Part shown: positions 1 to 42,956 of the stretch, one piece after another
Position numbering within the stretch: position 1 is the stretch's first letter
Layout: every line of letters begins with the position of its first letter
Assembly: GCA_905235655.1 (NCBI GenBank)
Contig: CAJOMA010000014.1
Location: 1-42,956, forward strand
Length of the DNA: 42,956 nucleotides
Direction: 5' to 3'
Source: an uncultured Oscillospiraceae bacterium
Lineage (GTDB): Bacteria > Bacillota > Clostridia > Oscillospirales > Oscillospiraceae
The notes under the pieces: generated by a model
The model's database searches: none
The model's input: only the letters and a program-made list of their open reading frames with translations
Told to the model about the DNA's origin: nothing
Translations under genes and position numbers: made by a program

Positions 1-249
1 CTCGGTCAGCTTGGAAGCAACAATCGAATAAATGCTTTCCGGCGCGCCGACGAAAACCAGTCCCGCACCCGTCCGCACCGCCGCCGTTGCCGCGAGCGCG
101 GGCGCACCGGTATAACCGACCGCGCCGCAGATGAGCAGCAGCTTGCCGTAATCGCCCTTGTGGGTATCTGCCGGACGTTCCGGAAGCCAGCGCGCGATCG
201 TTTTCTCATTGACCGTGCGGTAATTCGCATGCAGATGAACCGTCGCCAT
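1..249 (-). CDS. nnrD: NAD(P)H-hydrate dehydratase / YjeF C-terminal carbohydrate kinase-like protein, N-terminal part (truncated by window edge)
   Basis: Reverse-strand reading from ATG at 249: MATVHLHANYRTVNEKTIARWLPERPADTHKGDYGKLLLICGAVGYTGAPALAATAAVRTGAGLVFVGAPESIYSIVASKLTE; KGDYGKLLLI.G...GA..LAA.AA.RTGAGLV is typical of the family. Open at the window edge. Confidence 0.8.
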   Translation of the reverse strand, partial: MATVHLHANYRTVNEKTIARWLPERPADTHKGDYGKLLLICGAVGYTGAPALAATAAVRTGAGLVFVGAPESIYSIVASKLTE

Positions 250-339
250 AAGGCTCTCCCCTTTCTTCTGTTACTATTATAACCCGAATGGAAAAATAGT
301 CAAATCTTTGCTTGCATATTCTGCATATCTGTGCTAAAA

Positions 340-597
340 TAGCGTCGCAATAGAAAGGCTATGATCGGGCCGTCGGCTGTTCGGCGCAGCTTCAGAGAGG
401 ACGCGGTTGCTGTAAGCGTCTGCTGTGAACAGTTCGGCTTTCTCCCGTGAGCTGACGCGCTGAAATGCAGAGGATAGGCGCGGACGGGTCGCTCCGTTAT
501 CAGTCAGAGCGCGCCGTGTCAGCGGCGAATTGCGGGTGGTACCGCGGAAGCATGTCTTTCGTCCCCAATCGGGCGGAGGGCATATTTTTTTAAATTT
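340..597 (+). promoter_or_regulatory. T-box leader (tRNA-Phe responsive by context) upstream of pheST
   Basis: Canonical T-box sequence GCGGGTGGTACCGCGGAAG at about 532-550, followed by a terminator-like stem (ATGTCTTTCGTCC...GGGCGGAGGGCAT) and a T-run just before pheS. Confidence 0.9.
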
Positions 598-615
598 CCG
601 AAAAGGAGAAATGAT

Positions 616-1659
616 ATGAGGGAGCAACTGGAAAAAATCAAAGCGTCAGCGCTTGCCGCCATTCAGAATGCGTCTGTTACGGACGCGCTGGAAGCGGTCC
701 GCGTCGGCGTTCTCGGCAAAAAGGGCGAACTGACCGCCGTGCTCAAGCAGATGGGCAAGCTGTCCGCCGAGGAGCGTCCCGTCATGGGTCAGCTGGCGAA
801 CACCGTCCGCGCGGAATTGGAGAAAAAGCTCGAGGCGCGCAAGGCGGAGCTGGAAGCCGCCGCGCTCGAAGCGAAGCTGGAGGCGGAGGCGCTCGACGTC
901 ACCATTCCCGGCAAAGAAGTGGAGATGGGACATCAGCACCCGATGAACAAGGTGCTTCAGGAGGTCAAGGAAATCTTCATCGGCATGGGCTACACCATCG
1001 TGGACGGTCCCGAGGTCGAGGAAGCCGCCTATAATTTCACCCGTCTGAACATTGAGGAGGGTCATCCGTCGCGCGACCGCTCGGACACGTTCTATTTTGA
1101 CGATGACGATAAGGTGCTGCTGCGCACGCAGACCAGTCCCATGCAGATTCGCGTGATGGAGCATCAGCAGCCGCCGATCCGCATTCTCGCTCCCGGCCGC
1201 GTCTTCCGCAAGGACGAGGCCGACGCGACCCATTCGCCGATGTTCCACCAGATCGAAGGTCTGGTCGTCGACGATGGCATCACGATGGGCGACCTCAAGG
1301 GCGCGCTGGAAACGCTGATCAAGCGGCTGTACGGCGAGGACGCCGTCTGCCGCTTCCGCCCGCACCACTTCCCGTTCACCGAGCCGAGCTGCGAGGTTGA
1401 TATGCAGTGCTTCAAATGTAAGGGCAAGGGCGAGATCGACGGTCAGGTCTGCTCCACCTGTCACGGCGAGGGCTGGATCGAGCTGCTCGGCGCGGGCATG
1501 GTGCACCCGAAGGTGCTCGAGGGCTGCGGCATTGACAGCAAGAAGTATTCCGGCTTTGCCTTCGGCATCGGTCTGGAGCGCATGGCGATGGGCCGTCTGA
1601 AGCTGAACGATCTGCGTCTGATCTTCGACAACGACGTTCGCTTCTTATCCCAATTCTAA
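616..1659 (+). CDS. pheS: Phenylalanine--tRNA ligase alpha subunit
   Basis: Class II aaRS motifs (HPMNKVLQEVKEIFIGMGY, RTQTSPMQIRVM, GFAFGIGLERMAMGRLKLNDLRLIFDNDVRFL); T-box leader upstream and pheT downstream. Confidence 0.97.
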   Translation: MREQLEKIKASALAAIQNASVTDALEAVRVGVLGKKGELTAVLKQMGKLSAEERPVMGQLANTVRAELEKKLEARKAELEAAALEAKLEAEALDVTIPGKEVEMGHQHPMNKVLQEVKEIFIGMGYTIVDGPEVEEAAYNFTRLNIEEGHPSRDRSDTFYFDDDDKVLLRTQTSPMQIRVMEHQQPPIRILAPGRVFRKDEADATHSPMFHQIEGLVVDDGITMGDLKGALETLIKRLYGEDAVCRFRPHHFPFTEPSCEVDMQCFKCKGKGEIDGQVCSTCHGEGWIELLGAGMVHPKVLEGCGIDSKKYSGFAFGIGLERMAMGRLKLNDLRLIFDNDVRFLSQF

Positions 1660-1671
1660 GGAGGTACGGCA

Positions 1672-4059
1672 ATGAAACTGAACAGAAAATGGCTCAACGA
1701 AGAATTTGTTGACCTCTCGCATATTTCCGACAAGGAATTTGTCGATACCCTGACTGTCGCGGGTCAGAAGGTGGAGACCTACGAGCGCATGGACGCGGAG
1801 ATCTCCAACGTCGTCGTCGGCAGAGTGCTGTCCATCGTGCGCCACGAAAACTCCGACCACATGTGGGTCTGTCAGGTCGACGTCGGTAAGGACGAGCCCG
1901 TGCAGATCGTCACCGGCGCGCAGAACGTCCATGAGGGCGATCTTGTCCCCGCCGCCCTGCACAATTCCCGTCTGGTCGGCGGCGTGCATATCACCAAGGG
2001 CAAGCTGCGCGGCGTGGAATCGAACGGCATGCTCTGCTCTCTCAAGGAACTCGGTCTGACGCTCAACGACTTCCCCTATGCCATCGAGGACGGCATCTGG
2101 ATTCTGCAGGAGGACTGCAAGCCCGGCGACGATATCAACAAGATCATCGGCAACGATGACACCGTCGTGGATTTTGAGATCACGAACAACCGCCCGGACT
2201 GCTACAGCATCATCGGTCTGGCGAGAGAAGCGGCGGCAGCCTTCAATCTGCCGATGAAGCACCACGAGCCGGACGTCAAGGGCGGAGCGGAAGGCAACCT
2301 TCTTGACCTGATCGACGTCGAAGTCCCCGCGGACGATCTGTGCCGCCGCTACACGGCGCGCATGGTGCGCAACGTCAAGATCGCCCCGTCTCCCAAGTGG
2401 CTGCGCCAGCGTCTGCGCGCCAACGGCGTCCGCCCGATCAACAACATCGTCGATATCACGAACTACGTCATGCTCGAATACGGTCAGCCGATGCATGCCT
2501 TCGATTACCGCTATATCGGCTCGAAGAAAATCGTCGTGCGCAGAAGCGAGAAAGGCGAAACGCTGACCACACTGGACGGCGCGGTGCGCGCTCTTACGCC
2601 GGGCATGCTCGTCATCGCCGACGGCGAAAAGCCGATCGGTTTGGCAGGCGTGATGGGCGGCGAAAACAGCGAGATCGTCCCCGACACCGTCGACGTCGTG
2701 TTCGAATCGGCGAACTTCGACGGCACCTCCATCCGCCAGACCGCGCTTGCCCTCGGCATGCGCACGGAGTCGTCCGGCAAGTTTGAGAAGAACATCGACC
2801 CCCTGCTGACCGTTCCCGCGGTCAACCGCGCGTGCGAGCTCGTCGAGCTTTTGGGCGCGGGCGAGGTTATGGACGGCATGATCGACATCCTCAACGAGAT
2901 CCCGCAGCCGCGCGAGCTGACCTTGGAGCCGGAGCGTATCAACGCCCTGCTCGGCACGGATATTTCCGAGGCGGATATGGTCGACTACCTGCGCCGTCTG
3001 GAAATTCCTGTCGAGGGCAGAACGATCCGTGTTCCCTCGTGGCGTCCCGACCTCGTGCAGACGGCGGACATCGCCGAGGAGGTCGGCAGACTCTTCGGCT
3101 ACAATGAGATTCCCACGACCGCTTTCAAGGGCGTTGCCACCGAGGGCGGCTATACCGGCACGATGAAACAGGAAAATACCGTCGGCGCGCTCTGCCGCAG
3201 CCTCGGCTACAGCGAAATTCTGACCTATTCCTTCGTTTCTCCGTCGGTGTTCGACATGATCCGCCTTCCTGCCGACTCTCCCCTGCGCAACACGCTGAAA
3301 ATCCAGAATCCGCTCGGCGAGGACGCCTCCATCATGCGCACCGTCGCGCTGCCGTCCATGCTGGCGATCCTTTCGCGCAACAACGCCTATCACAACAGCG
3401 CGTGCAAGCTCTACGAGATGGCGAAGGTCTACCTGCCGAAGGAGGGTCAGCTTCTGCCCGACGAGCCGCGCCATCTGCTGCTCGGCACCTACGGCGAGGG
3501 CGAGGACTTCTTCCGTCTCAAGGGTGAGATCGAAGCGATCTTTCAGGGTATGAACGTCAAGGGCGCGGCATATACTGCAATCAGGGATAATCCCTCGTAT
3601 CATCCCGGACGCTGCGCACAGATCACCGTGAACGGCGTTCCGGTCGGTGTGTTCGGGCAGGTGCATCCGCTGGTTGCGAAGAACTACGACGTCAATGCGG
3701 AAATCTACGCCGCAGAGCTCGATTTTACCGCGCTGAGCGGCATGATTGCGCCCGAAGCGACGTACGTTCCCCTGCCCAAATATCCGTCTGTCAGTCGTGA
3801 TATCGCCGTCGTCGCAGACGAAAAGCTGACGGTCGCGCAGTTGGAAACCTGTATTGCAAAGGCGGGCGGCAAGCTTCTGCGCGAGGTCAAGCTCTTTGAC
3901 ATCTACCGCGGCAAGGGCATCGACGCAGGCAAGAAGAGCGTCGCCTTCAGTCTGACGCTTCGCGCGGACGACCGCACGCTGACCGACACCGACTCCGACG
4001 GCGTGATTTCCGCCGTGCTTGCCGCTCTTGAGCGCGAATACGGCGCAAAACTGCGATAA
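1672..4059 (+). CDS. pheT: Phenylalanine--tRNA ligase beta subunit
   Basis: MKLNRKWLNEEFVDLS start, tRNA-binding domain, B3/B4 and B5 domains, C-terminal anticodon-binding domain; RBS AAGGAGG; adjacent to pheS. Confidence 0.97.
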   Translation: MKLNRKWLNEEFVDLSHISDKEFVDTLTVAGQKVETYERMDAEISNVVVGRVLSIVRHENSDHMWVCQVDVGKDEPVQIVTGAQNVHEGDLVPAALHNSRLVGGVHITKGKLRGVESNGMLCSLKELGLTLNDFPYAIEDGIWILQEDCKPGDDINKIIGNDDTVVDFEITNNRPDCYSIIGLAREAAAAFNLPMKHHEPDVKGGAEGNLLDLIDVEVPADDLCRRYTARMVRNVKIAPSPKWLRQRLRANGVRPINNIVDITNYVMLEYGQPMHAFDYRYIGSKKIVVRRSEKGETLTTLDGAVRALTPGMLVIADGEKPIGLAGVMGGENSEIVPDTVDVVFESANFDGTSIRQTALALGMRTESSGKFEKNIDPLLTVPAVNRACELVELLGAGEVMDGMIDILNEIPQPRELTLEPERINALLGTDISEADMVDYLRRLEIPVEGRTIRVPSWRPDLVQTADIAEEVGRLFGYNEIPTTAFKGVATEGGYTGTMKQENTVGALCRSLGYSEILTYSFVSPSVFDMIRLPADSPLRNTLKIQNPLGEDASIMRTVALPSMLAILSRNNAYHNSACKLYEMAKVYLPKEGQLLPDEPRHLLLGTYGEGEDFFRLKGEIEAIFQGMNVKGAAYTAIRDNPSYHPGRCAQITVNGVPVGVFGQVHPLVAKNYDVNAEIYAAELDFTALSGMIAPEATYVPLPKYPSVSRDIAVVADEKLTVAQLETCIAKAGGKLLREVKLFDIYRGKGIDAGKKSVAFSLTLRADDRTLTDTDSDGVISAVLAALEREYGAKLR

Positions 4060-4096
4060 TTCATCGTTTTGTTACCAAAATGTTTCGGATTTTTGC

Positions 4097-4125
4097 TTTA
4101 CAAGCGCGGAACAATAGAATATAAT
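4097..4125 (+). promoter_or_regulatory. Sigma-A-type promoter for ireB-like gene
   Basis: TTTACA - 17 nt - TATAAT. Confidence 0.55.
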
Positions 4126-4155
4126 AAGTTGACTAAGATAAAGGAGGCGTGCGTT

Positions 4156-4401
4156 TTGGATCATAACACCATAAAATTTACGGTACCCGCTGACACCAAT
4201 GACGAGATGAAGGAAATCCTTTCCCAAGTCTACCGTTCCCTGACCGAAAAGGGCTACAATCCGATCAATCAGATCGTGGGTTATATTCTCTCCGAGGATC
4301 CGACCTATATCACCAATCACAATAACGCTCGCAGCCTCATCTGCAAGCTCGACCGCGACGAGCTTCTTCAGGAGCTTGTCCGTCACTATCTGTTCGATTG
4401 A
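4156..4401 (+). CDS. IreB family (DUF965) regulatory phosphoprotein
   Basis: With TTG start at 4156 after [89 protein letters not shown]; matches the [26 protein letters not shown] signature. ORF-track start at 4069 is too early. Confidence 0.9.
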
Positions 4402-4410
4402 TCATCATGC

Positions 4411-4441
4411 ACGGGGCTTCCCATGAGCGGAAGCCCCGTTT
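4411..4441 (+). terminator. Rho-independent terminator
   Basis: ACGGGGCTT-cccatgagcgg-AAGCCCCGT hairpin followed by a T-rich stretch. Confidence 0.75.
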
Positions 4442-4507
4442 CCGTTTCATTCTCCCAACATCCTGTTCCCCTGCGCCGGACCGACGGTAACGAATTTGAG
4501 ATTTTGG

Positions 4508-4536
4508 TTGACATTTTTATCTCAACGTGTTACAAT
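4508..4536 (+). promoter_or_regulatory. Sigma-A promoter
   Basis: TTGACA (4508-4513) - 17 nt - TACAAT (4531-4536). Confidence 0.7.
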
Positions 4537-4564
4537 CTGGTTACATTTTACTGAGGAGGTTCCC

Positions 4565-4855
4565 ATGGCCGAAAAAAAGGAAGTTCTGATGTACAAGGGT
4601 CATCCCCTGATGCGGAAGGACAATCTGATCTACTACGGCTCCATGGCGGATGAATACATCGTCATGCTGCAGGTACTTGAATCCACAAAAATGAACGATC
4701 TCGATCTTGCAACGAAGGTCTCCGTGCAGCTTCAGCGCACCGATCCGAATGCGAAGGCGCGCGACCGCGTTGTGAAAAAGAGCGAAAAAGACGGCTTCTA
4801 CACCGCTTTGGATGTTGGCTGTGTGTGGCTGGAGCGTGCATTGAACGCAAAATAA
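4565..4855 (+). CDS. Conserved hypothetical protein, ~96 aa
   Basis: MAEKKEVLMYKGHPLMRKDNLIYYGSMADEYIVMLQVLESTKMNDLDLATKVSVQLQRTD...; GAGGAGG RBS before ATG at 4565. Confidence 0.75.
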   Translation: MAEKKEVLMYKGHPLMRKDNLIYYGSMADEYIVMLQVLESTKMNDLDLATKVSVQLQRTDPNAKARDRVVKKSEKDGFYTALDVGCVWLERALNAK

Positions 4856-4870
4856 AACCTGGAGTTTTGA

Positions 4871-5794
4871 ATGAAACGGATTTTGCAATTTATCTTCGCG
4901 CTGGCAGTCTGTCTTATCCTTCTGCCGCTGTTTCGGCAGGAAGCCTCTGCCAGTGAGCTGAAAACGGCAATCGGCACAGTGCAGTCGAACGACGGTCTGC
5001 GTCTGCGCGAGAAGCCCGACAAGCTCTCTGCGACCATCACGATCGCGCAGGGCGGCGATACGGTCGTCATCCTCCGCAAGGTCGGCGACTGGTATCTTGT
5101 CAACTACAATCTATACATCGGCTACATGCACCAGAATTATCTGTTCGTCTCCGAGCGTCAGGACGTCGATCTCGGCGAAGGCGCGATCGACGCGGACCTT
5201 GTGCGTCTGCGCAGCGGTCCGAATGAGCGCAGCCCGCTGATCTATCAGTTGGAGCGCGACGAGCGCGTACATATCCTCGGCTTTGCTGACGGCTGGTATC
5301 GCGTCATGCAGGAGGAAACGACCGGCTATATCCGCAGCGACGAGATCGCTCTTTTGGAAAAGCCCGTTCATAACACGGACGGGGTCGCATGGGTCGTAGA
5401 CGAAAACGATCCGACTGCCTACAGCCCCGCCGGCGAGCAGATCGCCGCATGCGCGAGGCAGTATCTCGGCTGCGCTTACGTCTACGGCGGCGAGTCCCCC
5501 TCCGGCTTCGACTGCTCCGGCTTCGTGCAGTACGTTTACGCGCAGCTCGGCTATACGATCAACCGCACCGCGACGGCGCAGCTTGCCGACGGCTACGATA
5601 TCCCCTATGACAGCCTCCTGCCAGGCGATATCATTTACTTCGGCTACGGCAGCACCGCCACCCACGTCGGAATCTATCTCGGCAACGGAGATTTTATCCA
5701 CGCGCAGAATTCCTCCACCGGCGTCGTCATCACCGCGCTGTCCGATCCGTGGTACGCAAGCCGTTTCCTGTGCGCCCACCGCATAGCAAGCTGA
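4871..5794 (+). CDS. Secreted SH3-domain NlpC/P60 peptidoglycan hydrolase
   Basis: Signal peptide MKRILQFIFALAVCLILLPLF; two SH3_3-like repeats (DGLRLREKPDKLSATI, DADLVRLRSGPNERSPLI); catalytic GGESPSGFDCSGFVQYVYAQLG...DIIYFGYGSTATHVGIYLGNGDFIHA. Confidence 0.93.
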   Translation: MKRILQFIFALAVCLILLPLFRQEASASELKTAIGTVQSNDGLRLREKPDKLSATITIAQGGDTVVILRKVGDWYLVNYNLYIGYMHQNYLFVSERQDVDLGEGAIDADLVRLRSGPNERSPLIYQLERDERVHILGFADGWYRVMQEETTGYIRSDEIALLEKPVHNTDGVAWVVDENDPTAYSPAGEQIAACARQYLGCAYVYGGESPSGFDCSGFVQYVYAQLGYTINRTATAQLADGYDIPYDSLLPGDIIYFGYGSTATHVGIYLGNGDFIHAQNSSTGVVITALSDPWYASRFLCAHRIAS

Positions 5795-5805
5795 TTGTCA
5801 AAAAT

Positions 5806-5836
5806 TACCGCTTCTTGAACGAGGCGGTATTTTTTT
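5806..5836 (+). terminator. Rho-independent terminator
   Basis: TACCGCTTC-ttgaac-GAGGCGGTA followed by T-run. Confidence 0.7.
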
Positions 5837-5881
5837 GCGCTTCTGCACATAATACCTGCAGAATGATCACGGAGGTTTCTT

Positions 5882-6901
5882 ATGGAATCAGCACATCGCG
5901 GCAAGCAGAGCTTTGTGTTCAGCCAAGCGCCCGCCATCCTCTCCTTTGCGTCCGTCGCAGGGAAAAAGGAAGCGGACGGGCCGCTCGGCAACACATTTGA
6001 CAAGACCTCGAAGGATACGAAATTCGGGCAGAAAACATGGGAAAAAGCGGAGACGCAGATGCAGAAGAGCGTCATGGAGCTTGCCCTGCAAAAGGCGAAG
6101 CTGCGAGAGGATCAGCTCGACGCCGCCTTTGTCGGAGACCTGCTCAACCAGTGCGTCGGCTCGAGCTTCTGCATGCGCGACAGGGATATCCCGACTTTCG
6201 GACTGTACGGCGCCTGCTCCACCATGGCGGAGAGTCTGATGCTGGCGGCGATGAGCGTCAACGCGGGCTATTGCCGCAGAGCGTTAGCGCTCACCTCCTC
6301 TCACTTTGCCTCCTCGGAACGGCAATACCGCTTCCCGCTCGCCTACGGCGGTCAGCGAACCCCGACCGCTCAGTGGACGGTAACGGGCGCGGGCGCGGTC
6401 GTGGTCGGGCTGCGGGGCGACGGTCCTTTTCTTCTGAACGCAACGGTCGGCTCCATCATCGACGCGGGAATCAAGGATGCGGCAAATATGGGCGCGGCGA
6501 TGGCGCCCGCAGCGTATGAGACGATTCGCGCCCATTTTGACGACCTCGGTACGTCGCCGGAGGACTATGATCTGATCGTGACAGGCGATCTCGGAAAGCT
6601 GGGCTATCAGATCGTCAAGGACCTCTTCGGCCGCGACGGGGTCAAGCTGGACGACCGCTATCAGGACTGCGGCGTCATGATCTTTGACTGCAAGCGGCAG
6701 GACGTCCACTGCGGCGGCAGCGGCTGCGGCTGCAGTGCAAGCGTCCTGTGCGGTCATTTGCTTGAAAAAATGCGGCAGCGGGAGATCGGCAGACTGCTTT
6801 TCTGCGGCACGGGCGCGCTGCTGTCACCCCTGACCACGCAGCAGGGCGAGTCCATTCCCGCCGTCTGCCACGCGGTCACGATATGCGCGGAAAGGAGCTG
6901 A
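5882..6901 (+). CDS. spoVAD: Stage V sporulation protein AD
   Basis: Thiolase-like fold protein: FGLYGACSTMAESLMLAAMSVNAGYCRRALALTSSHFASSERQYRFPLAYGGQRTPTAQWTVTGAGAVVV; GDLGKLG; DCGVMIFD...HCGGSGCGCSASVL. Confidence 0.95.
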   Translation: MESAHRGKQSFVFSQAPAILSFASVAGKKEADGPLGNTFDKTSKDTKFGQKTWEKAETQMQKSVMELALQKAKLREDQLDAAFVGDLLNQCVGSSFCMRDRDIPTFGLYGACSTMAESLMLAAMSVNAGYCRRALALTSSHFASSERQYRFPLAYGGQRTPTAQWTVTGAGAVVVGLRGDGPFLLNATVGSIIDAGIKDAANMGAAMAPAAYETIRAHFDDLGTSPEDYDLIVTGDLGKLGYQIVKDLFGRDGVKLDDRYQDCGVMIFDCKRQDVHCGGSGCGCSASVLCGHLLEKMRQREIGRLLFCGTGALLSPLTTQQGESIPAVCHAVTICAERS

Positions 6902-6905
6902 AAGG

Positions 6906-7259
6906 ATGGACTATGTATGGGCGTTTGTCATCGGCGGCGCGCTCTGCGTCGTCGGTCAGCTTCTGATTGATAAAACAAAGCTGACGCCGGCAAGGATTCT
7001 CGTTTCCTACGTCGTTGCAGGCGTATTTTTAGGCGCAATCGGGCTGTATCCGAAGCTTGTGGACTTCGCCGGCGCAGGCGCGAGCGTCCCGCTGACCGGC
7101 TTCGGCAACACGCTGGCGAAGGGTGTCCGCGAGGCGGTCACTAAGGACGGCTTTCTGGGAATATTTACCGGCGGACTCACGGCTGCAGCAGCGGGGATAT
7201 GCGCCGCAGTGCTCTTCGGTCTGCTCGCAGGTCTGATTTTCAAGCCGAAGGATAAATAA
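6906..7259 (+). CDS. spoVAE: Stage V sporulation protein AE
   Basis: 117 aa membrane protein (MDYVWAFVIGGALCVVGQLLIDKTKLTPARILVSYVVAGVFLGAIGLY) immediately after spoVAD. Confidence 0.92.
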   Translation: MDYVWAFVIGGALCVVGQLLIDKTKLTPARILVSYVVAGVFLGAIGLYPKLVDFAGAGASVPLTGFGNTLAKGVREAVTKDGFLGIFTGGLTAAAAGICAAVLFGLLAGLIFKPKDK

Positions 7260-7321
7260 GGCTTCGTCGGGTAAACTAACGGTACGGAGTCATCCGTAAA
7301 TACAACAAGGGGGAAATTCTC

Positions 7322-7444
7322 ATGGAAAACCGTAATCAGAACAAGAATCAGAACAGCAATCAGAACAGCAATCAGAACAACAACCAGATCAGCAACCAGA
7401 ACAGCCGCCAGAGCAACCAGAGCAGCAATCAGAATCAAAGATAA
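7322..7444 (+). CDS. Very small Asn/Gln-rich low-complexity peptide (40 aa)
   Basis: AAGGGGG RBS then ATG: MENRNQNKNQNSNQNSNQNNNQISNQNSRQSNQSSNQNQR, stop TAA at 7442-7444; followed by a long perfect hairpin. Below the ORF-track length cutoff. Confidence 0.65.
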   Translation: MENRNQNKNQNSNQNSNQNNNQISNQNSRQSNQSSNQNQR

Positions 7445-7452
7445 GCAAAGCC

Positions 7453-7485
7453 GCGCAGTGCCGTCGCATATTGGCGGCACTGCGC
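7453..7485 (+). terminator. Hairpin downstream of N/Q-rich peptide, possible terminator
   Basis: GCGCAGTGCCG-tcgcatattgg-CGGCACTGCGC, 11-bp perfect stem; weak T tract. Confidence 0.5.
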
Positions 7486-7541
7486 ATATTATCTGAATAT
7501 TTCCGCTGCTACGCGGCAACGCTATACATGAGGTGATTGAG

Positions 7542-7973
7542 ATGAGTAATGAGATACCGATGCTGAACTCCATACGCAAGACGACGCAGATGGGGTGTTA
7601 CGGGATCAAGGCGGTGATGAATGAGACGGTCAACCGCAGGTTCCGCAGCGCGCTGCGCCAGCAATATGAGGAGTATGCAAAAATCTACGAGGAAGCGGAT
7701 CAGCTTTTGCAGGATCGTTGCGGCAAGCCGAAGGACATCACGCCGATCGCCCGTTACGGCTCCGTGCTGTCCTCCAAGCTCCGCGTGCGAGCCGCCGTCG
7801 ATCCGACCGCGAAGATCGCGGAGCTCATGCTGCAGGGCAATACCCGCGGCATGATCAAGAGCATGCACAACATCCGCACGATGGGGATGCTGGAGCCGAA
7901 GGTCTCGGGGCTTTCCAAACGGTTGCTGCAAACGGAGCAGGATAACATCAACCAAATGAAGCAGTATCTTTAA
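7542..7973 (+). CDS. Conserved helical hypothetical protein (possible ferritin-like/DUF2383-type four-helix bundle)
   Basis: MSNEIPMLNSIRKTTQMGCYGIKAVMNETVNRRFRSALRQQYEEYAKIYEEADQLL...; AGGTGATT RBS; terminator at 7974-7995. Confidence 0.6.
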   Translation: MSNEIPMLNSIRKTTQMGCYGIKAVMNETVNRRFRSALRQQYEEYAKIYEEADQLLQDRCGKPKDITPIARYGSVLSSKLRVRAAVDPTAKIAELMLQGNTRGMIKSMHNIRTMGMLEPKVSGLSKRLLQTEQDNINQMKQYL

Positions 7974-7995
7974 GGGTGCCGGTCGGCACCCTTTT
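7974..7995 (+). terminator. Rho-independent terminator
   Basis: GGGTGCC-ggtc-GGCACCC followed by TTTT. Confidence 0.7.
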
Positions 7996-8032
7996 ATGCA
8001 TCGCCGCATATACTGTTTTGAGGAGGTGTATT

Positions 8033-8419
8033 ATGACCGGTATCGGATATTTGACCGTTCGCATTTCTACATCCGACGCGGAGCTTCCGATTCAGGACGC
8101 GACTGTAACCGTCACCCAGAATACGTCCGGCGGCGTCAAGCTGCTCGCCGTGCGGATCACGGACAGAAGCGGCGTTGTGCCGAACATTGCGATTATAACG
8201 CCGGCCCTGGATGAGAGCCTTTCCCCCGGCGGGCCGATCCCCTACGCAGTCGTGGACGTGACGGTGGACCGTCCCGGCTATGACCGGGCGCTGATCGAGA
8301 ACGTTCAGCTTTTCCCCGGCATTCAGTCTCAGCAGGATATTTCGCTCGTGCCGCAGAGCAGAACGCCTGAGGTATTCAACATGACGGACGTCGTGGATAT
8401 CACGGCGCAGGATCTGTAG
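8033..8419 (+). CDS. Conserved protein with carboxypeptidase-regulatory/transthyretin-like beta-sandwich; partner of PG-binding protein
   Basis: MTGIGYLTVRISTSDAELPIQDATVTVTQNTSGGVKLLAVRITDRSGVVPNI..., 'A.V.V......L....TD.SG' pattern; RBS GAGGAGGTG; 2-nt gap to the next gene. Confidence 0.65.
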   Translation: MTGIGYLTVRISTSDAELPIQDATVTVTQNTSGGVKLLAVRITDRSGVVPNIAIITPALDESLSPGGPIPYAVVDVTVDRPGYDRALIENVQLFPGIQSQQDISLVPQSRTPEVFNMTDVVDITAQDL

Positions 8420-8421
8420 CC

Positions 8422-9561
8422 ATGGTCAGCATCGTACCCTACATACCGAGAACAATCGTCGTTCATCTGGGGCCGCCGGATTCCTACGCCGCAAACATCG
8501 AAGTCCCCTTCAGCGATTATGTGAAAAACGTCGCCTCCAGCGAGGTCTATCCCACATGGGACGAAAGCGCGCTGCGGGCGAACATCCTCGCAATCACATC
8601 CTTCGCGCTGAATCGGTTTTATACCGAGTTTTACCGCAGCCGCGGCTACAATTTCGACATCACGTCCGCCACCGAGATCGACCAGAAATTCATCTACGGC
8701 AGGAACTATTTCGACACGATCACCGAGCTTGCAGACAGTCTTTACACCAGTTATATCCGGCGCGTCGGCTTCATTGAGCCGCTGGCAGCGAAATTCTGCA
8801 ACGGGACGACTGTCACCTGTGCGGGTTTGAGTCAGTGGGGCTCGCAGGACCTCGCACAGCAGGGCTTAAGCGCGACCCAGATATTGCGCAGATACTACGG
8901 GAACAACATCGAAATCGTCAGCAACGCGCCGGTGCGCGGCTATACGCCCTCCTACCCCGGCACGCCGCTGCGGATCGGCTCTCGCGGCGCAAAGGTGCTG
9001 CAGGCGCAGATCATTCTGAACCGGATCGGCAGAAATTATCCCGCGATCCCGCAGATTTTTCCTGAGGACGGCATCTTCGGCAGGCAGACAGAGGCGGCCG
9101 TACTGGCGCTGCAGCGAATCTTCAACCTGACGCCGGACGGCGTGATCGGCAGATCGACGTGGAATCAGATGGAGCAGCTATACGTCGCCGTTAACCGGCT
9201 CAACGAGCTGGAATCGCTGGGGCAGACCTATATTTCTTTCGATTGGAGTCCGCCGAACCGTCTGCAGTCGGGCAGCCGCGGTCAGCAGGTGCGGCAGCTT
9301 CAGTACATGCTGCAGGTGCTTTCGGACTATCTACCGACCGTGCCGAGGATCAGCATCGACGGCATTTTCGGACCGCAGACGCAGGCGGCAGTGAACGCGT
9401 ATCAACGCTTTGCCGGTCTGACGCCGGACGGCATTGTCGGTCCTGCGACGTGGAATTCCATGCGCAACCGAGTCGCGGGCATTCTGGGCACGACGGAGTC
9501 CTCGTTCCTGCAATACCCCGGACGGCCGCTGCGGCTGAACGACCGCGACAATAACATCTGA
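8422..9561 (+). CDS. SpoIID/LytB-like domain protein with two C-terminal peptidoglycan-binding (PG_binding_1) repeats; probable spore cortex/envelope protein
   Basis: N-term IVVHLGPPDSYAANIEVPFSDYVKNVASSEVYPTWDESALRANILAITSFALNR; repeats LRIGSRGAKVLQAQIILNRIG...DGIFGRQTEAAVLALQRIFNLTPDGVIGRSTWNQM and LQSGSRGQQVRQLQYML...DGIFGPQTQAAVNAYQRFAGLTPDGIVGPATWNSM. Confidence 0.8.
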   Translation: MVSIVPYIPRTIVVHLGPPDSYAANIEVPFSDYVKNVASSEVYPTWDESALRANILAITSFALNRFYTEFYRSRGYNFDITSATEIDQKFIYGRNYFDTITELADSLYTSYIRRVGFIEPLAAKFCNGTTVTCAGLSQWGSQDLAQQGLSATQILRRYYGNNIEIVSNAPVRGYTPSYPGTPLRIGSRGAKVLQAQIILNRIGRNYPAIPQIFPEDGIFGRQTEAAVLALQRIFNLTPDGVIGRSTWNQMEQLYVAVNRLNELESLGQTYISFDWSPPNRLQSGSRGQQVRQLQYMLQVLSDYLPTVPRISIDGIFGPQTQAAVNAYQRFAGLTPDGIVGPATWNSMRNRVAGILGTTESSFLQYPGRPLRLNDRDNNI

Positions 9562-9573
9562 CAGGAGGCAGGT

Positions 9574-10134
9574 ATGAATTCAGACATTCAGCAGGATTCT
9601 GTTCCGATCGGCGAATTGCAGGAGATGCTTCGCATGCTTGCGCCAAACAGCGGGCCGTTTGAGGAAGGCGTCTACGGAAGGCATACGCAGAAGGCTGTCG
9701 AGGATTTCCAGCGGACGCACGGCTTACGACCGACCGGCGTCACAGACAAGGAGACTTGGAACGCGCTGAAAAAAGCGTATGAAAATGAACGCATTGAGCG
9801 GCAGGCGGCAGCGCCGCTGGAGATCATCATGCAGCCGCATCAGGTCATGGAGAAGGGCTGCGACAACACGAACGTCTATCTGGTGCAGGCCATGATCAAG
9901 GCGCTTGACCGCTACATCCCCGAGCTTCCTGCGGTGGACGTCACCGGCAAACTGGACGCCAAGACGGAGCGCGCGATCAAATGGCTGCAGGCCTGCTGCG
10001 ATCTGCCGCAGAGCGGCGAAATTGACAAAAACACATGGCGATTCCTCGCCCACGAATATCGCTCCATGGTCGGAGACGGAACAGGCGCCTTCCCCGTGCG
10101 GCAGGTAACGCCGACGCCGATCCCCAAACAGTAA
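9574..10134 (+). CDS. Peptidoglycan-binding (PG_binding_1) domain protein
   Basis: IGELQEMLRMLAPNSGPFEEGVYGRHTQKAVEDFQRTHGLRPTGVTDKETWNAL and a second degenerate repeat (VYLVQAMIKALDRYIPELPAVDVTGKLDAKTERAIKWLQ). Confidence 0.8.
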   Translation: MNSDIQQDSVPIGELQEMLRMLAPNSGPFEEGVYGRHTQKAVEDFQRTHGLRPTGVTDKETWNALKKAYENERIERQAAAPLEIIMQPHQVMEKGCDNTNVYLVQAMIKALDRYIPELPAVDVTGKLDAKTERAIKWLQACCDLPQSGEIDKNTWRFLAHEYRSMVGDGTGAFPVRQVTPTPIPKQ

Positions 10135-10136
10135 TC

Positions 10137-10166
10137 GAAGGGCGCGTTGAAAATAACGCGCCCTTC
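10137..10166. terminator. Bidirectional-type terminator hairpin
   Basis: GAAGGGCGCGTT-gaaaat-AACGCGCCCTTC. Confidence 0.6.
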
Positions 10167-10178
10167 TGCAATGACTGA

Positions 10179-10871
10179 TTATGTTTTATCCGCAACGAGC
10201 GCGCAGGCGCAGAAGCCCTCCTCCAACTGGAAGCAGTAGACCCGAACCGGCCCTTGCCCCGTCTTGAAATCCTCGATCACCCTTTGACCGCCGTGCAGCG
10301 CGATATCCGAAAAGGTGATCAGCCATTTCCGTTCGCCCCGCGGGAAAACGTCATAATAGGTGTGATTGACCAGACTTTCTCTGTCGATCTGCTCAAATTC
10401 CTCCATCGCCTTGTTGCAGTAACGGAACATGAAATCAATGCCGTGCCCGTCTATGCCGAAAACCAGCTCGATGATGCAGAACGGCAGCGGGAAATTGTCC
10501 ATGATGGTAAAGCGGCTGACCAGCGGCGCCGTTGTCTGCGGCGTAGCCAGTCGGCGGTTGATCATCGTCTTGTTGCGTGAGTGTTCGCCCGGCGTGCGCA
10601 CTCTGCCGCGGAAAACGCGGCCGTCGGTCATCGTGTAGCAGCCTCTGTCCACATTGACAACCTGCAGCTCGTTCACCGCGACGCCCTTGTTGACGCTCAG
10701 AATTCTCATGCCCTGCAAGCCTGCGATCACGGTTTTCAGCGGTGTAAAGGTGCGGACGCTGCGGCCGTCGGTCAGATAAACGACGGTTTTTCCTTCCTCG
10801 CGCACCAAATACAGGATTTCTTTCGGGATGATTTGATTTTTCCTGAAGAATTTATCTAATTGAATTGACAT
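10179..10871 (-). CDS. LytTR-like DNA-binding domain protein with C-terminal PAS-like domain
   Basis: N-term IPKEILYLVREEGKTVVYLTDGRSVRTFTPLKTVIAGLQGMRILSVNKGVAVNELQVVNVDRGCYTMTDGRVFRGRVR (LytTR pattern); C-term CIIELVFGIDGHGIDFMFRYCNKAMEEFEQIDRESLVNHTYYDVFPRGE...WLITFSDIALHGG (PAS pattern). Confidence 0.75.
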   Translation of the reverse strand: MSIQLDKFFRKNQIIPKEILYLVREEGKTVVYLTDGRSVRTFTPLKTVIAGLQGMRILSVNKGVAVNELQVVNVDRGCYTMTDGRVFRGRVRTPGEHSRNKTMINRRLATPQTTAPLVSRFTIMDNFPLPFCIIELVFGIDGHGIDFMFRYCNKAMEEFEQIDRESLVNHTYYDVFPRGERKWLITFSDIALHGGQRVIEDFKTGQGPVRVYCFQLEEGFCACALVADKT

Positions 10872-10959
10872 TTTGCACGCCTCGCGGTCGTTTTTTGTTT
10901 TATTGTATCACAAACTGTCGTTTATTTCAAACAATATTTTCATTCAAAGGAAAATCATG

Positions 10960-11871
10960 TTACATTCGATCAATCCGGTTAAGCAAAGCGCATAGATTCT
11001 CCTCCGAATATTCAATCTCCGCCGAATACTCCCGCGCGATCTCGATCAGCGCTTCGCGCCCGCCGCCTTCCGATGTCCAAATATCACCGATCAGCTTGCA
11101 GCTCAAAACGGCGAATATCGCTCTTCCCGCGAGGTCGCCGTCATAGACCGCGCCCGCTAAATGGCGGTAAAGGAAATAGACGCAGAGCTGTTCCTCCGCA
11201 ACGGGATCGGGCGCGAAGGCAGAGCGCGCTCCGTTTCGCAGGGCGTCGAGCCGCCGCTCCCAGCGCGGGTCGAGCCGCTCCAGACCGGAAAGGAAGTCCG
11301 CCCACTGCGCGTTAGACAGCTTCGGCAGACTTCCCCGAACCGCGGCAAGGATCGCGTCGTAGCGCGCTTGGAGCGGCTTGCCGCGATCCTGCATCAGCGC
11401 GATCAGCTTCGCGCGCAGACGGAGGATTTCCTCTTCCTCCGGAAGAAGCGTTTCCTCTCCGGACGCAAGGAGGCGTGTCTTTCCCTCCCTTGTCAGGATC
11501 AGCCTCGCGGCCGCCTCGCAGCAAAGCCCGATGCCGAGCTCCGTCCGGTCGGAAAAGAAATTCCGAAAGCGGGGATGATCCGTGCAGATCTGGCACAGCC
11601 GCTCTTCACCCAGCGCAGGGATCAGCTCGCAGAGGTTCTTTGCGTTCAGGAAGGGACAGCTCTCATCCTCGCGCAGGCGAAAATGCGCCGTGCCGTCCGC
11701 GTCGATCTCAATTGCACAGCGCAGACGCTCGCCTGTTTCCCCCGGCAGTGCTTGATAGTACGCAAGCGTCGCCTCGTCAATATCAATTTCCCAGCCGCGG
11801 CAGCAGGTGTGCCTGCAATCGCCTGCGGTGCAGTGAAATTCGTCGTAATAATCCGGCCGTATCTCTTTCAT
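10960..11871 (-). CDS. FliB-like lysine-N-methylase (flagellin lysine-N-methylase family)
   Basis: MKEIRPDYYDEFHCTAGDCRHTCCRGWEIDID...CPFLNAKNLCELIPALGEERLCQICTDHPRF Cys-rich signature. Confidence 0.8.
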   Translation of the reverse strand: MKEIRPDYYDEFHCTAGDCRHTCCRGWEIDIDEATLAYYQALPGETGERLRCAIEIDADGTAHFRLREDESCPFLNAKNLCELIPALGEERLCQICTDHPRFRNFFSDRTELGIGLCCEAAARLILTREGKTRLLASGEETLLPEEEEILRLRAKLIALMQDRGKPLQARYDAILAAVRGSLPKLSNAQWADFLSGLERLDPRWERRLDALRNGARSAFAPDPVAEEQLCVYFLYRHLAGAVYDGDLAGRAIFAVLSCKLIGDIWTSEGGGREALIEIAREYSAEIEYSEENLCALLNRIDRM

Positions 11872-12434
11872 TCTCTCACACAGACTGTTCTCATCAAATC
11901 AAGGTCATACGTGCGCAGAAAGCGGCTGAGCCGCAGGCCGTCCTTCCGACAGCGGCAGAAAATCTCCGCGCAGGCGTGCGCGTCGCTCGACGCCTGATGG
12001 TGATCGAGCCCGATGCCGAGATAGTCGCTGACGGTATTCAGCCTGTGGTTCATCAACTGCGGATAGCAGGCTCTCGCCATGCGGCAGGTATCGGCGTAGC
12101 GGACGCGCGGCTTCCAGGCGATCTCATAGGCGCGCAGGCATTTTGCCAGCACGCCCAGATCGAACGGCGCGTTGTGCGCCAGCAGGACGCCGCTCGACAT
12201 CAGCGGCTCGATCAGCTCCCAAATCTGTGCAAAATTCGGCGCATCCTCGACAAGATACGGTGATATCCCCGTCAGTTGGACGTTGAAGCGGTCAAAATGC
12301 GTCTCCGGGTTGATCAGCGTGTCAAACTCGCGGACGATCTCGTTGTCCTCGATCACGGAAATGCCGATCGAACTCATGCGGTGGTTGAAGCTGTTCGGCG
12401 TTTCCACGTCGAAAGCGATAAATCTCTCTGTCAT
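11868..12434 (-). CDS. 3'-5' exonuclease (DnaQ/DNA polymerase III epsilon-like)
   Basis: MTERFIAFDVETPNSFNHRMSSIGI (ExoI DxE), LLAHNAPFDLGVL (ExoII), HQASSDAHACAEIF (ExoIII). Overlaps the FliB-like gene by 4 bp. Confidence 0.88.
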   Translation of the reverse strand: MTERFIAFDVETPNSFNHRMSSIGISVIEDNEIVREFDTLINPETHFDRFNVQLTGISPYLVEDAPNFAQIWELIEPLMSSGVLLAHNAPFDLGVLAKCLRAYEIAWKPRVRYADTCRMARACYPQLMNHRLNTVSDYLGIGLDHHQASSDAHACAEIFCRCRKDGLRLSRFLRTYDLDLMRTVCVRE

Positions 12435-12493
12435 GCGCTCCACTCCTATCTACTGCATTATACCACAGCAGAGAGAAAAGCGAAAGCGCGAAT

Positions 12494-13090
12494 TTACCGG
12501 TCGACCGCCGGATTGAGATAGTATACGTTCTTCTCGTTCAGCCGCTCGCGCAGCTTCTGAATCGCCTCGCCGAAGCGCTGGAAATGGACGACCTCCCGCT
12601 CGCGCAGGAATTTGATCACGTCGTTCACATCCGGATCGTCAGACAGGCGCAGGATATTGTCATAGGTGGTGCGCGCCTTCTGCTCCGCCGCGAGATCTTC
12701 TGTCAGATCGGTGATCGGGTCGCCCTTGACCTGCATGGTCGCCGCCGTCCACGGCGTGCCGGAGGCAAACTGCGGATAGACGCCCTGCGTGTGGTCGACA
12801 AAATACGCGGCAAAGCCGTCCGCGCGCTGCTGCTCCGGCGTGAGATTCTTCGTGAGCTGGTGGACGATCGCGCCGACGATCTCCAGATGTCCTAATTCCT
12901 CCGTGCCGATGTCGGTCAGCAGACCCTTCTGCTCCGCGTAAGGCATCGAAAACCGCTGCGACAGATACCGCAGCGATGCGCCGAGCTCCCCGTCTGGTCC
13001 ACCGTATTGACTGATTATGATACTCGCGAGCTTCGGATTCGGTCTTGCGATCTTGACCGGATACTGCAGCTTCTTTTCATAGACAAACAT
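12494..13090 (-). CDS. cotJC: Manganese-catalase family spore coat protein CotJC
   Basis: MFVYEKKLQYPVKIARPNPKLASIIISQYGGPDGELGASLRYLSQRF...DIGTEELGHLEIVGAIVHQL; directly downstream of cotJAB. Confidence 0.93.
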   Translation of the reverse strand: MFVYEKKLQYPVKIARPNPKLASIIISQYGGPDGELGASLRYLSQRFSMPYAEQKGLLTDIGTEELGHLEIVGAIVHQLTKNLTPEQQRADGFAAYFVDHTQGVYPQFASGTPWTAATMQVKGDPITDLTEDLAAEQKARTTYDNILRLSDDPDVNDVIKFLREREVVHFQRFGEAIQKLRERLNEKNVYYLNPAVDR

Positions 13091-13096
13091 ACGCCC

Positions 13097-13573
13097 TTAC
13101 GCCTCCTTCTGATTTGCTTCATATTCCCACGGCCACGGATCGCTCATCCAGTCGTAGGTCTCGCCCTCCGCCGCTGCTATCATCGTCAGCGGGCCGTATT
13201 GCGCCTCATAGACCGCCTTGCCCTCCTTGTGGAGTCTGGCGTAGGACTGAAACAGCTCAAATGCTTCCCGATCGTCCTTATGCGTATCCAGATAGAGCCC
13301 AAGCTCCGTGAGGGCAAAGCCCAACGCCTGCAGCTCATGCAGGGGCGTATCGTCGAGCGGGACGTCGTTGGTCATGCCCATGAACGGCAGATCGAGCCCC
13401 GGGAACAGCGTGCCGCGCACTACGCCGTTTTTGGCGGGATAGGTCGCGGGGTTATTCTGCTGATAAGGAACGTAGGGATTCGCCAGCGGCGCGCAGGCGG
13501 GCAGGATGCCAAAGCCGGGATCGCCCGTCTCCCTATTCTGCCGCCGCGCCATCTGCTGTGTTCTCATTTCCAA
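13097..13573 (-). CDS. Fused CotJA-CotJB spore coat protein
   Basis: One continuous frame: CotJA-like YVPYQQNNPATYPAKNGVVRGTLFPGLDLPF followed by CotJB-like LHELQALGFALTELGLYLDTHKDDREAFELFQSYARLHKEGKAVYEAQYGPLT...DPWPWEYE. GGAGG supports TTG start at 13573 (or ATG at 13567); ORF-track start 13687 overlaps the next gene. Confidence 0.82.
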   Translation of the reverse strand: MEMRTQQMARRQNRETGDPGFGILPACAPLANPYVPYQQNNPATYPAKNGVVRGTLFPGLDLPFMGMTNDVPLDDTPLHELQALGFALTELGLYLDTHKDDREAFELFQSYARLHKEGKAVYEAQYGPLTMIAAAEGETYDWMSDPWPWEYEANQKEA

Positions 13574-13649
13574 AGCAATTACCTCCTTCGGGGAATGCTC
13601 CCCTGTTCCAAGGTATGCCGTGGCGTTTCGGTCTGTTCCGACAAAAAAA

Positions 13650-13674
13650 GAAGCCTTCTCAATCGGAAGGCTTC
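13650..13674 (-). terminator. Terminator of NUDIX gene (overlaps its 3' end)
   Basis: GAAGCCTTC-tcaatcg-GAAGGCTTC with A-run on the + strand (T-run on minus). Confidence 0.75.
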
Positions 13675-14120
13675 CAGTTTGCAACAAGATCGCTGTGCGT
13701 TACGACAATATCGAGTTCTTTCAGCTCCTCTGGTGAGAAAAAACGCAGCTCGCCGGACTCCTTGCTCGGCTTCAAAGCAGGCGGGCGGTCGAGCTTTGCG
13801 CGAAACAGCACGATAATCATGCGCCAGACCGTGCCGTCGCGGTAGCTTGCGATGCGGTCGTCATCGACCACGCGGAGCTGTTCAAACGCCGTTTCCGGCA
13901 GGAAAATGCCGGTTTCCTCGCGGACTTCCCGCGCGATTCCCTGCGCGTAACGCTCCGCGTTGCGCAGTCTGCCGCCGATCAGTCCCCACTGCCCGCAGTC
14001 CCAACGGCGCTCCAGCAGGAGTTTTCCGTCGTACTCGAGCAGGACGTTCGTGCCGATGTGCGTCGGGCTGTTCGGCTTCGGCGCGTTCGGATCGTTCCGA
14101 TAATACGTTCCGACTGACAT
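13659..14120 (-). CDS. NUDIX hydrolase
   Basis: Nudix box GGRLRNAERYAQGIAREVREETGI. Confidence 0.88.
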   Translation of the reverse strand: MSVGTYYRNDPNAPKPNSPTHIGTNVLLEYDGKLLLERRWDCGQWGLIGGRLRNAERYAQGIAREVREETGIFLPETAFEQLRVVDDDRIASYRDGTVWRMIIVLFRAKLDRPPALKPSKESGELRFFSPEELKELDIVVTHSDLVANWKPSD

Positions 14121-14135
14121 GCAATTCCTCCGTTT

Positions 14136-15161
14136 CTATAGAATATCGCGGAGCTTTTGCACCTGTTCCTTCGTCGTCGCCCAACTTGTAACGAGGCGGA
14201 TGACGGTGTGGGTTTCGTCGAACTTTTCCCAAAAGCTGTAGGCAACTTGCGAAGAAATGCGTTTTAGGTCGTCGTCCGGCACGATCAGGAATTGTTGATT
14301 GGTCGGCGTTTCCTTCCAGACGCGGCAGCCCTTTTCGCGGTAGATTTCTTTCATTTCCTCCGCGCGGTCGATCGCGTTCTTTGCGATTTTGAAATAGAGA
14401 TCATCCGTGAAGAGCGCGTCGAACTGCAGACCCAGCACACGCCCCTTTGCCAGCAGCGCGCCGTGTTGTTTCGCTCGTGTCAGGAAATGCCTCGGCATAT
14501 TTCCGCGCGGGAACACGACCGCTTCGCCGCACAGCGCGCCGAGCTTCGTGCCGCCGATATAGAACACGTCGCATAGCTGCGCAAGCACCGGCAGGGTCAG
14601 ATCGCAGGCGCGGCTCATCAGTCCGTAACCGAGGCGCGCCCCGTCGATGAACAACGGCAAATCGTATTTGCGGCAGACTGCATGCAATTCTGTCAACTCC
14701 GCCTTGCTGTAAAGGGTGCCGAGCTCGGTCGGGAAGGAAAGATAGACCATGCCGGGGCATACCATGTGTTCATGGCTGTCATCGCCGAAAAAGCGTTCCA
14801 TCATCGCTTTCAGATCAGCCGCGCAGAGCTTACCGTCGTGTGACGGCAGCTCCAGCACCTTATGCCCCGAAAATTCGATCGCGCCGGCTTCGTGGAGGGC
14901 GATATGCGCCGTCTGCGCGGCGATTGCGCCCTCGTAACGCTGCAAAAGCGCGTCGATTACGACCTGATTGGTCTGCGTGCCGCCGGTCAGAAAGAAAACC
15001 TCTGCATTCGGGCAGTCGCAGGCAATCTTGATCTTTTCCTTTGCCGCCGCGCAGTAGTCGTCCAAGCCGTAGCCCGTCTGCGGCTCCAAATTTGTTTCCG
15101 TCAGCCGCTGCAGGAGCATCGGATGCGCGCCGACGTTATAATCATTTTCAAAAGACAGCAT
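14136..15161 (-). CDS. Low-specificity L-threonine aldolase / beta-eliminating lyase (PLP)
   Basis: MLSFENDYNVGAHPMLLQRL...FFLTGGTQTNQVVIDALL...LPLFIDGARLGYGL...CDVFYIGGTKLGALCGEAVV. Confidence 0.9.
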   Translation of the reverse strand: MLSFENDYNVGAHPMLLQRLTETNLEPQTGYGLDDYCAAAKEKIKIACDCPNAEVFFLTGGTQTNQVVIDALLQRYEGAIAAQTAHIALHEAGAIEFSGHKVLELPSHDGKLCAADLKAMMERFFGDDSHEHMVCPGMVYLSFPTELGTLYSKAELTELHAVCRKYDLPLFIDGARLGYGLMSRACDLTLPVLAQLCDVFYIGGTKLGALCGEAVVFPRGNMPRHFLTRAKQHGALLAKGRVLGLQFDALFTDDLYFKIAKNAIDRAEEMKEIYREKGCRVWKETPTNQQFLIVPDDDLKRISSQVAYSFWEKFDETHTVIRLVTSWATTKEQVQKLRDIL

Positions 15162-15250
15162 GCGTTTTCCTCCCTTGCAGGAATTATATGGGAATATTAT
15201 ATCCTGCCCGCCGCAATTGCACAAGTATAGATTTGCAAAAATCTACAGTC

Positions 15251-15434
15251 TTGTCATTGCGAGGCGCAAAGCGCCGTGGCAATCTGTCCGTCGCAAGTTT
15301 GGCGCTTGCATTGTACTACGTGGAAGTGCTGGGGATCGGAATACGCGAAACGTTAATCGCTTCGTATCACGGAAAAGCGTCCTGCGTCGATACGCACAGA
15401 TTGCCACGGTTTGCTCCGCAAACCTCGCAATGAC
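15251..15434. repeat. MITE-like element, copy A (~184 bp)
   Basis: Left TGTCATTGCGAGG-cgcaaagcg-CCGTGGCAATCTGT and right ACAGATTGCCACGG-tttgctccgcaaa-CCTCGCAATGACA; terminal inverted repeats, each with an internal palindrome. Confidence 0.85.
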
Positions 15435-15474
15435 AGGATCGCCGTTCCGCTGACAATCTGGATGCCCACGAAAA

Positions 15475-15507
15475 ATGCACCGCAGTGCTGCGGTGCATTT
15501 TTCAGAA
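15475..15507. terminator. Terminator hairpin 3' of serpin gene
   Basis: GAAAAATGCACCGCA-gtgc-TGCGGTGCATTTTTC, near perfect palindrome. Confidence 0.75.
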
Positions 15508-15519
15508 AACATTTTTGAT

Positions 15520-16992
15520 TCATACGTTCGGGTGATTGACGATACCGATGAAGAGCGGCAGGCCGTCCGTGCCGGTGATTGCAAAGATAAAGGGGCGGTC
15601 GAGGATGAAGTCCGCTTCATCCTCGGGCGGCATGGCAGCAGTGGCTTCGACCATAACGATCGTGTATGCCGCTGCCTTGCAGCCCTCCTCGTCGGTTACG
15701 ACCCTTGCACCGTGGAGCACCTTTTCAACGAAAAAGCCCTTCGGGTTCAGCGCAAGCGGAGAGAAGTCCGCCTTTTCCGGGTCAAAGACGTCGGTCACGC
15801 CGAGGTCCTGCAGTATAAGCGATGCGTTGATCTGCGCTTCAATATCAAACTTCACGATCTGCTTGTTCACGGTCAGATACTTCTGATTCTCCCATGCGCC
15901 GTTAGAAAGCAGGAAGGACAACGTCTGCGGATCGTTCAGCAACTCTTCCGGCGTCACGCCCTCGTCCGGCAGGAGAAACCACATTCTGCCGCCGCTCTCA
16001 AACGTCTGTCCGATCGCAGAGAAATGATCCGCCCAATAGTAGTTGCCCGGCTCGCTCTGATACATCATCCGGCATGGCTCGTCGCCGTCGAGCGCGTGGA
16101 ACACGCCGTCCTTCGTATTAGATTTAGAGAAGCCGTAATCCCATTTTGCATGGAAACAGAGGGTGGAAACCAGCGCCGCCACGGTATCGGGGTCCAGCTT
16201 CAGCTCGTCGATTTGATTCTTCAGCAAATTATCGGTCTGCTCGTTCATCCAGTTGTGCAGAAGCTGATCCATCTGCTCCGAGCCCATTGCGCCGTAATAG
16301 GAAGAGGCGAAATACTTCTGTGCAAGCAGATCGAGCGTCTCCTGTCGGAATATCACATTCTCGTTGAGCCAGAGGGAGTTTGCAAAGAGCGTTTTTGCCA
16401 TACCGTCGTCGCGGTAGTTCGCGTTCCAGATCGCGTTGACGCGGGTGCGAAGCGTGTCCATGTCCGAAACGCCCATCAGATCAAGAATCTGCGCTCTGCC
16501 CTCTCCATCCGCCGTTTCTGCGAGCATAGCGAGAGCCATGTAAATATTGATCGGGGAATAGAGTGCGTTTTCGCCCTCCGCGCCGCCGAGGAACTTAGGG
16601 AGGGTCGCCTTGATAAAGCCTCTCAGCTCCTGTACGTCGTAATCGTCGCGGTATTGCGTCTGCTCGCGCAGAGAAAGCGTCCATTGCGTCAGCGCGTCGT
16701 CGTCACCCATGCCAAACGTGTTCGGATCGTTTCCGCTGTCCGCCATATACGGGTACTTGACCATCTCCGGGTACTGCGCCAGCGCGAGGGTGTGCGCGTC
16801 GATCACCTGCGGATCGAGCGGCGGTTCCTGAACGGGCGGTGCTTCCGTCGTCCCGACAGGTTCAGTCGGCGACGCGAGCGTCTGCGTCCCGGTCGCGTCG
16901 GGTGAGCCGACCGCCGGATTCGCGCAGGCGCAGAATAACACAGCGACCGCCAGCACAGCGGCGATCATGCCGATCGTTTTTTTATTGTCCAT
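15520..16992 (-). CDS. Serpin family protein, predicted lipoprotein
   Basis: Lipobox AVLFCACANP; serpin core NALYSPINIYMALAMLAETADGEGRAQIL, ...ANSLWLNE, hinge/RCL TDEEGCKAAAYTIVMVEATAAMPPEDEADFILDRPFIFAITGTDGLPLFIGIVNHP. Confidence 0.92.
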   Translation of the reverse strand: MDNKKTIGMIAAVLAVAVLFCACANPAVGSPDATGTQTLASPTEPVGTTEAPPVQEPPLDPQVIDAHTLALAQYPEMVKYPYMADSGNDPNTFGMGDDDALTQWTLSLREQTQYRDDYDVQELRGFIKATLPKFLGGAEGENALYSPINIYMALAMLAETADGEGRAQILDLMGVSDMDTLRTRVNAIWNANYRDDGMAKTLFANSLWLNENVIFRQETLDLLAQKYFASSYYGAMGSEQMDQLLHNWMNEQTDNLLKNQIDELKLDPDTVAALVSTLCFHAKWDYGFSKSNTKDGVFHALDGDEPCRMMYQSEPGNYYWADHFSAIGQTFESGGRMWFLLPDEGVTPEELLNDPQTLSFLLSNGAWENQKYLTVNKQIVKFDIEAQINASLILQDLGVTDVFDPEKADFSPLALNPKGFFVEKVLHGARVVTDEEGCKAAAYTIVMVEATAAMPPEDEADFILDRPFIFAITGTDGLPLFIGIVNHPNV

Positions 16993-17085
16993 TTTTCATG
17001 CTCCTTTCGGTATTCTCACCTGTTTGACGCATAATAAAGCAAAAAGTTTCATGCTGCGGCGAAAAAAATCGTCACAGCATGATAA

Positions 17086-17649
17086 TTACGTTATTTCTGC
17101 AAGGCGGTTGTTGAGCTTGCTGTAGATGCGCCGCACAAACCACGGCTCGGTGGAGGCGTTCAGCGCTTCTTCCGGCGTGAACCACTTGACCCCTGAGTTT
17201 TCGTCTTCGCAGATACGGAGCGGCTCGGTATCGTCCGCCTCCAGAAGATAGGTCACGTTCAGGTGCAGGTGGCTCGACACGTATTCCCCGCGCTTTTCAT
17301 GACCGTCCACGGTCAGGCATTCCAGAGAGGCGATCTTCCCGTCGATCGGTCTGACGTTCGAAATACCCGTTTCCTCGCGGCATTCCTTCATGGCGACCAG
17401 CAACAAATCGCGCTCGCCGTCCGCGTGTCCGCCGCACCACGCCCACGAATCGTATATCTTATGATAGACCATTAGGACTTTCGTTCTGTCCGGATTCGTC
17501 ACCCACGCCGACGCGGTGAAATGCGCGACCGGATCAGCACGCGAGAACACGTCGTCATGGCTGTCAATATAGGAGAGGATCAGCGCTTTATCCCGCGCCT
17601 CCTGCGCGTTGCACGGCTGATACGCCGCAATATCTTCCCGAATCGCCAT
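17086..17649 (-). CDS. NUDIX hydrolase
   Basis: Nudix box GGHADGERDLLLVAMKECREETGI; GGAGGCGATCCG RBS before ATG at 17649. Confidence 0.88.
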   Translation of the reverse strand: MAIREDIAAYQPCNAQEARDKALILSYIDSHDDVFSRADPVAHFTASAWVTNPDRTKVLMVYHKIYDSWAWCGGHADGERDLLLVAMKECREETGISNVRPIDGKIASLECLTVDGHEKRGEYVSSHLHLNVTYLLEADDTEPLRICEDENSGVKWFTPEEALNASTEPWFVRRIYSKLNNRLAEIT

Positions 17650-17726
17650 CGGATCGCCTCCTGCTCGAAATTTGATCCCATTATAGTCCAAAACCGCTGA
17701 AAACGCAAGGTTATTATCATTTTTCC

Positions 17727-17755
17727 TTGACATTGGGTATTTATTGGAATATGAT
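17727..17755 (+). promoter_or_regulatory. Sigma-A promoter of glnA
   Basis: TTGACA (17727-17732) - 17 nt - TATGAT (17750-17755). Confidence 0.7.
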
Positions 17756-17787
17756 ATGAATTAGCCAAAATCTAAGGAGGACGCAGT

Positions 17788-19218
17788 ATGGCAAAAACCT
17801 TAAAGGATATTTTGAAGCTCTGCGAAGAAAAGCAGATTCGTATCGTTGATTTCAAAATGACGGACATCGACGGCAGATGGCGTCACCTGAGCATCCCCGT
17901 TGAGCGTCTCAACGAAGACACCATGACCTACGGCATCGGCTTTGACGGCTCCAACTATGGCTACGCGCCTGTGGAGAGCAGCGATATGGTCTTCGTGCCC
18001 GATCTGGACAGCGCAGTCGTGGATAACTTCGCGCGCATCCCCACCCTCTCAATGATCGGCGACGTCATGGTCATCGACCGTCCGGCGAACCGTCCGTTCG
18101 ACCAGTATCCGAGAAACGTCGCAAAGCGCGCCATCGCCTATATGCAGGAGAAGGACATCGCCGATCAGATGATCGTCGGTCCGGAGTATGAATTCTATGT
18201 CTTTGACGGCGTGCATTTCGACACGCAGCCCGAGAACACCGGCTACTGCATCGACGCAAGACAGGCCGAGTGGAACGGCGCGGAAGACGACAACAACAAC
18301 GGCTATATCATCCAGCACAAGGCCGGCTACCATGCCTGCCTGCCGCAGGACATCAATAACGACCTGCGCAGCAAGATCTGCCTGATGCTCGAAGATTGGG
18401 GCGTGAAGGTCAAGTATCATCATCACGAGGTCGGCGGCTGCGGTCAGCTCGAGGTCGAGGTCGAGCTCGGCGACATGGTCGCTCTCGCGGACGGCACGAT
18501 GACCGCGAAGTACGTCATCAAGAACGCCGCTGCCGAGGAAGGCAGAACGGCGACCTTCATGCCGAAGCCCGTCGCCGGCGAGGCCGGCAGCGGCATGCAT
18601 GTGCACATGCAGCTGTTCAAGAACGGTGAGCCGCTGTTCTACGACGAGAAGGGTTATGCCCAGCTCAGCGAAACCGCGATGCACTTCATCGGCGGTTTGC
18701 TGACGCACGCGGCTTCCATCTGCGCGATCACCAACCCCTCCACCAACTCCTACAAGCGTCTGATCCCCGGCTACGAAGCTCCGGTCACCATCGGCTACGC
18801 CATGGCGAACCGCAGCGCGGTCATCCGCATTCCCGCTTACGCCAAGGCGCCGAAGAACAAGCGCTTTGAGCTGCGCAACCCGGACGCGACCTGCAACCCG
18901 TACTACGCCTACGCAGCGATCCTGATGGCTGGTTTGGATGGCATTGAGAAGAAGATCGACCCGCATGCACAGGGCTGGGGACCGTACGACTGCAACCTGT
19001 TCGATCTTCCCGAAGAAGAGAAGGCAAAGCTCGGCGGTCTGCCCAAGACCCTCGACGAAGCGCTGGACGCTTTGGAGAAGGATCACGACTACCTGACCAA
19101 GGGCGGCGTGTTCCCGGAGCGTCTGATCGAGATCATGATCGAAAAGCGCCGCAAGGAAGCCGGGAAGATTTCCCGCATCCCCCACCCGGCGGAATTTGCC
19201 ATGTACTACGATCTGTAA
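17788..19218 (+). CDS. glnA: Glutamine synthetase type I
   Basis: VDFKMTDIDGRWRHLSIP, GYCIDARQAEWNG, KYHHHEVGGCGQLEVEVE, NPSTNSYKRLIPGYEAPV, NKRFELRNPDATCNPYYAYAAILMAGLDG. Confidence 0.96.
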   Translation: MAKTLKDILKLCEEKQIRIVDFKMTDIDGRWRHLSIPVERLNEDTMTYGIGFDGSNYGYAPVESSDMVFVPDLDSAVVDNFARIPTLSMIGDVMVIDRPANRPFDQYPRNVAKRAIAYMQEKDIADQMIVGPEYEFYVFDGVHFDTQPENTGYCIDARQAEWNGAEDDNNNGYIIQHKAGYHACLPQDINNDLRSKICLMLEDWGVKVKYHHHEVGGCGQLEVEVELGDMVALADGTMTAKYVIKNAAAEEGRTATFMPKPVAGEAGSGMHVHMQLFKNGEPLFYDEKGYAQLSETAMHFIGGLLTHAASICAITNPSTNSYKRLIPGYEAPVTIGYAMANRSAVIRIPAYAKAPKNKRFELRNPDATCNPYYAYAAILMAGLDGIEKKIDPHAQGWGPYDCNLFDLPEEEKAKLGGLPKTLDEALDALEKDHDYLTKGGVFPERLIEIMIEKRRKEAGKISRIPHPAEFAMYYDL

Positions 19219-19225
19219 TGCATAC

Positions 19226-19264
19226 GAAAAACGGCTGTTGTCCATCGACAACAGCCGTTTTTTC
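19226..19264. terminator. Terminator hairpin between convergent glnA and DUF362 genes
   Basis: GAAAAACGGCTGTTGT-ccatcg-ACAACAGCCGTTTTTTC. Confidence 0.8.
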
Positions 19265-20411
19265 ATCTGTTCAATATTCTTGCCGGGAGCGGGCGGTGGA
19301 CTTTCATCGCGCCCTTCGGGCAGAACTCCTGGCAGCAGAAGCAGCGGATGCACTTCTGATAGTCCACATGCGCCTTCTTCTCCTGTATGGCGATTGCCTT
19401 CGCGGGGCACATATTCGCGCACAGACCGCAGCCGACGCATTCCGTCTTTTTGAGCTTCGGAGAAGACCGCAGCGCTTTCTTTGCGATCTTGCCGAAGAGC
19501 TCGCCCGCTTTCCCGGGAAATACCGTTTCAAAGTGCATACCCCTGCCGCGCTCAATGCGCTCGAAATCGGGAATTACGAAATCGTCCGCATTGCCAAACG
19601 TTTCGACCTCCTCCGCGTTCTCCGTCACGAGACCGTAATTCGCAGCGGCGCGAAGGGTCGGCACGACCATTGGATCGAGCCCGATCAGCTTGGCGCAGAT
19701 CATGTCGAGCTTGTGGCAGTTCGTGCCCGCAAGCAGCGCGCCCATTTTGCGCGGCGTGCCGGCGGTCGGACCGTTGCCCTCCATGGCAAGCACCGCGTCG
19801 ACAATGTAGTAATGCGGCTTGAAATAGTCGTTCAGATCAATCAGCATCCCCGCGAAATCCAGCGGCTCCGGAAAACGGAAATGGTATTCCGGCTTCATCG
19901 TTCCCGGGATCACGCCAAACATGTTCTTTGTCGCCGCCGACAGGCACATCATGCCATGGCTTTTCAGCTTGCAGAAGCTGATGATTGCGTCCGCCTCGTC
20001 CAGCCACGCGGTATAGGTGAAGGTCTTTGCAGAATGTGCCTCGGGGTAGACCGCGCTTTTCTGCTCAAAATTGTGATTGAGCGCGCCGCCCGCCTCCTCC
20101 ACGGCGTGCAGACCGGTGGCAGAATAGACGCGGTTGAGGACGGCTGCGTTAAACAGATTTCCCGGGCTGTCGCCTACGACGACCTTCGCGCCGCGCTGAA
20201 CCAACTGCTCCGTCAGCGCGGCAAGGAGCGCCGGATGCGTCGTCGCCGCCGTTTCCGGCTTCATCGCCGCGACGAGATTCGCCTTGATTGCGATCTTCAT
20301 CCCCGGGCGCACCCAGTTAAGCCCGCCGAACGGCGCAAGCGCCTCCTCCAGTGCCAGCAAACAACGCTCTCTTTGATAGTCCTCACAACGGACGATTGAA
20401 ACCTCCGGCAT
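19263..20411 (-). CDS. DUF362 domain protein with C-terminal 2x[4Fe-4S] ferredoxin domain
   Basis: MPEVSIVRCEDYQRE...GDSPGNLFN...KLKSHGMMCLSAATKNMFGVIPG...ECVGCGLCANMCPAKAIAI...KCIRCFCCQEFCPKGAM. Confidence 0.92.
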   Translation of the reverse strand: MPEVSIVRCEDYQRERCLLALEEALAPFGGLNWVRPGMKIAIKANLVAAMKPETAATTHPALLAALTEQLVQRGAKVVVGDSPGNLFNAAVLNRVYSATGLHAVEEAGGALNHNFEQKSAVYPEAHSAKTFTYTAWLDEADAIISFCKLKSHGMMCLSAATKNMFGVIPGTMKPEYHFRFPEPLDFAGMLIDLNDYFKPHYYIVDAVLAMEGNGPTAGTPRKMGALLAGTNCHKLDMICAKLIGLDPMVVPTLRAAANYGLVTENAEEVETFGNADDFVIPDFERIERGRGMHFETVFPGKAGELFGKIAKKALRSSPKLKKTECVGCGLCANMCPAKAIAIQEKKAHVDYQKCIRCFCCQEFCPKGAMKVHRPLPARILNR

Positions 20412-20543
20412 TCCCTCACCTCCTTTTTTCATATCATACCACACTTTATTCAAAAGTCAAATGTGCAGATGTCCTGTTTTCCGTGCAGATTGCTCAAAAA
20501 AGCTGTCTAAGATTTGGCGATTTCGGCAAGGGAAAAACCGTTG

Positions 20544-20572
20544 CATTTTCTCGGGAATAACAATATAATTAT
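20544..20572 (+). promoter_or_regulatory. Sigma-A promoter upstream of ssnA leader
   Basis: TTGCAT - 17 nt - TATAAT, then ~140 nt leader before the ssnA start codon. Confidence 0.65.
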
Positions 20573-20584
20573 AGTGTAATTGAA

Positions 20585-20700
20585 GATTGATAGCTGTAAC
20601 GAAGTGCTGCGCGCACGGGCTGACACTATCACTCAGGGGTTACTTGAGTGGAGATGCGGAAGGGTTCCGTGTCCCCATTTTTTGTTTCTGCGGATTATTA
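20585..20700 (+). promoter_or_regulatory. Candidate structured 5' leader / attenuator of ssnA
   Basis: Hairpins GTGC-tgcgc-GCAC (20604-20616), CACTCA-ggggttact-TGAGTG (20630-20650), CGGAA-ggg-TTCCG (20657-20669); loop GGGG complementary to CCCC (20673-20676) just before ATTTTTTG. Confidence 0.45.
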
Positions 20701-20716
20701 TACAGGAGGTCATTCT

Positions 20717-22075
20717 ATGTACATTCTTGCAAACGGCAAACTCATTACGAGAAGCGAGACGCTCCCCTTCCTGCCCGACGGCGGCGTCGTCATTGACGGC
20801 ACAAAGATCAAGGAAGTCGGCAAGACCGCCGACCTGAAGGCAAAATATCCCGACGCGGAATTCATCGACGCAAAGGGCGGCGTGATCATGCCCGCGCTCA
20901 TCAATGCGCACACGCACATCTATTCTGCGCTGGCGCGCGGTCTTTCCATCAAGAGCAACAACGCTGACAACTTCTATGACGTTTTGGACAAGCAGTGGTG
21001 GGCGATTGACCGCAAACTGTATTTGAGCGGCACGAGAGCCTCCGCGGACGCCCTGTACATCGACTGCATCAAGCAGGGCGTCACGACCATTTTCGACCAC
21101 CACGCCTCCTACGGCGAAATCCCCGGCAGCCTTCATGAGATCGCGGAGTCCGCGAAGAAGTTCGGCATCCGTTCCTGCCTGTGCTATGAGGTCTCCGACC
21201 GTGACGGCGAGGAAAAGTGCCTGCAGGGCATCAAGGAAAACGCCGATTTCATCTCCGAATGCGCCGCGCGCAAGGACCCGATGCTCGCCGCCATGTTCGG
21301 CGGTCACGCGCTGTTCACGATTTCCGACAAGACCTTTGAGCGCATGGTCGAAGCGAACAACGGTCGTACCGGCTACCACATCCACGTCTCCGAGGGCTGG
21401 AACGACGTCTACGACTCCATCCAGAACTACGGCTGCCGTCCGGTCGAGCGTCTTTACAAGCACGGTATTCTCGGCGAAAAGACCATCCTCGGTCACTGCA
21501 TCCATGTCACGGATAAGGAGATCGACCTGATTCGCAAGACCAATACCATGGTCGTCAACAACCCCGAGTCCAACATGGGCAACGCCGTCGGCACCTGTCC
21601 CGTCCTGCCGCTGTACAAAAACGGCATCCTGCTCGGTCTGGGCACCGACGCCTACACCAACGACATGCTCGAATCCATCAAGGTCGCGTTGTGCGCGCAG
21701 CGTCAGAACGCAGAGCTGCCGAATGTCGGCTGGTGCGAGGTCACGGACATGCTCTTCAAGAACAATGCGAAGATCGGCGCGAAGTACTTCCCCGACAAGC
21801 TCGGCGTTCTGGAGCCCGGCGCAGCCGCCGACGTGATCGTTATGGACTACAAGCCGTTCACCCCGTTCTCGAGCGCCAACATCGATGGTCACATGATCTT
21901 CGGCATGACCGGCAGACAGTGCCAGACTACGATCGCAAACGGCAAGCTGCTGATGAAGGATCGCGAGCTGATCGGCATTGACGAGGAAGCAGAAAACGCC
22001 CACATCCTCGAGGAAGCCAAGAAGCTCTGGGGCGATTTGAACGAGTGCAAGTACGACCAATTCGGCGAGATCTAA
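20717..22075 (+). CDS. ssnA: SsnA-type putative aminohydrolase
   Basis: Amidohydrolase motifs GGVIMPALINAHTHIYSALARGL, GYHIHVSEGWNDV, GHCIHVTDKEIDLI, LGTDAYTNDMLESIK; linked to ygfK. Confidence 0.9.
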   Translation: MYILANGKLITRSETLPFLPDGGVVIDGTKIKEVGKTADLKAKYPDAEFIDAKGGVIMPALINAHTHIYSALARGLSIKSNNADNFYDVLDKQWWAIDRKLYLSGTRASADALYIDCIKQGVTTIFDHHASYGEIPGSLHEIAESAKKFGIRSCLCYEVSDRDGEEKCLQGIKENADFISECAARKDPMLAAMFGGHALFTISDKTFERMVEANNGRTGYHIHVSEGWNDVYDSIQNYGCRPVERLYKHGILGEKTILGHCIHVTDKEIDLIRKTNTMVVNNPESNMGNAVGTCPVLPLYKNGILLGLGTDAYTNDMLESIKVALCAQRQNAELPNVGWCEVTDMLFKNNAKIGAKYFPDKLGVLEPGAAADVIVMDYKPFTPFSSANIDGHMIFGMTGRQCQTTIANGKLLMKDRELIGIDEEAENAHILEEAKKLWGDLNECKYDQFGEI

Positions 22076-22091
22076 TCGGTGAATCTTCTTT

Positions 22092-22577
22092 ATGAATCGT
22101 ATTGATAATCGTAAAAAAGCCGCAAAATGGATTCTGCTGATCCTGCTTGTCTACTGTCTGGTCATCACGGTACTGACCTATCTGCTGCCGGTTAATCACA
22201 CCCTTGCATTTCTCTCTCCGTTTACCGTCCTTGCGGTCTATTTGGAGCAATGGGCGGAGGAATCGACGGCAATCCTTATCATTTCCCGTGTGATCGTCTG
22301 GCTGCTGGCGGTACTGCCTTTGATCGGTTGGCTGCTCCTTAGCAAGTCCGTTGCCTTCGGCAAGCCGCTGATCATCGTGCCGTACTGTCTGCTGCTTGCC
22401 ATGAATATATGGATCACTCTGAGTCATCTGATCACCGGTCTCGGCATCAAAAACTCAGTAAATATGGGCCCCACCCTGCAATATGTCAGTATTACCCTGC
22501 GGCTGTTCGCTGTCAGCCTCGTGATCAGCGTCGCAGTTCTGGCTGCCACCTGCATTTGGCAGCCGAAAAGAAATTAA
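22092..22577 (+). CDS. Hypothetical membrane protein (about 4 TM segments)
   Basis: WILLILLVYCLVITVLTYLLPV, IISRVIVWLLAVLPLIGWLLL, PLIIVPYCLLLAMNIWI, LRLFAVSLVISVAVLAATCIW; between ssnA and ygfK on the same strand. Confidence 0.7.
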   Translation: MNRIDNRKKAAKWILLILLVYCLVITVLTYLLPVNHTLAFLSPFTVLAVYLEQWAEESTAILIISRVIVWLLAVLPLIGWLLLSKSVAFGKPLIIVPYCLLLAMNIWITLSHLITGLGIKNSVNMGPTLQYVSITLRLFAVSLVISVAVLAATCIWQPKRN

Positions 22578-22591
22578 CGGAGGAATCAACT

Positions 22592-25540
22592 ATGTCTGAA
22601 AGAATGTATCCCATTCCCTTCAAATCCCTGATGAAGTGGATCGTCACCGAATACGCCCGCGAAGGCGAGATTTTCGGCATCCATGCGCCCTATCTTGCAA
22701 AGGGCAAGACTCTGCCGATCTTCGGCGAGAAGATCGAGACCCCGTTCGGTCCCGCCGCGGGTCCGAACAGCCAGCTCGCGCAGAATATCATCGCCTCCTA
22801 CATGGCGGGCGCGCGCTTCTTTGAGGTCAAGACCGTGCAGAAGATGGACGGTGAAGACCTCGCCCGCTGCGTGCCGCGTCCCTGCATTCTCGCGGACGAC
22901 GAGGGCTATAATCAGGAGTGGTCCACGGAGCTGACCGTCCCGCAGGCGCAGGACGAGTACATCAAGGCTTGGTGCGCGCTGAAGGTGCTATCCAAGGTCT
23001 ACGGCTTCGGCGATCCCGACGGCTTCGTCTTCAACATGTCCGTTGGCTACGACCTCGAAGGCATCAAGGGCGAGAAAGTCAACACCTATATCGAGAACAT
23101 GAAGGACGCCTCTGCCACGCCGCAGTTTGCCGAGTGCAAGGAAGTCCTGAAGGAGTTCTTCCCGGAGGAAGTGGAGCTGATCGACGGCATTTCCCCGCGT
23201 ATTTCCCGCTCCATTACCCTCTCCACCCTGCACGGCTGCCCACCCGATGAGATCGAGCGCATTGCGACCTACCTCATCAGCGAGAAGAAGGTCAATACCT
23301 TCGTCAAATGCAACCCGACCATCCTCGGCTACAAGACCGCCCGCGGCATTCTCGACTCCATGGGCTACGACTACATTGTCTTCGACGAGCACCACTTCAA
23401 CGAAGATCTCCAGTGGGCGGACGCCGTTCCGATGTTCGAGCGTCTGCAGGCGCTGGCGGACAAGACCGGCGTGGAATTCGGTCTGAAGCTGTCCAACACC
23501 TTCCCCGTCGACACCACGCGCGGCGAGCTGCCCGGCAGCGAAATGTACATGTCCGGCCGCAGCCTCTTCCCGCTGACGATCGAGATGTGCAACCGCATTT
23601 CCAAACAGTTCAAAGGCAAGATGCGTCTGTCCTTCGCGGGCGGGGCGGAGTTCTTCAACTGCGACAAGCTCTTTGCGGCAGGCATCTGGCCGATCACCGT
23701 CGCGACGACCATCCTCAAGCCCGGCGGGTACAACCGTCTGAAGCAGATGTGCGAGAAGGTCGAAAACATGCCCTTCAAGGCGTTCTCCGGCACCGATTCC
23801 GCCGCAATTGAGACGCTGAGCATCGACAGCCATACGAACTACCACCATCTCAAGCCCATCAAGCCGATCCCCGCGCGCAAGAATGAGGAGCGCGTGCCCT
23901 GGATGGACTGCTTCATGGCTCCCTGCAAGGGCGGCTGCCCCATCGCGCAGGATATTCCCGAATACATCGAACTGTGCAGAAAGGGTCTGTACGGACCGGC
24001 GCTCAAGCTCATCACGGAGAAGAACGCACTGCCGTTTATCACCGGCACGATCTGCGCGCACCGCTGCCAGAACAAGTGCACCCGCAACTTCTACGACGAA
24101 TCCGTGCAGATCCGCGACACCAAGCTCTTAGCGGCGCAGCACGGCTACGGCGCGCTGATGGCGTCCATTGAGAAACCCGCCAAGGTCGAGGGCAAAAAGG
24201 TCGCTATCGTCGGCGGCGGTCCGACCGGTATCGCCGCGGCATACTTCCTCGGCAGAGCCGGCGTGGAAACCACGATCTTTGAGCGCGAGAACAGCCTCGG
24301 CGGCGTTCCCCGCCACGTCATCCCCGCCTTCCGTATCACGGATGAAGCGATCGACAAGGACGTCGCCCTGATGCAGAAGTACGACGTCGAGGTCAAGCTC
24401 GGCGCGCCCGCTCCCTCCGTTAAGGAGCTCAAGGCGATGGGCTACACCCATATCCTCATGGCAGCCGGCGCATGGAAAGCCGGTCAGTTGGATATCGAAG
24501 GCAACGTTGTCGGCGTTATCGGCTGGATGAAGGACATGAAGAAGGAAGTCAAGCCCTGCCTGTCCGGTTCCGTTGTCGTGGTCGGCGCGGGCAACACCGC
24601 GATGGACGCCGCCCGCGTCGCCAAGCGCATGGGCGCGGATTCCACCATTGTCTACCGCCGCACGAAGAAATACATGCCCGCCGACGAGCACGAGCTAAAG
24701 CTCGCCATCGAAGACGGCGTGAAGTTTGTCGAGCTCGCCGCGCCAGTCAAGCAGGCGGACGGCAAGCTGACGCTGGAGAAGATGGTTCTCGGTGAGCCGG
24801 ACGCCTCCGGCCGCCGCTCCCCCGTTCCCACCGGCGAACTCTTCGAGATTCCCTGTGATCTCGTCGTCTCCGCGGTCGGTGAAAAGGTCGACGCAGAGCT
24901 CATGGCAGCCAACGGCATCGAGATGGGCCGCAAGGGTCCGGACTTCCAGACCAATATCGAAGGCGTCTATGCCGCAGGCGACTGCCACCGCGGCCCTGCA
25001 ACCGTGGTCGAGGGCATTGCCGACGCCGCGAAGTTCGCCGAGATCGTGATCGGCGCAAAGCACGAGTACGAGATACCCGATCAGGCATACGTCACCAAGG
25101 CGGACGCCATCAAGAAGAAGGGCGTTCTCAGAATGAGCAAGGACGCCTGCTGCGGCGAAGGCAGCCGCTGCTTGGATTGCAACACTGTCTGCGAAAACTG
25201 CGCAGACTCCTGCCCGAACCGTGCGAACGTCGTCGTCAAGCTGGCGGACGGCAGACATGAAATCCTGCATATCGACAAGATGTGCAACGAGTGCGGCAAC
25301 TGCACGCACTTCTGCCCGTACGCCTCCGAGCCGTGCCACGACAAGTTCACGCTGTTCCAGACGGAAAAGGACATGGACGATTCTACGAACTTCGGCTTCC
25401 TCTTCCGCGAGGACGGCAAGGTCCGCGTCCGTCTGGCGACGGAGATGATCGTCGACCTCGACCAGCCGAACGACCTGCCCAAGGACATCGAGCTGTTCAT
25501 CCTCACCGTCCGCAGCAAGTACAGCTACCTGTACAAGTAA
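22592..25540 (+). CDS. ygfK: YgfK-type putative selenate reductase / FAD and Fe-S oxidoreductase
   Basis: MSERMYPIPFKSLMKWIVTEY, FGPAAGPNSQLAQNI, KKVAIVGGGPTGIAAAYFLGRAG, VVVGAGNTAMDAARVAKRMG, C-terminal CNECGNCTHFCPYASEP; Fe-S Cys clusters. Confidence 0.92.
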   Translation: MSERMYPIPFKSLMKWIVTEYAREGEIFGIHAPYLAKGKTLPIFGEKIETPFGPAAGPNSQLAQNIIASYMAGARFFEVKTVQKMDGEDLARCVPRPCILADDEGYNQEWSTELTVPQAQDEYIKAWCALKVLSKVYGFGDPDGFVFNMSVGYDLEGIKGEKVNTYIENMKDASATPQFAECKEVLKEFFPEEVELIDGISPRISRSITLSTLHGCPPDEIERIATYLISEKKVNTFVKCNPTILGYKTARGILDSMGYDYIVFDEHHFNEDLQWADAVPMFERLQALADKTGVEFGLKLSNTFPVDTTRGELPGSEMYMSGRSLFPLTIEMCNRISKQFKGKMRLSFAGGAEFFNCDKLFAAGIWPITVATTILKPGGYNRLKQMCEKVENMPFKAFSGTDSAAIETLSIDSHTNYHHLKPIKPIPARKNEERVPWMDCFMAPCKGGCPIAQDIPEYIELCRKGLYGPALKLITEKNALPFITGTICAHRCQNKCTRNFYDESVQIRDTKLLAAQHGYGALMASIEKPAKVEGKKVAIVGGGPTGIAAAYFLGRAGVETTIFERENSLGGVPRHVIPAFRITDEAIDKDVALMQKYDVEVKLGAPAPSVKELKAMGYTHILMAAGAWKAGQLDIEGNVVGVIGWMKDMKKEVKPCLSGSVVVVGAGNTAMDAARVAKRMGADSTIVYRRTKKYMPADEHELKLAIEDGVKFVELAAPVKQADGKLTLEKMVLGEPDASGRRSPVPTGELFEIPCDLVVSAVGEKVDAELMAANGIEMGRKGPDFQTNIEGVYAAGDCHRGPATVVEGIADAAKFAEIVIGAKHEYEIPDQAYVTKADAIKKKGVLRMSKDACCGEGSRCLDCNTVCENCADSCPNRANVVVKLADGRHEILHIDKMCNECGNCTHFCPYASEPCHDKFTLFQTEKDMDDSTNFGFLFREDGKVRVRLATEMIVDLDQPNDLPKDIELFILTVRSKYSYLYK

Positions 25541-25554
25541 TCCCAAACCGCACA

Positions 25555-25584
25555 TGCGGCGCCCGTTACGGGCGCCGCTTTTTG
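25555..25584 (+). terminator. Rho-independent terminator of ygfK
   Basis: GCGGCGCCCG-tta-CGGGCGCCGCTTTTT. Confidence 0.85.
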
Positions 25585-25600
25585 ATCTGTCCGTTGCTTA

Positions 25601-25786
25601 CATCATTGCGAGCCTGCGTCAGCAGGCGTGGCAATCCGTCCGTGGCAGTTTTGTATCTGTAACGAATCACGGAAAGAAGCTCCGTGATTGCATGCACAAA
25701 GCGGCACGTTTTTCGTATCACGAGGAGATGCCCCACATCGGGACGCACAGATTGCCACGACCTCCTTCTCGATCTCGCAATGACAA
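25601..25786. repeat. MITE-like element, copy B (~186 bp)
   Basis: Left TCATTGCGAGCCTGC-gtca-GCAGGCGTGGCAATCCGTCCGT; right GCACAGATTGCCACGACCTCCTTCTCGATCTCGCAATGACAAG; interior shares TTCGTATCACG with copy A. Confidence 0.8.
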
Positions 25787-25918
25787 GCTTGTTTCTGCTT
25801 TCTTCTATTGTGAATTGTTTGCTTTGCCCTTTTTGAACGTATCTTTTTGAAAAAGCGGAACTCTATCAGGATTCTATCGTCTAATGCTCAGATACAAATC
25901 CAAATCGGAGGGACTGCA

Positions 25919-26815
25919 ATGAAAAAGCTACTTGCTGTTGTATTGTTTTTTGCGCTCATATTCTCGTTTGCAGCGTGTAAAAAGGACGCTGCATACGGAA
26001 AAGAAACAGAACTGCAAAACGCGCTCAAGGACTATTCGCAAGTGATCGAGCAGGAGCTGCCGGATGATCTGCGCTTAAAGGTATATTATTTGGATACAAG
26101 CATTCTTACGCGCGCTCCGTTGACAGTGGACAATTTGATCCACTTCTCTGGAGTAAACGAGATCGTCATTGACTGCGAGCATTTGAAAGAGCACACAGAT
26201 CTGCTCCGTCAGATCAACACTGATCGTCTGACTCCGGTTGCGGAACCATCGAATTTGCATGCGCGACTGTGTTATATCTTTGAAACTGACAGTGCAGGAG
26301 AGCTATTGGTCGTTGCGTTCGGCGGCGAGAACAGCAGCGTTTTCGTGAATGGCGTCGAGGTCGCGTTTGACGATATCTTTTGTGACGTCATAAAGCCGTT
26401 CGTATCAGAAGATGTAATGAATGACTTGGAATATATTTATAACGAAAAAATCAAGTTAAATGACACGCCGGAAGAGTCGACGGAAACGCAAAGCAATCTC
26501 CAAGCCAATGATTTGCCACAGATCGAAACAAGTACGATCTCCGAAGAGTATTATTGGGAAGATATCGATACGGCGATCCACCGCGATTGCGTAATGAACG
26601 CTGAAACAGCAGTATCAATTTCAGACTGTATCCTCAGTCAGTATCAGGCGGAAGGTTATTATGTCGGTTATGTTCCGCAGCGGGTCGAGTTTCAGGCTGA
26701 TCCCGGCATTTGGGTCGTGTCATATTGGGAAAACGAAACTATACCCCAAGCGACTTTCAGTATTGCAATTCGCAAGGATACCGCCGAAGTCCTTCGGATG
26801 TGGATCGGCGAGTGA
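25919..26815 (+). CDS. Hypothetical lipoprotein
   Basis: ATG at 25919 after GGAGG: MKKLLAVVLFFALIFSFAACKKDAAYGKETELQNALKDYSQ..., lipobox FAAC; AT-richer than flanking genes. Confidence 0.75.
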   Translation: MKKLLAVVLFFALIFSFAACKKDAAYGKETELQNALKDYSQVIEQELPDDLRLKVYYLDTSILTRAPLTVDNLIHFSGVNEIVIDCEHLKEHTDLLRQINTDRLTPVAEPSNLHARLCYIFETDSAGELLVVAFGGENSSVFVNGVEVAFDDIFCDVIKPFVSEDVMNDLEYIYNEKIKLNDTPEESTETQSNLQANDLPQIETSTISEEYYWEDIDTAIHRDCVMNAETAVSISDCILSQYQAEGYYVGYVPQRVEFQADPGIWVVSYWENETIPQATFSIAIRKDTAEVLRMWIGE

Positions 26816-26876
26816 GTGCGGCGTCTTGTTTATCCCGGCGAGGCTATAAAGATACTGTAATTTGGAGGTTTTTACA

Positions 26877-27490
26877 ATGAAACGACTGATTGTCTTAGTA
26901 TTGCTGCTGATGTTTGTGCTGTCCTTTGCCGCGTGCGGGAAGAAGGATGAAGCACCGGAGACTGTTCCGGACGCTTCCGATCCCGCGCCGACGCAGGATG
27001 TCACGGAAGAATCTGCTGTTCCCGCAGAAGAGGTCACGGAAGAAGCGCCGACAGCAGAAACCGGAATTCCGGAGGATTTCAGCTTTTCTCTGGTCTACGG
27101 CGTGTGCGGCGACCTGACCTACGACAGCGAGACCGGCGTGCTGGTCAAGCAGCGCGTCGCGACGCACGTCGAAGATTATACGACCACGTACTTTTTCACC
27201 GACGAGCAGAAAAGAGAGTTTACGATCTGATCGTCGCGATGAACCCCGCGTCCTATCCGGACGAATACAGCCCGCTCAAGGGATCGACGATCCCATCATT
27301 AATGATCATCCTCACGGCAACATACAATGGGGTCACGAAAACAATCACCTGTCACAGCGTCCCGATCGGAGGCGAGGCGGTCAACGAACAGGGCGAAGCA
27401 TTTATGGAAGTGCTGCACGCCATCACGAAAGCCATTTACGCAAGCGACAAATGGCAGGCCTTACCGGATTATGAATTCTACTATGAATAA
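26877..27490 (+). pseudogene. Tandem lipoprotein paralog 1, frameshifted (27230 stop; remainder in another frame to 27490)
   Basis: MKRLIVLVLLLMFVLSFAACGKKDEAPETVPDASDPAPTQDVTEE...YFFTDEQKREFTI*; downstream half reads ...EKRVYDLIVAMNPASYPDEYSPLKG...WQALPDYEFYYE in a different frame. Confidence 0.75.
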
Positions 27491-27566
27491 TCGATCCGAT
27501 GAAAAAGCGAGGAACTGTCTGCGAATTCTGTCGTCTTATCAATAGAATCTATTGGGAGGTTTTTCA

Positions 27567-28176
27567 ATGAAACGATTGATTGCCATAGTATTGCTGCTGA
27601 TGTTTGTGCTGTCCTTTGCCGCGTGCGGGAAGAAGGATGAAGCACCGGAGACTGTTCCGGACGCTTCCGATCCCGCACCGACGCAGGATGTTACGGAGGA
27701 GCCGTCCGTTCCCACAGCGCAGGTAACGGAAGAATATCCGACGACCGAGACCGGAATCCCGGAGGATTTCAGCTTTTCCCTGGTCTACGGCATCGCCGGA
27801 GATCTGACCTACGACAGCGAGACCGGCGTGCTGGTCAAGCAGCGCGTCGCGACGCACGTCGAAGATTATACGACCACGTACTTTTTCACCGACGAGCAGA
27901 AACGATCTGATCGTCGCGATGAACCCCGCGTCCTATCCGGATGAATACAATCCGATCGACGAGAGAATTGGGTCTGAACCGTCTTATGAGATCGTCCTCA
28001 CGGTGACGTACAACGGCGTCACAAAAAGGATCACCTGTCATAACATTGCAATCGGTGCAGCTCCCAAGGACGAGCAGGGCGAAAAATTCCTCGCCGTGCT
28101 GGACGCGATCTTGGAGATTCTCGTTGCCAGCGACGAATGGCAGGCGCTGCCGGAGTATGAATTTCTCTATGCATAA
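27567..28176 (+). pseudogene. Tandem lipoprotein paralog 2, frameshifted at the same position
   Basis: MKRLIAIVLLLMFVLSFAACGKKDEAPETVPDASDPAPTQDVTEE...YFFTDEQKRSDRRDEPRVLSG*; downstream half MNPASYPDEYNPIDERIGSEPSYEIVLTVTYNGVTKRITCHN...WQALPEYEFLYA in another frame. Confidence 0.75.
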
Positions 28177-28191
28177 CCCAAAATAAGCCGA

Positions 28192-28219
28192 ACGGCGCCT
28201 CAACCGAGGCGCCGTTTTC
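28192..28219 (+). terminator. Rho-independent terminator
   Basis: ACGGCGCCTC-aacc-GAGGCGCCGTTTTCTT. Confidence 0.8.
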
Positions 28220-28266
28220 TTCTGGCATGACTCTGCCAACTTATTGAAAAGGCTCACAGCAGCGCC

Positions 28267-28385
28267 TGTCATTGCCCGCTTCACGCGGGCAATCTGTCCG
28301 TTTCAGACTTGGAAATCTGTTTCGTGTTACGCTAAAGTGTCCCTCACGAAAGGCACAGATTGCCCGAACAAGTCGGGCAATGACA
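28267..28385. repeat. MITE-like element, copy C (~119 bp, shorter variant)
   Basis: Left TGTCATTGCCCGC-ttca-CGCGGGCAATCTGTCCGTTT; right GGCACAGATTGCCCGA-acaag-TCGGGCAATGACA; interior TTTCGTGTTACG...CCTCACGAAA resembles copies A/B. Confidence 0.8.
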
Positions 28386-28515
28386 AGTATAGATCAGCTC
28401 TCATGCATTTACGCTTTACTTCTGTATGTGCTTCAAGAGGCGGCGTTTTTCTGTGCTTGTATCTCTTTGGAATATTTGCTATAATAAGAAAAATGGGAAA
28501 TTTCGGAGGTTTGCC

Positions 28516-29664
28516 ATGGCGACCGAGAAACTGTTTTATATCGACCAGTATTTGACGGAGGAGACTTCGACCGTGCTCTCCTGCAAGCAAGCCAAGGGCG
28601 GCTATGCCGTCGTGCTCGACCGCACGATTTTCTATCCCACCGGCGGCGGTCAGCCCTGCGACCTCGGCACGCTCGGCGAGGCGACCGTCACGGACGTTTC
28701 CGAGCAGGACGGTGCGATCGTCCATCTCTGCGACGCGCCTCTTTCCGTCGGCGAGACGGTCACCGGCAAGATCGACTTCGACCGCCGATTTCTCTTCATG
28801 CAGCAGCATTCGGGAGAACATCTCGTCTCCGGCGTAATCCATCGCCGCTACGGCTTTGAAAACGTCGGCTTCCACATGGGAAGCGAGTGTGTGACCTTCG
28901 ATTTCAGCGGGGAGATTTCACCGCAGGACTTGAAAAGCATAGAGCGGGAGGTCAACGAGATCATCTACCGGAATATCAAGGCGGAGGTGCTCTATCCCGA
29001 CGCAGAAGCCCTGCACACCTATCCCTTCCGAAGCAAGAAGGAGCTGTCCGGCTGGGTGCGGCTGGTCAAGTTTGGCGATGCAGACCTCTGCGCCTGCTGC
29101 GGTCTGCACGTCGCCGCGACCGGTGAAATCGGTCTGGTCAAGCTGCTCTCCACGACGAAATTCCACGACGGCTCGCGCGTCGAAATGCTCGCGGGCATCC
29201 GCGCGCTGGACTATATGAACGCCCTTGCAGAGCAAAACCGCGAAATCTCCGTCCTGCTCTCGGCAAAGCCCTTTGCGACGGCGGCAGCGGTAAAACGGGT
29301 CAGCGACGAGCTCGCGAGCGCGCAGTATCGAATTACGGAATTGGAGAATCAGCTCTTTGCCGTCAAAGCGGCGGAGTATGCTGGCGCGGGCAACGTCCTT
29401 CTCTTCGAAAGCGCCATGTCCCCCGACGCTTTGCGCCGTCTGACCGACGCGGTCATGCAGACCTGCGGCGGCAGATGTGCGGTTTTCTCCGGCGAGGACG
29501 GGAATTATAAATACGCCGTCGGACAGGCAGGCGCCGATCTGCGCGAAACGGTAAAAGCCTTAAATACCGCCCTGAACGGCAGAGGCGGCGGAAAGCCGTT
29601 CTTCGCGCAGGGCTCGGTCGCCGCCACAGCGAGCGAAATCGCAGCATTTTTTGACCGCCTGTAA
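28516..29664 (+). CDS. Alanyl-tRNA editing protein (AlaX-L type, with DHHA1-like C-terminus)
   Basis: DRTIFYPTGGGQPCDLGTL, MQQHSGEHLVSGVIHRRYG, DLCACCGLHVAATGEIGLVKL; C-term NGRGGGKPFFAQGSV. Confidence 0.9.
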   Translation: MATEKLFYIDQYLTEETSTVLSCKQAKGGYAVVLDRTIFYPTGGGQPCDLGTLGEATVTDVSEQDGAIVHLCDAPLSVGETVTGKIDFDRRFLFMQQHSGEHLVSGVIHRRYGFENVGFHMGSECVTFDFSGEISPQDLKSIEREVNEIIYRNIKAEVLYPDAEALHTYPFRSKKELSGWVRLVKFGDADLCACCGLHVAATGEIGLVKLLSTTKFHDGSRVEMLAGIRALDYMNALAEQNREISVLLSAKPFATAAAVKRVSDELASAQYRITELENQLFAVKAAEYAGAGNVLLFESAMSPDALRRLTDAVMQTCGGRCAVFSGEDGNYKYAVGQAGADLRETVKALNTALNGRGGGKPFFAQGSVAATASEIAAFFDRL

Positions 29665-29674
29665 CCTGCAAAGG

Positions 29675-29703
29675 TAGACAAACACGACCTTTTCTGTTAC
29701 AAT
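29675..29703 (+). promoter_or_regulatory. Sigma-A promoter of prfA operon
   Basis: TAGACA - 17 nt - TACAAT. Confidence 0.55.
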
Positions 29704-29731
29704 GAGCTGACTAAGTTTTTTGGAGTAGTTT

Positions 29732-30802
29732 ATGCTGGACAAGCTGAAATTTGTCGAGGAAAAATATATCGAGCTGTGCGATCGCGTGGAGCGTCCGGAT
29801 TTTTACGACGATCCGAAGAAGGCCGCCGCGTATTTGAAGGAGCAAAAGGAATTAGAGCCGGTCGTCACCGCCTACCGCGCGTATCTGCGCGCGAAGCAGG
29901 ACATGGAGGACGCGCTGGAGCTTATGAGCGCGGAGCCTGAGATGAAGGACTTCTGCCAGGAGGAATACGCCGCGGCGAAAAAGCGCGGTGAAGAACTGGA
30001 ACAGGAGCTGAGAATCCTCCTGCTGCCGCACGACCCCAACGACGACAAGAGCGTCATCATGGAGATTCGCGGCGGCGTGGGCGGCGAGGAAAGCGCGCTT
30101 TTCGCGCACAGCTTATTCCGCATGTACAACCTCTACGCCGCCTCAAAGGGCTGGTCGGTGGAGCTTCTGAACTACAATGAGACGGAGCTTGGCGGAATCA
30201 AAGAGGCGGATTTTGAGATCCGCGGCAGCGGCGCGTGGTCACGGCTGAAATTCGAATCCGGCGTGCACCGCGTTCAGCGCGTGCCGGAGACGGAATCCGG
30301 CGGGCGCGTGCATACCTCCACGGCGACGGTCGCGGTTCTTCCCGAAATGGAGGAGGCGGATGTGAACATCCGTCCCGAGGATATCGAAATGCAGGTCTAC
30401 CGTTCCTCCGGCGCGGGCGGTCAGCACATCAACAAGACCTCCTCCGCCGTCCGCCTGATTCATAAGCCGACCGGCATCGTCGTCTCCTGTCAGGAAGAGC
30501 GCAGCCAGTTCCAGAACCGCGAAAAATGCATGCTCATGCTCTCGTCCAAGCTCTATCAGATGGAGCAGGAGCGCATCGAATCCGCCTACTCCGGCGAACG
30601 CCGCTCGCAGGTCGGCAGCGGCATGCGCAACGAGAAAATCCGCACCTACAACTTCCCGCAAAGCCGCGTGACCGATCACCGGATCGGACTGACGCTGTAT
30701 AAAATTGATTCCATTATGAACGGAGATTTGGACGAGATCATTGACGCGCTCGTCAGCGCAGATCAGGCGGAGAAGCTTCGTGAAAGCGGTGAAACTGCAT
30801 GA
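29732..30802 (+). CDS. prfA: Peptide chain release factor 1
   Basis: RGGVGGEESALFAHSLFRMY, RSSGAGGQHINKTSSAVRLIHKPTGIVV (GGQ), NFPQSRVTDHRIGLTLYKIDSIMNGDLDEIIDAL. Confidence 0.96.
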   Translation: MLDKLKFVEEKYIELCDRVERPDFYDDPKKAAAYLKEQKELEPVVTAYRAYLRAKQDMEDALELMSAEPEMKDFCQEEYAAAKKRGEELEQELRILLLPHDPNDDKSVIMEIRGGVGGEESALFAHSLFRMYNLYAASKGWSVELLNYNETELGGIKEADFEIRGSGAWSRLKFESGVHRVQRVPETESGGRVHTSTATVAVLPEMEEADVNIRPEDIEMQVYRSSGAGGQHINKTSSAVRLIHKPTGIVVSCQEERSQFQNREKCMLMLSSKLYQMEQERIESAYSGERRSQVGSGMRNEKIRTYNFPQSRVTDHRIGLTLYKIDSIMNGDLDEIIDALVSADQAEKLRESGETA

Positions 30803-31825
30803 AAACCGTGATATTCCCGGCGGACGATCCGCTGACGCCGAAGAAAGCCGCCGCCATCATTCGCAGCGGCGGTCTCGTCGCCATCCCGACGGAAACAGTC
30901 TACGGACTGGGCGCGAACGCGATGGACGAAGCGGCGGTCGCGAAGATTTTCGAAGCGAAAGGTCGTCCGCAGGACAACCCCTTGATTATTCATATCGCCT
31001 GCGCTGCGGAACTGGAGCGTTACTGCCATGATATTCCGGACAGCGCGTATCTGCTTGCGGAGCGCTTCTGGCCGGGACCTCTGACGATGGTGCTTCCCGT
31101 CAACGACCGCATTCCCAGGCGCACCACAGCCGGGCTCGATACCGTCGCCGTTCGCTGTCCGAAGACCGCGGTCACCCGCGCGCTGATCGCGGAGGCGGGC
31201 GTTCCGATCGCAGCGCCGTCGGCGAATCTTTCCGGAAAGCCCTCCACCACGACAGCGGCGCACGTCCTGCACGACTACGGAACAGACGGCAGGATCGACG
31301 CGATCATCAACGGCGGCGCGTGCGAGGTCGGCGTGGAATCCACGATCGTCGATCTGACCGGCGCGCGGACGACGGTATCGTTTGCAATCTGTTCCAGCAC
31401 GGCTTTGTCGCTCTCCAAATCACCCAAAAGCGCCCGCAGCTCTTCCGGCGTCCGATACCGTCGTCCGCGCGCCGGGCATGAAGTATAAGCACTACGCTCC
31501 GAACGCGGAGGTCTATATCGTTACCGGCTCGAGCGAGGCGGCTGCCGCCTACGTGCGCAAACGCTTCTCAGACGGCGACGCCGTGCTCTGCTTTGAAGAG
31601 GAACTGCCGCTGTTTGACGGCTGCAATCCCACCGCCTACGGACGGATCGCGGATGTAAAAACGCTTTCTGCAGGTCTGTTTGCGGCATTACGGGATTTGG
31701 ACCGTCCGGAGATCAAAACGATATACGCACGCTGTCCGGAGGGCGGCGGCGTTGCCTACGCGGTCGGCAATCGTCTGAAAAAGGCTGCCGCGTTCCGCTG
31801 CGTCGATGCGGAGGCGGAGCCATGA
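30799..31825 (+). pseudogene. tsaC: L-threonylcarbamoyladenylate synthase (Sua5/YrdC), reading frame interrupted by an internal inverted segment
   Basis: N-part to 31380 is canonical (IPTETVYGLGANA, KGRPQDNPLIIHI, WPGPLTMVL, PIAAPSANLSGKPSTTTAAHV, VESTIVDLTGAR); C-part from 31453 reads DTVVRAPGMKYKHYAPNAEVYIV... in another frame; coupled by ATGA overlaps to prfA and coaE. Confidence 0.88.
31358..31475. repeat. Perfect 23-bp inverted repeats (31358-31380 / 31453-31475) flanking a reverse-complemented 72-bp segment in tsaC
   Basis: CCGGCGCGCGGACGACGGTATCG ... CGATACCGTCGTCCGCGCGCCGG; reverse complement of the intervening DNA encodes the missing RTPEELRALLGDLESDKAVLEQIAN. Confidence 0.93.
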
Positions 31826-33798
31826 CGGTAATCGGAATCACCGGCGGCACGGGAAGCGGCAAAACGACCCTCCTTCGCGCAGTTGCGGCGCGCGGCGGTC
31901 TTTGCATTGACTGTGATCGGCTGTATCACCGGCTCTTGGAGCGGGACGAAGCGCTCTTATCTGCTCTGGCAGCGCGCTTCCCTGCCGCGTTTGACAGCGG
32001 TGTATTAAACCGCAAAGTGTTGGGAAATCTTGTATTTGCCGACCCCGACGAGCTTGCCGCGCTCAACGGGATCACGCACAAGGTCGTCTGCCGCGAAGTA
32101 CGGAACATTCTTTGCAAGACGGACAATCCCCTTGTCGCGATTGACGCGATCGCGCTGTTTGAAAGCAGTCTGAACGAGCTGTGCGACGTGACTGTGGCAG
32201 TGACCGCGCCGGAGGAGCTTCGGGTCGAACGCCTTCTGCGGCGCGACGGCATACCCCGCGAGGACGCGATCAAGCGTATCCGCGCGCAGAAATCGGACGC
32301 CGCGTTTTCCGCTATGGCGCAGTATACCCTGAAAAACGACGCTTCCGAGGAAGCGTTCGTCAAACAATGTGAACAGTTTCTGAAAGGAGTTTTATCACCC
32401 ATGGAAGAAAAGAAATATGAATCGCTGCGCAAAGAGCTGCTCTTTGCCCCAAAGAACGGCTATGATCGCATCTCCGACGAGGATCTCGCCGCCATGCAGG
32501 ATTACTGCAAAGAGTACGCCGACTTCATCAGCGCCTGCAAGATCGAGCGCGAAGCGGTAGACTGGACGATCGCCGAGGCGGAAAAGCACGGCTTCAAGCC
32601 GCTCGTTCCCGGCATGAAGCTGCAGCCCGGCGACAAGGTCTACGGCAACGACCACGGCAAGAGCGTGATCTTCGCCGTCGTCGGCACGGAGCCGCTGGAC
32701 AAGGGCACGCACATCTGCGCCGCGCACATCGACTCCCCGCGCCTCGACCTCAAGCCCAATCCTCTGTATGAGGACAGCGAGCTTGCGTACTTCAAGACGC
32801 ATTACTACGGCGGCATTAAAAAATACCAGTGGACGACGACCCCGCTCGCCCTGCACGGCGTGATCGCAAAAAAGGACGGCAGCGTGATCAAGGTCACCGT
32901 TGGCGAAGACCCCGGCGACCCGATCTTCTGCGTGACCGATCTTCTGATCCACCTCTCCGCAGATCAGATGAAGAAGACGATGGCGGAGGGCGTGACCGGC
33001 GAAAACCTGCGCGTTCTGCTCGGCAGCAGACCCCTGAAGGACGACGAGGGCAGCGACCGGATCAAGTTTGCCGTCCTGTGCCTGCTCAACGAAAAGTACG
33101 GCGTCACGGAGGACGATTTCCTCTCCGCCGAGCTGACGATGGTGCCGGCTGGACCGGCAAGAGACGTCGGCTTTGACCGCAGCATGATCGCAGCTTACGG
33201 TCACGACGACCGCGTCTGCGCCTTTGCCGCGTTCAAACCGCTGCTGGAAATCGGCACGCCGAAGAAAACCGCCGTCTGCGTGCTCGCGGACAAGGAAGAA
33301 ATCGGCTCGGTCGGTATCAGCGGCATGCAGAGCCAGTATTTTGAGACCTTCATGCACGATCTGTGCACGGCGGCGAACGCTTGCGTGCACCGCTGCTTTG
33401 AACAATCCTTCTGCCTCAGCGCGGATGTCAGCAACGCCTTCGACCCCCTCTACGCAGAGACCTGCGACAAGAGCAACAACACGAAGATCAACTATGGCAC
33501 CGGTATCTTTAAGTACACCGGAGCACGCGGCAAGAGCGGCTCATCCGACGCGGCGGCGGAGGTCATGGCGTATGTGCGCAAGCTGTTTTCCGACAACGAC
33601 GTGATCTGGCAGACCGGCGAGCTCGGCAAGGTCGATCAGGGGGGCGGCGGCACCGTCGCCTGCTACATGGCAAACCGCAACATTGAGACGGTCGACGCAG
33701 GCGTTCCAGTTCTGTCCATGCATGCACCGATGGAGCTGGTTTCCAAGCTGGACACCTACATGACCTACAAGGGAATGAAGGTATTCTATCAGGATTAA
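31822..33798 (+). CDS. Dephospho-CoA kinase (N-terminal) fused in frame to M18 family zinc aminopeptidase (C-terminal)
   Basis: CoaE: VIGITGGTGSGKTTLLRAVA, VLNRKVLGNLVFADPDELAALNGITH; M18: HICAAHIDSPRLDLKPNPLYE, ADKEEIGSVGISGMQS, LSADVSNAFDPLY, VLSMHAPMELVSKLDTYM. No stop between domains; internal AAAGGAG + ATG at 32401. Confidence 0.88.
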   Translation: MTVIGITGGTGSGKTTLLRAVAARGGLCIDCDRLYHRLLERDEALLSALAARFPAAFDSGVLNRKVLGNLVFADPDELAALNGITHKVVCREVRNILCKTDNPLVAIDAIALFESSLNELCDVTVAVTAPEELRVERLLRRDGIPREDAIKRIRAQKSDAAFSAMAQYTLKNDASEEAFVKQCEQFLKGVLSPMEEKKYESLRKELLFAPKNGYDRISDEDLAAMQDYCKEYADFISACKIEREAVDWTIAEAEKHGFKPLVPGMKLQPGDKVYGNDHGKSVIFAVVGTEPLDKGTHICAAHIDSPRLDLKPNPLYEDSELAYFKTHYYGGIKKYQWTTTPLALHGVIAKKDGSVIKVTVGEDPGDPIFCVTDLLIHLSADQMKKTMAEGVTGENLRVLLGSRPLKDDEGSDRIKFAVLCLLNEKYGVTEDDFLSAELTMVPAGPARDVGFDRSMIAAYGHDDRVCAFAAFKPLLEIGTPKKTAVCVLADKEEIGSVGISGMQSQYFETFMHDLCTAANACVHRCFEQSFCLSADVSNAFDPLYAETCDKSNNTKINYGTGIFKYTGARGKSGSSDAAAEVMAYVRKLFSDNDVIWQTGELGKVDQGGGGTVACYMANRNIETVDAGVPVLSMHAPMELVSKLDTYMTYKGMKVFYQD

Positions 33799-33803
33799 AC
33801 CGC

Positions 33804-33838
33804 AAAACGGGAGAGACCTCGGTCTCTCCCGTTTTGTA
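33804..33838 (+). terminator. Rho-independent terminator
   Basis: AAAACGGGAGAGACC-tc-GGTCTCTCCCGTTTT. Confidence 0.85.
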
Positions 33839-33929
33839 ATGTTTGATTTATTGTTTTACGATAAATTTTGCTTGACACGCAGGAAATTCAGCGGTATGAT
33901 AAGGGCAGAAAAAGAAGGAGGTTGATCTT

Positions 33930-34409
33930 ATGACACAAAAATCCATCGCCGGTTGGCTGAAGGGGCTTATCATCGGCGTCGCCCTGTGCGGGCTGATCAT
34001 CTATGCGCTGGTGATCCCCTCGGTCGGTCTTTCGATCGTCGGCGCAAATCCTGAATTCGAGTTTTGCTATCTGCCGTGGCTCATCTTTATCAGTATCACC
34101 GCACTTCCCTGTTATGCCGCGCTCTTTTTTGCATGGAAGGTCGCTTCCAACATCGGGCGCGACCGCGCGTTTTCGATGGATAACGCAAAATGGATCAAGT
34201 ACATCGCCGTGCTTGCCGCCGCGGACGCGATGTTTTTCTTTGCCGGCAACGTCGTGTTCCTGCTTTTGAACATGAATCACCCCGGTATCGCCCTGCTGTC
34301 GCTGATCGTCGTCTTCGCAGGCATTGCGATCGCGGTTGCAGCCGCCGCGCTGTCTTATCTGATCAAACGGGCGGCCGCGCTGCAGGAGCAGAGCGACTGG
34401 ACGATTTAG
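33930..34409 (+). CDS. DUF2975 family membrane protein
   Basis: Four hydrophobic segments, ARDRAFSMDNAKWIKYIAVLAAADAM-like motif typical of DUF2975; paired with a small HTH gene. Confidence 0.8.
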   Translation: MTQKSIAGWLKGLIIGVALCGLIIYALVIPSVGLSIVGANPEFEFCYLPWLIFISITALPCYAALFFAWKVASNIGRDRAFSMDNAKWIKYIAVLAAADAMFFFAGNVVFLLLNMNHPGIALLSLIVVFAGIAIAVAAAALSYLIKRAAALQEQSDWTI

Positions 34410-34418
34410 GAGGCGGAC

Positions 34419-34637
34419 ATGGAAGGCGAAATCATTTTCAACATCGACGTCATGCTCGCCAAGCGAAAAATGAGCGTGACGGAGCTTTCGGAGCGGCTCG
34501 GCATCACAATGGCGAACGTCTCCATTCTGAAAACCGGCAAGGCGAAGGCGCTGAAGGTCACAACGCTGGCAAAGCTCTGCGAGGCGCTCGACTGCCAGCC
34601 CGGCGACCTGCTTGAATACAGGAGGGCGCAACGATGA
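34419..34637 (+). CDS. Small Cro/CI-family HTH transcriptional regulator
   Basis: IIFNIDVMLAKRKMSVTELSERLGITMANVSILKTGKAKALKVTTLAKLCEALDCQPGDLLEY. Confidence 0.9.
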   Translation: MEGEIIFNIDVMLAKRKMSVTELSERLGITMANVSILKTGKAKALKVTTLAKLCEALDCQPGDLLEYRRAQR

Positions 34638-35572
34638 AACACAGAAGGCTTGCTTATCTTTGTGTTATTGCTGTCATACTTTCGTGTTTTTGCGCCTGCG
34701 GCAGCGGACTGCGCTACGAACGCTGGAAGGATTCCCATGCGGCGTACGGCGATGGAGAGTATCAGCTGCTGCGCGGCGGCGACGGAGAGCTGAGTCTTCA
34801 CAACTGCGATGTAAACACTTCGGTTTTGTATCACGTTCAATCCTATAAAACCATCGGCGATAAGGTCTACTTTTATGGGAAAACGCCAACGGATTATCGC
34901 TCGGATTATGATATGTTTCTGATTCTGGAACCGGAGACGAATACAGTGCAGATGGTCATTGATGATGTGGCGGTTCCTTCGGAAGAAATCGAGGATACTA
35001 AGCGTTTCGTCTCGTATTTCCTCCCTGAAAAGCCGGTTGCAATCTTGCTCTTTACACAAATCAGCGATGAAGATCGTAATACGCTGTTTTCACTTTGCAA
35101 TAAAATGTTTCACGCGCAGAGGGCAATACACTACGCGCAGGAACATGTTGATCTGCTTGTGTCCGCCGTAGAAGAAGCTCGCTGTACAGCGGAAAACTCG
35201 AATACGACGATCATTCTTCCAAACAACGAAACCTCCGTGCGTTATTCACCGTATTCCGACAGAGAAAACGGAATCGTGCATGAGAGCGCGACCCTTTCTG
35301 CGCTCTTTGCCGACGGAGTAATCGAACTGATCCAGCTTCGGGAGAACTCAGTTGAATTTTGCTTCGGAGGCACAGGAATCGGATCAAACACCACATATTA
35401 TGAGCTTGTTTATACGGAAAGCGGTGCGCTTGAAGATATATTCTGGTACGATTCCAGAATGACATATACAGAAGAACAAGGCGGATTCCGGGGAACGCTT
35501 CCGGGCAGCGATAATACTGTTTATTATTACAGAATCACAGATAATCTTTATTATTTTGAAGCTCATTTTTGA
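34634..35572 (+). CDS. Hypothetical lipoprotein
   Basis: Lipobox-type signal MKHRRLAYLCVIAVILSCFCACGSG; ATGA overlap with the HTH gene. Confidence 0.75.
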   Translation: MKHRRLAYLCVIAVILSCFCACGSGLRYERWKDSHAAYGDGEYQLLRGGDGELSLHNCDVNTSVLYHVQSYKTIGDKVYFYGKTPTDYRSDYDMFLILEPETNTVQMVIDDVAVPSEEIEDTKRFVSYFLPEKPVAILLFTQISDEDRNTLFSLCNKMFHAQRAIHYAQEHVDLLVSAVEEARCTAENSNTTIILPNNETSVRYSPYSDRENGIVHESATLSALFADGVIELIQLRENSVEFCFGGTGIGSNTTYYELVYTESGALEDIFWYDSRMTYTEEQGGFRGTLPGSDNTVYYYRITDNLYYFEAHF

Positions 35573-35624
35573 ACGCGAGGACCGGACGCTCTCGCCGCTG
35601 TGTTTGTAATATCTTGAAAAATAC

Positions 35625-35653
35625 TTGACTTTCGCTTCGGAATTTGGGATAAT
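35625..35653 (+). promoter_or_regulatory. Sigma-A promoter of Lgt-like gene
   Basis: TTGACT (35625-35630) - 17 nt - GATAAT (35648-35653). Confidence 0.65.
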
Positions 35654-35712
35654 CATTACAGGTAAAATTGGGTTGCATTTTACCCGAATAGCGAAAGAGA
35701 GGCGCATGATCA

Positions 35713-36444
35713 TTGATTCAGGAATCCTTTAGCTTATTTGGCATGACCTTTAAATTTTATGATTTGTTCTTTGTGATCGGTTTTATCGGCGTGTTTTCCT
35801 ATCTGCTCGCGGTATCGAAAAAATATGACATTCCGAAGTGGAAAACGGTCGTCTTTACGATCCTGGTATACGGCTCCTCGTTCGCGTGGATGTTCTTCCT
35901 CTACTGGGCGGATACCGGCTTCCAATCATTCGGCGGCAACAATATCGTCCGTGTCTTCTGGTGGCTCGGCGTGTTCGTCTTCCCCGTCTCCCTGCTTCTG
36001 AAGGAGAATTACTTCAAGTGTCTTGATTTTGTCGCTCCCTGTCTGTGTATCAATCACGGTCTGGCGCATTTCGGCTGCCTGTTCCCGGGCTGCTGCCACG
36101 GCTATGCCTGCTCGTTCGGCTCATGGAGCAACGAGGTCGGCCATGTCTGCTTCCCGACGCAGATCATTGAAGCGGTGTTTGCTCTCGGGATCGCGGTATT
36201 CATCTGGCTGCGTGAGAAGAAAAAGGGCTACGGAAAGGGCGTCGACGGTCTGTCCTTCCCGATCATGCTGATGCTCTTCGGCTATTCGAGATTCTTCTTC
36301 GAGTTCCTGCGGGACAACGAGAAGCTCTTCCTCGGCATTTCCCAGCTCGCGCTGCACGCCCTGCTCAACGGCGTGATCGGCACGATCGCGTATTTTGTCA
36401 TCAAAAAGTACAACGCAAACAACCATGCAGCTGCCAAGAAATAA
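35713..36444 (+). CDS. Prolipoprotein diacylglyceryl transferase (Lgt)-like membrane protein
   Basis: TTG start; multi-TM with HGLAHFGCLFPGCCHGYAC...FPTQIIEAVFALGIAVFIWLR...GLSFPIMLMLFGYSRFFFEFLRDNE. Confidence 0.75.
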   Translation: MIQESFSLFGMTFKFYDLFFVIGFIGVFSYLLAVSKKYDIPKWKTVVFTILVYGSSFAWMFFLYWADTGFQSFGGNNIVRVFWWLGVFVFPVSLLLKENYFKCLDFVAPCLCINHGLAHFGCLFPGCCHGYACSFGSWSNEVGHVCFPTQIIEAVFALGIAVFIWLREKKKGYGKGVDGLSFPIMLMLFGYSRFFFEFLRDNEKLFLGISQLALHALLNGVIGTIAYFVIKKYNANNHAAAKK

Positions 36445-36460
36445 TACCTGAAACGATTTG

Positions 36461-36498
36461 GGAGCGAGGAAGCGAATTGCTTCCTCGCTCCCTTTTTG
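36461..36498 (+). terminator. Rho-independent terminator
   Basis: GGGAGCGAGGAAGC-gaatt-GCTTCCTCGCTCCCTTTTTG. Confidence 0.85.
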
Positions 36499-36567
36499 AT
36501 TTTTTGCTTGTAATACCGGAACGACTGTTGTATAATATATTGAAATCAACGAAAAGGAGGACATCAC

Positions 36568-37584
36568 ATGAGCAAATGTATCATTCCCGTCGGCTACAAG
36601 AATCCGCTCTCCGTCTATGAGACGCAGTGCGCCATCGAGTTCATCAAGCACAATTTTCAGAAAAATCTGTGCCATGCGCTCAATTTGATGCGCGTTTCCG
36701 CGCCCCTGTTTGTAGAAGAGGCGTCCGGTCTGAATGATAATCTGAACGGCTATGAACGTCCCGTCTCATTCGATGTCCCCGACGTCGGACTGGAGGCGGA
36801 GGTCGTTCACTCCCTTGCAAAATGGAAGCGTTACGCGCTCTCGCGCTACGGTATCCGTCCGGGCAAGGGGCTGGTGACCGATATGAACGCGATCCGCCGC
36901 GACGAGATTGTGGATAACCTGCACTCCGTCTATGTGGATCAGTGGGACTGGGAATCCGTTCTGACGGAGGACATGCGCAATGAGGACTACCTCAAGGCGA
37001 CCGTGCAGAGGATCGTCAACGCGATCTACGTCACCGGCGAAACGCTGAAGATCGAATACCCGCAGATCACGACCCACGTGCCGCGCGAGGTGATCTTCGT
37101 CACCACGCAGGAGCTGGAGGACATGTTCCCCGCTCTGACCGCGCCGTCCGATAAGGAGACGGCATTCCACCGTCTGCATAAGGACAAGGCGGTATTCCTG
37201 ATGAAGATCGGCGGAAAGCTCCGCTCAGGCAGACCGCACGACGGCCGCGCGCCGGACTATGACGACTGGGATCTGAACGGCGATATCCTGTTTTGGAACG
37301 GCGTGCTGGATCGCTCCTTCGAGGTCTCCTCCATGGGCATCCGCGTCAGTCCGGAATCGCTCGACCGGCAGCTCACGCTTGCGAGCTGTGACGATCGCCG
37401 CAGTCTCCCCTTCCACCGCGCATTGCTTCGCGGCGAGCTGCCGCTGACGATCGGCGGCGGCATCGGACAGTCGCGTCTGTGCATGCTGCTCATGGGCTGC
37501 TGCCACATCGGTGAGGTGCAGTCGAGCGTCTGGGATCAGGAAACCGCAGCCGCCTGCAAATCCGCGGGCATCATGCTGCTTTGA
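36568..37584 (+). CDS. asnA: Aspartate--ammonia ligase
   Basis: SVYETQCAIEFIKHNFQKNL, RVSAPLFVEEASGLNDNLNGYERPVSFD, VDQWDWE, TIGGGIGQSRLCMLLM. Confidence 0.96.
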   Translation: MSKCIIPVGYKNPLSVYETQCAIEFIKHNFQKNLCHALNLMRVSAPLFVEEASGLNDNLNGYERPVSFDVPDVGLEAEVVHSLAKWKRYALSRYGIRPGKGLVTDMNAIRRDEIVDNLHSVYVDQWDWESVLTEDMRNEDYLKATVQRIVNAIYVTGETLKIEYPQITTHVPREVIFVTTQELEDMFPALTAPSDKETAFHRLHKDKAVFLMKIGGKLRSGRPHDGRAPDYDDWDLNGDILFWNGVLDRSFEVSSMGIRVSPESLDRQLTLASCDDRRSLPFHRALLRGELPLTIGGGIGQSRLCMLLMGCCHIGEVQSSVWDQETAAACKSAGIMLL

Positions 37585-37601
37585 TTTAAAGAGGTAACAC
37601 T

Positions 37602-38993
37602 ATGGAACTCACAGAATTGAGAGAACTCTATCAACATACGAAAGATTACGTCGGAAAAACCGTTACCGTCGGCGGCTGGGTACGCAACCGCCGCGCGTCA
37701 AAGAACTTTGGCTTTTTGATGATGTCCGACGGCACCTGCTTCCAGCCCGTGCAGGTCGTTATCACGGACGCGCTTGAAAACTTTGCCGAACTGACAAAGA
37801 TCAACATCGGCGCCGCGCTGATCATCACCGGCACGCTGGAGGAAACGCCGGACGCGAAGCAGCCGTTTGAGATTCAGGCGGGCAGCGTCGCCGTAGAAGG
37901 TCCTTCCACGCCCGACTTCCCCATTCAGCCGAAGCGCCACACGCTGGAATTTCTGCGCACGCTGACCCATCTGCGTCCGCGCACCAATACCTTTCAGGCG
38001 GTCTTCCGCGTCCGCTCCCTCGCGGCGTTCGCGATCCACAAATTCTTTCAGGAGCGCGGCTTCGTCTACGTCCACACCCCGCTGATCACCGGCTCTGACT
38101 GCGAAGGCGCGGGCGAGATGTTCCAGGTCACGACGCTTGACATCGCAAATCCTCCGCGCACGGAAGACGGCAAGGTCGATTTCAGCAAGGACTTCTTCAA
38201 CAAGCCCACCAACCTGACCGTTTCCGGTCAGCTCAACGGCGAGACCTACGCCATGGCGTTCCGCAACATCTATACCTTCGGTCCGACCTTCCGCGCAGAA
38301 AACTCCAACACCACCCGCCACGCCGCGGAATTCTGGATGATCGAGCCGGAGATCGCCTTTGCGGATTTGTCCGACGACATGCGTCTTGCCGAGGATATGA
38401 TCAAATATATCATCGCCTATGTGCTCGAGAACGCGCCGGAGGAGATGAACTTCTTCAACCAGTTCGTCGACAAGGGACTGCTTGACCGGCTGAACCACGT
38501 CATGAACTCCGATTTCGGTCACGTGACCTACACGGAGGCGATCGATCTGCTCGCGCCCCACAACGACCAGTTTGAGTATCCCGTTCACTGGGGCAGCGAC
38601 TTGCAGACCGAGCACGAGCGCTATCTCACTGAGGTTGTTTTCAAGCGTCCCGTTTTTGTCACCGACTACCCGAAGGAGATCAAGGCGTTCTATATGAAGC
38701 TCAACCCGGACGGCAAGACCGTCGCCGCGATGGACTGCCTCGTGCCCGGCATCGGCGAGATCATCGGCGGAAGCCAGCGTGAGGATGACTACGACACGCT
38801 TCTGGACCGCATGAACGAGCTCGGCTTGAAGTCCGAGGATTACGGTTTCTACCTCGATCTGCGCAAGTACGGCTCCGCCCGCCACGCAGGCTTCGGTCTC
38901 GGCTTCGAGCGCTGCGTGATGTATCTGACCGGCATGGGCAACATCCGCGACGTCATCCCCTTCCCGCGCACGGTCAACAACTGCGATCTGTAA
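37602..38993 (+). CDS. asnS: Asparagine--tRNA ligase
   Basis: [107 protein letters not shown]. Confidence 0.97.
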
Positions 38994-39010
38994 TCTGACC
39001 AAACAAATGA

Positions 39011-39046
39011 CGGTGTTTCCGATTTGGAAAACACCGTCATTTTTTG
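39011..39046 (+). terminator. Rho-independent terminator of asnS
   Basis: ACGGTGTTTtCC-gattt-GGaAAACACCGT followed by T-run. Confidence 0.8.
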
Positions 39047-39150
39047 TTACCCTTTTGCAGGAAAATCTGCGTGGAAAAATGCTGAAAATTGGGGCTAATT
39101 CTTCCGTACAGTTGACCGTAAGAATAAGGTTTTCGCGTGCTTCAAAAAAG

Positions 39151-39180
39151 TTATCAACATTATGCACAGGTTTTTGCACA
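39151..39180 (+). promoter_or_regulatory. Cluster of DnaA-box-like 9-mers
   Basis: TTATCAACA (39151), TTATGCACA (39160), TTTTGCACA (39172): 1, 1 and 2 mismatches to TTATCCACA. Confidence 0.35.
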
Positions 39181-39373
39181 GGGCTTGAAGGCTTGTGTTT
39201 TGGACGTTTGTACCATATTTGGCTGTGATTTGGGAAGTGCCGCAAACGAATTTCTTTCGAACGCAAAAGTTAAAATTCGGTTTACATAAGAACAATCCTG
39301 TCTTATGATCATATTGAACTTTTCCGACGAAAGAATGCAGGATACGACGCCGTACCCTGCATTTCGTGTCTTA

Positions 39374-40390
39374 TTACATTTTTTCGCCTTCCATCGACTT
39401 TGTGGCGAAGGCGTTGAGCGACTGATCCGCGGTATTTCCGGCAAGAAACTCGTAATAGCCCTGCGCGCCGATCATCGCCGCGTTGTCGCCGCAGAGAGAC
39501 AGCGGCGGCATGCAGAGCCGCACGTTCTTTTTCTCGCACAGCTTCGTCAGGTCGGTGCGGATCCGGCTGTTCGCCGCCACGCCGCCGGCGACCGCGAGGG
39601 TCGATCTGCCGGTCAGATCAAGCGCGGCTTCGGCGCGCGGGATCAGCATCTCGCTGACCGCAGCGGAAAAGCTCGCGCACAGGTCGGGAATGTCGACTTC
39701 TTCCCCTTTTTGCCGGGAATTATGGATCAGATTGACCGCCGCAGTCTTGAGCCCAGAGAAGGACAGATCGAGCGGATTGCCGGACAGCTTTGGATGCGGC
39801 ATCGGATAGCGCGAATCATCGCCGCCCTGTGCCGCTTTGTCCAGCGCAGCCCCGCCGGGATAAGGCATTGCAAGCATTCGCGCCACTTTATCAAAGCATT
39901 CGCCCGCCGCGTCGTCGCGCGTTCCGCCGAGGTTTTCCATGACCGTATAGTCCTTCACGTCCACGAGCATCGTATGTCCGCCGGACACGACGAGGCACAG
40001 AAACGGCGGCTTCAGATCGGGATAGGCGATGTAGTTCGCTGCGATGTGCCCGCGGATGTGATGCACGGGGATCAGCGGCACGCCGAGCGCAAGCGCAGCT
40101 GCCTTGGCGAAGTTCACGCCGACCAGCAGCGCGCCGATCAGACCGGGCGCGTAGGTCACGGCGACGGCGTCGATCTCCGATCGCGAGACGCCCGCTTTTT
40201 TGAGTGCTTCGTCCGCCAGCGCATAGATCGCTTCAATGTGCTTCCGCGATGCGATCTCCGGCACCACGCCGCCATAAATGCGGTGCAGCGGCACCTGCGA
40301 GGCGATACAGTCCGTCAGGACTTCCCTGCCGTCTCGCACCAGCGCGACCGCGGTCTCGTCGCAGGAGGATTCTACCGAAAGTATCAGCAT
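39374..40390 (-). CDS. tsaD: tRNA N6-adenosine threonylcarbamoyltransferase
   Basis: MLILSVESSCDETAVALVRDG, GGVVPEIASRKHIEAI, PLIPVHHIRGHIAANYI, VVSGGHTMLV, GGVAANSRIR, MPPLSLCGDNAAMIG. Confidence 0.96.
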   Translation of the reverse strand: MLILSVESSCDETAVALVRDGREVLTDCIASQVPLHRIYGGVVPEIASRKHIEAIYALADEALKKAGVSRSEIDAVAVTYAPGLIGALLVGVNFAKAAALALGVPLIPVHHIRGHIAANYIAYPDLKPPFLCLVVSGGHTMLVDVKDYTVMENLGGTRDDAAGECFDKVARMLAMPYPGGAALDKAAQGGDDSRYPMPHPKLSGNPLDLSFSGLKTAAVNLIHNSRQKGEEVDIPDLCASFSAAVSEMLIPRAEAALDLTGRSTLAVAGGVAANSRIRTDLTKLCEKKNVRLCMPPLSLCGDNAAMIGAQGYYEFLAGNTADQSLNAFATKSMEGEKM

Positions 40391-40391
40391 T

Positions 40392-40823
40392 TTACAGCTC
40401 CTTTCGGAGGATCAAAGCGTCCTCCGTTGGGTTTACATAATATTTTTGTCGTCTGCCGGCCTGCACGAAGCCGTGCGCCTCATACAGAGCGATCGCGGCG
40501 CTGTTGGATGGTCTGACCTCCAGAAACAGGGTTTCGATCCCCTGCCCGTGCAGAAGCTCAAACATAGCGCAAAGCAGTTTTGCACCGATCCCCTGTCTGC
40601 GGCAGTCGGGCGATACCGCCAGATTCATCACGTCCGCTTCCGGAGGGACGGACTGCGCGCCAATATAGCCGGTCACAACGCCGTCTGTCTCCGCCACAAG
40701 CCATGCGCTGAGCGGATTGTATAGCTCGAACTCGATTGATTTTTCGCTCCACGGATCGGAGAAGCAGCGCTTTTCCAGCGCGGCGACCTGCGCGACGTGG
40801 TCTTCTCTCATCGGAACGATCAT
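40392..40823 (-). CDS. rimI: Ribosomal-protein-alanine N-acetyltransferase-like GNAT
   Basis: VAALEKRCFSDPWSEKSIEFEL...VSPDCRRQGIGAKLLCAMFELLHGQGIETLFLEVRPSNSAAIALYEAHGF. Confidence 0.92.
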   Translation of the reverse strand: MIVPMREDHVAQVAALEKRCFSDPWSEKSIEFELYNPLSAWLVAETDGVVTGYIGAQSVPPEADVMNLAVSPDCRRQGIGAKLLCAMFELLHGQGIETLFLEVRPSNSAAIALYEAHGFVQAGRRQKYYVNPTEDALILRKEL

Positions 40824-42956
40824 TTCGCGTCGTACCAGCTTTCTCCCATTTTCGCCTCCGCGATCAGCGGCACGGAGAGCTTCACCGCCTGTTCCATCGC
40901 CTCGGTGACGATGTCCATGACGCGCTGCGCCTCAAAGGCGGGGCACTCCACAATCAGCTCGTCATGCACCTGCAGGATCAGTCTCGCCTGCAGCGCCTCC
41001 TGCTCCAAAGCGTCGAAAACCCGCACCATGGCGAGCTTGATGATATCCGCCGCTGTTCCCTGCACCGGGGTGTTGAGCGCGATGCGCTCCGCGCCGCTGC
41101 GAATATTGAAATTGCTGTTTTTGATCTCCGGAATCAGCCTGCGGCGGTGGAACAGCGTCTCCACATAACCTTGCGCACGGGCGGTTTCCACGATGTTTTT
41201 CATATAGGCGCGGACGCCCGCGTATTTTGTCAGATAGTTGTCGATATACTGCTTCGCTTCGGAGCGGCTTACGCCGATGTCCTGTGCGAGCGAGAACTCC
41301 GAAATGCCGTAGACAATGCCGAAATTGACCGCCTTTGCGTGGCGGCGCATGAGCGGCGTGACCTCGGATAACGGCACGTTAAAGACCTGTGAGGCGGTGA
41401 CGCTGTGGAAGTCCTCGCCGCTGCGGAAAGCCGCCTGCATCTGCTTATCGTCCGCGATATGCGCCAGCACGCGCAGCTCGATCTGCGAATAGTCCGCGTC
41501 GACAAAGACCCAGCCCTTGCGCGGCACGAACATCTTCCGTATCTCGCTGCCCAACTCCGTGCGCACCGGGATATTCTGCAGGTTCGGCTCGGTCGAGGAC
41601 AGTCTGCCCGTCGCCGTCACGGTATTCTGGAACGTCGTGTGGATTCTGCCGTCGTCAGCGATCTCCTTCTGCAGTCCGTCGGCATAGGTCGACTTCAGCT
41701 TCGTCAGCATGCGGTAATCCATGACCGCCCGCACGACCGGATGCTTGTCCTTCAATTCTTCCAGCACGTCCGCGTTGGTCGAATAGCCGCTCTTGGTTTT
41801 TTTGACGACCGGAAGCTGCAGCTTGTCAAACAGCAGCTCTCCGAGCTGGCGGGTGGAATTGATATTGAATTCGCCATCCGCATAGCCGTAAATCAGCGTT
41901 TCGCAGGCGCCGATCCGCTCGGCAAGCATCGCGCCGAAGGAAGAAAGCGCCTCCCTGTCGACCAGAACGCCGTCGTGCTCCATATTTGCAAGCGCTCTGC
42001 ACAGCGGCAGCTCTACATCATGATAGAGTGTTTCGCAGTCGTGAGCGCGCAGCTCATCCAAGAGGATCGGATAGAGCGCGGCGATTGCAGACGCTTCGCT
42101 CAGTAAGGCGGCATTCGCCTCCTCCGTAGCGGAGAGCATGGCGTGGGTATACTGCGCGAAAACGCCCCGTAAATCGTAGCTTCCGCGCGTCGCGTCGAGC
42201 AGATACGCGGCGACCTCGGTATCGAAAACGATCCCCTCTGCGTTGATCCCATGCTCCAGCAGGCTGCGAAGCAGCTTTTTTGCGCCGTGAACGGCCAAAC
42301 GCAGTTTTCCCGAGAAGATACGCTCCAATACCGTTTGAAACGTCTCGCCGAGGATATTGCGGTCAAACAGCGCGGCGGTATCGCCGCCGTCCGCCGCGAT
42401 AAGTGAAAAATCATCGTTGACAGCAAGCGCGACGACCTCGCATTTTTCAAGCGGGGCAAGGCAGCCCTCCGCCTTCTCCCGTGTATCCGGCGTTTCCGCC
42501 GTGACCTCACTGACGAACTCCTCTTTTTCTTCCTCCGGCTGTTCAAACGCCGCGCTGCGCAGCCCAAAGCGGTCGATCAGCTTCTGGAATTCCAAACGGA
42601 GGAACAGGTCGTAGAGCTCCCTGCGCTTCGGTTCGCGCACGGGATTGTTCTCCGGCGCAAAGTCGATCGGCGCGTTTTTGCGGATCGTCGCAAGGTCATA
42701 GGAGAGATACGCCGATTCTTTTCCGTTCAGCAGTTTTTCGAACAGCTTGCCCTTCATGTTTTCGGGCGTCAAGTTCTCATACACGCCGTCCAGCGTGCCG
42801 TGGACTTCCTTGATGGTGTACTCGTAGGTGCCGGCCTTCACGTAGGTCATCAGGCCGAAGGTCTCCGTGAAATCAGGAGTCTCGCTGGTGATCCGTACCG
42901 TCTTGCTGCCGTCCTCTGCGTCCTCCGGCATCGGCTGTGCTTCGAGATCCGCCGCA
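40820..42956 (-). CDS. polA: DNA polymerase I (3' part), joined N-terminally to a pilin/isopeptide-like surface domain; incomplete at window edge
   Basis: Pol A: GRLSSTEPNLQNIPVRTELG, VDADYSQIELRVLAHIADD, RRHAKAVNFGIVYGIS, LQVHDELIVE; end of 5'-3' exo domain GTLDGVYENLTPENMKGKLFEKLLNGKESAYLS. Upstream of ~42806: TVRITSETPDFTETFGLMTYVKAGTYEYTIKEV, not PolA-like. Confidence 0.88.
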   Translation of the reverse strand, partial: AADLEAQPMPEDAEDGSKTVRITSETPDFTETFGLMTYVKAGTYEYTIKEVHGTLDGVYENLTPENMKGKLFEKLLNGKESAYLSYDLATIRKNAPIDFAPENNPVREPKRRELYDLFLRLEFQKLIDRFGLRSAAFEQPEEEKEEFVSEVTAETPDTREKAEGCLAPLEKCEVVALAVNDDFSLIAADGGDTAALFDRNILGETFQTVLERIFSGKLRLAVHGAKKLLRSLLEHGINAEGIVFDTEVAAYLLDATRGSYDLRGVFAQYTHAMLSATEEANAALLSEASAIAALYPILLDELRAHDCETLYHDVELPLCRALANMEHDGVLVDREALSSFGAMLAERIGACETLIYGYADGEFNINSTRQLGELLFDKLQLPVVKKTKSGYSTNADVLEELKDKHPVVRAVMDYRMLTKLKSTYADGLQKEIADDGRIHTTFQNTVTATGRLSSTEPNLQNIPVRTELGSEIRKMFVPRKGWVFVDADYSQIELRVLAHIADDKQMQAAFRSGEDFHSVTASQVFNVPLSEVTPLMRRHAKAVNFGIVYGISEFSLAQDIGVSRSEAKQYIDNYLTKYAGVRAYMKNIVETARAQGYVETLFHRRRLIPEIKNSNFNIRSGAERIALNTPVQGTAADIIKLAMVRVFDALEQEALQARLILQVHDELIVECPAFEAQRVMDIVTEAMEQAVKLSVPLIAEAKMGESWYDAK

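Follow-up and report, generated by a model that had tools for sequence, protein, structure and literature searches.

Contig C14 and the open frame across the join

The assembly consists of 144 contigs, and the window, by which we mean the whole 42,956-nucleotide stretch analyzed, spans one of them, C14, from end to end. Near its last base, pilin-type sequence precedes the larger part of polA, which is followed by two further genes on the same strand:

39374 to 40390, minus strand: tsaD-like gene, downstream of rimI (open reading frame, assigned by its sequence; order conserved in G001, the closest relative)
40392 to 40823, minus strand: rimI-like acetyltransferase gene, downstream of polA (open reading frame, assigned by its sequence; order conserved in G001)
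40820 to 42801, minus strand: 3′ part of polA, starting near codon 208 and running to the stop, with the end of the 5′-3′ exonuclease domain, the 3′-5′ exonuclease-like domain and the polymerase domain (PF00476; identity to congeners)
42784 to 42801, minus strand: seam GGCACGCTGGACGGCGTG, encoding GTLDGV, a polA motif that pilin repeats resemble (identical in G001)
42802 to 42956, minus strand: foreign 155-base tail, encoding a partial pilin isopeptide domain of Spy0128/FctA type (PF12892 above cut-off; not alignable to relatives)

A single open frame of 711 codons (42955-40820, minus strand) runs through the join, where it reads AADLEAQPMPEDAEDGSKTVRITSETPDFTETFGLMTYVKAGTYEYTIKEV followed directly by HGTLDGVYENLTPENMKGKLFEKL... 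The sequence-only reading had described pilin-like letters running in frame into PolA, and they are present as described, with 42802-42956 joined to polA at about 42784-42801. The family A polymerase domain is complete (DNA_pol_A, PF00476, profile positions 2-381 of 381, 544.7 bits). By contrast, the 5′-3′ exonuclease domain (5_3_exonuc) is represented on C14 by its C-terminal part only, a truncated match whose 33.9 bits fall under the cut-off of 40, which agrees with the earlier remark that most of the 5′ nuclease domain is missing from this frame. C14 lacks the full N-terminal 5′-3′ exonuclease domain, which begins on another contig, at the end of C16.

When the 51 amino acids of the tail were scanned alone, they matched the Pfam family FctA (PF12892) with an E value of 1.1e-5 and 26.6 bits. 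Given that the curated cut-off of this family is 22.1 bits, the resemblance to pilins exceeds chance, and the pilin-like character first read from the letters is borne out. The match covers only positions 30-72 of the 120 in the profile; C14 ends inside the domain, and the fragment carries neither a signal nor a sorting motif. Pilin-type repeats with a PMP...FG..TY.KAGTYEYTIKEV core were found in 18 loci, mostly from Lachnospiraceae, Atopobiaceae and other Gram-positive bacteria, and the best pilin homologue of the tail shares 58% identity with it. While the tail thus has the same core as the Spy0128/FctA-like repeats of Gram-positive surface proteins (PF12892), those homologues have frames of up to about 4000 amino acids, whereas C14 holds a fragment only, the rest of the gene being absent from the assembly. 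The edge of the window at which the sequence-only reading placed the fusion is the end of C14, so that no sequence lies further upstream within this contig into which a surface protein could continue past 42956. The orphan pilin 3′ end that had been suggested was not found either: the FctA search returned only the C14 fragment in the assembly.

A family search detected no second FctA match in this genome or in 16 congeners. None of 59 related genomes encodes a fragment similar to the tail; the pilin-polA join was therefore seen in no more than one genome, and the relatives, in which the same fusion had been proposed as evidence of a true one, do not have it. No pilin donor was recovered from the plasmid collection, by DNA or by protein, or from viral contigs. 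We rejected the idea that the tail is a fragment of the organism's own pilin, since genome and genus are without another FctA match. A lone FctA fragment in the assembly fits a donor that is another organism.

The 5′ part of polA and the locus in relatives

A profile search of the whole genome placed the PolA N-terminal nuclease domain at a single site, C16 31468-31866; the contig is 31868 bases long, and the match is cut short by its end, after profile position 133 of 164. A gene named cysS from its sequence lies immediately upstream of this polA start. An orphan polA 5′ end, which the sequence-only reading had proposed to look for, is thus in the assembly, at the end of C16 after cysS, and it supports the mis-join that this reading had offered as an alternative to recombination.

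The end of C16 shows a switch of its own. Its polA agrees fully with that of G001 over residues 1-65 (100% identity), whereas residues 66-135 have 44% identity to G001 versus 69% to Parabacteroides distasonis, and third-position GC drops from 0.785 to 0.464 at the switch. C16 can be aligned with the nearest relatives only up to 209-210 bases from its end (position 1691-1692 of 1901 in locus L002), and the last 209 bp (31660-31868; 1693-1901 in the locus) are polA sequence of Bacteroidales type. To judge from these features, the partner contig C16 is chimeric at its end as well. A simple overlap of the C14 and C16 ends was rejected, as the two have no word of more than 12 bases in common.

Among 36 relatives, the four nearest congeners have polA proteins with 88-96% identity to that of the window. 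The flanks that end C16 and C14 adjoin on one contig in G001, G010, G012 and G003, with 427 bp of polA and no pilin sequence between them. The gene order in G001 is cysS-polA-rimI-tsaD, which is the order expected from C16 plus C14. The polA frame of G010, G012 and G003 is intact over the seam position, reading ...VGPKTASELLQK-YGTLDGVYENLTPEN... or nearly so, and further congeners that cover the region have polA sequence there too. On C14, similarity to the nearest relatives starts abruptly 156-158 bases from the contig end, and when the tail is set against G001 in register, 43 of 155 positions are identical. Compared with polA of the same genus, the gene codes for the same protein from about codon 208 onward and has the same neighbors, rimI-tsaD downstream and, on C16, cysS upstream; it differs in that C14 carries the tail instead of the codons before about 208. 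The opposite (start) end of C14 aligns with G001, G010 and G012 from base 1, so only its polA end is chimeric. General corruption of the contig was rejected, given this clean other end.

Two irregularities were seen in polA of the relatives themselves. In G001, the gene is frameshifted near SYDLATIRKN, just downstream of the seam position (locus L007, contig C43 of G001, near 4465-4477), possibly through another assembly error in the same gene. In G004, polA is in two pieces (C186 and C287) that overlap over query residues 360-380 and differ markedly in identity to the window (93% versus 75%), a sign that the bin may be mixed.

Seams, rival explanations and the proposed mis-assembly

The seam on C16 is an exact 18-base word, GGACCGACCTTCCGCCAT, common to the polA genes of G001 and Parabacteroides. 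On C14, some pilin homologues encode GSLDGVTYD or GSVDGVTYD at the corresponding place, that is G(S/T)xDGV, and the FctA profile match extends to protein residue 58, beyond the apparent seam. The sequence-only reading had put the microhomology in ATCAAGGA, but this is absent from polA of the relatives, which read CTGCAGAAATACGG or CTCAAAAAATACGG there; from the sequences compared, the GTLDGV-coding segment is the likely shared stretch. Because the actual donor was not found, we infer, rather than observe, an exact word shared between it and polA at this seam. By itself, a join would fall in frame with a chance of one in three. If the seam is a coding word shared in the same frame, an in-frame join is to be expected.

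The claim that polA is fused to a pilin or surface domain does not find support in these data. The junction lies at a contig end, an orphan 5′ end of polA is on C16, the locus is contiguous in relatives, both tails are foreign, and the C16 seam is an 18-base word found in both genes compared there; on these grounds, which are comparative and agree throughout, the apparent polA-pilin fusion is almost certainly an assembly artefact, a chimeric contig end over an ordinary polA. A recombination in the strain that inserted a pilin fragment into polA, split the gene and left a pilin-Klenow fusion would account for a frame that stays open for 711 codons over the join and has an ATG at 42931. Such an insertion should, however, leave pilin on both sides, whereas C16 ends in polA of a different organism; congeneric relatives carry an ordinary polA at the site, pilin of this type was not found in the genus, and the join is only 155 bases from the contig end, not within C14 with longer sequence on both sides. 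We consider this explanation very improbable, and the relatives' polA and the C16 partner end led us to reject a true fusion. A real, strain-specific rearrangement, with the 5′ nuclease portion of polA displaced by a pilin fragment gained through horizontal transfer, is in our estimate extremely unlikely.

The join might also have been made before sequencing, in a chimeric read or library molecule formed by ligation or PCR template switch, into which the assembler merely extended. The position of the tail at the contig end and its size of 155 bp, about one short-read length, agree with this, but random ligation would explain less well than graph or overlap errors why both seams fall on coding words that are conserved or shared. 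Template switching at microhomology may still have played a part. We regard a chimeric molecule as highly unlikely; it would be an artefact too and would leave the verdict the same.

The assembly is probably a metagenome bin, as its fragmentation, its estimated contamination of 4.45% and the mixed tails indicate. Under the mis-assembly that we favor, polA of the organism would be ordinary, with the gene order cysS-polA-rimI-tsaD. The assembler would have failed to resolve it in the stretch from about codon 65 to about codon 208, so that its halves ended up on C16 and C14, and a short word in common with polA may then have led from each loose end into the sequence of a different organism. On C14 this would have added 155 bp of an isopeptide repeat of pilin type, with the GTLDGV-coding word as the most likely shared stretch, and on C16 it would have added 209 bp of Bacteroidales-type polA, by way of GGACCGACCTTCCGCCAT. 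Both the graph-level mechanism and the metagenome source are presumed. Chimeric contigs have been documented in metagenome assembly for species of low to intermediate coverage (PMC7881036). Those from short-read assembly likewise switch abruptly to the sequence of another organism (PMC7881036); on C14, which belongs to a fragmented assembly, the switch is at the contig end and coincides with a short word that is conserved or shared. We see no substantive difference between the two, the join being in frame as the shared word would code in both genes.

Our findings matter as a caution alone: in a metagenome bin, a fusion that keeps the frame but lies no more than about one read length from a contig end can result from faulty assembly, and such joins can look seamless owing to short conserved coding words. 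Annotated automatically, this assembly would yield a spurious "FctA-PolA" protein along with two polA genes, each truncated.

Elsewhere in the window, a T-box leader (RF00230, 352-569, plus strand, 98.9 bits) precedes a pheS-like gene (616-1659) and, after it, a pheT-like gene (1672-4059), an ordinary arrangement. An ssnA RNA motif (RF03031) was also detected at 20584-20631 on the plus strand, with 69.6 bits against a gathering score of 37.3.
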